Source: Pseudodesulfovibrio sp.
GTDB lineage: Bacteria > Desulfobacterota > Desulfovibrionia > Desulfovibrionales > Desulfovibrionaceae
Assembly (NCBI GenBank): GCA_016744135.1
Contig: JADGEX010000001.1
Span: 2,429,029-2,493,028 of the forward strand
Direction of reading: 5' to 3'
Length of the DNA: 64,000 nt
The notes under the pieces are model-generated. The model was not told the origin of the DNA. It saw only the letters and a program-made list of their open reading frames with translations, and made no database searches. This document shows positions 1 through 64,000 of this stretch, piece by piece. Numbering within the stretch: the stretch's first letter is position 1; each line of letters starts with the position of its first letter. The position numbers were made by a program, and so were the translations under genes.

Positions 1-1
1 T

Positions 2-919
2 TTGGGACGTTTTCTTGATGATTTTTTGACTCCGTCGTCCCGTGCTCGATTTAAGGGTGCACTCGTTCTTTTGGAAGAACAGGGCGAGAATCCGGCTCAA
101 CCTCCATCCACTACCGAGGCTTTGGAGTTCTTGTGCGCTGATGGTTCCACGGTTTGGCTGGAGTGTCATCTGGGTATTTTGCTTAATGAGGAAGGGGATA
201 AGCTTGGTGTTCAGGGTGTTGGCCGTGACATTACTGATCGCAAGCTGGCCGAGGCCCTGCGTGAGGACGTGGAGCGTATGGCGCGGCATGATCTCAAGAC
301 TCCCCTGGGCGCAGTCATCAGTCTTCCCGGTGAGGTTCGTCGGTTGGGTGGGTTGAATGCGGATCAGGATGCCATGCTGGAGACTATCGAAGACGCCGGT
401 GAGACCATGCTTCAGCTTATCAACCGGTCTCTCGATTTGTATAAGATGGAGCGCGGTACATATGTTCTGGCCAAGTCAGGAGTGGATTTGTTGCGGATGG
501 TGGAACGTATTAAGGCCGAGGCTATGCCGCAGATTCGAAGCAAGGGAATCAGTGTGGGCATTGAAGTGCGATCCGGCCAACAGGCGGATGCGTTTCTTGC
601 CACAGTGGACGAGGAATTGTTTCGTTCCATGCTTTCTAATCTTATCATCAATGCGCTTCAGGCCTCCCCGGAGTCTGGTTCAATTTCCATAGTTTTGGAG
701 AAGAATGGCATTTTGACGCTTGCCATCCGTAACCAGGGAGAAGTGGCTCATCACCTTCGTGATACTTTTTTTGATAAATATTCAACAGCCAATACCCCTG
801 GGGGGTCTGGGCTTGGAACGTATTCCGCTCGCCTTATTGCTCGTACACATGGTGGCGATATTATTGTGGAAACGGATATCCCCGGTCAAACCAGCGTGGT
901 CGTGACGCTGCCTGTCTGA
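2..919 (+). CDS. PAS-containing sensor histidine kinase, C-terminal part (5' end outside window)
   Basis: Open frame from the left edge, so the true start is probably upstream. Visible residues 40-85 look like the end of a PAS/PAC sensor domain (GVGRDITDRK). A phospho-acceptor H box follows (RHDLKTPLGAV, His96), then a dimerisation helix and an HATPase domain with an N box (SNLIINALQ, Asn217) and G2 box (GGSGLG, 267-272). It should autophosphorylate and signal to a response regulator not seen here. The H box reads HDLKTP rather than the usual HELRTP, a variant found in many PAS kinases. The signal sensed is unknown because the N-terminus is missing. Confidence 0.9.
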   Translation: MGRFLDDFLTPSSRARFKGALVLLEEQGENPAQPPSTTEALEFLCADGSTVWLECHLGILLNEEGDKLGVQGVGRDITDRKLAEALREDVERMARHDLKTPLGAVISLPGEVRRLGGLNADQDAMLETIEDAGETMLQLINRSLDLYKMERGTYVLAKSGVDLLRMVERIKAEAMPQIRSKGISVGIEVRSGQQADAFLATVDEELFRSMLSNLIINALQASPESGSISIVLEKNGILTLAIRNQGEVAHHLRDTFFDKYSTANTPGGSGLGTYSARLIARTHGGDIIVETDIPGQTSVVVTLPV

Positions 920-943
920 TTGTTCATGAATGTTTGTTATGCG

Positions 944-980
944 AACGGCGCACCCTGCAAATCAGGGTGCGCCGTTCTTT
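944..980. terminator. Bidirectional Rho-independent terminator
   Basis: Perfect 14-bp stem (944-957 with 963-976) with loop CAAAT, followed by CTTT. It lies between the histidine kinase gene and the convergent flavoprotein gene and can serve both. Confidence 0.8.
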
Positions 981-999
981 ATGGAGGTGTGTCTAAAAA

Positions 1000-1572
1000 T
1001 TATGCGAGTTTTTTCATGAGCCAGGCCATGTTCTTACCGAGAATGTCCATGGTCTCCATGCCTTCCACATCTTGTGTTATTTCACCCTTGTTCATGCCAA
1101 AGCCCATGTTCCAGTAATGGGAACCAGGGACAACCATTTGTCCGATGAAAAAGAAGGCGTTTAAGGTGTTGAAGGTCTGGATGGCACCACCGCGACGGGC
1201 GACCGCGACACTTGCGCCGACTTTGCGGGCGAACATGTCGTCATTAGCTCTGGCGACCATTCCGGCTCGGTCAATGAGTGCGCTCATTTCCGTGGAAATG
1301 GTGGCAAAATAGGTCGGGGAGCCGAGAATAATGCCGTCAGCGTCGTCCATGGCCGCAATACAGTCGTTGACGAAGTCATTTTTAACGGCACATTTGCGAT
1401 CCTTGTTTTTGAAACATTTCATGCAGGCGATACAACCGTGCATTTTTTTGCCGCCGAGTTCGATGAGTTCTGTCTCAATACCTTCGGCTTCAAGTTTCGT
1501 GAAAACGCGATTGATCATTTCTTTGGTGTTGCCACCCTTTCGGGCGGATCCATTAAAAGCGACTACTTTCAT
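1000..1572 (-). CDS. Flavodoxin-fold iron-sulfur flavoprotein / NAD(P)H-dependent oxidoreductase
   Basis: A 190-residue protein with an FMN phosphate-binding loop near the N-terminus (GSARKGGNT, 8-16), a cysteine cluster (Cys47, Cys50, Cys53, Cys61) that resembles the compact 4Fe-4S motif of iron-sulfur flavoproteins, and the second FMN loop GSPTYFATIS. The family transfers electrons between ferredoxin or NAD(P)H and small acceptors; the substrate is unknown. Only nine bases separate it from the upstream nitroreductase gene, so the two probably form one operon. The pair is divergent from an HxlR regulator, which suggests control by redox or electrophile stress. Confidence 0.85.
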   Translation of the reverse strand: MKVVAFNGSARKGGNTKEMINRVFTKLEAEGIETELIELGGKKMHGCIACMKCFKNKDRKCAVKNDFVNDCIAAMDDADGIILGSPTYFATISTEMSALIDRAGMVARANDDMFARKVGASVAVARRGGAIQTFNTLNAFFFIGQMVVPGSHYWNMGFGMNKGEITQDVEGMETMDILGKNMAWLMKKLA

Positions 1573-1581
1573 AATATTCTC

Positions 1582-2091
1582 CTAATACGTGTTGTAATGA
1601 ATCCGATCATCTTGAAAGCGGCTTTCGGATTTAAGTTGTTGCGCAGGCCAGCCGATGGGGGCGAATCCGAGAGGAATGACATGCTCTGGCAAATTGAACA
1701 TTTCCTTGAAGGCTTTGAGTCTTTCCTCGACGGGATGGATGCCGGTCCAGACAGCACCTAGGCCAAGTCCGTGCGCTGCCAACAGGAGGTTTTGCATGGC
1801 TGCCGAGCAATCTTGTACCCAGTATCCCGGAAATTTTTCCTTGCTCAGGTCTGCGCAGACAATAATGCCGAGCGCGGCCTGAGTGACCATTTTCATATGG
1901 ACATGAATACCGGCCATGCCATCGAGTTTCTTGCGATCATTGACAACAATGAATCTCCATGGTTGGGCGTTGCCCGCGCTTGGAGCCATCATGGCAGCTT
2001 CAAGGATCTGTTTGACCATTGCTTCCGGGACCGGCTTGTTTTCAAATTTCCGTATGCTGCGTCGAGTGAGAAGGCCTTCCATTATATCCAT
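1582..2091 (-). CDS. Nitroreductase family protein
   Basis: A 169-residue FMN enzyme of the nitroreductase fold. The N-terminus RRSIRKFENKPV is the classical family signature, followed by MAPSAGNAQPWRF, which contributes to FMN and substrate binding, and GLGAVWTGIHP in the C-terminal half. Such enzymes reduce nitro groups, quinones or flavins with NAD(P)H; the natural substrate cannot be told. First gene of the operon with the downstream iron-sulfur flavoprotein, transcribed away from the HxlR regulator. Confidence 0.9.
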   Translation of the reverse strand: MDIMEGLLTRRSIRKFENKPVPEAMVKQILEAAMMAPSAGNAQPWRFIVVNDRKKLDGMAGIHVHMKMVTQAALGIIVCADLSKEKFPGYWVQDCSAAMQNLLLAAHGLGLGAVWTGIHPVEERLKAFKEMFNLPEHVIPLGFAPIGWPAQQLKSESRFQDDRIHYNTY

Positions 2092-2151
2092 TATCTATTC
2101 CTCCTGTTGTGGGCTGGGCTGTTGTTTACTGTCATATTCTTTTCTGCTATT

Positions 2152-2201
2152 GGTAACAAAAGATCAAGTACGCACTTAAAAGTGCTATAGGTACCAAAAG
2201 G
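2152..2201. promoter_or_regulatory. Candidate HxlR operator region
   Basis: In the 179-bp divergent gap between the nitroreductase and HxlR genes, the near-identical direct repeats GGTAACAAAAG (2152-2162) and GGTACCAAAAG (2190-2200) lie 38 bp apart and bracket a dyad GCACT-TAAA-AGTGC (2172-2185). A TTGACT box (2208-2213) faces the regulator. The arrangement fits autoregulation of a divergent HxlR unit; binding is inferred. Confidence 0.45.
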
Positions 2202-2270
2202 AAACTATTGACTTCTTTATTTTATAGTACATAGGCGGGGCGATGAGGAAAAGAATAAACGGAGTTCTTT

Positions 2271-2648
2271 ATGGGGACTGAATGTTCCATGAAATTTTGT
2301 GGTGAAAAAAAGTATTTCTGTACCGTCGAACTGACCTTGCAGGTTATCGGCGGCAAATGGAAACCAATCATTATTCATCGATTAGGAAATGACGGAATCT
2401 TGCGGTTTAGCGAGGTGAAAAGATCTATTCCCAATATTACGCAGAAGATGCTGACACAGCAGTTACGTGAATTGGAAGCGGACGGTGTCGTCACACGCAA
2501 GGTTTATGCGCAGGTGCCGCCAAAAGTGGAGTATTCCCTGACTGAGTTGGGCCTGAGCGTCATGCCGGTTATAGAGAGTCTGTGCAAGTGGGGTGAGGGC
2601 TACGCCCGATGGTTTGAAGACCAGACGGTGAGGGAAACGGCCATTTAG
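2271..2648 (+). CDS. HxlR-family transcriptional regulator
   Basis: A 125-residue winged-helix protein. The family signature is clear: LQVIGGKWKPIIIHRL, then LRFSEVKRSIPNITQKMLTQQLRELEADGVV, where the recognition helix lies, and YSLTELGLSV in the wing. Cys6, Cys10 and Cys17 near the N-terminus could be thiol switches like the conserved cysteine of YodB/HypR; that is inference. GGAG at 2261-2264 supports the ATG at 2271; an internal ATG at 2289 is less well placed. Divergent from the nitroreductase operon, its likely target. Confidence 0.9.
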   Translation: MGTECSMKFCGEKKYFCTVELTLQVIGGKWKPIIIHRLGNDGILRFSEVKRSIPNITQKMLTQQLRELEADGVVTRKVYAQVPPKVEYSLTELGLSVMPVIESLCKWGEGYARWFEDQTVRETAI

Positions 2649-2721
2649 TCTTAAATTCTTCTCTTTTCCTTCCCTCGGTTTGCCATATGCTGTATGTAGG
2701 CCTCATTCATGGAGGTCTCAA

Positions 2722-3084
2722 ATGTTGGATTCACATACTACCGCTGCACGAATATATCCTGTCCTTGAACTTGATGAAATTTGTGAGTTTCTGGAATTGA
2801 CGCGTAACGAGATTATGATGCTCGTACCCAAGGCCGTAGAGGAAGTTGAATATCGGTTTGATTTGATTCGGAAGAGCGTGCGATCCAATGATTTTAATGA
2901 GATCGTGCTTCATAGCCATACATTGAAGAGTGTAGCTGCTTCCATTGGGGCCAGGGCTACGCGTGAGGTCGTTTCTAAGTTGGAGTCGGTAGCGAAGAGA
3001 GGGGACACAGATATGTGTGTTCGGCTGATTGGTGAACTTGAGGAAGAAGTTTCTCGTCTCGCGGCTGAAGTTGCCGCTCTTTAA
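2722..3084 (+). CDS. HPt-domain phosphotransfer protein
   Basis: A 120-residue, nearly all-helical protein. The motif HSHTLKSVAASIG matches the HPt signature HxLKGxxxxxG, with His66 as the likely phospho-accepting residue. Stand-alone HPt proteins shuttle phosphate between hybrid kinases and response regulators. The start at 2722 was chosen over an upstream in-frame ATG (2680) because GGAGG lies at 2711-2715. No partner kinase is adjacent. Confidence 0.82.
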   Translation: MLDSHTTAARIYPVLELDEICEFLELTRNEIMMLVPKAVEEVEYRFDLIRKSVRSNDFNEIVLHSHTLKSVAASIGARATREVVSKLESVAKRGDTDMCVRLIGELEEEVSRLAAEVAAL

Positions 3085-3099
3085 ATTTTGTTTAAAAAA

Positions 3100-3133
3100 A
3101 ATCCCGGTACGAAGAGCGTACCGGGATTTTTTT
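3100..3133. terminator. Bidirectional Rho-independent terminator
   Basis: A 12-bp stem (3100-3111 with 3117-3128) with loop AAGAG. It has T7 on the plus side and an A run upstream, so it can end both the HPt gene and phoU. Confidence 0.85.
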
Positions 3134-3144
3134 GGCTGTCAGAG

Positions 3145-3810
3145 TTATCCCCTGCAATTATGTTTCATGCTGGTGCCTTCAACGACAAAGACAACAGACT
3201 CGGAGACATTGGTGGCGAGGTCGCCGATACGTTCAAGGTGACGTGCGCCGATAATGGCGTGTATGCCTCGCTCCACGATTCGTGACTCGGTCACCATCTC
3301 GGAAGCGAGTTGCCGCAGAATGGCAATGTTCAAATCGTCGGCTCTATCATCCATACGGCATACCTGCCCGGCCAAGGCGACATCGTCGTCTATGTAGGCC
3401 TTGAGGGCGTCAGAAAGCATGTGTTTGACGATGTTTGCCAATTCTTCCATCTTTGGATTGTGCGGCATGGGTGGCCGGGTGGACAGGAACATTGCCCTGT
3501 GCGCCAGGTTGGAGGCTTCATCGCCGAGGCGTTCCAAATTCACCGTGATTCTTTGAGCACCGACAATGGTTCGCAGATCCACGGCCATGGGCTGATCAAG
3601 TGCGAGCAGTTCAAGGCTGAAATTGTCGATTTCGTCTTCCATTTCATTGATGACGTCGTCGCCGACTATAACCGCTTCGGCCAAGTCTGCGTCATTTTCG
3701 AGGTAGGCCTTGATCGCCTTGTGCACGGCGGATTCCGACAGGGCTGCCATGCGTAGGACCATGACCTTGAGGTCTTCGAGTTTTTTTGAAAAATGTGCGC
3801 GTTGTTCCAT
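3145..3810 (-). CDS. phoU: Phosphate transport system regulator PhoU
   Basis: A 221-residue protein made of two PhoU three-helix bundles. Typical family stretches are visible: an acidic GDDVINEMEDEIDNFSLELLALDQP segment, DLRTIVGAQRITVNLERLGDEA, and in the second bundle RHLERIGDLATNVSESVVFV. PhoU links the Pst transporter to the PhoR kinase and represses the Pho regulon when phosphate is plentiful. It lies 26 bp downstream of pstB. The permease and binding-protein genes pstS, pstC and pstA are not next to it. Confidence 0.95.
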   Translation of the reverse strand: MEQRAHFSKKLEDLKVMVLRMAALSESAVHKAIKAYLENDADLAEAVIVGDDVINEMEDEIDNFSLELLALDQPMAVDLRTIVGAQRITVNLERLGDEASNLAHRAMFLSTRPPMPHNPKMEELANIVKHMLSDALKAYIDDDVALAGQVCRMDDRADDLNIAILRQLASEMVTESRIVERGIHAIIGARHLERIGDLATNVSESVVFVVEGTSMKHNCRG

Positions 3811-3836
3811 AAAAAAATCCCGTCCTTGGAGCCGAT

Positions 3837-4598
<762 letters not shown>

Positions 4599-4628
4599 GT
4601 CTGTTTGTTCTCCATTCAAAAGAGATAT

Positions 4629-4647
4629 GTCGTATCAGCGATACGAC
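4629..4647 (-). other. Hairpin in the pstB 5' leader
   Basis: Perfect 8-bp dyad GTCGTATC-AGC-GATACGAC between the Pho box and the pstB start. It has no T run, so it is not a terminator; it may stabilise the mRNA or bind a protein. Confidence 0.35.
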
Positions 4648-4669
4648 CAAACACGACTACCTTTCACTG

Positions 4670-4709
4670 GTTACGTGAGAATGACTCGGGTGTTACAATT
4701 GCGTGACAG
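4670..4709 (-). promoter_or_regulatory. Pho box with four 11-bp-spaced repeats
   Basis: On the minus strand the heptamers CTGTCAC, TTGTAAC, GAGTCAT and ACGTAAC start exactly 11 bp apart (plus-strand positions 4703-4709, 4692-4698, 4681-4687, 4670-4676). This is the spacing of PhoB direct repeats (CTGTCAT-N4-CTGTCAT). It lies about 75 bp upstream of pstB, so phosphate-starvation induction by PhoB is expected. Confidence 0.65.
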
Positions 4710-4716
4710 CGTAGTT

Positions 4717-5376
4717 TTATTGAAGTGCGACCGTCGCAGTCAGTGTCGTATCAGTGGTGTTTACCGTGGGCTTGATGGCATTTGCTGGTGGAGTGCGGAA
4801 GTGAATTACAAGCCTGAGGCGGTCTGGGTGCTCTCCAACCACGACATGTTTGACGGAGCCGTCCAGTCTGATCACATTCGCATTGTGGTATTTCCATGAT
4901 CCGATCAGGTCGAAAACCAATCGTCGGGGGGTGGTCAGGTTTATATAACTGGTATCGGCAACAGGGCGGTCTGTTTGAATGGTGATGGTGAAACCGGTGT
5001 CCGTTTCTTTCACGGCGACACTTTTTACTTTGCCAGGTGTTTGTGGAGTCTGCTCTTTTACGACAGGAGGTGTAGGCTCTGTGACTTCGGGCTGTGGTTT
5101 TATAGGTTTCTGATCTGGAGTGGCAACAGCTTGGGGCTCTTCAGGAAGAGTGATGACTTCCGGTTCACCAAGACCTTGATTTTCAGCGGATTGTGCCGGA
5201 GTTTCTGTTCCATCAGGTAAAACCATGGGAAGAATCGTGAAATCAACACTCATGCGTAATTCATTGCGTACAGGGGTTTCAGCGTCACCGGAAGGGACGA
5301 ACGTCGTGCTCGCTATGAAGGCTATGGCAACGCATAGTCCTAGGAGAATGGCCCATTTACCAGATTTTTTCGACAT
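4717..5376 (-). CDS. AMIN-domain exported protein
   Basis: About 219 residues: a signal or anchor helix near the N-terminus (WAILLGLCVAIAFIAS), a Pro/Glu-rich linker, then a C-terminal beta domain of about 100 residues (VKSVAVKETDTGFTITIQTD ... RRLVFDLIG ... DRLRLVIHF). This fits the AMIN domain, which targets periplasmic proteins to the envelope or peptidoglycan. No amidase or secretin domain is attached. The start at 5376 is favoured by an AGAGGG ribosome site; the frame stays open nine codons further. Confidence 0.7.
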   Translation of the reverse strand: MSKKSGKWAILLGLCVAIAFIASTTFVPSGDAETPVRNELRMSVDFTILPMVLPDGTETPAQSAENQGLGEPEVITLPEEPQAVATPDQKPIKPQPEVTEPTPPVVKEQTPQTPGKVKSVAVKETDTGFTITIQTDRPVADTSYINLTTPRRLVFDLIGSWKYHNANVIRLDGSVKHVVVGEHPDRLRLVIHFRTPPANAIKPTVNTTDTTLTATVALQ

Positions 5377-5453
5377 GCAAGTCCCTCTTTGAAATTGAAT
5401 CACTGCAATATACGCAAATCGGTTATAAATGGCAAAGGCGTGGCTCCAGTTCC

Positions 5454-6416
5454 CTAGTCGAGGGAATCGTAGAATTGTGCAAGATGCTCGATTACTCGTT
5501 TGTCAGACCACAGTTGTTCCATGAATGCTCGCCCTTTCTTTCCTGCGGCTTCACAGGCTGGACGATCTTGGATGAATTCCATGAGTCTATCTGTCAAATC
5601 TTTTTTCGTGTGTGCCAATATCCACGGCAGATCTTCAGTCTTGGCGAATTCCGATACACGGGCGCGATTCCATTCGTCGAGTCCGGCAATTACAGCTACG
5701 CCCTGTGAAAGGCCTTCCAGACTGGAAACGCCATAGTATCCCTGCATGTGATCAAAGAGGACGTGGTGCCGGCGTTTTCGAGCCAGACATTCCGTGTTGG
5801 GAACGTCGTCGATAAGGTCGACTGACACGTGGACCTTACGTTTGTTGATGGTACTGACAACATCCAGAAATTCGTCGGTGTTTTTGAGGTCCTTGCGGGT
5901 AGGGGAGTGACAGACTTTGAGAGGGCCATCGTCATCGAAGCGTCCCCACATGGGTTTGAACAGCGGTTCATCAATAGGGACGAGGTTGGGCTGCCATTGG
6001 GCTTCGGGGAGCAGTTTCATCAGGTCCGGCGTGGAAACGAGCAGGTTGCGTCTCCCTAATGCCTTGTATTTTTTGCGAAATGATTCGGGATTGGACCGGA
6101 AGTCGTGGTGCCCATGGTGATGATGGACAATAGCTTTACCTTTGATGAAATCGGCAGGTAACAGATGCCCGAAAGGTTGATTCTCGTCGCAGGTCATATG
6201 GAAATGAAGGACGTCAGCCTCGTGCATGAGAATGGCGACTTCTTCCATTCCGTCTGGGCCGAGGTCTGGGACGTGCATGTCTTTTTCCCAGGAGTGGGTA
6301 TATCGACTTTCCAGCGTGACCAAGCGGGCTGAATGAGTGGTATGCCTATTGATGGCCTTGGTAAATTGGATAGCCGTCCCGGCGGGGTCGTTAATGGCGA
6401 GCATAAGAATGCGCAT
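5454..6416 (-). CDS. Glycosyltransferase-like protein
   Basis: A 320-residue cytosolic protein with a GT-B-like layout: N-terminal MRILMLAINDPAGTAIQFTKAINR, a central VCHSPTRKDLKNTDEFLDV that resembles the nucleotide-sugar half of GT4 enzymes, and a C-terminal YYGVSSLEGLSQGVAVIAGLDEW corresponding to the donor-binding E-x7-E region. A family-4-like glycosyl transfer is likely; donor and acceptor are unknown. It is not embedded in an obvious polysaccharide cluster. Confidence 0.65.
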   Translation of the reverse strand: MRILMLAINDPAGTAIQFTKAINRHTTHSARLVTLESRYTHSWEKDMHVPDLGPDGMEEVAILMHEADVLHFHMTCDENQPFGHLLPADFIKGKAIVHHHHGHHDFRSNPESFRKKYKALGRRNLLVSTPDLMKLLPEAQWQPNLVPIDEPLFKPMWGRFDDDGPLKVCHSPTRKDLKNTDEFLDVVSTINKRKVHVSVDLIDDVPNTECLARKRRHHVLFDHMQGYYGVSSLEGLSQGVAVIAGLDEWNRARVSEFAKTEDLPWILAHTKKDLTDRLMEFIQDRPACEAAGKKGRAFMEQLWSDKRVIEHLAQFYDSLD

Positions 6417-6496
6417 TTTATGAGACGGCTCCCTGTATCGGTTTTGATGTCGTCAACGAACCCGCTGGTTCAGTCCTTGCTGATTCAATAGAAGGC

Positions 6497-7294
6497 TTAT
6501 TCTTTTTTGGTTGGGGCTTTTTCCACTTTCTCCAATTCGCTGCTTTTGTCTCCAGAAAGGTCTAGTTCACTGAATTCATGGGATTCGGGCAGTTTGACGG
6601 AGAAAGCATACACGGAGTCCAGGCGAGCGGTGGTCGGGGCAAATGAACAGTCCAGAACATGGCCGCCGCCTGTCCGGTCCTTGGTGATGAAATGCCAGTG
6701 ATAGCCTGGGACATTAACGCCTTTGACAAAAGATGGCGAATAGTAGCCAACCAAAGTGCCTTCACCCGAGAATTGGACCACCACCTGATGTTTGACCACT
6801 TCGTGTAGCGGTTCATAAGGAGGATTCTGTTTGGGAATGGCCCGGGCCTTTACAAAAGCAAACCGGCCATCAATGCGGATGGCATAAAAGGCGTTTTTTG
6901 AGGGCAATCCGAGGGTTATGGCTTTGTTGAGATCCTGTAATGACTGTATTCGGTCCAGCTTGAGGATCATGTCCTCTTCGAAAAATGAAACCGTGGCAAA
7001 AGGTACCTTGGCACTGTCGGCGGGGACAGTCGCTTTGCCTCCTGCGCTGATATGGTAGGGGGTGCCGTCCAGTACCACCAATTCTCCGTCAATACCGTTG
7101 AGTGTCCCGAGGCCGAAGTCTCCTTGAAACATGAGGTTCTTGATGGTCAATTCCCCGTCATAGAGACCGGCCAGCAGGGCGTCGATTGTGGAATATTGAT
7201 AAAGGGAATCCCCTGCAACGGCCAGACCGCTGGAAAAGGTTGTTAAGGTAAGGAGGAGTAGGAGGCAGTAGAGGTGTTTCAGCGTGGTTTTCAT
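6497..7294 (-). CDS. budA: Acetolactate decarboxylase, apparently exported
   Basis: A 265-residue protein that aligns with alpha-acetolactate decarboxylase, which converts 2-acetolactate to acetoin. The zinc-ligand motif is intact: GYHWHF with His199 and His201, then GGGH with His212. GTLNGIDGELVVLDG near residue 63 is also typical. Unusually, residues 1-28 form a signal peptide (KHLYCLLLLLTLTTFSSGLAVA), so the enzyme would act in the periplasm. No acetolactate synthase gene is adjacent. Nine bases downstream of cheD, perhaps in the same transcript. Confidence 0.88.
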   Translation of the reverse strand: MKTTLKHLYCLLLLLTLTTFSSGLAVAGDSLYQYSTIDALLAGLYDGELTIKNLMFQGDFGLGTLNGIDGELVVLDGTPYHISAGGKATVPADSAKVPFATVSFFEEDMILKLDRIQSLQDLNKAITLGLPSKNAFYAIRIDGRFAFVKARAIPKQNPPYEPLHEVVKHQVVVQFSGEGTLVGYYSPSFVKGVNVPGYHWHFITKDRTGGGHVLDCSFAPTTARLDSVYAFSVKLPESHEFSELDLSGDKSSELEKVEKAPTKKE

Positions 7295-7302
7295 GAGTTC
7301 TC

Positions 7303-7848
7303 CTAAAATTTGGATCCGGCGTTGCCTGACGCGTCTCCGCTACATTCTGATTTTCGTAGTTTTTTGACCCAGATTTCTCCAGTCTGGGTATGGAACATGA
7401 GTTTGCGTCCCTGAGAACCGCCCACGTCTTCCACTTGGATGGGGAGTCGGGCAAATTTGAGAAGTCGTCGGGCCATTTCAATGTTGCGTTTGCCTATGTT
7501 GAAGCCGCCTGAGGGGGTTTTGCAGGCAACCATGCCGCTTCCGCCCCCGAACATTTTGATGACCAGATCACGTCGGGGGATACCGACTTTGTCCATGGTT
7601 TCCAACATGTTTTGCAGTGCTGTGTCGACAAAACGGCAGACCTGTGGCTCAGGAGTACTTTGTCGTCTGTCTTGTAGGCTGTCTGGCAGGAAAGCGTGAC
7701 AGATGGTACCAATTCCCAACTTGGGAGAGTGCAGCGTTACAGCCAGACATGATCCTAACACCGTGGAGACCAGAGTTGGTTGCACGCCGAAGAAACAGTC
7801 ACCTGTTTGGAGAAATACTTTGGGAAGTCCCTGCCCCAGTCCTTTCAT
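7303..7848 (-). CDS. cheD: Chemoreceptor glutamine deamidase CheD
   Basis: A 181-residue CheD protein, which deamidates glutamines of methyl-accepting chemotaxis proteins. The catalytic motif GSCLAVTLHSP carries Cys34, and His51 lies in ICHAFLP; FGGGSGM is the usual substrate-binding loop. No other chemotaxis gene lies nearby. It is followed after nine bases by the acetolactate decarboxylase gene. Confidence 0.92.
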   Translation of the reverse strand: MKGLGQGLPKVFLQTGDCFFGVQPTLVSTVLGSCLAVTLHSPKLGIGTICHAFLPDSLQDRRQSTPEPQVCRFVDTALQNMLETMDKVGIPRRDLVIKMFGGGSGMVACKTPSGGFNIGKRNIEMARRLLKFARLPIQVEDVGGSQGRKLMFHTQTGEIWVKKLRKSECSGDASGNAGSKF

Positions 7849-7923
7849 TCGTCTACCCGTTCAATATGAGAGTCCGCTTTGCGGACCGTTTATACATCAA
7901 AGCTATCATCCTGACGCGCCAAG

Positions 7924-9081
7924 TCAACCGGTTGCTCGAATCTTGCGTAACTGGTCGGGGATAAGTTGTGTCAAAATCAGTGAAACCAGTGACATGACGA
8001 CCGCGCCAAGAAATACGGCTCTGTAGTTCGTGATCCAGGCGATACCGCCCATCACTGGAATAAAGACAGCGGCGATGTGATTAATGGTGAATCCTACGGC
8101 CATGCCCGAGGCAATGTCTTTGGAATCGGCGATCTTTTGGTAAAAGGTTTTAATGCCCATGGAGAAATTGAAAACGACATTGTCCACGACATAGAAGGCT
8201 CCTGCCAGAAGAGGGCTGTCAGTATAGGCGTACCCGAGGAAGACCAGAATCAGCGTCGAATATTCCACACTGAGAACGGCCCGTTCTCCGAAGCGGTTGA
8301 CCGCCTTGCCGATAAGCGGATTGGCGAAATAGTTGATCACGTTGTTGCAGACGAAAAGGATCGTGATTTGTTGGATGGAGTAATCGAATTTTTCCACCAG
8401 AAGGAATACGGCAAAGGCCACGAATATTTGTCGTCTGGCACCGCTCATGAGTGTCAGGGCATAAAAGAGCCAGTACTTTTTTTTCAGGACCATTTTTTTG
8501 TGCTGGAGGGGAAGGTCTTCCCTGGACGGATCTCGCGTCATTCCCCAGAGGCCTGCGCAGACCGCCACGGCTCCGAAGAGTGCAAACATTTCGGTGTATC
8601 CAAGTGTTTTTGCCAAAAAATAGATGAATCCACCCACTGTGATGTTTGTCAGTGCTCCGATACTTCTGAGCCGTCCCATGACCAACGGCGCTTCGGTATG
8701 ATTGAAATATTGTAATGTGAGCGATTGGTTCATGGTTTCGAAGTAGTGAAAGCCGAAACTCATGAGCAGGGTGGTGCAGATAATACCGGTCAGGGAGGGG
8801 AAAAGTCCGGTCAGTCCGACCCCCACTCCGGTTATAATGACTGACAGCGCTGCCAGTCGGTGTTCCCTGATGATCAGGATGACATAAATTGCGAGCATTG
8901 CCAGAAAGCCGGGGACTTCGCGAATTGAGTTCGCGATACCCATACCCAGCCCGTCAAGGCCTGCGACATCCACGGCAAAGTTGTTGAGTAGGGTGCGCCA
9001 TCCCTGAAAGGCCACGCCCGTACCCACCATGAGTACGAGGAGAAAAATATACATTCGGCGCTTTTTAAGCTGATCAGTCAT
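7924..9081 (-). CDS. Major facilitator superfamily transporter
   Basis: A 385-residue membrane protein with about 12 hydrophobic helices. It begins with a basic MTDQLKKRRMYIFLLVL segment and carries an MFS-like cytoplasmic loop (NRFGERAVLS). The substrate is unknown. The frame is open 69 codons further, but AAAGGA sits just ahead of the ATG at 9081 and the upstream stretch is not membrane-like. It is divergent from the DUF523 gene, with a 69-bp gap. Confidence 0.85.
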   Translation of the reverse strand: MTDQLKKRRMYIFLLVLMVGTGVAFQGWRTLLNNFAVDVAGLDGLGMGIANSIREVPGFLAMLAIYVILIIREHRLAALSVIITGVGVGLTGLFPSLTGIICTTLLMSFGFHYFETMNQSLTLQYFNHTEAPLVMGRLRSIGALTNITVGGFIYFLAKTLGYTEMFALFGAVAVCAGLWGMTRDPSREDLPLQHKKMVLKKKYWLFYALTLMSGARRQIFVAFAVFLLVEKFDYSIQQITILFVCNNVINYFANPLIGKAVNRFGERAVLSVEYSTLILVFLGYAYTDSPLLAGAFYVVDNVVFNFSMGIKTFYQKIADSKDIASGMAVGFTINHIAAVFIPVMGGIAWITNYRAVFLGAVVMSLVSLILTQLIPDQLRKIRATG

Positions 9082-9150
9082 TGAAGTCCTTTTTGATGAG
9101 GGGCGACAATAGGTCTTTGACATGTGAAAAATCAAGTATAGAATCGTGTC

Positions 9151-9582
9151 ATGAAAGAAGCACCTATAATTGTCTCCGCCTGTCTGGCGGGTATGTACTG
9201 TCGTTACAATGGCGATACACAGCCGCACGAAACCATTATCGAACTTGTCAGCCAAGGGCAGGCCATTCCATTTTGCCCTGAAGTTCACGGCGGTTTATCA
9301 ACGCCGCGTGCCCCCTGTGAGATTCAGGAAAATAAAGTCGTCGACAGCGATGGCATTGATCGTACTGAGGCCTTCCAGCGAGGGGCTGAAGAAGGGTTGC
9401 GTCTAGCGCGACTTGTCGGGAGTCATGAGGCTATTCTTAAAGCCCGTTCTCCTTCTTGTGGAAGTAGTGAAATTTATGACGGTACGTTTTCGTCAACCCG
9501 TATTGCGGGTGACGGACTGTTTGCCAGATTGCTTAAGGATAACGGGTTTTCTATCCGTACCGAAGAGGATTTGCCTGAATGA
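9151..9582 (+). CDS. DUF523 protein, TudS-like sulfur-metabolism family
   Basis: A 143-residue protein of the DUF523 family. Conserved cysteines are Cys11 (SACLAG), Cys17, Cys42 (FCPEVHGGL), Cys56 and Cys103 (SPSCG). DUF523 domains include the thiouracil desulfidase TudS, in which such cysteines hold a 4Fe-4S cluster that accepts sulfur; extending that function to this protein is inference. Its stop overlaps the next start by four bases, so it is translationally coupled to the YgjP-type metallopeptidase. Confidence 0.8.
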   Translation: MKEAPIIVSACLAGMYCRYNGDTQPHETIIELVSQGQAIPFCPEVHGGLSTPRAPCEIQENKVVDSDGIDRTEAFQRGAEEGLRLARLVGSHEAILKARSPSCGSSEIYDGTFSSTRIAGDGLFARLLKDNGFSIRTEEDLPE

Positions 9583-10289
9583 CCGAGTTTGTCGGATTGC
9601 CATTGACCATCAAAATAAATCCGCGTGCCAAGCGGGTGTTGGTTAAACTGGTACCGGGCGTCGGGTTGGAAGTGGTCGTCCCTCGTGGGTTTGACCATGC
9701 GTTAGTCCCGGATATTTTGCTTGAAAAGCAACGGTGGATTGAGCGCACCCGTGACATTTTACTGGCTGAAGGACGTGATCTCTCAGGCGAGTTGCCTGAT
9801 TTGCCCAATGTGATTGATTTCAAGGCATGGGATCGGGTGTATCAGGTGGATTATCTGGAGAGATCCGGTCCAGTAAAGGTAATTGAGAATGTGGCCCGAC
9901 TTCAAGTCAGTGGTCCTGTTGAAGATCGGCGATCAATATTTGAGGCTTTGCAGATATTTACGGCGAAAAAAGCACGTGAAGTCCTGTTGCCGCGATTGGA
10001 ATTTATGTGTCGGCACACTGGATTGACCTATACGGCTTTACGCATTCGGCGACAGAAGACGCGCTGGGGCAGTTGTTCTGCTCGGGGAACGATATCTCTC
10101 AACGCCAAGCTGCTGTTTTTACCGCTGGAACTGGTCGATCACCTGCTCCTTCACGAACTTTGTCATACCAGACAGCTAAACCACTCAAAGCGCTATTGGG
10201 CTTTGGTGGCATCGTATGAGCCTGATTACCTGCGTCTTGAAGACGAGGTAAAGCATGGCGGGAAGTATGTTCCGAGGTGGTTTACTTAG
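9579..10289 (+). CDS. YgjP-type zinc metallopeptidase (DUF45)
   Basis: A 236-residue protein with the gluzincin-like motif HELCH (His192, Glu193, His196), then LNHSKRYW, which supplies a third ligand. The preceding block RRQKTRWGSCSARGTISLN is the hallmark of the YgjP/DUF45 family, which is related to WSS1/SprT proteases. The physiological target is unknown. Four-base overlap with the DUF523 gene upstream. Confidence 0.88.
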   Translation: MTEFVGLPLTIKINPRAKRVLVKLVPGVGLEVVVPRGFDHALVPDILLEKQRWIERTRDILLAEGRDLSGELPDLPNVIDFKAWDRVYQVDYLERSGPVKVIENVARLQVSGPVEDRRSIFEALQIFTAKKAREVLLPRLEFMCRHTGLTYTALRIRRQKTRWGSCSARGTISLNAKLLFLPLELVDHLLLHELCHTRQLNHSKRYWALVASYEPDYLRLEDEVKHGGKYVPRWFT

Positions 10290-10525
10290 CTTTCTGCGTC
10301 TTCAAATCTGGCAGTGATGATTGCACCGTCATTTTCGCGAGCAGTGACATCCAGGGCCTTGGATTTGCCGTGGCAGGCGAAACCTTCGGGGCCGTGTGAA
10401 ACATAGCCGGCGGAAATGACCTTGGTGTACGGCATCTGTTCGCGCATCTCGTCAAAATTGATGCGGTTGGGAAAGATGACGGGAACAGCGGTACCGGAAA
10501 AATCTTCAAACATAATGTATTTCAT
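10286..10525 (-). CDS. Small conserved hypothetical protein
   Basis: A 79-residue soluble protein, MKYIMFEDFSGTAVPVIFPN..., with no signal peptide, membrane helix or metal motif. It has a clean ATG with GGAG just upstream and is convergent with the YgjP gene (4-bp overlap of ends). Function not recognised. Confidence 0.65.
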   Translation of the reverse strand: MKYIMFEDFSGTAVPVIFPNRINFDEMREQMPYTKVISAGYVSHGPEGFACHGKSKALDVTARENDGAIITARFEDAES

Positions 10526-10619
10526 GGGGCGTCTCCTTGAGTGAGCGTCACACTAATGGGAACACGGCGCGAGATCAACCTGTTGCCTGAGAGTCCAAGA
10601 CAGGATACACCTGATTCCG

Positions 10620-11657
10620 ATGAGTGAATACAAGAAAATTGGCGTCTGGCAGACTGCTTTTCTGGGCGACGCCGTACTGACCTTGCCTATGCTTCGGGCG
10701 ATCAAGGACCGTTTTCCTGATGCGGAACTGCATTTTTTCGTGCGCACTGGCTTTGAATCGATTTTTGCCGGACAGCCGGAAATCACTGCTGTCCATGGCT
10801 TTGCCAAGCGCGGAGCACAGAAATCTTTAAATGCTGCGGTTCGTCATGGGTGGGAAATTGGACAACAGGGATTTGATCTGTGGATCTCCACACACACCAG
10901 TTTTCGTACCGCTTTGGTGAGTGGCGCGACCGGTATTGGTCGGCGCATTGGGTATGATAAGCCGTGGTTTAATCGGTTTGCATACACCGAGACCGTGGAC
11001 CGAAAATTTAATGAGTTGGATGAAATTGAACGACTCATGGAATTGGTCAAACCTTTGGGTATTGATGTCCCGGCTCCAAAAGCGGAATTGGTCCTTTCTG
11101 AAGAAGCTCAAGGAGCGGCTTCGGTCTACTGGGAGAAAGCCTGTTTTGATAGGCCAGTACTTGGTATTCATCCTGGCTCTACTTGGCCTACGAAATGTTG
11201 GCCTGTAGAATATTTTAGTGAAATTACGGCTCGTGCGGTTGAAAGCGGAGCACACGTTCTTATTTTTGCTGGGCCTGGCGAAGAAGAAGTAGCCAGACAG
11301 GTAGAACAGGGGGCGAAGAGTGATCCTGTCCATGTGACGAATCTGGCTGGGAAGCTTTCCCTGCCAGAGCTGGCGGCTTATCTTGGCAGACTTGATGCGT
11401 ATCTGAGCAATGATTCAGGCCCGATGCATCTGGCCTGGACACAGGATGTCCCTTTGGTGGCCTTGTTTGGTCCAACCGTCAGATCCCTTGGTTTTTTTCC
11501 GCGAGGAGACAATTCCACAGTCATGGAAACAGAATTAGTCTGCAGGCCTTGTGGTCTGCATGGACCGAAAAAATGCCCGGAAGGACATTTCAAGTGCATG
11601 AAGTTGATGACGCCTGATAAAGTTTGGGAGGCTCTTCGAAAAAAGCTCGGCGTCTGA
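10620..11657 (+). CDS. Lipopolysaccharide heptosyltransferase family (GT9) protein
   Basis: A 345-residue GT9 enzyme. The N-terminal half has IGVWQTAFLGDAVLTLPMLRAIKDRFP, the acceptor-domain signature of WaaF/WaaC. The donor half has GIHPGSTWPTKCWPVEYF and SNDSGPMHLAWTQDVPLVALFGPT, the ADP-heptose site. It most likely adds heptose to the LPS inner core on the cytosolic face of the inner membrane. Monocistronic, followed by a strong terminator. Confidence 0.9.
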   Translation: MSEYKKIGVWQTAFLGDAVLTLPMLRAIKDRFPDAELHFFVRTGFESIFAGQPEITAVHGFAKRGAQKSLNAAVRHGWEIGQQGFDLWISTHTSFRTALVSGATGIGRRIGYDKPWFNRFAYTETVDRKFNELDEIERLMELVKPLGIDVPAPKAELVLSEEAQGAASVYWEKACFDRPVLGIHPGSTWPTKCWPVEYFSEITARAVESGAHVLIFAGPGEEEVARQVEQGAKSDPVHVTNLAGKLSLPELAAYLGRLDAYLSNDSGPMHLAWTQDVPLVALFGPTVRSLGFFPRGDNSTVMETELVCRPCGLHGPKKCPEGHFKCMKLMTPDKVWEALRKKLGV

Positions 11658-11690
11658 TTCGAGAAGAGTTTTTTAATAAAGACCATATAA

Positions 11691-11726
11691 AAAAGGGCAG
11701 GCTCATGAGAGCCTGCCCTTTTATTT
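11691..11726. terminator. Bidirectional Rho-independent terminator
   Basis: A 14-bp perfect stem (11691-11704 with 11709-11722) with loop ATGA, flanked by T-rich sequence on both strands. It ends the heptosyltransferase gene and the ATP synthase operon. Confidence 0.88.
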
Positions 11727-11747
11727 GTAGGGTGAGGATCAGATTGA

Positions 11748-12167
11748 CTAGCAGGTGCCTGCGTCCAAACCGCTGGACTTGCAGCTGATGCGCATAATTG
11801 CGCGCTTCAGGGCAGTCTGGTTGCGGATGGCGTCCATCTTTTCCTTGGCCGCGGAAGCGCGCTTTTCAGCACGTTCTTTAGCTAACTTGGCGCGGTCAGA
11901 ATCAATCTCGGTGGCCTTTTCAGCAACTTCGGCCAGAATAGTGACCTTGTTGTGGCTGACTTCAGCGAATCCACCGGAGACGAAGACGTAATGCGCCTTG
12001 CCGTCTTGGTTATAATGGAGATTGCCGATTCCCAGAGCGGACAGGAAGGGAACGTGGTTCGGCAAGATACCGAATTCACCCATGATACCGGGTGCGCCCA
12101 CGTAATCCACGTCCTCGGAAAGTACTTTCCGGTCGGGAGTGACGATCTCAAGTTTCAATGTGGCCAT
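11748..12167 (-). CDS. atpC: ATP synthase epsilon subunit
   Basis: A 139-residue F1 epsilon subunit: beta-sandwich N-terminus ([42 protein letters not shown]) and a C-terminal helical hairpin. It couples the rotor to gamma and inhibits wasteful hydrolysis. Last gene of the operon, 12 bp after atpD. Confidence 0.97.
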
Positions 12168-12179
12168 GAATTACCTCGC

Positions 12180-13580
<1,401 letters not shown>

Positions 13581-13593
13581 TCATAGCCCCCTT

Positions 13594-14466
13594 TTATCCT
13601 TTCAGCGCTTCCACGCCGCCGACAATGTCCATAAGATCGCCAGTAATGGCGGCCTGCCTTGTCTTGTTATAGAGCAAGGTCAGGGAATCCGTCAGTTCGT
13701 CGCACGCCTTGGTGGCGTTATCCATGGCAGCCATACGGGCAGCATGCTCGGAGCATGATGTGTCCAGCAAACCACGATAGACCTGGACTTTGATAAACCG
13801 AGGCAAAAGCTCGGCCAACAGGCCTTCAACAGACGGTTCATATAAGTAGTCTCCAGCGCCACTCTCGGTGGCTTCGCCTTCTTCCGCTGCCATAGGCAGA
13901 ACGGTGAGATCGACGGGAGGCTGCTTGCCCATGCTTTGGAATTCACCGAATACAACGTGAACTTCATCGAGTTCGCCGTTGATGTAGCCAGCAATCAGTT
14001 CGTTACCGACGCTTGCGGCCAGGGTGAAGTCGAATGAACTCATGGCGTCGCCTTCGGCGCGCACGATTTCGTATTCGGTCTTATTGAAGGTGTCACGGGC
14101 TTTCTTGCCGATGCAGTACATCTTGACAGCCTTGCCTTCAGAAGCCCTTTTCTTGGCCAGTTTCATGGCCTTATTGATAATATTAATATTGAATGCGCCG
14201 CACAGTCCTCGATCGGAAGTGGTGACCATGATACCCACGGTCTTTACTTCTTCCCGGACTTCCAGCAGCGGATGTACCGATTCGTCAGCGCCGGCTGCCA
14301 AGTCTCCGAGCATCTCATAAAACTTGTCCGCATACGGACGGAAGCGTTCAATACGCTCCTGTGCGTTGCGCAGTTTTGCCGAGGCCACCATGTTCATGGC
14401 CTTGGTGATCTGCTTGGTTTTCTTGACGCCAACAATCTGATTTTGGACGTCTCTTAACGATGCCAT
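13594..14466 (-). CDS. atpG: ATP synthase gamma subunit
   Basis: A 290-residue central-stalk subunit. The conserved N-terminal coil MASLRDVQNQIVGVKKTKQITKAMNMVASAKLRNAQ, the TSDRGLCGAFN motif, and the C-terminal MDNATKACDELTDSLTLLYNKTRQAAIT helix are all present. It rotates inside the alpha/beta hexamer. Confidence 0.97.
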   Translation of the reverse strand: MASLRDVQNQIVGVKKTKQITKAMNMVASAKLRNAQERIERFRPYADKFYEMLGDLAAGADESVHPLLEVREEVKTVGIMVTTSDRGLCGAFNINIINKAMKLAKKRASEGKAVKMYCIGKKARDTFNKTEYEIVRAEGDAMSSFDFTLAASVGNELIAGYINGELDEVHVVFGEFQSMGKQPPVDLTVLPMAAEEGEATESGAGDYLYEPSVEGLLAELLPRFIKVQVYRGLLDTSCSEHAARMAAMDNATKACDELTDSLTLLYNKTRQAAITGDLMDIVGGVEALKG

Positions 14467-14480
14467 TCGCTACCCCTTAG

Positions 14481-16541
<2,061 letters not shown>

Positions 16542-16545
<4 letters not shown>

Positions 16546-17120
16546 TTGAGCACCACCTTTGTTAAATAGTCATCCACGAGCTTGTCGTGATCTTCGGCGC
16601 TCAGCTTTTCGGCAACGATCTTCTCGGCAGCCTCAATCACCATGTCGGCCATTTCGCCGCGAATGGTTTCGATGGCAGCCTGTGCTTCGTTGGAAGCGGT
16701 GCGCTTTGCCTGTTCGGTCAGAGCTTCGGCGTCCTTCTTGGCTTTTTCGATGATGCCAGCCTTGATGGCTTCGCCCTGAGCCTTGGCATCTTCGAGAATC
16801 TGCTGCTTTTCCTGCGCCATGTTGGCTATGCTGGACTCAACATCCTTAAGCTTCTTTTCAGCTTCGCTTTGACGGGACTGCAGATCGTCGAGATCCTGCT
16901 TGATACCGTCGCGGCGTCCCACGAAGAAGTCTTTGATTTTTGCTCCGCCAAACTTGTAAAGCAGTGCAGCAAAAATCGCGAAGTTGAGCATCCGAAGGCC
17001 ATAGTTCATCACGTTTTCAGACGTGAAAACAGCGTGACCTTCCGCAGCGCTGGCAAAAGCGACAGAGGAGATAGCCAAAGCGGTCAGCAAGACCGCAAAA
17101 AACACATACATCCGTTTCAA
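16542..17120 (-). CDS. atpF: ATP synthase b subunit with N-terminal signal-like extension
   Basis: A 192-residue peripheral-stalk subunit. Residues 1-26 resemble a cleavable signal peptide ending VAFASA. The usual membrane helix follows (LRMLNFAIFAALLYKFG), then KIKDFFVGRRDGIKQDLDDL and a long Ala/Glu-rich coiled coil. The upstream gene encodes a second, shorter b-type subunit, so the stalk is probably a b/b' heterodimer. Confidence 0.93.
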
Positions 17121-17139
17121 GATGAAATCCTCCTCTCGT

Positions 17140-17562
17140 CTAAGCCTGGCCCAGGATCTTGCCTGTAGCCTGCTCAGCGTATTTGTCCACGTCCTTGGTC
17201 AGCTGTTCCATGGCGCCTTTAACCTGAGATTTAATCTCAGTGCGAGCTGCCTGGATGGTGCTGGATGCTTCGGTGCCGGCAGTGGACAACAGGGCCTGTT
17301 CTTCGACCACGCCTGCGTCCTTTGCAGCATTACGAATGTCTCCGGCTTCCTTGCGTGCTGTGATGAGTTGGGCTTCATAATCGGCCACTTTCGTCTCAGC
17401 ATCTTCATTGAAACCTTCGATTTTCTCCAGCTGATCAGCCATCAACCCCTTGCGTTTCTTGATGATCTCGCGAATCGGCTTGATGAGCACGATGTTCAGC
17501 AAGAAGATCATAACCAAGAAGTTCAGGCCTTGGATAAAAATTGTTTTGTCAGGTAATACCAT
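17140..17562 (-). CDS. ATP synthase b' subunit
   Basis: A 140-residue b-type subunit with one N-terminal membrane helix (FIQGLNFLVMIFLLNIVLIKPI), the IREIIKKRK boundary and a coiled-coil tail. First gene of the operon. Subunits a and c (atpB, atpE) are not in this block, so F0 is split from F1 plus stalk. Confidence 0.92.
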   Translation of the reverse strand: MVLPDKTIFIQGLNFLVMIFLLNIVLIKPIREIIKKRKGLMADQLEKIEGFNEDAETKVADYEAQLITARKEAGDIRNAAKDAGVVEEQALLSTAGTEASSTIQAARTEIKSQVKGAMEQLTKDVDKYAEQATGKILGQA

Positions 17563-17634
17563 ACCATATGCCCCCGATGAGGTTGTGAATTTTGGCGCAA
17601 AGTCATTGGGAATTACCCAATTTCAAGGGTTGTG

Positions 17635-17655
17635 TCAAAGGCTTTTTGCCTTTGA
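17635..17655 (-). other. Hairpin between bactofilin and ATP synthase genes
   Basis: Perfect dyad TCAAAGGC-TTTTT-GCCTTTGA in the 133-bp gap. No T run follows on the minus strand, so it is a poor terminator; it may be an mRNA processing or stability element. Whether the cell-shape and atp blocks share a transcript is unclear. Confidence 0.35.
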
Positions 17656-17695
17656 ACACACTTGAAAAGTGCGCCTTCAAAACCGACTGTAACTG

Positions 17696-18061
17696 TTAGG
17701 AATCTTTTTTCGGTTTTACGTCCGAATTTACGTCGCGACTGCCCATGGCAAGCTCGCCTTCAAGTACCGCGCCTTCTTCGACAACAAGGCTCGGTGTCTC
17801 GATGTTCCCCTGCAAGTTGGCCGTTTTGTGCAAAACGACCTTGTTTTTTGCCTCAACTTCACCCTTAAGTCTGCCGGAAAGTACGAGCTGGCCTACCTTA
17901 ATTTGCCCTTCCACAACGGCTTCCTGGCCGACAACCAGCGTTCCTTCGGACACCACTTCACCTTGAAAATTTCCATCAATGCGCACTGCGCCTTGAAAAT
18001 GCAATTTCCCTTGGTAGTTGGTTCCGGCCCCCAAAAACGCATTTATCTCATCTCTCGCCAT
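17696..18061 (-). CDS. Bactofilin (polymer-forming cytoskeletal protein)
   Basis: A 121-residue DUF583/bactofilin. The repeating beta-helix strands are plain (GKLHFQGAVRIDGNFQGEVVSEGTLVVGQEAVVEGQIKV...). These proteins polymerise without nucleotide at the inner membrane and scaffold cell-wall enzymes. The start at 18061 has AGGAG ahead; the frame stays open further upstream. Its place after the mre/rod genes supports a role in cell shape. Confidence 0.9.
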   Translation of the reverse strand: MARDEINAFLGAGTNYQGKLHFQGAVRIDGNFQGEVVSEGTLVVGQEAVVEGQIKVGQLVLSGRLKGEVEAKNKVVLHKTANLQGNIETPSLVVEEGAVLEGELAMGSRDVNSDVKPKKDS

Positions 18062-18117
18062 GAAAAACCGCTCCTGCAAAACCTGTTGAAGAAAATTGGG
18101 CTGGCCTAATATCAGAT

Positions 18118-19230
18118 TTAGTTCTGTTTGAATAGGAACCGACGCATTGATACATTTAGCACAAGCCCGACAAGACAAAAATTAACCAGCGTCGCACTTC
18201 CTCCATAACTAATGAACGGAAGAGGTATTCCGACTACTGGCATAAGCCCGAGGACCATACCCGTATTAATAAGGATTTGCCAGAAAAAATAGAAGAACAC
18301 ACCGGCTGCGAGATAGGAACCGAATAATCCTCGTGCATCCCGCGCAATGACCACCATTTGATATAAAAATACGCAAAATAAGGCTAAAAGAAGGAGCGTC
18401 CCGAAAAATCCCCATTCCTCGCCGAGAACAGCCACGGCAAAATCCGTGTGACGTTCCGGTAAAAAACGTAATTGCGACTGGGTTCCTTGGAGAAAACCTT
18501 TCCCCCAGAATCCGCCAGATCCTATGGCTATTTCCGACTGGATAATATGATACCCTGCACCGAGTGGATCGGTTGTGGGATCAAGAAAGGTCATGATCCG
18601 TTGTTTCTGATAATCATGCAAGAAAAACCATGATAAAGGGAGGAGCGCCGGGATGGCTACCAAGGCTGTTTTGAAGACTTGTGGTGTCACGCCTCGGAAC
18701 AGGATCATGCCGCCGAGTATCAGGAGGATGGACAGACCTGAACCGAGGTCAGGTTGTTTGATGATCAGTCCCGCCAGGATCATGCCCACGCCGAGTACAT
18801 AGCCGAGCCGTATGAAACCGAGGGGTTCGCGTTCCTTTGAAAGGATGCGTGCACCAATGATTAGTATGGCGATTTTTGCTAATTCAGACGGTTGGAAATT
18901 CATAAATCCAAGATCAAGCCATCGACGGGCGCCGTAAATGGTCTTTCCCATGAAAAAGACGGCAATAAGAAGAATGACTGTGGTCCAGAATAATGGCCAT
19001 GCCATGGTCTTTAGATGGCGGTAATCAAAGAACATGAACACGATCATGCCAAGGAGGCCCACCGTTCCCCACAAGAGTTGCTTGTGGTAGTAGGGGGCTA
19101 GGTTCATGCCTTCTTCAAGTCGGAATCCACTGGCGGAATAAAGGTTGAGAACCCCCACCAGAAAAAGGATGACGGCGATACCGAGCAGCGGCCAGTTGAT
19201 GTAGAGCAGCAACCTGCGATCAATTGGCAA
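18118..19230 (-). CDS. rodA: Rod-shape peptidoglycan polymerase RodA
   Basis: A 370-residue SEDS-family membrane protein with about 10 helices. Diagnostic stretches include GARRWLDLGFMNFQPSELAKIA, KQPDLGSGLSILLI and the C-terminal MPVVGIPLPFISYGGSATLVNF. It polymerises glycan strands from lipid II together with PBP2. Its start overlaps the mrdA end by 11 bp. Confidence 0.96.
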   Translation of the reverse strand: MPIDRRLLLYINWPLLGIAVILFLVGVLNLYSASGFRLEEGMNLAPYYHKQLLWGTVGLLGMIVFMFFDYRHLKTMAWPLFWTTVILLIAVFFMGKTIYGARRWLDLGFMNFQPSELAKIAILIIGARILSKEREPLGFIRLGYVLGVGMILAGLIIKQPDLGSGLSILLILGGMILFRGVTPQVFKTALVAIPALLPLSWFFLHDYQKQRIMTFLDPTTDPLGAGYHIIQSEIAIGSGGFWGKGFLQGTQSQLRFLPERHTDFAVAVLGEEWGFFGTLLLLALFCVFLYQMVVIARDARGLFGSYLAAGVFFYFFWQILINTGMVLGLMPVVGIPLPFISYGGSATLVNFCLVGLVLNVSMRRFLFKQN

Positions 19231-21094
19231 CGGGCTTCTCCTTGGGTTTGAGGGACAGGGCGCGGACAGCTCTGGCCTTGGCTTTTCTGGCTTCTGGTTT
19301 CATGTGAATTTTCCCGTTGAATAAATATTCGATGCACGCCTTGATTATGGGGCCAGCTCCACTGCCGCCGTGCAAGCCATGTTCGATGAGTACGGCAATG
19401 GCGTAGCGGCGACCGTCCTTTTCCGCAGTGGCGGCCATCCATGCATGGTCACGAAATCTGTATGGAATTTCATCGTCTTTCAATTCTTTCAGTTCGTCTG
19501 TCAGTCGAACCACCTGAGCCGTGCCGGTCTTGCCACCCACAATAACGCCTTTGGTGCGTAATCGCCGACATGTGCCGCGATTATTATCGACAGTTTGGAC
19601 GAGGGCTTTTTTAAGCAGTTCTATTTGTTCGGGAGAGAGTGGAATTTTGCCCTGAACCACGGTCTTTTCATCTTTGAGCAGCAATGGCTTGAGCAATTTG
19701 CCGTCATTAAGGATGCTGGCAAAGAACCTGACGACCTGAAGCGGAGTGACTAGTGTAAAGCCCTGGCCAATAGCCATATTCAGGTTATCACCACCTTGCC
19801 AACCTTCGCCGAATCGTTTGCGTTTCCATGCGCGGGTGGGGATGTTGCCTGATTTTTCATGGGGCAGACGGATGCCGGTCTTTTGTCCAAAGCCGACGGC
19901 CTTGGCGAACTCGCTCATGCGATCAACAGTCAGCTTCTTACCCATCTTATAGAAATATACGTCACAGGATTCTACAAGGGCGCGTTCCATATCAACGATG
20001 CCATGCCCTCCCTTTCTCCAGCAGCGAAAAATTCGTCGTCCGAGGCGGGTTTCGCCGGTACATCGAACAGTCTCTTTGGGATCAAGCATGCCATAGCTCA
20101 AACCGGCACCGGCAATGACGTGTTTAAAAATAGACCCGGGGGGGTAAACCGATTGGATAACGCGGTTTTGCATGGGGTGAAGAGGGTTATCCCGAAGTTT
20201 GGCCCATTGTTTGGAGGTCAGGCCTGATGAAAAGTCGTTGGAGTCATAGGACGGAGCGGTCGCCAAAGCCAGGAGTTGTCCGGTGTCGGCATCCATGACA
20301 GCTACGGCTCCTGCTTCCTCTTCCAGCCAGTCCATGGCCAGCCTTTGTAGGCCCAGATCCAAAGAAAGTGATATTTCATGCCCGGCCCGGGGGTGCTTGA
20401 GAATACGTTCCTGCAACCGACGGCCTGTCACATCCACTTCGTATTGTGTCAGCCCCTTGATGCCGCGCATGCGGTCTTCAAGCATGAATTCAATGCCCTG
20501 TTTGCCTACGGTATCACCAAGGGCGAGCTCTGGGTTTTTCGACAACTCCTCTTCGTTCGCTTCGGACACATATCCGAGGACATGCGCCAGAAGTGTGCCG
20601 TACAGATACAAGCGGCGTGGACGGAACTGAATTTCAAGGCCGGGCCAGCGCAGTTTGTTTGTCTCGATGACGGCCAACTGGTCAAAGGTGAGGTCCGGGA
20701 CCAGAATGAGTGGCTCAAACGGTTTTACCCTTTTACGGTTTTTTTTGTAGAGGGCCTGGAGTTCCGTGAAATCCCGTCCGCTCCATTGGGCAACCTGATG
20801 CAGAGCTTTTTCTATGTCCGGGCAATCTTCACGAATCAGTCCGAGGGCATATGCAGGTTCGTTAATAGCCAACAGGTCTCCGTTGCGGTCCCGGATCAGT
20901 CCTCGCGGAGAAAAGATGGATTCCTGCCGCAATTGGTTGTCTTTTGCCTTGAGAGCAAATTCTTCGCCATGGTGGATCTGGAGGAACCAAAGCCTTACGG
21001 CGAACAGGCAGAAGAGCCCCAGAATGAGCATCTGGAGGAGCAACAGGCCTGCACGGGGTGGCTGTTGGTCTGATTCGTTATAGAGATTTGACAT
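19220..21094 (-). CDS. mrdA: Penicillin-binding protein 2
   Basis: A 624-residue class B transpeptidase. One N-terminal membrane helix (LLLLQMLILGLFCLFAVRLW) and a PBP-dimer domain (FSPRGLIRDRNGDLLA) precede the catalytic domain: SIFK with nucleophile Ser321 and Lys324, an SCD second motif (376-378), and GGKTGTAQ. It cross-links side-wall peptidoglycan in the elongasome. It overlaps mreD and rodA. Confidence 0.96.
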   Translation of the reverse strand: MSNLYNESDQQPPRAGLLLLQMLILGLFCLFAVRLWFLQIHHGEEFALKAKDNQLRQESIFSPRGLIRDRNGDLLAINEPAYALGLIREDCPDIEKALHQVAQWSGRDFTELQALYKKNRKRVKPFEPLILVPDLTFDQLAVIETNKLRWPGLEIQFRPRRLYLYGTLLAHVLGYVSEANEEELSKNPELALGDTVGKQGIEFMLEDRMRGIKGLTQYEVDVTGRRLQERILKHPRAGHEISLSLDLGLQRLAMDWLEEEAGAVAVMDADTGQLLALATAPSYDSNDFSSGLTSKQWAKLRDNPLHPMQNRVIQSVYPPGSIFKHVIAGAGLSYGMLDPKETVRCTGETRLGRRIFRCWRKGGHGIVDMERALVESCDVYFYKMGKKLTVDRMSEFAKAVGFGQKTGIRLPHEKSGNIPTRAWKRKRFGEGWQGGDNLNMAIGQGFTLVTPLQVVRFFASILNDGKLLKPLLLKDEKTVVQGKIPLSPEQIELLKKALVQTVDNNRGTCRRLRTKGVIVGGKTGTAQVVRLTDELKELKDDEIPYRFRDHAWMAATAEKDGRRYAIAVLIEHGLHGGSGAGPIIKACIEYLFNGKIHMKPEARKAKARAVRALSLKPKEKPVAN

Positions 21095-21575
21095 TATGGC
21101 GCAGCCTTTGTGGATAGAAATAGTCTATGACCAGCCAAATTAAGAAAAATCCACCAGCCTGCATAGCTCCTTCTATGAGGAGTGGCTGGAAGGGTACGTC
21201 TAGGTTTGCCAGAGAGGATACGGCGTTGATCAGGATCGGGTGGAGTATGCCCAGGCCCAGTCCGAGGAGTGCCATGAATAGGAATGAGCGGGCTTCGAAT
21301 AACCATTGCCCCATGAAATAGAGCGTGGTGATAAGGCCATACCAAGCCAGACCATAACCGAAGGGCAGATTGCCTGTGCCTTCGAGCAGCAGAATCCAGG
21401 TGATGATCAGGGAAATGGTGACAGTTGGTCTTTCTTCTTTTTGTAGAGAAAGAATGAGCCCGGCGGCAAAAAAGTCGATACCGGGTAGAGTCCTTTGACC
21501 CCATATTCCGAGAATTGTGTAGCCGCCCCACCAGAGGACGGTCAGGACGTTATTGGTCGGCGGCACCGTCTGCAC
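21078..21575 (-). CDS. mreD: Rod shape-determining protein MreD
   Basis: A 165-residue, mostly membrane-embedded protein with about five helices, in the fixed position between mreC and mrdA. Sequence conservation is low, as usual for MreD, so position carries much of the weight. The start is a GTG right after GGAGG; a second in-frame GTG at 21566 has better spacing. It overlaps mreC by 26 bp. Confidence 0.85.
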   Translation of the reverse strand: MQTVPPTNNVLTVLWWGGYTILGIWGQRTLPGIDFFAAGLILSLQKEERPTVTISLIITWILLLEGTGNLPFGYGLAWYGLITTLYFMGQWLFEARSFLFMALLGLGLGILHPILINAVSSLANLDVPFQPLLIEGAMQAGGFFLIWLVIDYFYPQRLRHNVKSL

Positions 21576-22428
21576 CCTCCTCGCTGACAGGCGTCTCGTC
21601 CGGGAGTTTGCCGGGTGTGCGCTTGAGCAGCAGAATTTCTTCCAGGCTAGCCATGTCCACCAGCGGTTCCGCCATGACAGTGAGGAAGAGGGAAATATCG
21701 GAGCGCTGGATACGCGTTACGCGGGCGACGGGCAATCCTTTGGGGAATATGCCCGATAGGCCGGATGATAGCAGAAGTTCATTTGGCTCGATGGGCGCAT
21801 TCTGGTTGATATATCGGAGAATAAGCTGTTTACCATACCCTTGCCCCGCAAGCATGGCCGGTGAGCGGTGCTGTGCGCCGATGACAGCGATTCGGCTGTT
21901 GGCATCTGTGAGCAGAAGGATTGTGGAGGTGGCGGCTCCTGTTCGTAAAACTCGGCCTACCACACCTTTTAGGGACACAACGGGCATGTCGTCTTCCACA
22001 TCTGCACTGCTGCCTTTGTCCACGGCAATTGTGTCGAGTGCACCGGCAGGTCCCATGCGGTGAGCTATGACCCGTGCGCCGGAATATTCCCATCGATCGG
22101 GTGGTGTGAATTCGAGCAGTTTTTCCAAGCGTTCAGCGGAACGGGCTAGTGAGTGCAGGAGCATGTTCTCGCGTCTGAGCTCGGCAGCCTGTGCTGTGAT
22201 ATCGTCATTTTCCTGCTTGAGTCCAACCAGATAAATATAGCGGTACCATGAGTTGCTGACCTGATCGGCAACCCATATGCCGGGACGTAAGATAGCGCCG
22301 GAAACATCAAGTCCCGTATAGCTGGACAAGGCGTCAAGGTGCCCTGTGCGGAGATTCCACGTATACAATGAGAGGTATACGAATAATCCTGCAAGGATGA
22401 TGACTGCTATTTTTTTAGGGCCTTTCAC
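21550..22428 (-). CDS. mreC: Rod shape-determining protein MreC
   Basis: A 292-residue protein: N-terminal membrane helix (IAVIILAGLFVYLSLY), a coiled coil (LVGLKQENDDITAQAAELRRENMLL), and two beta barrels with the family's GVVGRVLRTGAATSTILLLTDANSRIAV segment. It activates the PBP2/RodA complex in the periplasm. A terminator-like hairpin lies between mreB and this gene. Confidence 0.95.
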   Translation of the reverse strand: MKGPKKIAVIILAGLFVYLSLYTWNLRTGHLDALSSYTGLDVSGAILRPGIWVADQVSNSWYRYIYLVGLKQENDDITAQAAELRRENMLLHSLARSAERLEKLLEFTPPDRWEYSGARVIAHRMGPAGALDTIAVDKGSSADVEDDMPVVSLKGVVGRVLRTGAATSTILLLTDANSRIAVIGAQHRSPAMLAGQGYGKQLILRYINQNAPIEPNELLLSSGLSGIFPKGLPVARVTRIQRSDISLFLTVMAEPLVDMASLEEILLLKRTPGKLPDETPVSEEGADGAADQ

Positions 22429-22449
22429 GCATGTGTCCTATCGAACAGT

Positions 22450-22488
22450 TAAAAAGCGCACGGTTGCCGTATTGAAGCAACCGTGCGC
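22450..22488 (-). terminator. Rho-independent terminator inside the mre cluster
   Basis: A 12-bp stem (22477-22488 with 22456-22467) followed on the minus strand by T5. It lies between mreB and mreC and probably lets only part of the transcripts continue, keeping MreB in excess. Confidence 0.75.
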
Positions 22489-22527
22489 TGGTGAACAACT
22501 TGTGAGCTTGGTCACGCCGGATGCCGG

Positions 22528-23646
<1,119 letters not shown>

Positions 23647-23749
23647 CTAGCGTACATTTTCAACAGAAGATTCGTACCAAATGAAACCCAGTCAGGCAAT
23701 ACGCTAGGCACGGTTTGACGGCTTTTTCTCAACTTTTTCTAAAAAAAAG

Positions 23750-24736
23750 ATGCATCGTACCTTTTCTCTTTCCACATATATGCGTCAAAGGTTTGGACAA
23801 CGTGTTCAGAAAATCCCTCTGGACGCGGGATTCTCGTGTCCTAATCGCGACGGAACTATTTCTCGGCAGGGGTGTGTTTTTTGCAACCCTCTCGGTTCCG
23901 GTTCCGGCATGCGCGAACGAGGGTTGTCTCTGACTGAACAATGGGCCTTCTGGCGTGATATCCATCTGGGAACACACGGTATCGAACTTTATACAGCCTA
24001 CCTGCAATCCTATTCCAACACCTACGGCCCGGTGGAGAAGCTGGCACAGACATTAACCGCGCTCGATGGTCTGCCCGGTTTGAAATCTCTTGCCCTTGGG
24101 ACACGTCCCGACTGTCTGGATGCGGAAAAGCTTGATCTTCTTGCCGAGCAAAAGGATGCGTTGGGGCTGGCGGAGGTCGTTTTGGAGCTTGGTCTGCAAT
24201 CTTCAAACAACGCAACGCTGACTCATATCAATCGAGGGCATGACGCTGCGGTCTTTGCCGAGGCTACGGAAGCCGCTGTTGCGCGTGGATTGAACGTTGT
24301 GGCTCATGTCATGGCTGGATTGCCGACTTCGGAAGGTCGTGAGGGGCAGGAAGAGCTTTTGGCAACCATCGAGTACCTCGACGCGCTTCCGATTCATGGC
24401 ATCAAGTTTCACAACGTGTATGTGTGCCGGGGAACGCAGTTGGCGCGATGGTTTGAAGGCGGACAGTATGTGCCCATGACGCAGGCCGAGTTTTTGGAGA
24501 ATCTGTCTGAGGCAATCATGCATCTAGATCCTAAAATCGTCATTCATCGCCTCAATGGGAATCCTCAAAAGGGAGAACTGCTCGCCCCGGACTGGGCCGC
24601 CAACATGCGCGGCATGCACAACGCTATTCGTGCGTATTTTAAAAAAAATGATGTCTGGCAGGGTAAGAAAAATGGCGCCGAAGACGGGCCTCCGGAGTGG
24701 TTTTCTCCAGACTTTGAGAGAGGACGGCTTTCATGA
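23750..24736 (+). CDS. YhcC-type radical SAM protein (TIGR01212 family)
   Basis: A 328-residue protein. The N-terminal cysteine motif is longer than the classical CxxxCxxC: Cys30, Cys42 and Cys45 (GFSCPNRDGTISRQGCVFC). The family signatures LQSYSNTYGP, LALGTRPDCLD and ELGLQSSNNATLTHINRGHD are all visible. The reaction of this family is not established to my knowledge. A four-base overlap couples it to the next small membrane protein. Confidence 0.9.
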   Translation: MHRTFSLSTYMRQRFGQRVQKIPLDAGFSCPNRDGTISRQGCVFCNPLGSGSGMRERGLSLTEQWAFWRDIHLGTHGIELYTAYLQSYSNTYGPVEKLAQTLTALDGLPGLKSLALGTRPDCLDAEKLDLLAEQKDALGLAEVVLELGLQSSNNATLTHINRGHDAAVFAEATEAAVARGLNVVAHVMAGLPTSEGREGQEELLATIEYLDALPIHGIKFHNVYVCRGTQLARWFEGGQYVPMTQAEFLENLSEAIMHLDPKIVIHRLNGNPQKGELLAPDWAANMRGMHNAIRAYFKKNDVWQGKKNGAEDGPPEWFSPDFERGRLS

Positions 24737-25017
24737 AACATGAACACGTCAGTCTGTCATGTGACACGATCTGTCCCTTTTGCGGGACGACGGTTCCGGG
24801 CGGTGCCAGTGTGTGCACAGGGTGCAAGGCTATCTATTGTATCCGAAGGCGGTTGGGAAGACTTGGTCTTTCTTTTTTGGTGGCAGGCCTTTTTCTTGGC
24901 TACACACTATCGCCGGACCATATGTTTCCTATCGCATTGTTTGTGTCGGCCATAGGGGCATTCTGCATGAATGTGCTCGACGCTCGTAAGCCTTTTTGGC
25001 TTCGATACGAAGTTTAA
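24733..25017 (+). CDS. Small zinc-ribbon membrane protein
   Basis: A 94-residue protein. An N-terminal zinc ribbon (CPFCGTTVPGGASVCTGC, two CxxC knuckles) is followed by two hydrophobic helices and a short basic tail. Translationally coupled (ATGA) to the radical SAM gene. Function unknown. Confidence 0.7.
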   Translation: MKHEHVSLSCDTICPFCGTTVPGGASVCTGCKAIYCIRRRLGRLGLSFLVAGLFLGYTLSPDHMFPIALFVSAIGAFCMNVLDARKPFWLRYEV

Positions 25018-25037
25018 TCAAAGTCCGGTTCTCACGG

Positions 25038-25682
25038 TTATTTTAATTGAGCGGTTATTTCTTTTGCCGTCAGCACTGAACATCCTACTTTTTCAAGATC
25101 AGCACAGTCCTTGTCCGTGATTCCGGCGATGCAGTCGCGCACGGCTACCACGCGCAGGTGGCAACTCATTGCGTCGTATATGGTCTGGCGAACGCAGTTG
25201 GCGAACCATGTCCCCGTCACAATCACTGTTTTGGCAGGAGCCTCCAGCAGGTACCATTCGAGTTGCGTCTTGTAGAAGGCACTCCAGCTTTGTTTGTAGA
25301 GAACACACTCTTTTGCGGAAATGCTTATCGGTGTTCCCCATTGTAGAACTTCATGGTCGATGACAGTTCCTTTCGGGAGGAGTCCGTCTGCTATTTGTGC
25401 CCCCCATGTGTCGGGAATGACGAATTCTGTTCCGTTTTCAAGCTGTGTTCGACGGCATGGTTCTGCTTTCTGTCCGTTTTGATTGTAAAGCCGCATGACA
25501 TGGGCAATGTGTTTGTGGGCTTTTCGAAAGGTTTCGATCAACGTTATGGTCTGGGGTAGGATTTCGAGGGCTTCGGGTCTTGAAGCCGTTCCTTCGGGCT
25601 GAACAAAGTCATTTTGCATATCAATGACGATAAGGGCGCAGGAATCGAAGGTCGGACAGGTGTGTGGGTCTTGCTGGAGCAT
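25038..25682 (-). CDS. Isochorismatase-family cysteine hydrolase
   Basis: A 214-residue protein of the isochorismatase/nicotinamidase fold. ALIVIDMQNDFV carries the catalytic Asp, a lysine follows in CVLYKQSWSAF, and the nucleophile Cys lies in GTWFANCVRQTIYDAM. It probably hydrolyses an amide or ester; the substrate is unknown. It lies 15 bp downstream of the EamA permease gene, likely in one transcript. Confidence 0.87.
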   Translation of the reverse strand: MLQQDPHTCPTFDSCALIVIDMQNDFVQPEGTASRPEALEILPQTITLIETFRKAHKHIAHVMRLYNQNGQKAEPCRRTQLENGTEFVIPDTWGAQIADGLLPKGTVIDHEVLQWGTPISISAKECVLYKQSWSAFYKTQLEWYLLEAPAKTVIVTGTWFANCVRQTIYDAMSCHLRVVAVRDCIAGITDKDCADLEKVGCSVLTAKEITAQLK

Positions 25683-25697
25683 GGTGGTTAAGGAGGG

Positions 25698-26603
25698 TTA
25701 TGAAGTTTGTCGATTGAATCGAGGATGTGTGGCAAGGACAATGCCGCTGACGATGAGCAGGAAGCCTGCACCGTGAGCCCAGGTGGCTGATTCATTCAGG
25801 ATGAAATAGGCTTCCACCGCGCAAAATACAGGCAGAGTATAATAGATAAATGAGGCCACGGTTGGGCCGATGATGGAAACGGCCTTGGTCCAGAGGGCAT
25901 AGGACACGAGTGATGCGCCGATGCCGATGTACAGGACAGAGCCGACGACCGTGGATGTCAGGTTGAATTGCGGCGCGATGGATTGTTCGATTAATGCGCC
26001 CGCAATGAGAGGGAGCACTCCGATGAAAAAGGTCGTGCCGAGGTAAGCGTACGGATTGATTTCCTGTGGTTTTTTCTTGAGCAGGATGGAATAGACTGCC
26101 CAAAGGAATCCCGCACCCAACATCCAAATATCCCCGACATGGAAGGAAAGATCGCGTAAGATTTGGAGCTGGCCTCGTGTGACCAGTATCACGATGCCGG
26201 TGATGGAAATTACCAGTCCCATAGCCCGAAAACGGGTTATTGCTTCACCAAGGAATATCCGTGACAGGATGACCACGAATACCGGTGTGGTTGTGGCGAT
26301 GAGCGACAGATTCAAGGCCTCGGTGGTGTGGCCGGCCTGATAAATGAGCGTGTTGAAGACTGTGACCCCGAACATGGCGGAGATCAACATGTGGCGCCAA
26401 TGCTTGCGGATACGATCTCGTTCACGCCAGATGATGGGCGCAGCAAAAGGCAGCAGTACTATTGTGGCCGTGGACCAGCGCAAGGCGGCCAAGGTAACGG
26501 GTGGGAGTACGTCGCCGAGCCCCCGTGCAATGATGAAGTTGCCTGACCAAATGAGCGTAGCCAACAGAGCGCAAAGTGAGCCGAAGCTTTTGCTTGGAGT
26601 CAC
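25698..26603 (-). CDS. EamA/DMT-family transporter
   Basis: A 301-residue inner-membrane protein with about ten helices in two EamA repeats (LLATLIWSGNFIIARGLGD ...; second repeat at IWMLGAGFLWAVYSILLKKK). Probably exports a small metabolite or amino acid. One base separates it from the copper-chaperone gene upstream, so they are cotranscribed, with no obvious functional link. Confidence 0.88.
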   Translation of the reverse strand: MTPSKSFGSLCALLATLIWSGNFIIARGLGDVLPPVTLAALRWSTATIVLLPFAAPIIWRERDRIRKHWRHMLISAMFGVTVFNTLIYQAGHTTEALNLSLIATTTPVFVVILSRIFLGEAITRFRAMGLVISITGIVILVTRGQLQILRDLSFHVGDIWMLGAGFLWAVYSILLKKKPQEINPYAYLGTTFFIGVLPLIAGALIEQSIAPQFNLTSTVVGSVLYIGIGASLVSYALWTKAVSIIGPTVASFIYYTLPVFCAVEAYFILNESATWAHGAGFLLIVSGIVLATHPRFNRQTS

Positions 26604-26604
26604 C

Positions 26605-26802
26605 CTAACTGACCACTTCGAAGCCGATCTTGGTGATGGCCTCCTTAATGGCTTCGGGTGAGATGGAAGCGTCTTCGGAGTAAGTGACTTCGCCTGAAAG
26701 CAAGTCGATGTTTACGTCTTTCGCGCCCAAAGCTTTCATGGCTTCAGTGACGGATTTGACGCAATGTTGGCAGCTCATGCCTTTGACTTTAACGATAGGC
26801 AT
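26605..26802 (-). CDS. HMA-domain copper chaperone (CopZ-like)
   Basis: A 65-residue single heavy-metal-associated domain with the Cu(I) motif GMSCQHC (Cys10, Cys13). It likely delivers copper to the CopA-type ATPase encoded 0.6 kb away on the same strand. It could equally be a free metal-binding domain of another system. Confidence 0.88.
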   Translation of the reverse strand: MPIVKVKGMSCQHCVKSVTEAMKALGAKDVNIDLLSGEVTYSEDASISPEAIKEAITKIGFEVVS

Positions 26803-26846
26803 AAAATGACTCCCTCTTTTATAGTGATGATTATCCGGCGTCGCCT

Positions 26847-27278
26847 TTAGAGCGCACCGAGATTCATTTTATCGGCGATGGCGGTCATGTTTTCGGACGT
26901 GATTTCCTTGTCCGAATCAAAACCGGCCATGCACAGGATAGTGAGACTTTTTTTGGAGTCAAGCAAGATCATTAGACCGCCGGAGCCGGGCATGCCGGGT
27001 TCGAAGAAGAAAGCCTTGTGCCCTTTGTATTCCAATACCTGTGCATCGGGCATTTGGCTTTCCTGATCCGAAGCCAGCGTAAACTGATAGTTCAGTCCAT
27101 TGGCCTGCATACCGACAAACGCGCTGTCTTTATCGGCAGCCGCACCGATTTCCTGACCACTGGGAACAGCCTTGGCAGCCTGTGTCTTGAGTTCCGCCAG
27201 ATTCCAGTCACCGGCAAAAACAGAGGAACAGAGGCAGAGGACGGCCAAAAGAGTAAGAACAAGTGCGGACTTTTTCAT
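26847..27278 (-). CDS. Exported protein of unknown function between copper genes
   Basis: A 143-residue protein with a typical signal peptide (KKSALVLTLLAVLCLCSSVFA) and a soluble domain without metal motif. There is only one cysteine in the mature part (SLTILCMAGFD). It sits between copA and the HMA chaperone on the same strand, so a link to periplasmic copper handling is possible but unproven. Confidence 0.7.
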   Translation of the reverse strand: MKKSALVLTLLAVLCLCSSVFAGDWNLAELKTQAAKAVPSGQEIGAAADKDSAFVGMQANGLNYQFTLASDQESQMPDAQVLEYKGHKAFFFEPGMPGSGGLMILLDSKKSLTILCMAGFDSDKEITSENMTAIADKMNLGAL

Positions 27279-27292
27279 GAAAGCTCCAAGAA

Positions 27293-27339
27293 GGTTGCGT
27301 TATGTACGAGAGAAGGACTTGTTCATACATAACGCAACC
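27293..27339 (-). promoter_or_regulatory. Long inverted repeat in the leader of the exported protein
   Basis: Perfect 14-bp arms (27293-27306 and 27326-27339, GGTTGCGTTATGTA and its complement) around a 19-nt loop, directly upstream of the TTGGAG ribosome site of the exported-protein gene. No T run follows. It is either an RNA hairpin or an operator. Confidence 0.45.
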
Positions 27340-27367
27340 GAATATGCAAATAAAAAAAGTGATGTCT

Positions 27368-29854
27368 TTATTCGCTCTTGAAGAATCTCAGCCGTAAGGA
27401 GTTGGATACTACGGTCACGGAACTCAGTGCCATGGCCGTTCCTGCGATCATGGGATTCAGGGTTGGTCCGCCAAAGATATGCAATACACCTGCGGCCACC
27501 GGGATGCCGATGACATTGAAGGCGAACGCCCAGAAAAGGTTTTCCTTGATGTTGGTCATAGTTGCCCGTGAAAGTTTGAGCGCGGTCAGTATGCCGTGCA
27601 GGTCGGATTTCATGAGCACCACATCGCCGGATTCCACGGCCACATCAATGCCTGATCCCATGGCGATGCCGATGTCGGCTTGTGCTAGTGCCGGGGCGTC
27701 ATTGATGCCGTCGCCCACCATGGCGACCTTACGTCCATCTGCCTGAAGTCGGGTGATTTCTTCGGCCTTGCGGTCAGGCATGACACCAGCGATGACGGTG
27801 TCGATTCCGGCCCGTTCCGCAATGACCTTGGCATTTACTTCGCTGTCGCCTGTCAGCATGACCGGGGTCAAGCCATTGGTTTTGAGCTTGGCGATAACTT
27901 CAGGGGTTTCATCGCGCATCTCGTCGGCAATGGCGAACAGGGCGTTGAGTTTGTTTTCGGACGCGAAGTAGACAACAGTCGCACCTTGTTTTTCATAGTG
28001 GCCTACGGCTTCTTCTGCGAATCCATCTTCACCGAAATTGCAGCCGTGTTCCTGCATGAAGGCCCAGTTACCAATGAGAATTTCTCGATAATCAATGGTC
28101 GCCTTAATGCCTTTGCCCGGAATTGTTTCAAAGGTTTTTGGTGTCGGATATTCGAGGTCTTTGTCCTTGGCATATCGGATAATAGCCTGTGCCAGCGGGT
28201 GTTCGGATTGGGATTCTGCGGCTGCGGCCAGATAGATGGCTTCAGTCTGGGCCATGGTGCCACGGACCATGGTGATGGCAGCCAGTTCAGGTCGACCGTG
28301 GGTCAGGGTCCCGGTCTTGTCGAAGACCACGGTGTCGAGGTCGCCCGCACCTTGCAAGGCTTGGCCGGATTTGATGAGTACACCGAGTTGTGCGCCGCGT
28401 CCGGTGCCGACCATAATAGCGACCGGGGTCGCCAATCCCATGGCGCATGGGCATGCAATGACCATGACGGCCACGAAAATACGCAGGCTGAACGGGAAGT
28501 CAGCTCCGCCGATGAAGTACCAAGCCAAGCCAGCCAGCAGAGCTATGAGCATAACTGTTGGTACAAAATAGAAACTGATGGTGTCCGCGAGATTGGCAAT
28601 GGGTGCTTTGGACCCCTGTGCTTCCTGTACGAGTTTGATGATACGCGCCAACACGGTGTCTGCCCCCACGCGTTGGACTTCCATGGTCAATGCGCCGTGG
28701 GTGTTGAGCGTGCCCCCGGCCACAGTGTCGCCGATGTTTTTGCCTACGGGCATGGGTTCACCAGTAAGCATGGATTCATCCACTGAAGATTTCCCGTCAG
28801 CGACTATTCCGTCTACCGGAATACGTTCTCCCGGTTTGATCAGGAGCAGGTCTCCGGCTTCCACTTCTTCGACTGCGATGGATGATTGTTCGCCATCAAC
28901 CAGCAGGGTGGCTGTGTCCGGGGTCAACTGCATGAGCGCACGAATAGCATCGGATGTCTTGAGTTTTGAGTGGGCTTCAAAATATTTGCCCATGGAAATC
29001 ATGGCGATCAACACTGCGGCTGATTCATAATAGAGGTCCATGGCGTGCATGTGGACGTCACCGATGGAGCTGGCAATAGCGATAGTGTTCCATAAGGAAT
29101 ACAGGAAGGCCGCACCTGTGCCCATGGCTACGAGCGAATCCATGTTTGGGCCGCCACGCAACAGGGCCGGGATGCCTTGGAGATAGAAGTTTCGACCAGA
29201 CCAGACCACGGGGAGGGTCAGTAGCAGTTGTGCCAGCGCAAAATTGAGCGGCGACTGCATGGGGTCAAGAAATTGTGGGAGCGGCATTCCCCACATGTGG
29301 CCCATGGACAGGATTAGCAACGGCAGAGCGAACAGAAAGGCCGGGATGAGTGCGCGTTTTTGGGTGGCGAGCCTTTCTTCGGCCTTTTTACGACGGGATT
29401 CGAAAAGAGTCGTGGTGTCGGACTGGACTTCCGAAGAGAATCCGGCGTCTGTAATGGCCTGCCTGATGTCTCGGCGGGAAATTTGTGTGGAGTCAAATGA
29501 GAAAGACCCAGTCTCGGCAGCCAGATTTACGGCCGCGATGTCTACACCGGGAAGATTGCCTATAACGCGTTCTATACGCCCGGAGCATGCTGCGCAATGC
29601 ATGCCGCCCAGTGCGAGGTTGAGATTGGTCAATCCGCCTTCCACAGGGAAAACGGCCTCAAAGCCGAGGTCCTTGACGCGTTCGCCGATGGTTTTGGCAG
29701 TCACAACCTCGGGGTCGAATGTCAGGTCCATGGTCTCAGCAGCCAAGTTGACGTTTGCTGATTCCACGCCGTCCATATCACCAACAACGCGTTCAACGCG
29801 TCCGGAGCAGGCCGCGCAATGCATTCCATTAATCTGTACCAGAGTCTTTTTCAT
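27368..29854 (-). CDS. copA: Cu(I)-exporting P1B-type ATPase
   Basis: An 828-residue pump with two N-terminal HMA domains (both [10 protein letters not shown]), eight expected membrane helices, the CPC channel motif ([14 protein letters not shown]), the phosphorylation site DKTGTLTHG and the hinge [25 protein letters not shown] plus two HMA domains places it in the Cu(I)/Ag(I) group, exporting copper to the periplasm. The chaperone gene downstream fits. Confidence 0.95.
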
Positions 29855-29934
29855 CGTTGATAATCCTTCTCAATGAGTTGGTGCACATAGTGCGCATTGA
29901 AAGAGAATTTGGCAAGAGGGAATATTAATTCCGT

Positions 29935-32148
29935 TTACTTGGCCGTTCTGACAAGTCTGAGAAGATCATAAGGATATTGTTTATTCAGTGATTCAAAGAC
30001 TGGAGTCAGAGACGTGATTCCCTGTTTTTCAAAGGCCTTGATGGAAAGTCGAATGTTTTCGATTTCTTCGTCGGGCAAATCGATAACCGTACGGTAATCA
30101 ATCTTGCCAAAATCCACGGCTTGTATGAGATGTCGCCATATGGAAGTGGGTTTAAGGTTGCGCTCTTTGGCCACCTGATCGATGTCGCGGTGTTTCAAGA
30201 ACAGGTCGAGAGATGTCTGCGCCGTATTGGAAAATTCGCTTTTTTTTGCTTTTTTCTTTTCTCGTTGTTCAAATCGCTCTTCCGGGATTTCTGTGACGTT
30301 GGCTGGGCGGCCATGCTCTTTCTCATGCCTTTTGAGGCCGGACAGGAACCGTTCGCCGAATCGGTCGAGTTTAACCTGACCAACGCCTGACATGAGGCCA
30401 ATTTCGTCGAGGTCCTGTGGGCGATATTGCACGAATTCCAGAAGCGTCTTGTCCGGGAAAATAGCATAGGGCGGCGCACCTTGTTCTTCGGCCACTTTGA
30501 GGCGCAGGTCGCGCAATGCATCGAACAGGGCTTCGGCTTCCCATGTGTTGAGAATGTCCTCGGCCATGACCACGCGTTTTTTCTTCTTGGACTTGCGAGG
30601 CAGGACCGGGTCGGTGCGGAGCCGGACTTCCTTTTCTCCCTTGAGCACGGGCCATGAATGTTCGTTCAGGGCCAATGCGTTGAACCGTTCAAGGTCCACG
30701 GACACAAGCCCACTCGCCAGCAATTGGCGGTACACGGATTTCCATTGTTCCTGATTCATCTCTGTGCCGATGCCGAAGGTGGACACGCGGTTATGCCCGA
30801 ATCGTGTGATGCGGTCGTTTTCCTTACCAACAAGCACTTGCGACAGGTAGTTGACGCCGAAGCGTTGTTCGGTGCGAAATATGTTGGAGAGCGCCTTTTG
30901 TGCGGCCTCGGTGCCGTCCCAAGTCTCTACAGGATTCAGGCAGTTGTCGCAGTTGCCGCAGGGCTCGATATGTTCACCGAAGTAGGCGAGCAGGGCCTGA
31001 CGGCGGCAGGTTGCGGTTTCCAGAAAGGCGAACAGAGAGCCGAGTTTGGCGTGTTCGACCATTTTTCGTGTCCCGGCGGCTTCACCTGAATCGATCATGG
31101 AACGCAATACGGCGATATCCTGCATGCCGAAACACATCCACGCCGAGGCGGGTAATCCGTCGCGTCCCCCACGCCCTGTTTCCTGGTGGTATGCTTCCAG
31201 GGATTTGGGTGGTTCAAGGTGGCAGACAAACCGTACGTTGGGTTTGTCCACGCCCATGCCAAAGGCGACTGTCGCTACCATGATGACGCCTTCCTCGCGC
31301 ATGAATCGGTTCTGATTGTGGGCACGATCTTGGGCAGACATCCCGGCGTGGTACGGCAGGGCGGTGAAACCGTTTTTTTGAAGAAATTCTGCGGTTTTAT
31401 CCACTTTCTTACGGCTTAAACGATAGACAATGCCTGCGTCATTGGGGTGGTTTTCCTCAATGAATCGTTTGAGCATGGACGTGGCGTTTTTTTTGGGCAC
31501 CACTGTATATGTGATATTGGGTCGGTCGAATCCGGTGGCAAATACTTGCGCTTGTTCCAGTTGCAAATTGCGGATGATATCCGCCTGCGTCGGTTCGTCT
31601 GCGGTAGCGGTCAAGGCCAGACGCGGCACGTTTGGGAACCGTTCCTTGATGACGGACAACTGCATATATTCTGGCCGGAAATCGTGCCCCCATTGGGATA
31701 CGCAATGCGCTTCATCAATGGCGAACAGGCACGGGTTGCACCGGGACAACATGTCAAGGAAGCCTTGTTTGCAGAGCCGTTCCGGGGCTACATAAAGCAG
31801 GTCGAGCTGGCCGTTTACGAGCATTTGTTCGATGTCGTAGGCCGTGTTCGGATCAAGGGATGAGTTGAGACAGGCCGCACGCACTCCCATCTGCGTCAGT
31901 CCTTGTACCTGATCTTGCATGAGTGCGATGAGCGGGGAGACACAGATTCCTACCCCGTCACGTAGCATGGCCGGAATCTGGTAACACAGCGATTTGCCGC
32001 CGCCTGTGGGCATGAGTACCAATGAATCGCCGCCGCGCATGGCGTTGTCGATGATTGGCTCCTGCAACCCGATAAAGTCGGTGAATCCGAAGACGGAAGA
32101 AAGTATTTCGCGAGGCGACGATATGGGGGAAGATGTAGGGGAGGACAT
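29935..32148 (-). CDS. recQ: ATP-dependent DNA helicase RecQ
   Basis: A 737-residue RecQ: Walker [17 protein letters not shown] box ([20 protein letters not shown]), helicase motif [12 protein letters not shown], an RQC zinc-binding set ([23 protein letters not shown]), and a C-terminal HRDC domain ([35 protein letters not shown]). The tail beyond HRDC has a helix-turn-helix-like [17 protein letters not shown]. It acts in recombination and fork repair. The hypothetical gene upstream is 45 bp away. Confidence 0.95.
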
Positions 32149-32193
32149 GGGGAGCGAGACTATGGCAAAGGGTCGCTCAAGGCAATGAAAAGC

Positions 32194-32610
32194 CTAAACC
32201 ACACTCGCCAGCATGGCGCCAGGGGGCGGTAAAATTTGTGCTGTGCTTTTGGCGTAGGCTGAAAGTGCGGCCTTGATACGGTTCTTGGGCGGTGTCTCGG
32301 TGGAAACTGTCTCGGGGTGCCGTTCGCGGTAGTGTGCGCCATCCGCGCCGACTTTGGCACGCAGGCTTTCTACTTCGGCTTCAGTCTCAAAGGCTCGGGC
32401 TTTTTGATTTTGTTGACGAACGTCACGTGACAGGGACGGATCGAAGACTGTTTCTTCCTGCTGATAGTCCAGGCCGAACTTACCCAGGCGAAAACCGAAA
32501 GACGTGGTTTTCGTCGTTGCCTGTGGTTGTACCTGCTTTTTTACGGGCCGTTTGTCAGCAAGGTCCGATGTTTTGCGGTACTGTTCTGATGCGTGGCCTG
32601 TGATGCGCAC
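32194..32610 (-). CDS. Hypothetical soluble protein behind a structured leader
   Basis: A 138-residue hydrophilic protein, rich in Lys, Gln and Glu, without signal peptide or membrane helix. The start is GTG with AGGAG six bases ahead. No known domain recognised. Its interest lies in its control: a promoter, a folded leader and an intrinsic terminator precede it, which suggests transcriptional attenuation. Confidence 0.65.
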   Translation of the reverse strand: MRITGHASEQYRKTSDLADKRPVKKQVQPQATTKTTSFGFRLGKFGLDYQQEETVFDPSLSRDVRQQNQKARAFETEAEVESLRAKVGADGAHYRERHPETVSTETPPKNRIKAALSAYAKSTAQILPPPGAMLASVV

Positions 32611-32651
32611 GATCGTCTCCTACGACTTGGTTGCCAGCCTTTTTTTGTGTA

Positions 32652-32782
32652 CAAAAAAAGGCCGTGGCGATTCCCATCGCAGCCCGGCCATCCCTGTGAC
32701 TTTCGTCACGCTCAATCCAGAGGGACCCGTGGTTTTCCGCTTCCCATCCGTGGGAGTTGGCAAACTTCACTCAGTCATTCGA
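32652..32782 (-). ncRNA. Structured leader with terminator, resembling a c-di-GMP-I (GEMM) riboswitch
   Basis: Read on the minus strand. A hairpin CCCA-CGGA-TGGG (32743-32754) is followed by AAGCGGAAAACCACGGGTC (32725-32743 region), a GTGAC-GAAA-GTCAC stem (32696-32709) and GGATGGCCGGG (32683-32693). The order and sequences recall GEMM-I: a GNRA-like P2 hairpin, then GGACGCAAAGCC and a second stem ending in GCCGGGTTGCC. A terminator (GGCCG...CGGCC, T7) overlaps the last aptamer strand, so the two folds exclude each other. The match is imperfect; a different leader RNA is possible. Confidence 0.5.
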
Positions 32783-32788
32783 ACTATT

Positions 32789-32817
32789 ACTATAATCATT
32801 TGGTTGATTTTTGACAA
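32789..32817 (-). promoter_or_regulatory. Promoter of the structured leader
   Basis: On the minus strand TTGTCA (32812-32817) and TATAGT (32789-32794) are separated by exactly 17 bp, a good sigma-70-type promoter. It starts transcription just before the leader RNA. Confidence 0.65.
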
Positions 32818-32839
32818 CCCCGTCCATAAGGGGCTACTA
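32811..32839 (+). promoter_or_regulatory. Possible promoter of nfnAB, sharing its -35 box with the divergent leader promoter
   Basis: TTGACA (32811-32816), 17-bp spacer containing CCCC-N8-GGGG, then a weak -10 CTACTA (32834-32839). The 7-mer TTGACAA is the complement of the -35 region of the opposite promoter, so the two polymerase sites overlap. A small dyad CCGAAT-ACC-ATTCGG lies at 32856-32870 in the leader. Confidence 0.4.
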
Positions 32840-32919
32840 GCAAAGACCCTGTCACCGAATACCATTCGGGCTTTGGCGAGGGATACAGAGAGTCACTTCA
32901 ACACGCGAGAAAATTTGAG

Positions 32920-33771
32920 ATGGGTTACGAGATTTTAGTCAAAGAAGAGCTGATCCCGGGACAGACCACCCTGATGGTTATTGATGCGCCCCAGGTCGCC
33001 AAAAAAGCCAAGCCCGGAAATTTCGTTATGCTTCGGACCACCGAACACGGCGAGCGTATTCCGTTGACCATTGCGGATTGCGATAAGGGAAATGGCACAA
33101 TTACCATTGTTTATCTTGTAGTGGGCAAAACCACTGCCGAGATGAATACGCTTAATCAGGGTGATGTGCTTATGGATGTGTGCGGCCCACTCGGCAAGCC
33201 TACACATATCGAAAAGTCCGGGACTGTTGTTTGTGTTGGTGGCGGCACTGGTATTGCGGCCATGCACCATATTGCTAAGGGACACGCTGCAGCCGGAAAC
33301 CGCGTTATCGCCATTATTGGCGCACGTTCCAAGAACCTACTTCTCTTTTGCTCCGAACTTTCTTCGTTCTGCCCCGAGGTTCGCATTGCCACGGATGATG
33401 GCAGTGAAGGCCACAAGGGATTTGTCACCGAGGTTCTGAAGGATATCCTTGAAACCGAAGATGACGTAGCCGAAGTGGTCGCTATTGGTCCGGTTCCCAT
33501 GATGGAAGCGGTTTGCAACGTAACCAAACCCTTTGGCACCAAAACTACCGTATCCCTCAACTCCATCATGGTGGATGGTATTGGTATGTGTGGAGCCTGT
33601 CGTTGTTCCGTGGGTGGCAAAACACAGTTCGCCTGTGTGGATGGCCCGGAGTTTGATGGTCATGAGGTTGATTTTGCTGAATTGAAAACACGTTTGTGGC
33701 AGTTCAAGGAACAGGAAGGGGAATCCATGGAACTGTTTAGCAGGGAGTGTCAGTGCAATGGCGGAAAATAA
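32920..33771 (+). CDS. nfnA: NADH-dependent ferredoxin:NADP+ oxidoreductase small subunit NfnA (SudB)
   Basis: A 283-residue FNR-type flavoprotein. FAD/NAD domains are marked by GNFVMLRTTEHGERIPLTIAD and VCVGGGTGIAAMHHIA; the C-terminal CGACRCSVGGKTQFACVDGPEF holds the 2Fe-2S cluster. With NfnB it bifurcates electrons from NADPH to NAD+ and ferredoxin, or confurcates them in reverse. The frame overlaps nfnB by 14 bp, so translation is coupled. Confidence 0.92.
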   Translation: MGYEILVKEELIPGQTTLMVIDAPQVAKKAKPGNFVMLRTTEHGERIPLTIADCDKGNGTITIVYLVVGKTTAEMNTLNQGDVLMDVCGPLGKPTHIEKSGTVVCVGGGTGIAAMHHIAKGHAAAGNRVIAIIGARSKNLLLFCSELSSFCPEVRIATDDGSEGHKGFVTEVLKDILETEDDVAEVVAIGPVPMMEAVCNVTKPFGTKTTVSLNSIMVDGIGMCGACRCSVGGKTQFACVDGPEFDGHEVDFAELKTRLWQFKEQEGESMELFSRECQCNGGK

Positions 33772-35173
33772 GAAGAAGACAGTCTGCGCTCGGACACCCA
33801 TGCCGCATCAGGACCCGATTCAGCGCGGGAAGAATTTTGACGAAGTAGCCCTTGGTTATTCTCGTGAACAGGCCCTCATTGAAGCCGGGCGGTGTCTGCA
33901 ATGCAAAAAACCGCTCTGTCAGGAAGGTTGTCCGGTCAATATCGATATCAAGGGTTTTATTGCCCATCTGGTGGATGATGACCTTAGTGGTGCCTATGGC
34001 ATTATTCGCAAGACCAACTCCTTGCCTGCGGTCTGCGGTCGAGTCTGTCCGCAAGAGACCCAGTGTGAAGGTAAGTGCATTCTCGGCAAGAAATATGAGC
34101 CAGTGGCTATTGGGCGGTTGGAGCGGTACGTGGCCGACACGTATGCCGCAGAATCTGCCTGTGAGGAAGTGACTGATTTGTCCACCTGCGCCTTGGAGCG
34201 CGAGGACCTTAAGGTTGCCTGCATCGGTGCGGGACCGTCTTCTCTGACCGTGGCTGGGTATCTGGCTGGACGTGGTATCAAGGTGGATGTCTTTGAGGCA
34301 CTGCATGAGCCGGGTGGTGTGCTTATTTACGGCATCCCAGAATTTCGTCTGCCCAAGTCAGTAGTAGGTCGTGAATTGGACGGCTTGCGTGAACTCGGTG
34401 TTACCTTCCGTACCAACTGGGTGGGTGGCAAGACCATCACCATTCAGGATTTGTTTGAAGAAGGCTACAACTCTATTTTCATCGGTGTGGGGGCCGGTCT
34501 GCCACGCTTTCTGAACGTCCCGGGCGAAAATCTTGTCGGCGTATTTTCGGCCAACGAGTACCTGACTCGCGTCAACCTCGGTCGGGCCTATGATTTTCCT
34601 AATTATGACACTCCGGCCTACAATGCGCGGCGTGTGGCTGTGCTTGGCGCAGGCAACGTGGCCATGGACGCGGCCCGAACTGCATTGCGCATGGGAGCCG
34701 AAGAAGTGTCAATTGTTTATCGTCGGTCCGAGGACGAAATGCCCGCCCGTCGTGAAGAAATCGAACACGCCATCGAGGAAGGCATCAAGCTTCGCTGTCT
34801 GTGCGGCCCGGTCTCTTTCCATGGCGACAATCAGGGACGGCTCAAGGCCATGACCGTGCAGAAGATGGAACTCGGTGAACCTGATGATTCCGGCCGTTGT
34901 TCCCCGGTCTGCATTGAGGGAGCGACTGAACAGTTGCCCTGCGACATGGCGATTATCGCCGTGGGTACGCGTCCCAATCCGATCTTGTTGGAAGCTACTC
35001 CCGACCTTGCCCTAAACAAGTGGGGTTACATTGAGGCTGATGCCGAAACCGGTGAAACTTCCATCCCTAATGTCTTTGCTGGTGGTGATATCGTTACTGG
35101 CGCGGCCACGGTCATTTCGGCCATGGGCGCAGGGCGACGTGCAGCCAAGATTATTGCGAGTAGATTGTTGTAA
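33758..35173 (+). CDS. nfnB: NADH-dependent ferredoxin:NADP+ oxidoreductase large subunit NfnB (SudA)
   Basis: A 471-residue protein of the glutamate-synthase small-subunit type. N-terminal cysteines (CLQCKKPLCQEGCPVNI; CGRVCPQETQCEGKC) bind two 4Fe-4S clusters. FAD (CIGAGPSSLTVAGYLAGRG) and NADP (VLGAGNVAMDAARTALRMGAEE) Rossmann motifs follow. Without a glutamate-synthase large subunit and next to NfnA, this is NfnB, not GltD. A strong terminator follows. Confidence 0.93.
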   Translation: MAENKKKTVCARTPMPHQDPIQRGKNFDEVALGYSREQALIEAGRCLQCKKPLCQEGCPVNIDIKGFIAHLVDDDLSGAYGIIRKTNSLPAVCGRVCPQETQCEGKCILGKKYEPVAIGRLERYVADTYAAESACEEVTDLSTCALEREDLKVACIGAGPSSLTVAGYLAGRGIKVDVFEALHEPGGVLIYGIPEFRLPKSVVGRELDGLRELGVTFRTNWVGGKTITIQDLFEEGYNSIFIGVGAGLPRFLNVPGENLVGVFSANEYLTRVNLGRAYDFPNYDTPAYNARRVAVLGAGNVAMDAARTALRMGAEEVSIVYRRSEDEMPARREEIEHAIEEGIKLRCLCGPVSFHGDNQGRLKAMTVQKMELGEPDDSGRCSPVCIEGATEQLPCDMAIIAVGTRPNPILLEATPDLALNKWGYIEADAETGETSIPNVFAGGDIVTGAATVISAMGAGRRAAKIIASRLL

Positions 35174-35197
35174 GCGATTAGCTAATTTTGCGTATGA

Positions 35198-35234
35198 GCC
35201 GCCAGACCGAAGTATCGGTCTGGCGGCTTTTTTT
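35198..35234 (+). terminator. Rho-independent terminator of nfnAB
   Basis: A 13-bp perfect stem (35198-35210 with 35215-35227), loop AGTA, then T7. A near-copy of this stem ends the octaheme cytochrome gene at 36540. Confidence 0.92.
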
Positions 35235-35308
35235 GTTGGAGTGAAAGTGGGCCGTGGAATGTATTCGTAAGTATAAAATAGAGCAGATAGGTATACTTTT
35301 ATTCCATC

Positions 35309-35357
35309 TTGACAAGAAGATACCTCCAAATTATTAGCGATAACGACTTTCATTTTC
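35309..35357 (+). promoter_or_regulatory. Promoter with Fur-like box ahead of the octaheme cytochrome
   Basis: TTGACA (35309-35314), 17-bp spacer, TATTAG (35332-35337). Directly downstream, GATAACGACTTTCATTTTC (35339-35357) matches 14 of 19 positions of the Fur consensus GATAATGATAATCATTATC. The promoter is plausible; Fur control is tentative. Confidence 0.4.
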
Positions 35358-35415
35358 ATTTATGAAAGCTCAAGTTTGCAACGGTATCATTTTCAACGGT
35401 TGATGGAGGATGTGT

Positions 35416-36504
35416 ATGAAATTTAAAATGTTGTTGGCAGTGGGAGTACTGTGCGTTTGTGTCGTACAAGCCCATGCAGCAAAGGAAAGCTGCATTGATT
35501 GTCATGGTAAAGACAATCCGAAATTGGTTGTGGATTGGGAATCCTCGGCTATGGCCAAAAAAGGTATGGGGTGTGTGGATTGCCACGGCACGGAACACGA
35601 TGGACCGACGAATGTGGAAAAATCCGTACTGCCGACAATCAAACAATGTTCCAAATGCCATGAAAAGCAAGCCAGTCAATTCATGCTTGGCAAACACGCA
35701 AGAGCTGAGGAAGCTCTCAGTATTCCACCCATGGGCAAGAAGGTGAACAAACAGGCTCCGGTCGTTTTCAGACGCGCCTGTGCAACATGTCATCAAGAAA
35801 TATGCAAGGGTGGTGGACAATGTGATGCGTGTCATTCCCGGCATCGTTTTTCGGCAGAAGAAGCCCGTAAGCCGGAGGCATGTCTCCCGTGCCATATGGG
35901 TAACCATCCTCAATATGAAGCTTACGGATTCTCAAAACATGGTGCGCTATATAAGTCGCGCGGGCTTGATGATGCCGTTCCCACATGTGCGACATGTCAT
36001 ATGTCGAAAGGCGATCACATGGTGAAAACCAGCTGGGGTTTCTTTGGTATTCGAGGTGAGGAGCCTGATAAGAAACAGGTCGCCATTCAAAAGAAAGTCA
36101 AGAAATCATTATCCATGCTTGGCCCTGTGCTTGCGCCGGACAGTTTTCGTCCGGATATGGCCCAATGGAACGAACGTCGTGAAGCCATGCTTGATATTTG
36201 CGCCGATTGTCACAGTCGCTCCCATGCCAAAGGTCATTTGGAAGAAGGTGACAAAGTCGTTACTCAGGCCAACAAGATGGCGTCAGGATTAATTTTTGCA
36301 GCCGATGAATTGAAAGCCATGGGGGAGTTGAACCAGAAGGAATACTTCTGGCTGATACGGGATAAAATGCATGCACAGCGCATGGGAATGTATATCAACG
36401 CCTTTCATCAGAACCCGGAAGGCGTGCTCCTTGATTTTATTCATTTCAAGCGCGAAACTATGGCCTTGAAAAAAAGCATACAGCAAAAGAAAGAGAAGAA
36501 GTAA
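35416..36504 (+). CDS. Periplasmic octaheme cytochrome c, hydroxylamine-oxidoreductase-like
   Basis: A 362-residue secreted cytochrome with eight CxxCH heme sites (CIDCH, CVDCH, CSKCH, CATCH, CDACH, CLPCH, CATCH, CADCH), signal peptide ending AHA. The heme spacing, the YGFSKHGALY stretch and the long helical tail recall the HAO/octaheme family. That family handles hydroxylamine, nitrite or other N/S compounds, or simply carries electrons. GGAGG at 35405-35409 favours the ATG at 35416. Monocistronic; no quinol partner adjacent. Confidence 0.82.
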   Translation: MKFKMLLAVGVLCVCVVQAHAAKESCIDCHGKDNPKLVVDWESSAMAKKGMGCVDCHGTEHDGPTNVEKSVLPTIKQCSKCHEKQASQFMLGKHARAEEALSIPPMGKKVNKQAPVVFRRACATCHQEICKGGGQCDACHSRHRFSAEEARKPEACLPCHMGNHPQYEAYGFSKHGALYKSRGLDDAVPTCATCHMSKGDHMVKTSWGFFGIRGEEPDKKQVAIQKKVKKSLSMLGPVLAPDSFRPDMAQWNERREAMLDICADCHSRSHAKGHLEEGDKVVTQANKMASGLIFAADELKAMGELNQKEYFWLIRDKMHAQRMGMYINAFHQNPEGVLLDFIHFKRETMALKKSIQQKKEKK

Positions 36505-36539
36505 AGACAACGTGTGTTGTTCGCGGTTTTAACCTTCCT

Positions 36540-36574
36540 CCGCCAGATCGAATTATCGGTCTGGCGGTTTTTTT
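36540..36574 (+). terminator. Rho-independent terminator of the cytochrome gene
   Basis: A 12-bp stem (36540-36551 with 36556-36567) with one mismatch, loop ATTA, then T7. Nearly the same sequence as the nfnAB terminator 1.3 kb upstream. Confidence 0.88.
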
Positions 36575-36633
36575 GTTGGCCTGACGTAACTTCTACTGCG
36601 CTTCGAACGATAATAGTAAGACAGGAGACCTTT

Positions 36634-38058
36634 ATGATTCGTATCGGAGTTTTGAGTGCGTTGTTGTGCCTGTTTGCTTTGAATGGACCGGCTTTTGGCG
36701 GCTCCTATCCCATTGTGGACACGGGGCAGAACGGCTGTTTTGACAATCAGAGTCAGGCCAAATGTCCGCAACAGGGTGATTCCTTCAACGGGCAGGACTC
36801 TCAGTATAAAGGGAACGTGGCCCGCTACCGTGACAATGGTGATGGAACCGTGTCCGACCTTGTGACCGGACTGATGTGGGTCAAGGCTCGAGGATACAAA
36901 TTGAGTTGGCGGACTGCCGTGAATGGTGCGCAGGTTTGTCGAGTTGGTGGGCATGACGATTGGCGCGCTCCTACCATCAAAGAACTCTATTCTCTTATGG
37001 ATTTCAATGGATGGGTTCAAGGGAAGACGCAGGATTCCGTCGCTTTTATTGATACTCGATATTTTGATTTTTCATGGGGTAACACCCGAGCCGGTGCTCG
37101 TATCATCGACTGTCAGGATTGGTCGGCAACTCTTTATAAGGGGACGACTATGGGTGGTAGCCGGACCGCCTTTGGTGTCAACTTTGCGGATGGGCGTATC
37201 AAGGGATATCCGACCATGGATCGTGGCACTCGCCATGACAAATATATTCGTTATGTGCGTGGCAATTCCGATTATGGCAGGAATGATTTTGTGGACAATG
37301 GAAATGAAACTATTTCGGATAAGGCCACAGGATTGGTCTGGCAGAAAATTGACGACGGCAAGACTCGTAATTGGGAACAGGCTTTGTCTTATTGCGAGGA
37401 TTTAACCTTCGCAGGACGTAATGACTGGCGACTGCCCAACATCAAGGAGTTGCAGTCTATCGTTGATTATTCGCGCAGTCCTACCGCAACAGGTTCAGCA
37501 GCAATTGATCCGATATTTGGTGTGACAGAGGTGGAATCCTATTTTTGGTCTTCCACCACACATTTGGACGGGCCAAAGCCCAGTCATGCGGCGTATGTCG
37601 CATTCGGACGCGCCATGGGGTACTTTGCACCGCCGAGGTCCAGTGCAACCAAGGAACTGATGGATGTGCACGGGGCCGGAGCACAGCGTAGCGATCCCAA
37701 GGCCGGTGATCCGTCACGCTATTCGCAGGGTCACGGTCCGCAGGGGGATGACATCCGTATCAATAATTATGTTCTTTGTGTGTCCGGTGGAGACGTGGAA
37801 TATTACGAGCCGTCAAACGACCGTATCCCTGAGTGGAAGGGAGGGGCAGGCGGCGACCCAAATCAACCCAAGGGCAAGGGCCAAAGCCGACGAGGCGGTG
37901 CGCCGCAAGAGGCTTTCGACGCATGTAACAACAAATCATCTGGGAGCAGATGTTCGGTTCAGACTCCAAGAGGTACTGTTTCTGGCATCTGTGTGGATAC
38001 AGATGAAGGAATAGTGTGTGTGCCCAGGAAAGGTGGGGGCAGGCGGTCTCGGCAGTAA
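36634..38058 (+). CDS. Secreted protein with two DUF1566 (Lcl C-terminal) domains
   Basis: A 474-residue exported protein (signal peptide ending PAFG). It has two copies of the DUF1566 fold: NGDGTVSDLVTGLMWVK...DDWRAPTIKELYSL, and GNETISDKATGLVWQK...NDWRLPNIKELQSI, each with the TGLxWxK and DWRxPxIKEL hallmarks. A Pro/Gly/Lys-rich linker leads to a short Cys-containing tail. Such domains occur in surface proteins and may bind sugars; the role is unknown. The start at 36634 has AGGAGA. Confidence 0.85.
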   Translation: MIRIGVLSALLCLFALNGPAFGGSYPIVDTGQNGCFDNQSQAKCPQQGDSFNGQDSQYKGNVARYRDNGDGTVSDLVTGLMWVKARGYKLSWRTAVNGAQVCRVGGHDDWRAPTIKELYSLMDFNGWVQGKTQDSVAFIDTRYFDFSWGNTRAGARIIDCQDWSATLYKGTTMGGSRTAFGVNFADGRIKGYPTMDRGTRHDKYIRYVRGNSDYGRNDFVDNGNETISDKATGLVWQKIDDGKTRNWEQALSYCEDLTFAGRNDWRLPNIKELQSIVDYSRSPTATGSAAIDPIFGVTEVESYFWSSTTHLDGPKPSHAAYVAFGRAMGYFAPPRSSATKELMDVHGAGAQRSDPKAGDPSRYSQGHGPQGDDIRINNYVLCVSGGDVEYYEPSNDRIPEWKGGAGGDPNQPKGKGQSRRGGAPQEAFDACNNKSSGSRCSVQTPRGTVSGICVDTDEGIVCVPRKGGGRRSRQ

Positions 38059-38103
38059 ATTGAATTCCCCTGACTCAACACCCTCCCCGTTTTGAGGCAG
38101 AAA

Positions 38104-38140
38104 ACGGCGCACCATGATTTCATGGTGCGCCGTACTTTTT
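38104..38140. terminator. Rho-independent terminator between convergent genes
   Basis: A 14-bp perfect stem (38104-38117 with 38120-38133), then ACTTTTT. The stem top ACGGCGCACC also occurs in the terminator at 944, so terminators here reuse a common core. Confidence 0.85.
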
Positions 38141-38155
38141 GTTTGGAATGCGATG

Positions 38156-39505
38156 TTAGGCTGAAGCGTCTGTATCTTCTTCGATGACCTTTTTTAGACG
38201 ATCTTCAATCATCCGAATGTGGAGACGTAGGGAATAGATGTAATCCGTGTACGAGAGTGGAACCGAGGTTTCCAGAACCTTGCGGTCCATGCGTTCCAAT
38301 TGGGCAAGCATTTTTTGGGCATCCTCAGTGTTTTTCATTTCATACGCTTCCATATCCAGCTTCTTAAGATGCTTGTACCACTTGAAAATACGGCGTCTGA
38401 TCTGCCAACGGTACGCTGGTGGCGTGATCTTGAATAGCGGGAAGAGCAGTGTCAGCAAAGGGATAAGCAGGATTTTTAGTCTTTCCACAGTGATGGCGAG
38501 CTGGAACGGGAGATATCGCATGAGGAACGGAGGGCCGGATTTATAGAAATTCACGGCTTCGCTGCTGAGCGGGAAAAGTACGGATTCATCGTTCGGGAAC
38601 GTGTCAGGCCGAGCAAACATGTCTCCCTTGGAATGGACTGAGTCAGCGGCCAGCAGGAACAGATATTTGATGGCTGGATGCAGGTCTTCCCGCACTACCA
38701 AGTTCGCCGAGGGGGCGAGTAGCGAGATGTCCTTGCTTGGCAGATTATCTACCAGATCAATGCCGCCTTGAGGCAGTGTCAGTTTTTTTAAATAGTGATG
38801 GGTACGAGCATAAGTTTCGGCTCGTTGGAAGGAATACAGCGCAATCTTTTTTCTGGCATGAATGAGTTCATTCACAGCTTTTGAATCAATTCCGGCAATG
38901 GTCACCAGCGCATCTATTTTGCCTTTCATCAACAAGGGGATAGCTGCCGAAGCTCCGGCTTCCACCAATTTTGCGTCTTCGATTGTGACTTCATTTTCAT
39001 CCAAAAGGGTGGTCACCAGATGATTGGTCCCGCTGCCTTTGGTGCCGACTGCGATGGTGTGGCCCTTGAGGTCAGCCAACGTTTTTATTTTGAAGCGTTT
39101 TTTATGGAACAGCCAGACGGGTTCGTAATAGAGGCTGCCCAGACTTTGTAGGGTCGGATGCTCCTCTGGGGTGGTGATGCCGCCCTGCATGAGCGCGGCC
39201 TGTACATCTATTTCCGGGTCGCTGATGCGTGCCAGATTGTCCATGGAGCCGTTGGTTTGGATGATTTCCAGTTCATACCCGTGTTTGGCGAAGAACGCTG
39301 CATATTGCTTGGCATATCCATGGTAGGCGCCGCCAGGGCCACCTGAAACAATGGTCACTTTGCTTGGCGGTAGTGGGTCTACGAATTGGAAGGCGAACCA
39401 GAGGGCGCCGGCCAGAACTCCTGTGGCCAGACCATAAATAATGACTGACATGAGCAGGTGGGACTTGAGCATCTTTATGAATTTGGCGAGGTATGGATTT
39501 TTCAT
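38156..39505 (-). CDS. TAXI-family TRAP solute-binding protein, membrane-anchored at both ends
   Basis: A 449-residue protein. An uncleaved N-terminal helix (LLMSVIIYGLATGVLAGALWFAF) is followed by a TAXI binding domain (VTIVSGGPGGAYHGYAKQYAAFFAKHGYELEIIQTNGSMDNL ... TIAVGTKGSGTNHLVTTLL). Then come a second helix (ERLKILLIPLLTLLFPLFKI) and a cytosolic tail of about 90 residues with a coiled coil. TAXI proteins normally serve a fused permease; none is encoded nearby, so this may sense rather than transport. Confidence 0.85.
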   Translation of the reverse strand: MKNPYLAKFIKMLKSHLLMSVIIYGLATGVLAGALWFAFQFVDPLPPSKVTIVSGGPGGAYHGYAKQYAAFFAKHGYELEIIQTNGSMDNLARISDPEIDVQAALMQGGITTPEEHPTLQSLGSLYYEPVWLFHKKRFKIKTLADLKGHTIAVGTKGSGTNHLVTTLLDENEVTIEDAKLVEAGASAAIPLLMKGKIDALVTIAGIDSKAVNELIHARKKIALYSFQRAETYARTHHYLKKLTLPQGGIDLVDNLPSKDISLLAPSANLVVREDLHPAIKYLFLLAADSVHSKGDMFARPDTFPNDESVLFPLSSEAVNFYKSGPPFLMRYLPFQLAITVERLKILLIPLLTLLFPLFKITPPAYRWQIRRRIFKWYKHLKKLDMEAYEMKNTEDAQKMLAQLERMDRKVLETSVPLSYTDYIYSLRLHIRMIEDRLKKVIEEDTDASA

Positions 39506-39818
39506 GATTGAATGAATGTAAAGAATTCATGAAGAGGAGACAAGTCTCTTTATGTTTCGGGGTGGATGTCTTTATGGAGAGGCGTTGCGTGCTTCGCAGT
39601 AGGGATTCATTCGTCATTATTACAAAGGTTTCTTTTTTATGGCGTCCTGTTTTTTTTGCCTCAACAATGGTTCTCCCCATCGGGGATTGAAACCTCGGCT
39701 TCTTCATGTCCATTATACAAAATAAACCACCTCAACCTTGCGAAACAACACATTTATGGGTAGTGCTATTGGTGAATCACCAAACTTAATTCATTGCAAC
39801 AAAGGCCAACACCACCTC
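39506..39818. other. Intergenic region upstream of two divergent genes
   Basis: A 313-bp AT-rich gap between the TAXI gene and the LytTR gene. It contains T-rich runs near 39650 and one isolated CRISPR-repeat-like sequence (39669-39693). No open frame with a ribosome site and no convincing promoter pair was recognised. Confidence 0.5.
39669..39693. repeat. Solitary CRISPR-repeat-like sequence
   Basis: A 25-nt sequence ending CCCCATCGGGGATTGAAAC, with the inner dyad TCCCC-ATC-GGGGA and the terminal ATTGAAAC typical of many CRISPR repeats. There is one copy only, with no second repeat within a spacer length on either side and no cas gene in the window. Confidence 0.35.
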
Positions 39819-40691
39819 ATGCCCAAGCTGAAAACTCTCCTCATTCACCCTGACCCGGAAGTCCGCACAGCACTGCGTGATGTTTTGGATGAGGTCCCGT
39901 TCATTCAGGTGCTCGGCGAGGCTGTGACAGCTTTCGAAGCCATGGAAATGCTCGAATCCATTCCATATGGCGTGTTTTTTCTCGGCATTGATCTGCCGGG
40001 CGGAGCCAGTGGTATTGAGATGGCCCAGATGCTTGGTGGGCGCAAGAATAAGCCCGCATTGGTGTTTATTTCGGATTCCGAAGGGCAGGCTTATTCCGCC
40101 TTTGAGTTGGGGGCCACGGATTATCTACTTTGGCCTCCTGCGCCGGGGCGTATGGCTCGGACAATGGATCGTCTCCAGACGTTCAAGACTCGGTTTCGTG
40201 AAGTGCCGCCACCAGAGCCGCGCATGGATGAGGCGGATGACGTCTCGGATGAAGGTAACGAGCAGACTGTCAAGTTGCCTCTGCCCGAAGATGAGCAGGA
40301 TTCCTTTCTGGCCGCACTCAAGGCCGCATGGGATCAGACCGCCAATCGCAGGCCGGAAATTGATAAGCTTGCCGTGAGTCAAGATGGGCGGACCATTCTT
40401 ATCCCGTATGATCAGATTATTTTTGTGGAGGCGTTTGAGGATTATTCTTACGTCCACACGGCCAATCAAAAATTTCTTTCGTCCCACCGTCTCAAGAATC
40501 TTGAAGACCGGCTGGGACCGCACAGGTTTTTCCGCGTGCACCGCAAGTATTTGGTGAATCTCGACATGGTCACGGAAATTGCCAGCATGCCTGGTTCCAA
40601 CTTCATGTTGCGCACGGCAGGTCGGACTCGCATTGAGTTGCCGATCAGTCGGCGGCGCATTGCTGAATTGAAGAAGATCATCGGGCTGTAA
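39819..40691 (+). CDS. LytTR-type regulator with a degenerate receiver domain
   Basis: A 290-residue protein: receiver-like domain (1-120), an acidic linker, and a C-terminal LytTR DNA-binding domain (DQIIFVEAFEDYSYVHTANQKFLSSHRLKNLEDRL...RFFRVHRKYLVN). The receiver has FLGIDLPGG where FLDIxLPG is expected, so the phospho-accepting Asp is Gly, and DYLLWPP replaces the conserved Lys by Trp. It is therefore unlikely to be phosphorylated. It lies 105 bp upstream of the acetyl-CoA synthetase gene. Confidence 0.85.
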   Translation: MPKLKTLLIHPDPEVRTALRDVLDEVPFIQVLGEAVTAFEAMEMLESIPYGVFFLGIDLPGGASGIEMAQMLGGRKNKPALVFISDSEGQAYSAFELGATDYLLWPPAPGRMARTMDRLQTFKTRFREVPPPEPRMDEADDVSDEGNEQTVKLPLPEDEQDSFLAALKAAWDQTANRRPEIDKLAVSQDGRTILIPYDQIIFVEAFEDYSYVHTANQKFLSSHRLKNLEDRLGPHRFFRVHRKYLVNLDMVTEIASMPGSNFMLRTAGRTRIELPISRRRIAELKKIIGL

Positions 40692-40795
40692 CCGTTTAAC
40701 GTGCTCGGGCAACCGCTGACCGAATAAGGCGGGAGTTGCCGGGATAAATTGATATGAAAGAGACTCGCCGAACCGTTTTGCGGCGAGGAGGAAAT

Positions 40796-42712
40796 ATGGA
40801 CCAGTCAGGAACAGTAGACAGCTTGTTGCAGGAAGAGCGCGTTTTTCGTCCCCTTCCGCAATTGGTTATCGAGGCCAACGTCAATCCCCAGGAATTGGAG
40901 GCTGCGCACAAATTCGCACGCATGGACTCCCTTGGTTACTGGGAGGAGGCTGCTGACGAACTCGATTGGTTCAAGAAGTGGGATCAGGTGCTCGATGACA
41001 AAGACGCACCATTCTATCGCTGGTTTCCCGGCGCACGATGCAACATTGTCTACAATGCGCTCGATCGGCATATCGAAACAGCTAACAAGAACAAGCTTGC
41101 CCTGATCTGGGAAGGTGAACCCGGTGATCAGCGGAAATATACCTATTTCGAACTCTATCGTGAGGTGAATAGGTTCGCTAATGCCTTGCGTTCACTCGGT
41201 ATCCGCAAAGGCGATCGGGTGGTTATCTATATGCCGCCGCTCCCGGAAACCATCGTTGCCATGCTGGCCGCTGCCAAGATCGGGGCCATTCATTCTGTTG
41301 TGTTTGCTGGATTTTCGGCCAAGGCATTACGTCAGCGTATCAATGATGCACAGGCAAAGCTGCTTATTACTGCTGATGGATTTTATCGCAACGGCCAGAT
41401 CGTCAATCTCAAGGAAACCGCTGATGAAGCACTGGTCGGGGCTTGTGCCGACTGTGTTGATTCCATGGTTGTGGTCCGCCGCTGTAATCTTAGTGTAGAC
41501 ATGATGGATGGTCGTGATTTTCAATACGAAGATCTTGTTCGTCAGGAACGCAATGAAGCCCCCACCGAGGTCATGGACGCGGATGATCCACTTTTTCTGA
41601 TGTACACTTCCGGCACCACTGGCAAACCCAAGGGGATTGTCCATTCCCATGCGGGATATATGGTGGGCGTGAATCGGACACTGACCACGGTGTTCGACAT
41701 CAAGCCGACAGATATTTTTTGGTGTACCGCTGATCCGGGCTGGGTCACTGGACACAGTGCCGGGGTCTATGGGCCGCTTATGGCTGGCACGACCTCCGTC
41801 ATGTACGAAGGTCATCCCAACTATCCGCAGGCAGATAGGCTTTGGTCCATTGTGGCGAAATATGGGGTGACAACTTTCTACACTGCGCCGACCATGATTC
41901 GTATGCTCATGCGGTTTGGTGCTCAGTATCCCAAGCAGCACGATCTTTCCAGCTTGCGTCTTCTCGGTTCCGTGGGTGAGCCAATATCCCCGGAAGCATG
42001 GACGTGGCTCTACAAGAATATTGGACGCTCCGAATGCCCGGTGCTCGACACATGGTGGCAGACCGAGACTGGTATGTTCATGATCGCGCCTATGCCGATA
42101 TCCCTGCTCAAACCCGGCTCCGTGACCAAACCTCTTCCCGGCGTGGAGTGTGATGTCGTGGATCGTGACGGTAACCCTGTGCCTCCCGGTAAAGGTGGGT
42201 TGTTGGTTGTGACCAAGCCGTGGCCTGCCATGATGACGGGCTATTGGAATGATGACGAAGCTTTCAAGGAATGTTGGGAAAAGATTCCCGGTGTTTATTA
42301 TGCCGGTGATGTGGCCAAGAAGGACGAGGACGGGTATTTTTGGATTCAGGGTCGGGCCGATGATGTCATCAACATTGCCGGGCATCGCATAGGTTCAGCC
42401 GAGCTTGAAGCCGCTTTTGGTATGCATCGTGCCGTGTCTGAATGTGCTGTTATAGGTGTGCCTGACAAAATCAAGGGCGAGGCTGCCAAGGCATTCATCC
42501 AGATTAATGACGACTTTGATCCTGACGACGATCTTATCAAGGATCTTAAGCGGACCATTCGTAACGAACTTGGTCCCGTTGCCGTGATCAAGTCCATCGA
42601 GTTCCGTGACAAGTTGCCCAAGACCCGATCCGGCAAGATAATGCGTCGAGTGCTCAAGGCCGAAGAATCCGGTCACGAAATAGGCGACCTCACCGGGCTT
42701 GAGGAAGATTAA
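40796..42712 (+). CDS. acsA: Acetyl-CoA synthetase (AMP-forming)
   Basis: A 638-residue enzyme that makes acetyl-CoA from acetate, ATP and CoA. The AMP-binding signature LMYTSGTTGKPKGIVHSHAGY, the DTWWQTETGM motif and the C-terminal PKTRSGKIMRRVLKA with the acetylatable lysine are intact. The start at 40796 (MDQSGTVDSLL) follows AGGAGG; 14 more codons upstream are in frame but lack a site. In sulfate reducers it scavenges acetate or feeds acetyl-CoA synthesis. Confidence 0.96.
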   Translation: MDQSGTVDSLLQEERVFRPLPQLVIEANVNPQELEAAHKFARMDSLGYWEEAADELDWFKKWDQVLDDKDAPFYRWFPGARCNIVYNALDRHIETANKNKLALIWEGEPGDQRKYTYFELYREVNRFANALRSLGIRKGDRVVIYMPPLPETIVAMLAAAKIGAIHSVVFAGFSAKALRQRINDAQAKLLITADGFYRNGQIVNLKETADEALVGACADCVDSMVVVRRCNLSVDMMDGRDFQYEDLVRQERNEAPTEVMDADDPLFLMYTSGTTGKPKGIVHSHAGYMVGVNRTLTTVFDIKPTDIFWCTADPGWVTGHSAGVYGPLMAGTTSVMYEGHPNYPQADRLWSIVAKYGVTTFYTAPTMIRMLMRFGAQYPKQHDLSSLRLLGSVGEPISPEAWTWLYKNIGRSECPVLDTWWQTETGMFMIAPMPISLLKPGSVTKPLPGVECDVVDRDGNPVPPGKGGLLVVTKPWPAMMTGYWNDDEAFKECWEKIPGVYYAGDVAKKDEDGYFWIQGRADDVINIAGHRIGSAELEAAFGMHRAVSECAVIGVPDKIKGEAAKAFIQINDDFDPDDDLIKDLKRTIRNELGPVAVIKSIEFRDKLPKTRSGKIMRRVLKAEESGHEIGDLTGLEED

Positions 42713-42728
42713 TATTTGTCTCCGACGG

Positions 42729-42784
42729 CTGGGGGAAGGGAAGGAAAAAACCTTTGAAAAGGTTTTTTCCTTCCCTTCCCCCAG
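42729..42784. repeat. Long perfect hairpin, copy A of an inverted repeat pair
   Basis: Purine-rich arm of 27 bases (42729-42755), loop GA, exact complement 42758-42784. It follows acsA by 16 bases and could terminate transcription, but is far longer than the other terminators here. The adjoining tail (to about 42831) contains CTAAACTTTTTGG and a small GCCGCTTCGCGG hairpin. Confidence 0.75.
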
Positions 42785-42970
42785 ACCCCCATCCCATCCT
42801 TTTTCTAAACTTTTTGGTGCCGCTTCGCGGGGACTCTTCGTTAAGGTATGACTCGAAGGGGACTTTGGGAGTGTTGCATGAATAAAACTGGAATTTTAAG
42901 AATGGTCTTTTACCCTCCCCCCTCGCCGAAGGCGATATACAAAGTTTAAGAAGGGAGAGGGGATGGGGGT

Positions 42971-43029
42971 TCGGGGGAAGGGGAGAGGGAAACCCTTTGA
43001 AAAGGGTTTTCCCTCTCCCCTTCCCCCGA
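42971..43029. repeat. Long near-perfect hairpin, copy B in opposite orientation
   Basis: Arms 42971-42998 and 43001-43029 pair with a single bulge around loop GA. On the minus strand it is followed by the same tail type as copy A: CCCCATCCCCT, CTTAAACTTT and a CGCCTTCGGCG mini-hairpin (to about 42920). The two copies therefore form a mirrored pair that fills the 374-bp gap between acsA and the phosphodiesterase gene. Confidence 0.7.
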
Positions 43030-43086
43030 CCGCCGGAGGCAATCTCACATCTTGCTGTAAAGGACTGTAGAGTATAGGGTTGCTTC

Positions 43087-43812
43087 ATGAGTCGAATTGC
43101 CGTCATGTCGGATATTCATGCCAATTTTGAGGCATTGAAAGCAGTGCTAGCGGACCTTGATGGGTTTGCAGTGGACGCGGTGTATTGTCTGGGCGACCAG
43201 ATTGGATATGGGCCGCAGCCGCAGGAATGTGTAGATTTGCTTCGCGAACGAGGGGTCAAGTGCCTCATGGGCAACCATGAACAGGGACTGATTAATATTT
43301 ATTATCTGCGAGGGTTCAACCAGCCTGCTGCGGATGCCTTGCGCAAGACTCGTGAGATGATTTCCGAAGAGACTTACCAATGGCTCGTGTCTCGCCCCAA
43401 GAGCATGGTGGAATATGGGTGTCGGTTTGTCCACGGCACGCCGCCGGATGTCGTGGCCGAGTACCTGTGGAAACATGAAAAGAACATGGGCGAAGTCTTT
43501 GCCCATTATTCAGAAGATATCTGTTTTGCGGGTCATACCCACGATTTAACTCGATATGTTCACCAGGGGGGGGTATCTGAAAAGCTTCTTCTCTGCCAAG
43601 GGGACACCCCGCTTGAACCCGACATGCGGCATCTGGTGAATATCGGAGCCGTTGGTCAGCCGCGAGACGGTGACAATCGGGCCAAATACGGGCTTTTTGA
43701 TGTTGAATCCCGCTTTTTGACCATGCGTTTTGTCGAATACGACATCCAGAAAACCGTGGATCGCATACGCGAACACGGCTTTCATTGCTCTTTTGGTGAC
43801 CGCCTCTGGTAA
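43087..43812 (+). CDS. Calcineurin-like metallophosphoesterase
   Basis: A 241-residue YfcE-like phosphoesterase. Metal-binding motifs run in order: DIHANFEAL, GDQIGYGPQP, GNHE, and GHTHDL, with an additional His in VHGTPPD. It may hydrolyse a phosphodiester or protein phosphate; the substrate is unknown. Monocistronic, convergent with the OmpA lipoprotein gene. Confidence 0.9.
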   Translation: MSRIAVMSDIHANFEALKAVLADLDGFAVDAVYCLGDQIGYGPQPQECVDLLRERGVKCLMGNHEQGLINIYYLRGFNQPAADALRKTREMISEETYQWLVSRPKSMVEYGCRFVHGTPPDVVAEYLWKHEKNMGEVFAHYSEDICFAGHTHDLTRYVHQGGVSEKLLLCQGDTPLEPDMRHLVNIGAVGQPRDGDNRAKYGLFDVESRFLTMRFVEYDIQKTVDRIREHGFHCSFGDRLW

Positions 43813-43818
43813 TACGAC

Positions 43819-44391
43819 CTACCTGACAAGTACCTCTACACGTCTGTTCTTGGGTTCCCTCTTGCCATCCGGCGTCGGGATCAGAGGATTGGTTTCCCCG
43901 TGGGATGTGGTCTGGATTACATCCGCAGGCATTCCGTCTTTCATAAGTTTCTTTTTAATACTGAGCGCCCGCCTGAGCGAAAGATCATAATTGTATTGCT
44001 TTTCACCGACCGTATCGGTGTGGCCGATTATTGAGACGTCGGTGGATGAGCGCGTCCGATAACTTTCCATGATTTCAGAAAGCATCGTTTCGGATTCAGC
44101 TTTGAGCTTGGTTGAATCACTGAAGAAGTACAGCAGGAACCGCGCAGTCGGCTCCGGCTGGGCAGCCAATGCCTCTGAAAAGGCAGACTGAACTTCGCTT
44201 TCTGACATTGTATATACGTCATCTTTCCCGCTGACAGTCTGATTGGCTTGGTTCAGAGTCACTGTTTCGCCTGAATGGGCAGTCACGGTAACCTGTCCGA
44301 CATGTCCATCCAGATCAGGCAGAAGAACAACTTTTTGACCGCATCCGACCAACAGCAATAAACTGAAAATGAGCAAGGTGATTTTTTTCAT
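43819..44391 (-). CDS. OmpA-domain lipoprotein
   Basis: A 190-residue lipoprotein with lipobox LLVGC (Cys17) and a C-terminal OmpA/peptidoglycan-binding domain (LLYFFSDSTKL ... VSIIGHTDTVGEKQYNYDLSLRRALSIKKKL ... NRRVEVLV). It anchors the outer membrane to the wall. Nine bases after the FecR gene, so one operon. Confidence 0.9.
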   Translation of the reverse strand: MKKITLLIFSLLLLVGCGQKVVLLPDLDGHVGQVTVTAHSGETVTLNQANQTVSGKDDVYTMSESEVQSAFSEALAAQPEPTARFLLYFFSDSTKLKAESETMLSEIMESYRTRSSTDVSIIGHTDTVGEKQYNYDLSLRRALSIKKKLMKDGMPADVIQTTSHGETNPLIPTPDGKREPKNRRVEVLVR

Positions 44392-44400
44392 GGTGTGCTC

Positions 44401-44910
44401 CTAGTCGACCTTTACGAGAAATCGGGTGCCCCGGATTCCGATAGTGGAAAGGGGAGTCTCGACTGTCATTTTGTCCGGGGCAACTTTGGCGATCTGCCCG
44501 GAAATGAATTGGGCGGTGCCTTTGGAGACGCTGGTCACAAAGGACACGTCGTCGTGCGCGGGATCGAAAATGAATTCATCAATACATACTTCCGACCGGG
44601 AACCGAGGGACAAGATTGTGTCATCGCGAAAAATGACGCCGAGGGAGGAGTTGTCGGCCGTAACAAGTATGTCATTTTTATACAGATGATCACCGACATG
44701 AGCGATGAGCAATTGGCCGTTGCGGTTGAGATTGGCCGTGCCGGTCACAGTCTTTACCGAGCCGACAGTGGGTTCTTCTTCGGCAGCCTGTGCGTTGGAA
44801 ATAGTGCTCGCGACAATGAAAAAACTCACGGTGAGAAGAAGTGGCAAAAAGAATCGAATACCGTCTTTGATCAGCATTCGGTAGTGCGGGAAAAAAGTGG
44901 AGCCGATCAT
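44401..44910 (-). CDS. FecR-domain exported protein
   Basis: A 169-residue protein with a long signal peptide (FFLPLLLTVSFFIVASTISNAQA) and a FecR domain (GDHLYKNDILVTADNSSLGVIFRDDTILSLGSRSEVCIDEF ... ETPLSTIGIRGTRFLVKV). It lacks the anti-sigma helix of true FecR, and no sigma factor is adjacent, so it is probably a structural periplasmic protein cooperating with the OmpA lipoprotein. GGAGG precedes the ATG. Confidence 0.85.
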   Translation of the reverse strand: MIGSTFFPHYRMLIKDGIRFFLPLLLTVSFFIVASTISNAQAAEEEPTVGSVKTVTGTANLNRNGQLLIAHVGDHLYKNDILVTADNSSLGVIFRDDTILSLGSRSEVCIDEFIFDPAHDDVSFVTSVSKGTAQFISGQIAKVAPDKMTVETPLSTIGIRGTRFLVKVD

Positions 44911-45020
44911 GTGAACCTCCGCGTCAGACGTGAAATGTTGTTAGGCGTATAGGGCCTTATACTCTAAAATTAGAGTAGTGCCATGATAATTTTATTGGGG
45001 TTTTCATCATTCTAGATGAC

Positions 45021-45049
45021 TTGACACCTATACCCCGTATGGGTATACG
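45021..45049 (+). promoter_or_regulatory. Promoter of the sulfur-reductase locus with CsoR/CstR-type operator in its spacer
   Basis: TTGACA (45021-45026) and TATACG (45044-45049) stand 17 bp apart. The spacer is largely filled by a palindrome, TATACCCCGTATGGGTATA (45029-45047; ATACCC-N5-GGGTAT). CsoR-family repressors bind TACCC/GGGTA dyads of this type, and a CsoR-family gene closes the locus at 52244. Repression by blocking polymerase is the simplest model. A second -10-like TATAAT lies at 45079-45084, and a CCCGC/GCGGG hairpin lies in the leader at 45098-45115. Confidence 0.6.
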
Positions 45050-45163
45050 AGAATCAGAGAGCCCATATTGGGTCAGGTTATAATGTTCGTAAAAACACCC
45101 GCACGGTAAAGCGGGAGAGTGTCACAACTGTAACCATGAACTCACTTTTATTCTGGAGGAAAC

Positions 45164-45487
45164 ATGAACCGCACAATCGTTCTGGCTGTTGCAACGGCCC
45201 TGATTACTATTTTTGCAGTTTCCATGGCCTTTGCCATGGGTGGCGGCAATGCTCGCAAGGGTAAGTTCCTTTACCGTAAAAACTGTCGCACCTGTCATAA
45301 TGGTGCTCAAGCTCCTGATTTGAGTCCGGCAGACCGCACCCAGGCTGAATGGACTGCCACGTTCAAGGACACAAGCAAGATCAAGTGTTCCGGCGACTGG
45401 TCGGCTTCTGAAAAAGATCTGAACGACATTTTCACGTATCTGCATGATTTTGCCAAGGACTCTCCGTCCCCGGCCAAGTGTAGCTAG
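45164..45487 (+). CDS. Small periplasmic monoheme cytochrome c
   Basis: A 107-residue exported cytochrome: signal peptide to about residue 25, one heme site CRTCH (Cys41, Cys44, His45), and a C-terminal helix DLNDIFTYLHDFA typical of class I c-type cytochromes. Two further cysteines (Cys75 and a C-terminal Cys106) are unusual. It probably donates or accepts electrons for the molybdoenzyme encoded next. GGAGG precedes the ATG. Confidence 0.88.
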   Translation: MNRTIVLAVATALITIFAVSMAFAMGGGNARKGKFLYRKNCRTCHNGAQAPDLSPADRTQAEWTATFKDTSKIKCSGDWSASEKDLNDIFTYLHDFAKDSPSPAKCS

Positions 45488-45550
45488 TTGGATGTTCTCG
45501 GTGCCCATGGTGGCATCTGAAGTTTCAGCGTGTATTGAATAGACTTTTTT

Positions 45551-45581
45551 CGACACCTCGTCCGAGGGTGGCGAGGTGTCG
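45551..45581 (+). other. Hairpin between cytochrome and reductase genes
   Basis: Perfect 10-bp stem CGACACCTCG / CGAGGTGTCG with an 11-nt loop, no T run after it. It probably stabilises the upstream cytochrome mRNA or sets the ratio between cytochrome and reductase. Confidence 0.4.
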
Positions 45582-45632
45582 GGGAAAGGTTGTGACACCA
45601 ACGGTAGAATGGTGGATATCCGGAGGTATTTA

Positions 45633-47828
45633 GTGTCGAATTCCAAGCAGACAATGTCCCGTCGTGATTTCTTCAAGGCTACTGGCCTTGTGGCGGCAGG
45701 GGCGGTAGGCGGTCCGGCTTTGCTGGGTGGTCTGAAAAAGGCGCAGGCGGCTCCCATGGCGGCCCCGGCCTGGGACTCAATGTTCTCGGCCTGCGATATG
45801 TGCTTCAACAAGTGCGGCCTTATCGCCCGTGTTGAAAATGGGGTCATCAAGAAGCTCGATCCCAATCCCAAATTTCTCAAGTCGCGGGGCATGTTATGTG
45901 CCCGCGGTAACGCCGGTCTTGATCAAGTCTATGATCCAGATCGTCTCAAGCATCCCTTGCTCAGAAAGGGAGCACGCGGCGAAGGCAAGTGGCAGCGCAT
46001 CCCGTGGGATGAAGCCATTGATATGGCCGCGCAGAAAATGGAAGAAGTTCGCAAGAAGTATACCCCCTGCGGTCATCTTTTCTCTGCCGGAACTGATCTG
46101 CATTCTCAGTTCGTGGGCCGATTTGCCGAAGTCTATGGTTCGTTTAATGTCACGTCCCATGAATCACTGTGTCTGGTTTCGGGCAACAGGGCGTTTCTTG
46201 ATACTTACGGAGAAGTGCCGTTCCCGGACGTGCTCAACTCCAAGTATATTGTTATGGCAGGTGCCAACCGCTTCGAAGCTTTGGTCACCCCGGATTCCAT
46301 TGATCTGATGACCGCCATCCGTGAGAACGGGTGCAAGTTGGTGACGCTTGATCCGCGTTATACCAAGACTGCGGCTCTTTCAGATGAATGGTATCCCATC
46401 AGGCCCGGTTCGGATATGGCGTTCATGCTCGCTCTGGCACATGTCATCATCGGTGAAAAACTTTACGACCCGCAGTGGATCGAAGAGAAGACATACGGTC
46501 TCGAACAACTGGCCGAACATGTCAAACAGTATACCCCCGGTTTTGCTGCAGAAGAGTGTGGCATTCCGGCAGAAGATATCACCCGCATGGCCCGTGAGCT
46601 GGCAGCGGCCGCTCCGGCAGCCATGATTTATCCCGGTCGTCGGACCTCGGATTATGAAGATTCCACCCAGATTCGTCGCAGTTTCGCCATTGTGAATGGT
46701 TTGCTCGGCAACTGGGACCGTCCTGGTGGTCTGTTGGCCGCTCGGCAGGTTGGCCTCAAAGGCGTGTCGTATGACGCCCCGTGGTATGATGAGAATCAGG
46801 ACGATCGTATCGACGCCCACAAGGTGCCGATGATGTTTGAGCACGAAGGTTCATTTTTGGTCACGCGTGATTCCGTACTGGCTGAGGACCCATATCCCAT
46901 CAAGGGGTGGTTCGTGTACAAGACCAACCCTATGGGCACGGCTCCCAATCGGAAGAAGACCATCGAGATGATGAACAAGATGGACTTTGTCACCGTGGTG
47001 GATATCGCCATGTCCGACACAGCTTGGTACGCCGATCTGGTCTTGCCGTCACAAAGTTATCTGGAGCGGACTGATCCGTGCGCCGGTTTGCAGGGTTCAG
47101 TGGCTTGCGCCTGTGTGGTCAAACGCGACCCACTCATTAAGTCCTTGTACGAATCCCGTTCACTCTTCGACATTATGAAGGGTATTGCCGGCAAGATGGA
47201 CCTCGGTGAATATTTTGATTTCACTATTGAGGAATTTCGCAAGAAGCAGACTCGTGAGATCCCGGAGGCCCTTGAGGTCATGGACCGCGACGGCGTCTAC
47301 TACAATCCGTCCAAGGTGTACGGCATTTATGAAGGTCGGATTTACAAGACCTTGTCCAAGAAGGTGGAGCTGTATAACCAGCGGTACGAGCAGATGGGGC
47401 TTGATCCCATGCCCATCTATACCCCGCCAACCAAGGTTCCCAAGAATCAATTCCGTCTGGTGCTCGGCCGAGATGCGGCAGTCACCCAGACCTCGACGAT
47501 CAACAATAAATTGCTCAATGAATTTAATCCTACCAATACGTTGTGGCTCAACACTGAAGCGGCAGGAAAGCTTGGTATTGCGGATGGTGATCTGGTCGAA
47601 GTGACCAGTCCTGTTGGCAGGCAGGAGCTCAAGGCCGAAGTGACGGACAGAATTAGAAAAGACACGGTGTACATGCTTTCGGGCTACAATACCTTGTCCA
47701 CCATGCAGACTTTGTCCCATGCCAACGGCGCATCTATCAATGAATTGTTGGATGATGATTATGACACGATTACAGGGAATGCTTCCATGCATACGACCTT
47801 TGTCACCGTAACAAGGAAGGTGGCGTAA
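45633..47828 (+). CDS. Tat-exported molybdopterin oxidoreductase, PsrA/PhsA-like
   Basis: A 731-residue catalytic subunit of the DMSO-reductase superfamily. It has a Tat signal (SRRDFFKATG, 9-18), 4Fe-4S ligands CDMCFNKC plus MLCARG (Cys54, 57, 61, 89), and SHESLC with Cys180 as the likely Mo ligand, as in polysulfide and thiosulfate reductases. The GTG start at 45633 has GGAGG ahead; upstream in-frame codons have none. Genes for the FeS subunit, cytochrome b, rhodaneses and TorD chaperone follow. Polysulfide, thiosulfate or tetrathionate is the likely substrate; arsenate or nitrate is less likely from context. Confidence 0.87.
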   Translation: MSNSKQTMSRRDFFKATGLVAAGAVGGPALLGGLKKAQAAPMAAPAWDSMFSACDMCFNKCGLIARVENGVIKKLDPNPKFLKSRGMLCARGNAGLDQVYDPDRLKHPLLRKGARGEGKWQRIPWDEAIDMAAQKMEEVRKKYTPCGHLFSAGTDLHSQFVGRFAEVYGSFNVTSHESLCLVSGNRAFLDTYGEVPFPDVLNSKYIVMAGANRFEALVTPDSIDLMTAIRENGCKLVTLDPRYTKTAALSDEWYPIRPGSDMAFMLALAHVIIGEKLYDPQWIEEKTYGLEQLAEHVKQYTPGFAAEECGIPAEDITRMARELAAAAPAAMIYPGRRTSDYEDSTQIRRSFAIVNGLLGNWDRPGGLLAARQVGLKGVSYDAPWYDENQDDRIDAHKVPMMFEHEGSFLVTRDSVLAEDPYPIKGWFVYKTNPMGTAPNRKKTIEMMNKMDFVTVVDIAMSDTAWYADLVLPSQSYLERTDPCAGLQGSVACACVVKRDPLIKSLYESRSLFDIMKGIAGKMDLGEYFDFTIEEFRKKQTREIPEALEVMDRDGVYYNPSKVYGIYEGRIYKTLSKKVELYNQRYEQMGLDPMPIYTPPTKVPKNQFRLVLGRDAAVTQTSTINNKLLNEFNPTNTLWLNTEAAGKLGIADGDLVEVTSPVGRQELKAEVTDRIRKDTVYMLSGYNTLSTMQTLSHANGASINELLDDDYDTITGNASMHTTFVTVTRKVA

Positions 47829-48568
47829 TGGCACAGCAACTTGCGATGGTTATTGATGCGGCCAAGTGCATCGACTGCAAAGCGTGTGTGGCTGCTTGTA
47901 AGGTCGCTAACGAAGTCCCGGAAGGGCAGTGGCGCAACTGGATCAAGCCGACCAGCGATACGCCGATCTCCGGCAAAAAGAGTGATACCGCTAGGTTCCA
48001 GCCCGGCGCATGCATGCATTGTGAAAATCCCACCTGTGTGGACGCCTGTCCTACTGGTGCGACGTACAAGGATAAGGAAACTGGTGAAGTCGTTATCAAC
48101 GAAGGGCTGTGTATTGGATGCGGTAACTGTATTCCTGCTTGCCCTTACGACGCCCGTTTCCGTAACGAGGTCAAGCGCAAGGCGGATAAGTGTAATTACT
48201 GTCCCGAGCGCAGGGCCGCAGGCATCCCTCCGGCATGTGTGGACACTTGTCCCACCAAGGCTCGGGTCTTTGGTGATATCAACGATCCCGACAGCGAAGC
48301 CGGTCGTCTGTACCTTAAAAATAAGGACCGTCTGACTCGTGTGGCCGCCAAGACCGACACCAAACCGAATATGTTTTATCTTGGTAACCCCGGTCCGGGC
48401 GAGTGGGGCCGTGAGGCTGTCATTCCTGCATCCATGATCGCCATGAAGCAGTCCGCACCATTGGTGAAGGGTATCGTGGCTCTGTCCGGTCTGGGCGTGC
48501 TTGCCATGCTTGGCCGTCAACTGTTTGTCGGCTCTGATTCCGACCACAAGGAGGATTCCGATGCCTAA
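47828..48568 (+). CDS. Four-cluster ferredoxin-like electron-transfer subunit (PsrB/PhsB type)
   Basis: A 246-residue protein with four cysteine sets (CIDCKACVAAC; CMHCENPTCVDACPTGA; CIGCGNCIPACPYDA; CNYC...CVDTCPTKA), each for a 4Fe-4S cluster. Unlike many PsrB proteins it ends in a membrane helix (GIVALSGLGVLAMLGRQLFV), like formate-dehydrogenase beta subunits. It wires the membrane cytochrome to the molybdoenzyme. It overlaps the upstream stop by one base and the next gene by eight. Confidence 0.93.
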   Translation: MAQQLAMVIDAAKCIDCKACVAACKVANEVPEGQWRNWIKPTSDTPISGKKSDTARFQPGACMHCENPTCVDACPTGATYKDKETGEVVINEGLCIGCGNCIPACPYDARFRNEVKRKADKCNYCPERRAAGIPPACVDTCPTKARVFGDINDPDSEAGRLYLKNKDRLTRVAAKTDTKPNMFYLGNPGPGEWGREAVIPASMIAMKQSAPLVKGIVALSGLGVLAMLGRQLFVGSDSDHKEDSDA

Positions 48569-49280
48569 CACCATGTTCAAACGACACGATAAAACCGATA
48601 TATTCATTCATTGGTTCAACGCGGCCTGCTGGCTGCTGCTTCTGCTGACAGGAGTGGGGCTGATCCAGCACCCGGCCATTGATCCGTTTGGTTCCGGCTA
48701 TCCCGAGGCTATGCGTGCCATGGTGGGCGGCGGGGCAAATCTGCTGGTCATCCATGAAATTATCGGTTTGCTTTGGCTGGCCGGGTTCGTTTTCTATCTT
48801 CTCGTCAACTTCAAGGGTGCCCGGTTTTTTCTGGCAGAAGTGTTCGCCGTCAGTCCGGCGCGTGACATGGCGTGGATGATCAAGAAAATGGTGCTCATGA
48901 CGCTGGGACCCAAGGCTCTCAAAGTAATGGGTATGGACCCGGAACTGCCGGATCAGGGATATTACAACATGGGCCAGAAGGCGTTTGCTCAGGCATCGGT
49001 TGTGGGCGGTATCGTTATCGCTGTGACCGGTGTGATCATGTTCATGTCCGACCGGACTTTTGGGGCCGAGTCTACAGGCATGATTGGCTGGGCCGTGACC
49101 CTGCACTTCATTGCTGTGGGGTTGGTTTTCGCTGGATTGCTGGTTCACATCTACATGGCTGCCATTTCGCCGGAAGAACGTCCCGGCTTCAAGTCCATGT
49201 TCACCGGCTTGGTTCCCGGCAACTATGCCAAACATCATCACCGCCTGTGGTGGGAAAAGGTCAAAACCGAGGGTGAATAG
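48561..49280 (+). CDS. Membrane cytochrome b subunit (FdnI/PhsC type)
   Basis: A 239-residue di-heme b-type membrane subunit with four main helices. It has DIFIHWFNAACWLLLLLTGVGL, HEIIGLLWLAGFVFYLL and LHFIAVGLVFAGLLVHIYMA, with histidines placed for heme ligation. It exchanges electrons with the menaquinone pool. The start at 48561 follows AAGGAGG. This FdnI-like partner differs from the NrfD-type PsrC. Confidence 0.9.
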   Translation: MPNTMFKRHDKTDIFIHWFNAACWLLLLLTGVGLIQHPAIDPFGSGYPEAMRAMVGGGANLLVIHEIIGLLWLAGFVFYLLVNFKGARFFLAEVFAVSPARDMAWMIKKMVLMTLGPKALKVMGMDPELPDQGYYNMGQKAFAQASVVGGIVIAVTGVIMFMSDRTFGAESTGMIGWAVTLHFIAVGLVFAGLLVHIYMAAISPEERPGFKSMFTGLVPGNYAKHHHRLWWEKVKTEGE

Positions 49281-49361
49281 GCCTCGGAAACGATAGTGTC
49301 AGAGAGGACTCTGCCTCGTGCGGGGCGGAGCACAAACAAATCTTTAGGAAGGGAGTTTGTT

Positions 49362-50459
49362 ATGTATAGGAAATTGTTTGCCGCAGTCATGATGCTGGTG
49401 TTCGCTTTGGTGGCGACAACCGGTGTTGCAATGGCTGATGAAGCCAAGAAGCCGAAGTTCAAGGAATTCCACTCCATCGTGGATTACAAATTCGTGGCTA
49501 AGTACGCCAAGATGCCCAAGCCCAAGGGTGCGATGATCGTTGATTCTAGGCCGTATAAGCCGAAATATGTCGCTGGGTACATCCCGACTGCCGTGTCAAT
49601 TCCGACCAGTCAGTTCGACAAGATGGTGGATAAGTTGCCCGCCAACAAGGACGATCTCCTTGTTTTCTATTGTGGCGGCTTTCATTGCGGACTCTCCCAT
49701 AAAGCGGCCTGGAAGGCAGAAAAGCTTGGCTATACCAACGTCCATGTCTACGCCGCGGGTTTCCCGGATTATAAGAAGCACGCGTTGTACTACTCCATCG
49801 GTCTGGAAAATCTCCACGGCAAGATGGCCAACGGCGAAAAATACGCATTGATCGACGCCCGTCCATACCAGAAGTATTTGGCTGGCGCGATCCCGTCCGC
49901 TATCGGCATTCCTGAAAAGGATTTTGCCGACAAGCGCGGTATGTTGCCAATTGATAAAGCTGAAGTCACACTGGTTTACTATTGCGGCGGCTACAAATGT
50001 GCCCTGTCGCACAAGTCCGCAATCAAGGCCCGTTACCTTGGCTACAAGAAAGTTGTGGTTGCTGAAGCCGGTTATCCCGGTTGGAAGGAAATGTTTGGTG
50101 GTGCCGATGTGGCCGTCAAGGCCGGTGAAGCTGAAGGCGCAGTCGATGCCGAGTGGTTTCTGAAGACCATCAAGGAAAATCCAGATTCCATTCTGCTGAT
50201 TGATGTGCGTGATCCTGAGGAATACGCAGCCGGTCACTTCCCCTCCGCCATCAACATGCCTGTTGATATGGTTGAGAAAAAGGCCAAAGAAATTCCGACA
50301 GACAAGCCTATCGTATTCTCCTGTGCCACGGGCGCACGAGCTGGCGAAGCCTATTACCTGTTTATGGACATGGTGCCTGATGCCAAGAATGTCTTTTATC
50401 TGGAAGCCACTAATGATTTCGGTGAAGACAATTCTTACGAGGTTCATCCCAATAAATAG
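49362..50459 (+). CDS. Periplasmic protein with three rhodanese domains
   Basis: A 365-residue exported protein (signal peptide ending AMA). Three rhodanese domains follow: domain 1 with YCGGFHCGLSHKAA (Cys104, Cys109), domain 2 with YYCGGYKCALSHKSA (Cys208, Cys213), and domain 3 with SCATGARAGEA (Cys321). Domains 1 and 2 carry two cysteines spaced C-x4-C; domain 3 has the usual single one. It would carry or transfer sulfane sulfur to or from the reductase. AAGGGAG precedes the ATG at 49362. Confidence 0.9.
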   Translation: MYRKLFAAVMMLVFALVATTGVAMADEAKKPKFKEFHSIVDYKFVAKYAKMPKPKGAMIVDSRPYKPKYVAGYIPTAVSIPTSQFDKMVDKLPANKDDLLVFYCGGFHCGLSHKAAWKAEKLGYTNVHVYAAGFPDYKKHALYYSIGLENLHGKMANGEKYALIDARPYQKYLAGAIPSAIGIPEKDFADKRGMLPIDKAEVTLVYYCGGYKCALSHKSAIKARYLGYKKVVVAEAGYPGWKEMFGGADVAVKAGEAEGAVDAEWFLKTIKENPDSILLIDVRDPEEYAAGHFPSAINMPVDMVEKKAKEIPTDKPIVFSCATGARAGEAYYLFMDMVPDAKNVFYLEATNDFGEDNSYEVHPNK

Positions 50460-50523
50460 ATTCCAGTTGCAGAAGGTCGGATAGTCCGACCAGACGTCAC
50501 ACACAGACAGGCGGGGAGCAGAT

Positions 50524-51534
50524 ATGATGATACGGACATCTTCCATTGTATATTTGCTCCTCGCCTTATGTTTTTTTGGGAGTGCACCCGCCAATGCCGA
50601 CGAAAATGAAGTTTGGTGGGCCGCTGCACAAGGTGAAGCCGAGCGCGAAGGGTATAAGCTTATTGACTCCAAGGGGTTGAAAGAGCTGATTGATTCAGGC
50701 GCGACGCCACTCATTATTGATGCGCGAGCTGATTATGAGTTCTCTGCAGGGCATATCCACGGCTCAAGCAATATGGAATTTGATCTTGGCGACCGTATGG
50801 ATCTGCCCGAGGCCAAGCGGGCTGTGCTCAAGGAATTGGCCGGACAGGATCAGAAAAGATTGCTGGTGGTGTATTGTCGTAGTTTCAGGTGACTGCGCAG
50901 CGGCATTGCGGCGCGCTGGGCAGCGCGTCTCGGATACACTGATGTTTATCGGTATGCAGCGGGTTTTCATGCTTGGAAAGAGACATACCCCGAACTCGTG
51001 GATGGCGTGCAGGAAGAAAAGCATATCCTGGCCGTGGGCGATACGTTTCCAGCCTGTCGGGTGGCGGTGCTGAATGGTGATGCGGATCGCGAATATCTGG
51101 AGTTACCGGAAGGGACCAAGTGGTTGCAGCTTTCTGAACTATCTGCCCGTTTTGTGCTGATCCAACTTTACAATACCATGTGTAACGACTGTGTCAGGGA
51201 AACCAAGTTGCTTTCTCGGTTTTTCAAGGATGTGGAGAACGATCCTGTCTTGGCCGGACAGCTCAAGATCATTGGGCTGGGTGTGTATGACTCGAATCAT
51301 GCAGTTGTCCGTTTTAAGAAACATTACGAGGTGGCCTATCCACTGTTCTCAGATAAAAGTGGACAGATTTTCGAGTGTCTTGGGCAGGCCGAATTGCCGT
51401 TGGCCTATCTGGTTCGGGCCGAGGGCGATGGCAACTGGACCATTGAGTTGATTCGGCGCGGATATTTTGAACCGGATAGCAAGTTCTTGGATGTACTTCG
51501 GTCAGCTGTGATTCGAACTGAGGAACTGGATTAG
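50524..51534 (+). CDS. Rhodanese-redoxin fusion with in-frame UGA, probable selenoprotein
   Basis: Reading through TGA at 50890-50892 gives one 336-residue frame: signal peptide (to about residue 26), a rhodanese domain, and a thioredoxin-like AhpC/TSA domain with MCNDC (Cys220, Cys223). The interrupted loop reads YCRSFRULRSG (Cys118, U123). After the UGA the same frame continues with a normal rhodanese end (AARLGYTDVYRYAAGF). The spacing C-x4-U equals C-x4-C in the sibling protein, so UGA takes a cysteine place. A hairpin follows the UGA. A nonsense mutation is the alternative; then two ORFs (50524-50892, 50998-51534) would be annotated. Confidence 0.75.
50893..50923 (+). promoter_or_regulatory. 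SECIS-like hairpin directly after the UGA codon
   Basis: Starting with the first base after the UGA, CTGC pairs with GCAG (50893-50896 with 50920-50923). One mismatch follows, then CAGC pairs with GCTG (50898-50901 with 50915-50918), with possible further GC pairs around an apical loop near 50905-50910. Position and size fit bacterial SECIS elements; the loop sequence is not a classical GGUC. Confidence 0.45.
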
Positions 51535-52145
51535 ATTTTTGATACTGCTTCCAGAGTTGCCACTGTGAGGTCTGCTATACAGGTGAATATTGGATGTGGG
51601 TTCGCCTTGTTTAGCGCGTTCCGGAAATGGCGTACCCACGGAAGCATGATTGACTCGGCGAATTCGACGCCTTGAACCGCTTGTTCATTTTGGCCGAACC
51701 AGCCTTCGGAGAGCAGGTAGAAGAGGAATTCGAGTTCAATGGTCAGATGGTCGGCGGGTTCGTTGGAGTCCAACGATATTTCAAGCCCGGCTTCCTGAAG
51801 ACGAGTTTGCATGTCTAACGCACTTTGTCCCATGGTTCGGGGTGTGGTGGCGAGATGACAGGATTCATACAACGGTGCGGGAATTCCCCCGGAACCGGCA
51901 ATGAACAGTCGGACATATTCGGTTTCAAGAATCGCGACGTCTTCATCCGAAAGGCTGGCTGATAATTGGTTTAAACGTTGGACCGGAGCAAGGAAGGCAT
52001 CGGGGTTTTTCTGGACACTGGCAAGGAGTTCAGGCACTCCAACCTTGGCGAGATTGGCCCATTCTTCTGCATTAGGGCCACGAAATACGGTGACACACAG
52101 CTCCAATACATTGAGTAAATGAAGTTTTGATTGAGATATGGACAT
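51531..52145 (-). CDS. TorD/DmsD-family molybdoenzyme chaperone
   Basis: A 204-residue helical protein with the TorD family core EYVRLFIAGSGGIPAPLYESCHL and PADHLTIELEFLFYLL. Such chaperones hold the Tat signal and guide cofactor insertion; the client is almost surely the molybdoenzyme at 45633. AAAGGA precedes the ATG at 52145. It ends four bases inside the rhodanese-redoxin gene and is divergent from the CsoR-family gene. Confidence 0.88.
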   Translation of the reverse strand: MSISQSKLHLLNVLELCVTVFRGPNAEEWANLAKVGVPELLASVQKNPDAFLAPVQRLNQLSASLSDEDVAILETEYVRLFIAGSGGIPAPLYESCHLATTPRTMGQSALDMQTRLQEAGLEISLDSNEPADHLTIELEFLFYLLSEGWFGQNEQAVQGVEFAESIMLPWVRHFRNALNKANPHPIFTCIADLTVATLEAVSKI

Positions 52146-52173
52146 TTTGGATCCTTTTGTCGGCAGTGATTTA

Positions 52174-52193
52174 TACCGTACTACAGTACGGTA
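52174..52193. promoter_or_regulatory. Perfect dyad between torD-like and CsoR-family genes
   Basis: TACCGTACTACAGTACGGTA: 8-bp arms around TACA, in the 98-bp divergent gap. It overlaps a TATAAA box facing the torD-like gene (minus strand). It shares outer TACC/GGTA with the operator-like palindrome at 45029 but has wider half-site spacing. A likely autoregulatory operator. Confidence 0.55.
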
Positions 52194-52243
52194 AAGTTTG
52201 AGACCCGGCAACGGGAACTTGCCCTGAAGTCAAGGAGAATGAC

Positions 52244-52537
52244 ATGGAATCAGCAGCAACGGTTGAAGAACAGAAAATTAAGAAAAACGTTTTGTCTCGT
52301 ATGAAGCGGATCGAAGGGCAGGTGCGTGGTATTCAGGGTATGATTGAGGCAGGCAAGGAATGCCAGGATATTCTGGTTCAGGTTCGGGCTGTCCGCTCTG
52401 CTTTGCAATCCGCCAATAAGTTGATCTTGAAACGGTACATGTTGAGATGCTACGCCGATGCCATGGAGGGTGAAACTGATGAAAAAGAGGCTTTGGATAA
52501 ATTGATCAAGGTTTTGACCGGTTTTATTGAAGGTTAA
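52244..52537 (+). CDS. CsoR-family repressor, CstR-like persulfide sensor type
   Basis: A 97-residue DUF156 helical protein (RMKRIEGQVRGIQGMIEAGKECQDILVQVRAVRSAL...). Cys40 and Cys69 are 29 residues apart, as in CsoR and CstR. The position of the Cu(I)-ligand His (four before the second Cys) is Tyr65. Without that His it should not sense copper; two cysteines alone match CstR, which reacts with persulfides and polysulfides. Context with rhodaneses and a sulfur reductase agrees. AAGGAG precedes the ATG. Confidence 0.87.
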   Translation: MESAATVEEQKIKKNVLSRMKRIEGQVRGIQGMIEAGKECQDILVQVRAVRSALQSANKLILKRYMLRCYADAMEGETDEKEALDKLIKVLTGFIEG

Positions 52538-52559
52538 TATAACGAGACTCGGAGAGTAT

Positions 52560-52817
52560 ATGAAAAAAATGTTTCTAGCCTTTGTATTGGTTCTCATTGC
52601 GAGTCAGCCTGTTTTAGCCAATACAAATTATAATGTCTGCTTCAATTCTTTGGATGCGGATGTGAATGGGACCATAACCAAAGGTGAGTTCTTGGTGGCG
52701 TTTCCCAGTGGAGAGTTGGCAATTTTTGAAAAGGCCGACACCAACGCGGATAGTGCGGTGGACCACGAAGAATGGGAAGCCTACAAGACGGAACAGGGGT
52801 TTGAAGAAAACCATTGA
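52560..52817 (+). CDS. Small exported EF-hand protein
   Basis: An 85-residue protein with a signal peptide (KKMFLAFVLVLIASQPVLA) and two EF-hand loops, DADVNGTITKGEF and DTNADSAVDHEEW, both with Ca2+-ligating residues in place. It lies 22 bp after the CsoR-family gene and may be cotranscribed. Role unknown; possibly a periplasmic calcium-binding partner. Confidence 0.82.
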   Translation: MKKMFLAFVLVLIASQPVLANTNYNVCFNSLDADVNGTITKGEFLVAFPSGELAIFEKADTNADSAVDHEEWEAYKTEQGFEENH

Positions 52818-52841
52818 TCTGTGTTGTGGATACCAGATTAT

Positions 52842-52877
52842 AAACCGCTGTTTCCTTTGGGAGCAGCGGTTTTTACG
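52842..52877 (+). terminator. Rho-independent terminator after the EF-hand gene
   Basis: A 9-bp stem AAACCGCTG / CAGCGGTTT (52842-52850 with 52864-52872), 13-nt loop, followed by TT. It overlaps the stop of the convergent sensor kinase. Confidence 0.7.
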
Positions 52878-55353
52878 TGCCGAGTACTTTGCTGAGGATG
52901 GCTCTGAGTCCGTTAAGGCTGACTGGCTTGGCAAGATAGTCGTCCATACCGACTTCGAGGAATTTCTCGCGGTCTCCGCTCATTGCGTGTGCAGTCAGGG
53001 CGATGATCGGGATGGTTTGCTTCTTTTCGTCTTTCATCGAACGAATTTCGTTGGTAGCTTCGATACCGTTCATGATGGGCATCTGGATATCCATGAGGAT
53101 AAGATCGAAATCGTCTTCAGCCAGTTTTTCTAGTGCCATCCTGCCATTGTTTGCTTTAGTTGTAGTATGCCCCAGTCGTTCCACCAATTTAGTGATGGCG
53201 ATCTGATTGACCCGCTCGTCTTCCACAATCAGGATCTTTTGCGGAGGGATATCTTCCACCAGCATATCCATGGGGGCATGGCATTGGGCTTCGGATCGAT
53301 CATCCCATTTGAATGTGGCCGAGAAATGGACTGTGGTTCCGTTGTCTTCGGTGCTTTTAATGGAAACTTCGCCGTTCATGAGTGCGGCCAACTGTTTTAC
53401 AATATGAAGGCCGAGTCCTGTTCCCTGAAATTTCCGTGATGTACCCGGTACCTGAGTGAATGCGCCGAAAACTTTTTCCTGCATGGCTTTGGGAATACCT
53501 ATACCGGTGTCGATGACCGAGAAGAGAAGTATGGACGCTTCCGATGATTTTGCAGGTTGCTGTGAGACTTCAATCGAAATCGATCCTTGTTCGGTGAATT
53601 TGATGGCATTACCGACCAGATTGAAAAGTACCTGCCGCAGGCGGGCAGAATCTCCCACTACACATTCTGGAATCTCTTCGTCTATCGAGAGGGAAAGCGT
53701 CAGGCCTTTCTCCTTGGCCGGTTGAATAAATGCATCTCGTACGGTCAGGAGAAGTTGTCCGGGGTTGAATGGAACCGGTGTAAGATCCATTTTGCCTGCT
53801 TCGGCTTTGGAAAGGTCGAGGATATCGCCGATGAGTCGGGCTAGGCTTGTGCAAGAGGAAAGGGCCGTGTCAACATACTCTGCATGCGGAGATTTGATGT
53901 CTTCCAATGCCATGAGTTGGAGCATACCCATGATGCCGTTGAGCGGTGTGCGCAGTTCATGACTCATATTAGCAAGGAATTCACTTTTGCTTGTATTGGC
54001 GGCTTCCGCATTCTCTTTAGCCTCGATGAGCAGAGTCTCGGTCCTTTTTTGGCGCGTGATGTCTTGGATGGCTCCTATGCGTTTGATGGGCATACCATCA
54101 GCGGAAAATTCGTAGGAAAAAACACCGGCTCCAGTTCTATAGGTTCCCTTACCTGACTGTCTGAAGCGGAATTCCAGAAAAAAAGATGGAGATTTAGGGG
54201 AAACCGCGTTGGTCTTTCGTTCATATTCCTTCATATCTATCGGGTGCAGGCATTCGTGGAATTTTTTTGTGCTGGGGGCTTTGTCTGATCGCGGGAAGCC
54301 GAGGACCTTGTATAGACCTACGGACCATTGGCCTTCGTCCGTGATGAGATTTCGTTCAAGGCTGCCGAGGGACGTTAATTCCTGAGCTCGACTGAGCTGT
54401 GACTCTCTGGCCTTTAATTTTGCTTGTGTCTTAACCAGTCTCTCCATGGACTGTTTGAGTTTTTCGTTGATTTTGGACACGGACAGCCAACGCCAGAGCG
54501 AGAATCCTATTACCGTTAAAATTAAAAGGATTGTTCCAATGGAGACGACTTTTTGCGTTGTCCAATAGGGGATGGGTTTACCTCGCCATTTCAAATAGAC
54601 GGTATTAAAGGCTGGAGAAGCGACATAGGTATGCAAGGCCTTGTCCAGTCGGTCGCGTAATTCTGTGTGGTCCTTGCGCAGGAGGTATCCGCGTTTGACC
54701 TCCATAAGAGGTGGGCCAACGACTTTGATTTTGTCTTCAACTCCGATTTTTTGCGCTGTCCGCCACAGGAAAGGTTCAGGGAAGATAATAGCGTCCGATT
54801 TGCCTGACAAAAGACTGAACAAGGCTTCATCGACAGAGTGGAGCGGTAACAGGGTGACACCAGAAATTGTCTTGAGCAGGGTCTGGGGTGCTGTTTTGTC
54901 GATGAAAGCTATACGGCGCCCAGGGAAGTCGGCTATTCCTTTAATGTCAGTGGATTCAGAGCGAACAAAACAGGAGATTGACACTGTTTCGAAAACATCT
55001 GTGAAGATGAATTTTTGTTTGTTCGGCTTGGTGAGTCCTATGCCGGGAATGAAGTCGGCTTTTCCGGTGGAGATGGCTTCTAACGCTTCGGACCAGCTTT
55101 CGACAACAAGCAGATCATATACTATCTCTGCTTCGGCCCCTACCGCCTTGAGCACATCCAGAGCAAAACCATCCGGTTTGCCGCTGCCGGTGGTTGTGTA
55201 CAGGGGAGGAAATTCCGCGAGAACAACTGCTGTGACGTGATCGTTCGTATGTTCTGCCTGAGCCGGGTATGTGAAAAAAAGTCCGCAACAAAGCGTTGCC
55301 AAAAGGATGGCTTCGGTTAGGAGCCGAACGCGATGAATTAGAATTGCAAACAT
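52873..55353 (-). CDS. Hybrid sensor histidine kinase with periplasmic SBP_bac_3 domain
   Basis: An 826-residue protein: signal peptide, a periplasmic amino-acid-binding-like domain (TAVVLAEFPPLYTTTGSGKPDGFALDVLKAVGAEA...), a membrane helix (VVSIGTILLILTVIGFSLWRWL), a coiled coil, a PAS domain, HisKA (MSHELRTPLNGIMG), HATPase (GTGLGLHIVKQL) and a receiver (ILMDIQMPIMNG). It senses a small periplasmic ligand. The output partner is not adjacent; the stand-alone HPt at 2722 is far away. The start at 55353 has GAGGTGG. Confidence 0.93.
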   Translation of the reverse strand: MFAILIHRVRLLTEAILLATLCCGLFFTYPAQAEHTNDHVTAVVLAEFPPLYTTTGSGKPDGFALDVLKAVGAEAEIVYDLLVVESWSEALEAISTGKADFIPGIGLTKPNKQKFIFTDVFETVSISCFVRSESTDIKGIADFPGRRIAFIDKTAPQTLLKTISGVTLLPLHSVDEALFSLLSGKSDAIIFPEPFLWRTAQKIGVEDKIKVVGPPLMEVKRGYLLRKDHTELRDRLDKALHTYVASPAFNTVYLKWRGKPIPYWTTQKVVSIGTILLILTVIGFSLWRWLSVSKINEKLKQSMERLVKTQAKLKARESQLSRAQELTSLGSLERNLITDEGQWSVGLYKVLGFPRSDKAPSTKKFHECLHPIDMKEYERKTNAVSPKSPSFFLEFRFRQSGKGTYRTGAGVFSYEFSADGMPIKRIGAIQDITRQKRTETLLIEAKENAEAANTSKSEFLANMSHELRTPLNGIMGMLQLMALEDIKSPHAEYVDTALSSCTSLARLIGDILDLSKAEAGKMDLTPVPFNPGQLLLTVRDAFIQPAKEKGLTLSLSIDEEIPECVVGDSARLRQVLFNLVGNAIKFTEQGSISIEVSQQPAKSSEASILLFSVIDTGIGIPKAMQEKVFGAFTQVPGTSRKFQGTGLGLHIVKQLAALMNGEVSIKSTEDNGTTVHFSATFKWDDRSEAQCHAPMDMLVEDIPPQKILIVEDERVNQIAITKLVERLGHTTTKANNGRMALEKLAEDDFDLILMDIQMPIMNGIEATNEIRSMKDEKKQTIPIIALTAHAMSGDREKFLEVGMDDYLAKPVSLNGLRAILSKVLGT

Positions 55354-55426
55354 GACCACCTCATCTTTCAAGGACCATGGTGCATTATTTCACTGTTTTC
55401 GCAAGAGGGTTATATTCGGGGCAGAG

Positions 55427-56335
55427 CTATTCTCCCAGTCCCATGGCCCTGAGAAATCCGGGATCTTCTGTCCAGCCTTCACGGACCTTTACCCACATTT
55501 CCAAGTGAACTTTTGATCCTGTCAATTCGCTGATGTCTTTTCGGGCATCCGTGCCAATTCGTTTAAGGTTTGATCCCTGTTTGCCAATGATCATGCCTTT
55601 GTGGCTTTTACGAGAGGTGTAGATGACTGCATTAACGATGATCATGTCGTCTCGAGATTCTTCATCCCATTGTTCGATCTCAACGGCTGTGGAGTACGGA
55701 AGTTCCTGTCTGAGAGAGTAAAACAGTTTTTCGCGGATGATTTCGGATGCCATGAAGCGCATGGGAGCCGTGGAAATTTGATCTTCCGGGAACATGGGCG
55801 GGCCTTCGGGCAGAAGCGAGAGGATACGGTCCATGAGCTGATCCGTCCCCTTGCCGCGTAGGGCAGACACCGGGATATACTCGGCTTCGGGCCACATCTC
55901 AGCCACGCGGGCCATGAGTGGCAGGAGTTTGTCCTTTTCCTTGACCCGGTCAATCTTGTTAACAGCTACCAACACAGGTCTGCCGGACTCGCTAATGGGC
56001 TTGACCAGCGGAGCAATTTCTTTTTCCAGCAGGTGCGGCTTGGCGCAGTATAAGGCCGCATCGATGAGCACGACCACAGCATCAGAAGAGGAAAGAGCAC
56101 TCCACGCTGATTCAAGTAGGAATCGGTTCATCTTGCCGCGCAGTTGGTGAATTCCGGGTGTGTCAAGGAAGACGATTTGTGCATCTTCCTCGGTCAGAAT
56201 GCCACTGATACGGTTGCGTGTGGTCTGTGGCTTGGGCGATACAATGGCCACCTTCTGTCCAAGATAGGTATTCATCAGGGTGGATTTGCCTGCGTTAGGC
56301 GGGCCGATCAGTGCGACCATTCCAAATTTATGCAT
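55427..56335 (-). CDS. era: GTPase Era
   Basis: A 302-residue ribosome-assembly GTPase. G1 [10 protein letters not shown]3 DTPG, G4 NKID, and a C-terminal KH domain ([38 protein letters not shown]) that binds the 3' end of 16S rRNA. Full length. Three bases separate it from the DUF1992 gene upstream. Confidence 0.97.
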
Positions 56336-56338
56336 GAT

Positions 56339-56764
56339 TTACTCGTTGTTTTTATGGGTGGTGCCGAATCGTTCTTCCGCGATCCGTACTTTTTCTACAA
56401 TGCGGTGATAATATTCGCCCGAGTCATCCAGATGGATTGGGCGTCCGCGTCGTTCGTTCATCTTCAATATCATGACGTTCAGTTTTTGTATCTGTCGATA
56501 CCGTTCCTGTTCGTCTTTCATATGCGCCAAAAGATCGATGGTGCGTACTATTTCGTTTTCTTCAGCTATTTCAGCAGGCACATAGCCAGAGCTTTTTAAC
56601 ATTCGATACGCCATGCGTAGTTCTGGGGGCAGGTTTTCGGCTTCATCTTTGAGGAGTGGCTTTCCTTTCCCTTCAAGGTTGTCGAATTTGCCTTCCTTGA
56701 TTGCCCGTTTGATATGGGCTTCGGATACGATTTGCGCGAAATTGAACATGGGGTAGTTTCCCAT
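56339..56764 (-). CDS. DUF1992 (DnaJ-homologue C28-type) protein
   Basis: A 136-141-residue protein with the DUF1992 core AHIKRAIKEGKFDNLEGKGKPLLKD. An ATG at 56749 (MFNFAQIVSEA) matches family starts better than 56764; neither has a clear ribosome site. Function unknown; the domain occurs with DnaJ in eukaryotes. Cotranscribed with era. Confidence 0.82.
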   Translation of the reverse strand: MGNYPMFNFAQIVSEAHIKRAIKEGKFDNLEGKGKPLLKDEAENLPPELRMAYRMLKSSGYVPAEIAEENEIVRTIDLLAHMKDEQERYRQIQKLNVMILKMNERRGRPIHLDDSGEYYHRIVEKVRIAEERFGTTHKNNE

Positions 56765-56866
56765 ACAAAGAGCATCGGGTCAAAGTGAGGGGGAGCGGAA
56801 TTTTTTTTTGCTGAGCGACAGGCTTTACTCCTTGCGGTGGAAAGAGTAAAGACTTTCAAAATTCAT

Positions 56867-56885
56867 GATAATGAAAATCAAAATC
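56867..56885 (+). promoter_or_regulatory. Fur box
   Basis: GATAATGAAAATCAAAATC matches 16 of 19 positions of the Fur consensus GATAATGATAATCATTATC. It ends 13 bp before the AraC-regulator start, so iron repression of the regulator is likely. Confidence 0.7.
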
Positions 56886-56898
56886 AAATGGTGTAATT

Positions 56899-57867
56899 AT
56901 GTCGGACATCCAAACATTCGAAGCCGAACCGCTTGTCCCTTCGAGCAATCCAGGCCACGTCTTTTTCCATTGCCCGAAATCTATCGGTACCGGAAATTTT
57001 TCCATGGAATCCTTTGCCTCAGGGTTGAATTTGGTGGTCATGGATGTTGCTTTTAACGAGTCGGCCATCATTCACCAGCAATGTTCCGCACAATCAGTGG
57101 GAATGGGGTTTATTCTTAGAGGGCATTCCAAGTCAGCTTCCCCATCCTACAAACGGTCTATGAAGGTCGTTCCGAATATGAATGGTCATTTTGTTTTTCC
57201 TGAAACCGTTGATATGAAGGTTAAAATTTTGCCAGAAAGGTGCCAAAAGGTATGGATTCTCATGAATAAAAACACCTTGATTGATATGACTCGTGATGAC
57301 GAGGAATCCTTTTCCCTTTTTTGGGAAGGGCTACAGCAGCAAAAAACGATTGTCGCGTCGGACAAGCTTACTTCCGTCATGCGCCATACCTTGCTTCAGG
57401 TCTTGAACTGCCCGTACCGAGGAAAGGTTCGCTCTTTGTTTTTAGAGAGTAAAACACTGGAGCTGATGAGTTACAAACTTGAACAGATTCAAAATAGTCG
57501 TCGGAAAGGAATGAGCAGGACTGCTACGGTGGGGCCTGCCGATGAAGAGCGGGTTCAATATGCTGCTGATTTGCTGGTTCAGGACATGCAGAGTCCACCG
57601 GATCTTTCTGCCTTATGCAGTGCCGTCGGTCTGAGTCGCAGTAAGCTTCATTCATCTTTTAGGCTTGTGCATGGGTGCACCCCTTTGGAGTACCTGCGTG
57701 ACTATAGACTTGCCTCTGCCAAAAAGATGCTGAAAGAGGGGCGCTGCAATGTCAACGAGGCTGCCTACTGGGTGGGCTACGAAAGCGTCGGTTATTTTTC
57801 CAAGCTTTTTTCGGCGCGTTTTTTGAAAACGCCTAAGGAATTTCTTCGCACGAACAGCCGTTGTTGA
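56899..57867 (+). CDS. AraC-family regulator of iron/siderophore uptake (PchR-like)
   Basis: A 322-residue regulator with a weakly conserved sensor half and a C-terminal AraC domain (LLVQDMQSPPDLSALCSAVGLSRSKLHSSFRLVHGCTPLEYLRDYRLASAKKML...VNEAAYWVGYESVGYFSKLFSARFLKTPKEFL). Sequence style, a Fur box just upstream and the TonB-dependent receptor downstream point to a PchR-like activator responding to a ferric siderophore. The ligand is unknown. Confidence 0.85.
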   Translation: MSDIQTFEAEPLVPSSNPGHVFFHCPKSIGTGNFSMESFASGLNLVVMDVAFNESAIIHQQCSAQSVGMGFILRGHSKSASPSYKRSMKVVPNMNGHFVFPETVDMKVKILPERCQKVWILMNKNTLIDMTRDDEESFSLFWEGLQQQKTIVASDKLTSVMRHTLLQVLNCPYRGKVRSLFLESKTLELMSYKLEQIQNSRRKGMSRTATVGPADEERVQYAADLLVQDMQSPPDLSALCSAVGLSRSKLHSSFRLVHGCTPLEYLRDYRLASAKKMLKEGRCNVNEAAYWVGYESVGYFSKLFSARFLKTPKEFLRTNSRC

Positions 57868-57935
57868 TTCTTTTTTTGCAACACCCATTCTTTTCCCTTT
57901 ACGCGATTTTTCGCCTCCAACGGTCATCCTTGGCT

Positions 57936-57955
57936 GATAAATGCCGATTTTTATC
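57936..57955. promoter_or_regulatory. Possible operator upstream of the TonB receptor
   Basis: Dyad GATAAA-N8-TTTATC in the 211-bp gap between the AraC regulator and the receptor gene. It could bind Fur or the AraC regulator. The rest of the gap is AT-rich, with a GGAG ribosome site just before 58079. Weak. Confidence 0.3.
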
Positions 57956-58078
57956 GTTTTTACAGACGATCGTGGGTAAAATTTGGACGTTTGTGCCGTT
58001 CACCTTTGTCGGATTTTGTTAACAGTTTCAACTTACTGCTGAAGTGCTATTCAGAATTTTCAGAAATAAGGAGAAACA

Positions 58079-60145
58079 ATGCTTGCACGATATGTCACTC
58101 TTGCCGTCGCATTGACGACGCTTTTACTCTTCACGAGTCATGCCTTTGCAGAGGATGATCAGGAGGTGAAGTTGAAAGGAGTAACGGTCACGGCTCAGAA
58201 ACGGGAAGAGAATGTTCAGGACGTTCCCGTCAGCATGAATGTTGTCACGGGAATTGATATTGAGGAAGCTCGGATTACTGATTTGTCTGAATTAATTCAG
58301 TATACTCCTAATGTGTTTTCAACCCAGTCACTCGATAATCGGTCCATGGTCATACGAGGGATATCAACCATGAATACCGCATTAAGTCCGGCGGTTGGTC
58401 TTTTTGTCGATGATATCCCGTATGCCATTAATAGAATGCAAAATCCTGCCCTTTTGGATGTCGAACGTGTCGAGGTTTTACGCGGTCCCCAAGGCACTCT
58501 GTATGGCAAAAACACAGAATCCGGCGCTATTAATATCATCACCCGGCAGCCGGACAACGAGTTGCGAGGCAAAATCTTTGGTGAATATGGATTTTATGAC
58601 ATAGGTAAAGCCGTGCCGCTATACCGAGCGGGTGGTAACGTGAGCGGTCCTATTTTGGAAGATGAGTTGTTTGTTGGTGTCGCGTTCCAGGGTAAAACCT
58701 CTGATAGTTACATGGAAAACATTTACGACGGGGACAAAAGTGCTGCCGAGTATGATCAGAAGATCGGCAGGGTTTCTTTGCGTTGGACTCCTGCACAGGT
58801 GTGGGATATTTCTTTCATCGTAGATGCAGAGAAGAATAACAATAAATATGCATGGTTGCGATATGAATCTGGCGCCGGAGCCAGCGACAAACATAAGTCC
58901 AACTGGAATGGCGGAAACGACTGGGACACGGACAGTAACAATCAAGTTCTCAAAGCCAAATACAGCGGCAAACATTTCGACCTGCTTTCCATTACAAGCC
59001 GAAGCGATTACCGGACCGAAATTCTCAATGACGCGGACTTCGGCCCTTTTAATTTTGGAAATCAAGACTTCACGTTCGACTGCGTTTCCTACAATCAAGA
59101 ACTCAGGTTGTCGTCTCCCAATGATGGGAAAGCGTTGGAATGGTTGGTCGGCCTGTTCGGTTCCAAGGACAAGACGTTTGCGAAATCACACACCCCCGCG
59201 TACTTCGCGGTGCGCGATACGGATATTGATATCGGGACAGTGGCCGTCTTCGGGCAGGCCACATATACACTGTTTGACAGTCTGCATCTGACTGTGGGGA
59301 CTCGTTACGAACATCAGAATTTGGAAGGAAAACAAACCAACCAATTTGCCGCAACGCCCAAGTATTCTCATTCAGAGACTAATGATGAGTTCTTGCCGAA
59401 GTTATCGATAGCTTATGACTTGACTGATGATATCATGGCCTATGGAACGTATTCCAAGGGATTCCTGTCCGGAGGGTACAACTTCCACATGGGGAACAAT
59501 GCTGATGACATGTATTTCAAGCCTGAACATACCACCAGTTATGAAGCCGGCTTCAAGTCTGTTTTCTGGGACAGCCGTCTTACCGTCAACGCCGCACTTT
59601 TCCACATCGACATCAAGGATAAGCAGGTGATCGAATGGCCGGTTGGTGGTGCTCCTACACTGAGACGTGTTTCGAATGCCGCTCAGGCTTCCTCCAACGG
59701 GCTTGAGTTGGAAGTTTCGGCTCGTCCATGGAACGAAATCGAGTTTTTTGGTGGAGTTGGATACACTGAGGCCAAATTTGACAACTGGGTAGCACCGCGT
59801 CCTGGCGGCAACAGCTTTGATTACAAGGGCAAATATTTACCCAACGCACCCAAGTATACCTACAATCTGGGAGCGCAATATCGGGCCATGAACGGTCTGT
59901 TCCTGCGGGGTGATCTTTTGGGAACAGGGAGTTATTACTGCGACTCGGAAAACACCCAAAAGGTGGACGGGTATAAGACCGTGAACCTCAAGGTCGGTTA
60001 TTCATGGGAAGATGTTGATGCCGTTTTGTGGGCGAACAACGTGTTCAACGAAAGCTACGTCGTCAGCCGGATGGCCTATATGGGATCACTCGTTCAAGAC
60101 GGGGAACCTCGGAGCACCGGTCTGACTTTGACCTACAGATTCTAA
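58079..60145 (+). CDS. TonB-dependent outer-membrane receptor
   Basis: A 688-residue receptor: signal peptide ending AFA, a TonB box region (LKGVTVTAQ), plug domain (VPVSMNVVTG ... VERVEVLRGPQGTLYGKNTESGAINIITRQP), 22-strand barrel with SKGFLSGGYNF near residue 460, and a C-terminal aromatic residue (TLTYRF). The plug and barrel resemble ferric-siderophore receptors of the FyuA/pesticin type. The Fur-boxed regulator upstream supports iron uptake. No ExbB/ExbD/TonB genes are in view. Confidence 0.9.
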   Translation: MLARYVTLAVALTTLLLFTSHAFAEDDQEVKLKGVTVTAQKREENVQDVPVSMNVVTGIDIEEARITDLSELIQYTPNVFSTQSLDNRSMVIRGISTMNTALSPAVGLFVDDIPYAINRMQNPALLDVERVEVLRGPQGTLYGKNTESGAINIITRQPDNELRGKIFGEYGFYDIGKAVPLYRAGGNVSGPILEDELFVGVAFQGKTSDSYMENIYDGDKSAAEYDQKIGRVSLRWTPAQVWDISFIVDAEKNNNKYAWLRYESGAGASDKHKSNWNGGNDWDTDSNNQVLKAKYSGKHFDLLSITSRSDYRTEILNDADFGPFNFGNQDFTFDCVSYNQELRLSSPNDGKALEWLVGLFGSKDKTFAKSHTPAYFAVRDTDIDIGTVAVFGQATYTLFDSLHLTVGTRYEHQNLEGKQTNQFAATPKYSHSETNDEFLPKLSIAYDLTDDIMAYGTYSKGFLSGGYNFHMGNNADDMYFKPEHTTSYEAGFKSVFWDSRLTVNAALFHIDIKDKQVIEWPVGGAPTLRRVSNAAQASSNGLELEVSARPWNEIEFFGGVGYTEAKFDNWVAPRPGGNSFDYKGKYLPNAPKYTYNLGAQYRAMNGLFLRGDLLGTGSYYCDSENTQKVDGYKTVNLKVGYSWEDVDAVLWANNVFNESYVVSRMAYMGSLVQDGEPRSTGLTLTYRF

Positions 60146-60238
60146 TCATGAGTGTTGTCCGCATGGCGTGTAGTACACTGTACGGACAGCTTCTTTTTAT
60201 TCGATCATGAAAATACTCAATGGAAAAGGAAAGAGAAA

Positions 60239-61120
60239 ATGAAAATAGTATCTCAAGCTATTATAGCCTTGTTGCTGTTGGTTGCTCCCGCCCATGCGCA
60301 TATGTTGTGGGTGAATGCTTTTGAATCCTTCGCGCATAAGCCCGGTCACACCACAGTATCTATCGGGTGGGGGCATTCTCTGCCTATTGATGACATAACG
60401 AATAGTGTGAATGCCAGAACCGTCGTGAAGGATTTCTCTCTGACCGACCCGGCCGGTAAAGTCCTTTCGTTGCATATTCCTGCGTCAAAAGTGACAAAGC
60501 CATTTGCAAAAACGGTTGATGTTGGGATTTTTGATGCAGACACCGCTTGTCAGAAAATCGCATTTAACAAGAACACGACACCCGGTACATATCTGGCGGC
60601 GGCAAAAACGGAAATTAAATCATATACCCGGTACATCGATTCCAAAGGGCGAACTCGTCTGGCTTTGAAGCCGCAAAATGAGGTTAAGGATATCGAGAAA
60701 GTGCTGTTTTCGGTCCAGTATCAGGCTTTTGCCAAATCGTATTTTTCTGTCGAAAAATGGATCAGTCCCAAACCTATTGGGCATGGGTTGGAAATTACTC
60801 CCCTGACTGATCTTTCCAAGGTGAAAGTGGGTGATTTGGTGGAAGTGGATGTTCGTTTTCTGGGAAAACCATTATCGTATGGCCCTACCGGAATTGAATA
60901 TGTGACAGCATTCAGCCCTTCATTTGGGCAGGGGAAGGGATTTGAGCTGTTCTCCTATATATCTGAAGGAAAGGCCCAGTTTGAGGTGCAAAGTGTTGGG
61001 CAATGGGTTGTGAATGTTTTTCATAACGAACCCGTAACAAAAGACGGTCCACTGAAAGATCTTTATGGAAAGGTGACGTCGGTCAATTACGGAGCCACCC
61101 TGACCTTTACCGCAAAATAG
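60239..61120 (+). CDS. DUF4198 periplasmic protein
   Basis: A 293-residue exported protein with signal peptide ending AHAH and the DUF4198 features MLWVNAFESFAHKPGHTTVSIGWGHSLPIDD. Members of this family are often encoded beside TonB receptors and metal permeases and have an Ig-like beta fold. His-rich N-terminal positions could bind metal. Probably in the same transcript as the receptor (93-bp gap). The start at 60239 has AAGGAAAG. Confidence 0.8.
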   Translation: MKIVSQAIIALLLLVAPAHAHMLWVNAFESFAHKPGHTTVSIGWGHSLPIDDITNSVNARTVVKDFSLTDPAGKVLSLHIPASKVTKPFAKTVDVGIFDADTACQKIAFNKNTTPGTYLAAAKTEIKSYTRYIDSKGRTRLALKPQNEVKDIEKVLFSVQYQAFAKSYFSVEKWISPKPIGHGLEITPLTDLSKVKVGDLVEVDVRFLGKPLSYGPTGIEYVTAFSPSFGQGKGFELFSYISEGKAQFEVQSVGQWVVNVFHNEPVTKDGPLKDLYGKVTSVNYGATLTFTAK

Positions 61121-61166
61121 GAAGAGCCGTTGAGCGGCTGCTTCAGGTGTTTGTCAGGCTATTGAA

Positions 61167-62528
61167 TTAGCCCGTCTCACCATGAAGCAGTCGTTTCCAT
61201 TTTCGAGCTTCTTCCCAGTTGAATCCGCCGGGGACGCAGGGCCAGATGGAGTTGTTTTGGAATAGCGGGTCATTGGCTAGTGGGTATGGACTGGCTGCGC
61301 AGGCAGTTTCAAACATGGGTGAACCGGGAATGGGAGTGTAATGGGCTAGGTGTGGTCGGAATCCAAAGGCGCGGACGTGCTCAACCGCATGGGCGACATT
61401 GTCGAGGTCCTGATTTGGCAGGCCAAACAGAATATAGACGCCGATATCGTCAAGATCAAATCCGGCATCCAGAAGATTGCGAGCGCCGGATTCCCACTCT
61501 TCGCGGGTGAGTTTAACGTCATTTCGGTGATCGAAATCTGTGGTTTCTAGTCCGAGCCGAACAGTGTGTAAACCGGCTGCCTTGAGTCTGGTGCAGACCT
61601 CTGGTGTAAGCCTGCGGATGTGCATGGCGTTGGGCGTGTGCAGTCGGAGGTCTGGAGCGTGTTCGGTTATTTGATCAAGCACCGGCCAGAGCCATTGCTT
61701 CGGGTTGACAAGCAGGGCATCGTCATAAAAGGAGAAGTCTCGTACTCCTCGGTCATACTCTGATTGTATGGATCGCATGATCGCATTGGGCGACCCTTGG
61801 CAGAAGTTGGGGTACAGAGCATGACTCGCGCAGTATTCGCAGGAAAATGGGCAGCCTCTTGATCCAAGAATAATCGAGTATGATGGGTCTTCGTATAAAT
61901 CGAGTGCTAATGAAAGTCCTGCATTGTCGGGTAATTGTGGAATCGATGAATTAATGCGACTCCAGAAATCAGCCCAGTTGTCTGAACGTTCAAGCGGGCC
62001 TTGTTGCAGGTGCGCGTTCGCGTGTTTTTTTGCATGGTCCGCACACAAGGAGGCATAACCGCCGCCCAGAAAACGGGGCGTATCCGGCCAGAGTTCAGCG
62101 GCCATGTCGAGTACGTCCAGTGCGCCGGGATACCAGTAGGTCATGATGGACGAGACCATGACCGCATCAGGTTTGGGATCGAGCGCGGTCAGTGCTTCGC
62201 GTATCTGTTCGTGTGGCAGGCCGTAGCGGGAGAATCGTCGGTCCATAAAAGACAGTTGTTCGGGGAGTGGTATTTCTTCCTTGGGATAATGGCCGGTGCC
62301 GTACTTGCCCGGTTTGGGCCAATGCACGTCTCCCCATGTAGGGTTCAGGCAGTCCATGAGTGCCACGGAAGCGCCGGCTTTGCGCACCATGTCGAGACAG
62401 GCGAGCAAACCCACGGGCCGTGACCAGACATTGAAGGCGGCGAAGTCATGTATCCATGGATTAATACCGAGGATGCGAGGGCCATCCCCTTCAGTCCAGA
62501 GGATATGCGGGAAATCCGGTCGAGTCAC
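61167..62528 (-). CDS. B12-binding-type radical SAM protein
   Basis: A 453-residue protein. The N-terminal part (GLLACLDMVRKAGASVALMDCLN ... DAVMVSSIMTYWYPG) resembles a degenerate B12-binding domain. CPFSCEYC is the radical SAM cluster motif, followed by FSFYDDALLVNP and GLETTDFDHRNDVKL. Related proteins modify lipids or tetrapyrroles; the substrate here is unknown. Four bases after a 58-residue membrane protein. Confidence 0.85.
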   Translation of the reverse strand: MTRPDFPHILWTEGDGPRILGINPWIHDFAAFNVWSRPVGLLACLDMVRKAGASVALMDCLNPTWGDVHWPKPGKYGTGHYPKEEIPLPEQLSFMDRRFSRYGLPHEQIREALTALDPKPDAVMVSSIMTYWYPGALDVLDMAAELWPDTPRFLGGGYASLCADHAKKHANAHLQQGPLERSDNWADFWSRINSSIPQLPDNAGLSLALDLYEDPSYSIILGSRGCPFSCEYCASHALYPNFCQGSPNAIMRSIQSEYDRGVRDFSFYDDALLVNPKQWLWPVLDQITEHAPDLRLHTPNAMHIRRLTPEVCTRLKAAGLHTVRLGLETTDFDHRNDVKLTREEWESGARNLLDAGFDLDDIGVYILFGLPNQDLDNVAHAVEHVRAFGFRPHLAHYTPIPGSPMFETACAASPYPLANDPLFQNNSIWPCVPGGFNWEEARKWKRLLHGETG

Positions 62529-62532
62529 AACG

Positions 62533-62709
62533 TTACCGCGTCAGGAAGTTGGACAGGATGGACAGTCCGAGCATCACGATAACGATGATCAACAATACGT
62601 TGGTCCACTTATCTCGGCGGTGCGCCCGTTCCACCTTGGACTTGGTGAATTGGCTAATAATGAGAAAGATCAGTCCGAGTACGATGATGAGTTTGATGAA
62701 TAAGCCCAT
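62533..62709 (-). CDS. Small two-helix membrane protein (58 residues)
   Basis: A short gene that fits exactly between pgeF and the radical SAM gene. MGLFIKLIIVLGLIFLIISQ, a basic loop (TKSKVERAHRRDKW) and a second helix (VLLIIVIVMLGLSILSNFL). GGAGAA lies just upstream of the ATG. The tight spacing (3 and 4 bp) supports a real gene. Function unknown. Confidence 0.7.
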   Translation of the reverse strand: MGLFIKLIIVLGLIFLIISQFTKSKVERAHRRDKWTNVLLIIVIVMLGLSILSNFLTR

Positions 62710-62712
62710 GAT

Positions 62713-63480
62713 TTATTCTCCACGTATCCAGATAATACCTGCTTGCCGGCCGGTATCCCGGTTCGGGGTCTTGCAGGCTTTGCGGTATGAGAAAAAGGTA
62801 TCGTCCAAGCCCATGGTGCAGAGATCCATGCCGAAGATCTGATTTTCAGGCAGTCCGGCATCCATGAGTTGGTCGCGAGTAACCTGCCACAGGTTCACGG
62901 TGTTGGTGGAGGCATTGAAATATTTTTTGAAGTTCGGACCAAAATCTGAATCAAAATTGATGAATTCGGCAGCGTCAGGACCAAGGGACGGGCCGCGTAC
63001 TGCGAAGATGTCTTTGGGCTTGAGATCGTACTGCTCGCAAAAACGACGGACTCCAGAACCGGGGAAGTTAATCTTGTTGCCGCGCCAGCCAGCGTGAAGG
63101 CCGGCGATATATTTGCCGGAACGATGGGCGAGCAGGATGGGCTGACAGTCTGCGGTCTTGATGACCAGTCCAATACCGGGAGTGGCCGTGGTCAAGCCAT
63201 CTCCGTCGAGAGTCGCGTGGATTTCGGGCTGTGTTGGTTCCAGGTCACAATGAATTGTATCGCCGTGAATTTGGTTCAGTTCGCACCAGCCGTTCAATTC
63301 CAGACGGTCGAAGATAGCGCGCCGGTTGATTTGCACAGTCTGTTCGTCGTCATTGACATCAAAGGAAAGATTTGCCGAATCGTGGGGTGGTTCGGATATT
63401 CCTCCTCGGCGAGAGGTGAAGGCGCAGGCAACATTGGGGATGTCGATGAACTGGTAGGGGAAGAACGCTATGGCCGCCAT
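62713..63480 (-). CDS. pgeF: Multicopper-oxidase-like laccase-domain purine nucleosidase/peptidoglycan-editing factor PgeF
   Basis: A 255-residue YfiH/PgeF protein. The metal site motifs are VIKTADCQPILL, GLHAGWRG and GPSLGPDAAEF. E. coli YfiH removes L-Ser-containing precursors during wall synthesis; homologues also act as purine nucleoside phosphorylases. The start at 63480 (MAAIAFFPYQF) follows AAGGAA; the frame is open 14 codons more. It overlaps the end of the cyclo-ligase gene by 13 bp. Confidence 0.9.
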   Translation of the reverse strand: MAAIAFFPYQFIDIPNVACAFTSRRGGISEPPHDSANLSFDVNDDEQTVQINRRAIFDRLELNGWCELNQIHGDTIHCDLEPTQPEIHATLDGDGLTTATPGIGLVIKTADCQPILLAHRSGKYIAGLHAGWRGNKINFPGSGVRRFCEQYDLKPKDIFAVRGPSLGPDAAEFINFDSDFGPNFKKYFNASTNTVNLWQVTRDQLMDAGLPENQIFGMDLCTMGLDDTFFSYRKACKTPNRDTGRQAGIIWIRGE

Positions 63481-64000
63481 AATTCCTTGTCCGTACAGAC
63501 CGTGTGCATGGGTTTGTCCCATGGTTCGGTGGGGAGAGCTTCCACGAATTGGAAGTCGTAGCCAATGCCCACGGTTAGAGTGTTTTGCATGTTTTTAGTG
63601 GTTAAAAGTCGGTCATAGTAGCCGCCACCAAAGCCGAGTCGATTGCCGGCGCGGTCGAATCCAACACCGGGAATGAGGGCTATGTCCGGGCAGAAATCCT
63701 GTTTAGGCGGACATTTCTCCGCGTCCGGTTCCATAATGGAGAATGGACCTGGTGTGAGGTCTCCCTCACACGTTGCGCAGGCCAGATCCATTTTGCCGTT
63801 TGCGCCGGGATGACATCGTGGCAGGAGCACTCGACAGTCGCGCTGCCACAGTTCGGTGACCAATGGACGCAGATCTATTTCCCCTCTGATGGGCCAGTAT
63901 ATGAGCGCTTCGGTGGCGTCCTTCCATCGCGGTAGGGTACGAATGAATTCCATAACCTTTCGGCTGGCATTGCATACCTGTTTCGGGGTGAGGTTGTCGC
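63468..64000 (-). CDS. 5-formyltetrahydrofolate cyclo-ligase (5' end outside window)
   Basis: Partial gene running off the right edge. The C-terminal motif GFGGGYYDRLL and PGVGFDRAGNRLG are diagnostic for 5-FTHF cyclo-ligase, which converts 5-formyl-THF to methenyl-THF with ATP. The in-frame sequence upstream of the first internal Met (LTPKQVCNASRKV) fits the family N-terminus, so the gene extends past 64000. Confidence 0.9.
   Translation of the reverse strand, partial: DNLTPKQVCNASRKVMEFIRTLPRWKDATEALIYWPIRGEIDLRPLVTELWQRDCRVLLPRCHPGANGKMDLACATCEGDLTPGPFSIMEPDAEKCPPKQDFCPDIALIPGVGFDRAGNRLGFGGGYYDRLLTTKNMQNTLTVGIGYDFQFVEALPTEPWDKPMHTVCTDKELWRP

Follow-up and report, generated by a model that had tools for sequence, protein, structure and literature searches.

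A UGA codon in the active-site loop of a rhodanese-redoxin fusion is very probably read as selenocysteine beside a sulfur-reductase-like operon of Pseudodesulfovibrio

Here we describe a gene of Pseudodesulfovibrio sp. that is interrupted by a single in-frame UGA and whose product is almost certainly a selenoprotein. The gene lies in a stretch of 64,000 nucleotides, hereafter called the window, and its sequence and that of its relatives indicate that the frame from 50524 to 51534 encodes a rhodanese-redoxin fusion in which the UGA at codon 123 is read through. The explanation that best accounts for the whole of the data, and that we regard as fairly probable, is an exported C-x4-U rhodanese-redoxin selenoprotein that belongs to the neighbouring operon and serves as a persulfide reductase. 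Standard gene calling cuts such a gene in two, leaving a shortened rhodanese and a redoxin on its own. The ORF finder likewise splits this frame into two open reading frames, the redoxin one starting with GTG at 50998, and in this way a conserved component of a sulfur-reductase operon is easily overlooked.

A sequence-only reading of the window had claimed that the frame from 50524 contains one stop, TGA at 50890-50892, and then continues in phase with a normal rhodanese ending and a CxxC redoxin domain. Both points are borne out: there is exactly one internal stop, at codon 123, followed by 213 further codons up to a TAG, and the motif C220-N-D-C223 is in frame. The features of the gene are as follows.

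50524..51534, + strand: read-through gene of the rhodanese-redoxin fusion, a probable selenoprotein of 336 residues including Sec123
50890..50892, + strand: in-frame TGA, codon 123, taken as selenocysteine; Cys or UGA at this place in 97 of 97 distinct relatives
50875..50877, + strand: codon of Cys118, residue 1 of the C-x4-U loop and the presumed sulfane-sulfur acceptor
50677..50982, + strand: rhodanese domain PF00581, residues 52-153, 62.5 bits
51112..51390, + strand: AhpC-TSA/Redoxin, TlpA/ResA-like domain PF00578, residues 197-289, 30.5 bits
51181..51192, + strand: redoxin CxxC codons, Cys220-Asn-Asp-Cys223, in frame with the rhodanese part

Both domains pass their gathering cut-offs, which are 22.2 bits for PF00581 and 26 bits for PF00578. 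The redoxin domain matches PF00578 and PF08534, and no PF02683 (DsbD) follows the rhodanese domain. Against solved structures it matches ResA with E-values down to 7e-12, with no peroxiredoxin among its 32 matches, and it combines the two marks of a TlpA/ResA thiol-disulfide oxidoreductase, namely an AhpC-TSA match and a CxxC motif (C220-x2-C223). The UGA sits within the active-site loop of the rhodanese domain, which reads YCRSFR-U-LRSG. The canonical short rhodanese loop is C-x4-R; this short form is absent from the window rhodanese domain, whose loop is C-x6-R, longer by two residues than the loop of 6mxv. Because of these two additional residues, an analogy to Thr252 of bovine rhodanese was dropped. 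The protein is putatively exported, since by eye it has a hydrophobic N-terminal start followed by ANA-DE. An AlphaFold2 model made from five rows (the window protein, L051, L052, and two domains of the triple-rhodanese protein encoded immediately upstream) reached a mean pLDDT of 46.8 and was not used.

One line of evidence for the selenocysteine assignment is the restriction of residues at this one site. The loop YCRSFRULRSG aligns without gaps, as had been noticed before, to YCGGFHCGLSH in domain 1 of the triple-rhodanese protein, and also to YCGGYKCALSH in its domain 2 (domain 3 is without a C-x4-C pair), and the UGA therefore occupies the position of the second Cys of C-x4-C. The first search, at E 0.001, covered 199 genomes of the family and had matches in 124; a good number of the matches were to other rhodaneses or redoxins. 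The first reading comprised 29 loci, 27 of 30 (L021-L047, which includes the window's own copy, L021) together with L051, from Pseudodesulfovibrio sp. MC-06, and L052; codon 118 encoded Cys in all 29, and codon 123 was TGA in 25 and TGC or TGT in 4. Profile searches then widened the set to the order (348 genomes) and the phylum (395 genomes). The loci counted number 122, or 97 distinct ones once duplicates are removed; a match in a genome of the window's genus (G339) has the coordinates of L051 and was dropped as a duplicate. Across these 97, a count that leaves aside the weaker rhodanese-only and redoxin-only matches of the 348- and 395-genome searches, among which a relative with another residue at either site may exist, sites 118 and 123 are C/U as in the window in 58, C/C in 23, U/U in 16 and anything else in none. 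Site 118 is thus Cys in 81 loci and UGA in 16, and the combination U/C does not occur in the loci read. The claim that the UGA replaces the second Cys is upheld by all 97, and the proposed comparison of homologues at residue 123 turned up Cys and Sec forms and no other residue in the loci read. That the TGA might vanish on resequencing had been a worry, but it recurs across many separately sequenced genomes, which makes a sequencing error very unlikely.

The 23 C/C loci fall into two sets: 13 are stand-alone rhodaneses of a CGFxKC type (one reads CGFTEC), while 10 group with the C/U genes. Cys forms at site 123 are found within the window's own genus as well (G004, G198, G329, G335 and G342). 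Outside the count of 97 stand L048-L050, L114, L129 and L133-L136; of these, L049, L050 and L114 (at the place of L043) are C/C, and L048, L129 and L133-L136 span the redoxin part alone. A loop-pattern scan of 60 genomes of the class found the pattern in 6, with 0 in the reversed control, and was excluded from the counts because it missed known Sec carriers whose loop sequence differs (G222, G229 and G043). The C-x4-C rhodaneses of the CGFxKC type are L049, L050, L115-L119, L121, L122, L124, L126-L128, L131 and L176. Three U-x4-U rhodaneses, L123, L172 and L173, are followed by a stop and thus resemble the known rhodanese/DsbD fusion TsoB without its DsbD part; in two more, L130 and L174, the stretch ends within the reading frame.

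A quick tree of the rhodanese domain, built from 139 columns with both sites masked and with support below 80 at 36 of its 94 inner branches, has a branch with an SH-aLRT of 96 that separates 68 rows (58 C/U and 10 C/C) from the U/U and CGFxKC-type rows. All 16 U-x4-U rows fall opposite the window, and the 13 CGFxKC-type rows were placed in the group with TsoB, not with the C-x4-U family. Within the window's branch site 123 is UGA or Cys and no other residue, Cys accounting for 10 of the 68 rows; the tree requires a minimum of eight exchanges of Cys and Sec at site 123, and of one at site 118. Compared with the nearest relative, L022, the part downstream of the UGA differs at 15 first, 10 second and 87 third codon positions, so that across 213 codons 78 differ synonymously and 21 non-synonymously, and in seven further comparisons the third positions again differ most. 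By these substitution patterns, the stretch 3' of the UGA is under purifying selection at the protein level.

The genome also holds the means to insert selenocysteine. A search for selA, selB, selC and selD had been proposed as a check, and all four are present: SelA (612 bits), SelB (399 bits) and SelD (341 bits) score above their cut-offs, and the tRNA-Sec gene selC scores 78.7 bits against a gathering score of 47. The machinery, the site confined to Cys and UGA, and the selection that continues past the UGA together sustain the view of the sequence-only reading that this is a probable selenoprotein. The selD gene of the window genome (L018, C51:2324234-2325163) contains an in-frame TGA of its own, so its selenophosphate synthetase is probably itself a selenoprotein. 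SelA and tRNA-Sec were present in 51 of 51 genomes tested, 10 with Cys forms of the fusion site and 41 with Sec forms. Since all 10 Cys-form genomes keep SelA and tRNA-Sec, we rejected the idea that Cys forms mark a lost capacity for Sec insertion; the exchange of Cys and Sec was not forced by loss of the machinery. In the draft genome G329, selA appears to lie in two overlapping pieces (C50:17659-19025).

The hairpin that had been said to begin at the base after the UGA does form in RNAfold, but its place as a SECIS element does not stand: against dinucleotide shuffles its z-score ranges from 0.03 to -0.99, and because it is no more stable than the shuffles we rejected it in favour of a better candidate further on.

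50910..50929, + strand: candidate bacterial SECIS hairpin GGCGCGCU-GGGC-AGCGCGUC, 8 pairs, -12.4 kcal/mol

Its apical loop, GGGC, lies at 50918-50921 and is separated from the UGA by 25 nt. The legend of Fig. 2 in PMC13188914 gives four rules for a bSECIS, namely a loop of 3-9 nt, a G in the first two loop positions, a place 16-37 nt after the UGA, and an energy of -7.5 kcal/mol or lower, and the hairpin conforms to all four as the legend words them. These rules are lax, with about one third of synonymous recodings passing, and an Rfam search of 50800-51100 gave no match. At the columns of 50910-50929, the 58 C/U genes have a mean of 5.64 of the 8 pairs against 3.89 in synonymous recodings, a mean that rises to 6.28 (recodings 4.01) in the 40 of them that are redoxin fusions; for the ten same-branch Cys relatives the figures are 4.30 and 3.71, and the U/U genes show no excess (3.31 against 3.43). 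The difference between the C/U and Cys genes has a p of 0.03 with the relatedness of the rows left in, as it is in all of the SECIS statistics. An earlier version of this column test used 24 Sec and 4 Cys rows, with L052 left out. In the 24 Sec rows 82% of the cells are paired, and covariation is modest: it scores 0.183, the shuffles 0.136 with 2 of 500 reaching as high, and a slide of +2 nearly as much at 0.167. In the fixed test the window hairpin reaches a p of 0.001, but it was chosen from the window sequence itself.

When the place of the hairpin is left free, one that fits the rules is found in 45 of 58 C/U genes (37% of recodings), 15 of 16 U/U genes (34%), 7 of the 10 same-branch Cys relatives (34%) and 0 of 13 CGFxKC genes (2%). 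The z-scores of C/U and same-branch Cys genes do not differ in this test (p 0.40); taken gene by gene, it gives p <0.05 in 5 of 58 C/U genes, and 0.126 in the window's own gene. The Cys relatives that still have a rule-fitting hairpin after the Cys codon are L032, L033, L043, L045, L107, L109 and L110. Such hairpins may partly arise from the amino acids encoded (AARWAAR) or, in the Cys genes, be relics of a lost UGA. The SECIS evidence from these alignments is therefore compatible with selenocysteine, at a moderate level and not decisively, because same-branch Cys relatives so often have rule-fitting hairpins too.

The surroundings of the gene point to sulfur metabolism, and the same set of neighbours accompanies its relatives. 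In the window they are:

45164..45487, + strand: cytochrome c, conserved operon partner, in 39 of 39 regions
45675..47828, + strand: PhsA/PsrA-like molybdopterin oxidoreductase (MopB), start codon uncertain, conserved partner
47828..48568, + strand: Fe-S subunit with several 4Fe-4S domains, conserved partner
48561..49280, + strand: cytochrome b561-type membrane subunit, start codon uncertain, conserved partner
49362..50459, + strand: triple-rhodanese protein with C-x4-C loops in domains 1 and 2, immediately upstream of the fusion gene
51531..52142, - strand: TorD/DmsD-like chaperone, in 24 of 26 family regions and 7 of 13 others
52244..52537, + strand: CsoR/FrmR-family regulator with Tyr replacing the metal-binding His, in 26 of 26 family regions and 0 of 13 others
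52560-52817: small exported protein after the regulator, EF-hand-like by eye; tblastn matches in 13 of 26 regions of the family and in none of the 13 from elsewhere

With the window proteins as queries and regions taken around the best matches, which is not a random draw, all 26 family regions have the genes for cytochrome c, MopB, the Fe-S subunit, cytochrome b and the triple rhodanese upstream, on the strand of the fusion gene and in a constant order. A further 13 regions, which come from four other families gathered at the level of order or phylum, contain the five partner genes too, on the same strand in every case and in the same order in 12; in the thirteenth, the triple rhodanese lies downstream of the selenoprotein gene. 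It is thus highly likely that the rhodanese-redoxin selenoprotein is a functional partner of this operon. The MopB enzyme is a putative thiosulfate or polysulfide reductase, with a score of 512 bits that is below the PhsA equivalog cut-off of 694; a passage in PMC11505543 describes phsA(psrA) of Pseudodesulfovibrio as presumably active in thiosulfate reduction. The earlier picture of the fusion, a protein that carries or handles sulfane sulfur through a selenylsulfide switch near a sulfur reductase, would fit this conserved gene order.

The regulator may add to the picture. In the CsoR family a particular His binds metal, and the persulfide sensor CstR has two Cys and is without that His. In alignments to CsoR-family structures, the regulator at 52244-52537 keeps the Cys and has Tyr at the place of the His, a hint that it may serve the operon as a persulfide sensor like CstR; its NCBIfam matches include no CstR model. 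Homologues of CstR often repress rhodaneses, according to a statement in PMC10318464.

What might such a protein do? Rhodaneses load sulfane sulfur onto the first Cys of the loop, and the presence of another Cys or Sec at the fifth residue after it, together with a fused thiol reductant, suggests that the persulfide is resolved within the molecule. The fusion partners are thiol reductants in both cases, a ResA/TlpA-like domain in the window protein and DsbD with thioredoxin in TsoB. In the proposed mechanism, Cys118 would take up sulfane sulfur from the triple rhodanese, from polysulfide or from the reductase and become a persulfide; Sec123 would then attack the inner sulfur of this persulfide, releasing sulfide and leaving a Cys118-Sec123 selenylsulfide, which the C220/C223 redoxin would reduce, drawing electrons from the thiol system of the periplasm. 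On this view the protein would be a persulfide reductase that depends on selenium and whose task, next to a thiosulfate or polysulfide reductase, is to clear sulfane sulfur or to channel it. We give this chemistry, with its Cys118 persulfide, Sec123 attack and reduction by the redoxin, about even chances. Speaking against it, the redoxin part is missing from 20 of the 68 rows of the window's branch and present in 48, and its CxxC is absent from 4 of 22 aligned fusions, all of one genus. The fused redoxin would accordingly seem dispensable, unless a separate thioredoxin serves, as it would have to in forms without the redoxin or without its CxxC. In the genus that is without the redoxin CxxC (L038-L041 and L147), an ELECCTPD motif occurs further on in that domain.

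Three other accounts of the gene have to be weighed against this persulfide reductase. One holds that the TGA is a true stop, whether a pseudogene mutation or a sequencing error, that leaves a rhodanese fragment and a separate redoxin starting from GTG 50998. The two ORFs that the ORF finder reports would follow from it, the hairpin right after the UGA is no better than shuffles, and rule-fitting hairpins are not specific to Sec genes; but the same TGA codon is shared by 58 distinct C-x4-U genes with Cys or UGA in the other 39, purifying selection extends across the UGA, the genome has a full set of Sec machinery, and termination would fall in the middle of the rhodanese fold, all of which makes a true stop scarcely credible.

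The other two accept the selenoprotein and differ on its work. It could be a sulfur carrier, not a reductase, with Cys118 and Sec123 holding or relaying a sulfane-sulfur chain to the molybdoenzyme, much as Sud-type rhodaneses carry sulfur for polysulfide reductases. A carrier would suit the fact that a PhsA/PsrA-like enzyme and a triple rhodanese accompany it in all 39 regions, that stand-alone members do without redoxin, and that one genus has lost the CxxC of that domain. We nevertheless consider a carrier unlikely: of 22 aligned fusions 18 keep a CxxC redoxin, TsoB has DsbD as its fusion partner, sulfur carrying requires no resolving residue, and the advantage of Sec is usually a redox one. 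Still less probable is a protective role in the operon, in which a selenoprotein thiol oxidoreductase would counter selenium or redox stress by reducing selenite-derived species or peroxides, or by repairing periplasmic thiols. Here the match of the C-terminal domain to AhpC/TSA is in favour, and so are a passage in PMC13188914 that ties selenoproteins to antioxidant defence and one in PMC5877670 on the rhodanese-like extH of a Geobacter cluster implicated in selenite reduction. However, the structures matched are thiol reductases of the ResA/TlpA type, with not one peroxiredoxin among the 32, the operon neighbours are of a sulfur type, and the chemistry of a rhodanese loop is that of sulfane sulfur.

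Returning to the persulfide reductase, we put forward tentatively, as a reading somewhat less probable than not, that it represents a long-loop rhodanese family whose loop sites switch between Cys and Sec, which acts as a selenium-dependent persulfide reductase, and which is a fixed part of a thiosulfate/polysulfide-respiration module in sulfate reducers and their relatives. If this is true, the supply of selenium would limit part of the dissimilatory sulfur cycle. As judged from their genomes, carriers with matching thiosulfate- or polysulfide-reductase-like neighbours are many related bacteria, mostly sulfate-reducing. A Sec close to a persulfide-bearing Cys would link selenium to sulfane-sulfur turnover, and the natural Cys forms at site 123 offer a ready-made comparison for the contribution of Sec.

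The closest known selenoprotein, by sequence comparison, is TsoB (NCBIfam NF045694), described in the NCBIfam model and in a passage of PMC13188914 as a rhodanese/DsbD fusion with a U-x4-U loop; Tso stands there for three selenoprotein operon. TsoB shares with the window protein a long-loop rhodanese, Sec at the second loop position and a fused thiol-reducing partner. It differs in that its loop is U-x4-U, whereas in the C-x4-U loop of the window the first position is Cys and the second alone is Sec, and the window protein has a ResA/TlpA-like redoxin instead of DsbD and stands in a PhsA-like operon. It scores 97.9 bits against NF045694, with a cut-off of 805 and 966.9 for the true TsoB of a relative (L164), and we rejected an assignment of the window family to TsoB on score, loop, partner domain and its separate branch in the tree (SH-aLRT 96). 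The rhodanese-related (seleno)protein NF041203 also has Cys and Sec in its loop, but as LYCAU, a C-x-U and not a C-x4-U, and the window protein scores 24.2 bits against its cut-off of 115.

PMC13188914 distinguishes, in the part that concerns rhodaneses, five selenoprotein forms with the motifs UxxS, UxxG, CxU (NF041203), UxxG and, for TsoB, UxxxxU; the string 'CxxxxU' is absent from its main text. The first of these, UxxS, could be the window site, since U-L-R-S fits it, as far as a comparison by motif goes. PQQ_CXXCW (TIGR03865) is rhodanese-like and has a two-Cys motif in its name; the match is weak, covers residues 100-155 and reaches 33 bits against a cut-off of 128. Against ResA (NF002854) the window protein reaches 42 bits, with a curated cut-off of 170, and it passes no NCBIfam cut-off. 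A rhodanese-like domain with Sec is mentioned in passing, at least in one passage, for a deltaproteobacterial genome in PMC8318568, and in the open-licence full-text literature no title or abstract among the matches listed concerns a rhodanese-redoxin with a C-x4-U loop that is encoded in a Phs-like operon. The operon itself resembles phsABC and psrABC in the MopB, Fe-S and membrane cytochrome b subunits encoded upstream, while it adds to them a cytochrome c and two rhodanese genes, one of them that of the selenoprotein. Very probably, then, the C-x4-U rhodanese-redoxin is a selenoprotein that stands beside TsoB, in a conserved operon of a sulfur-reductase-like kind.
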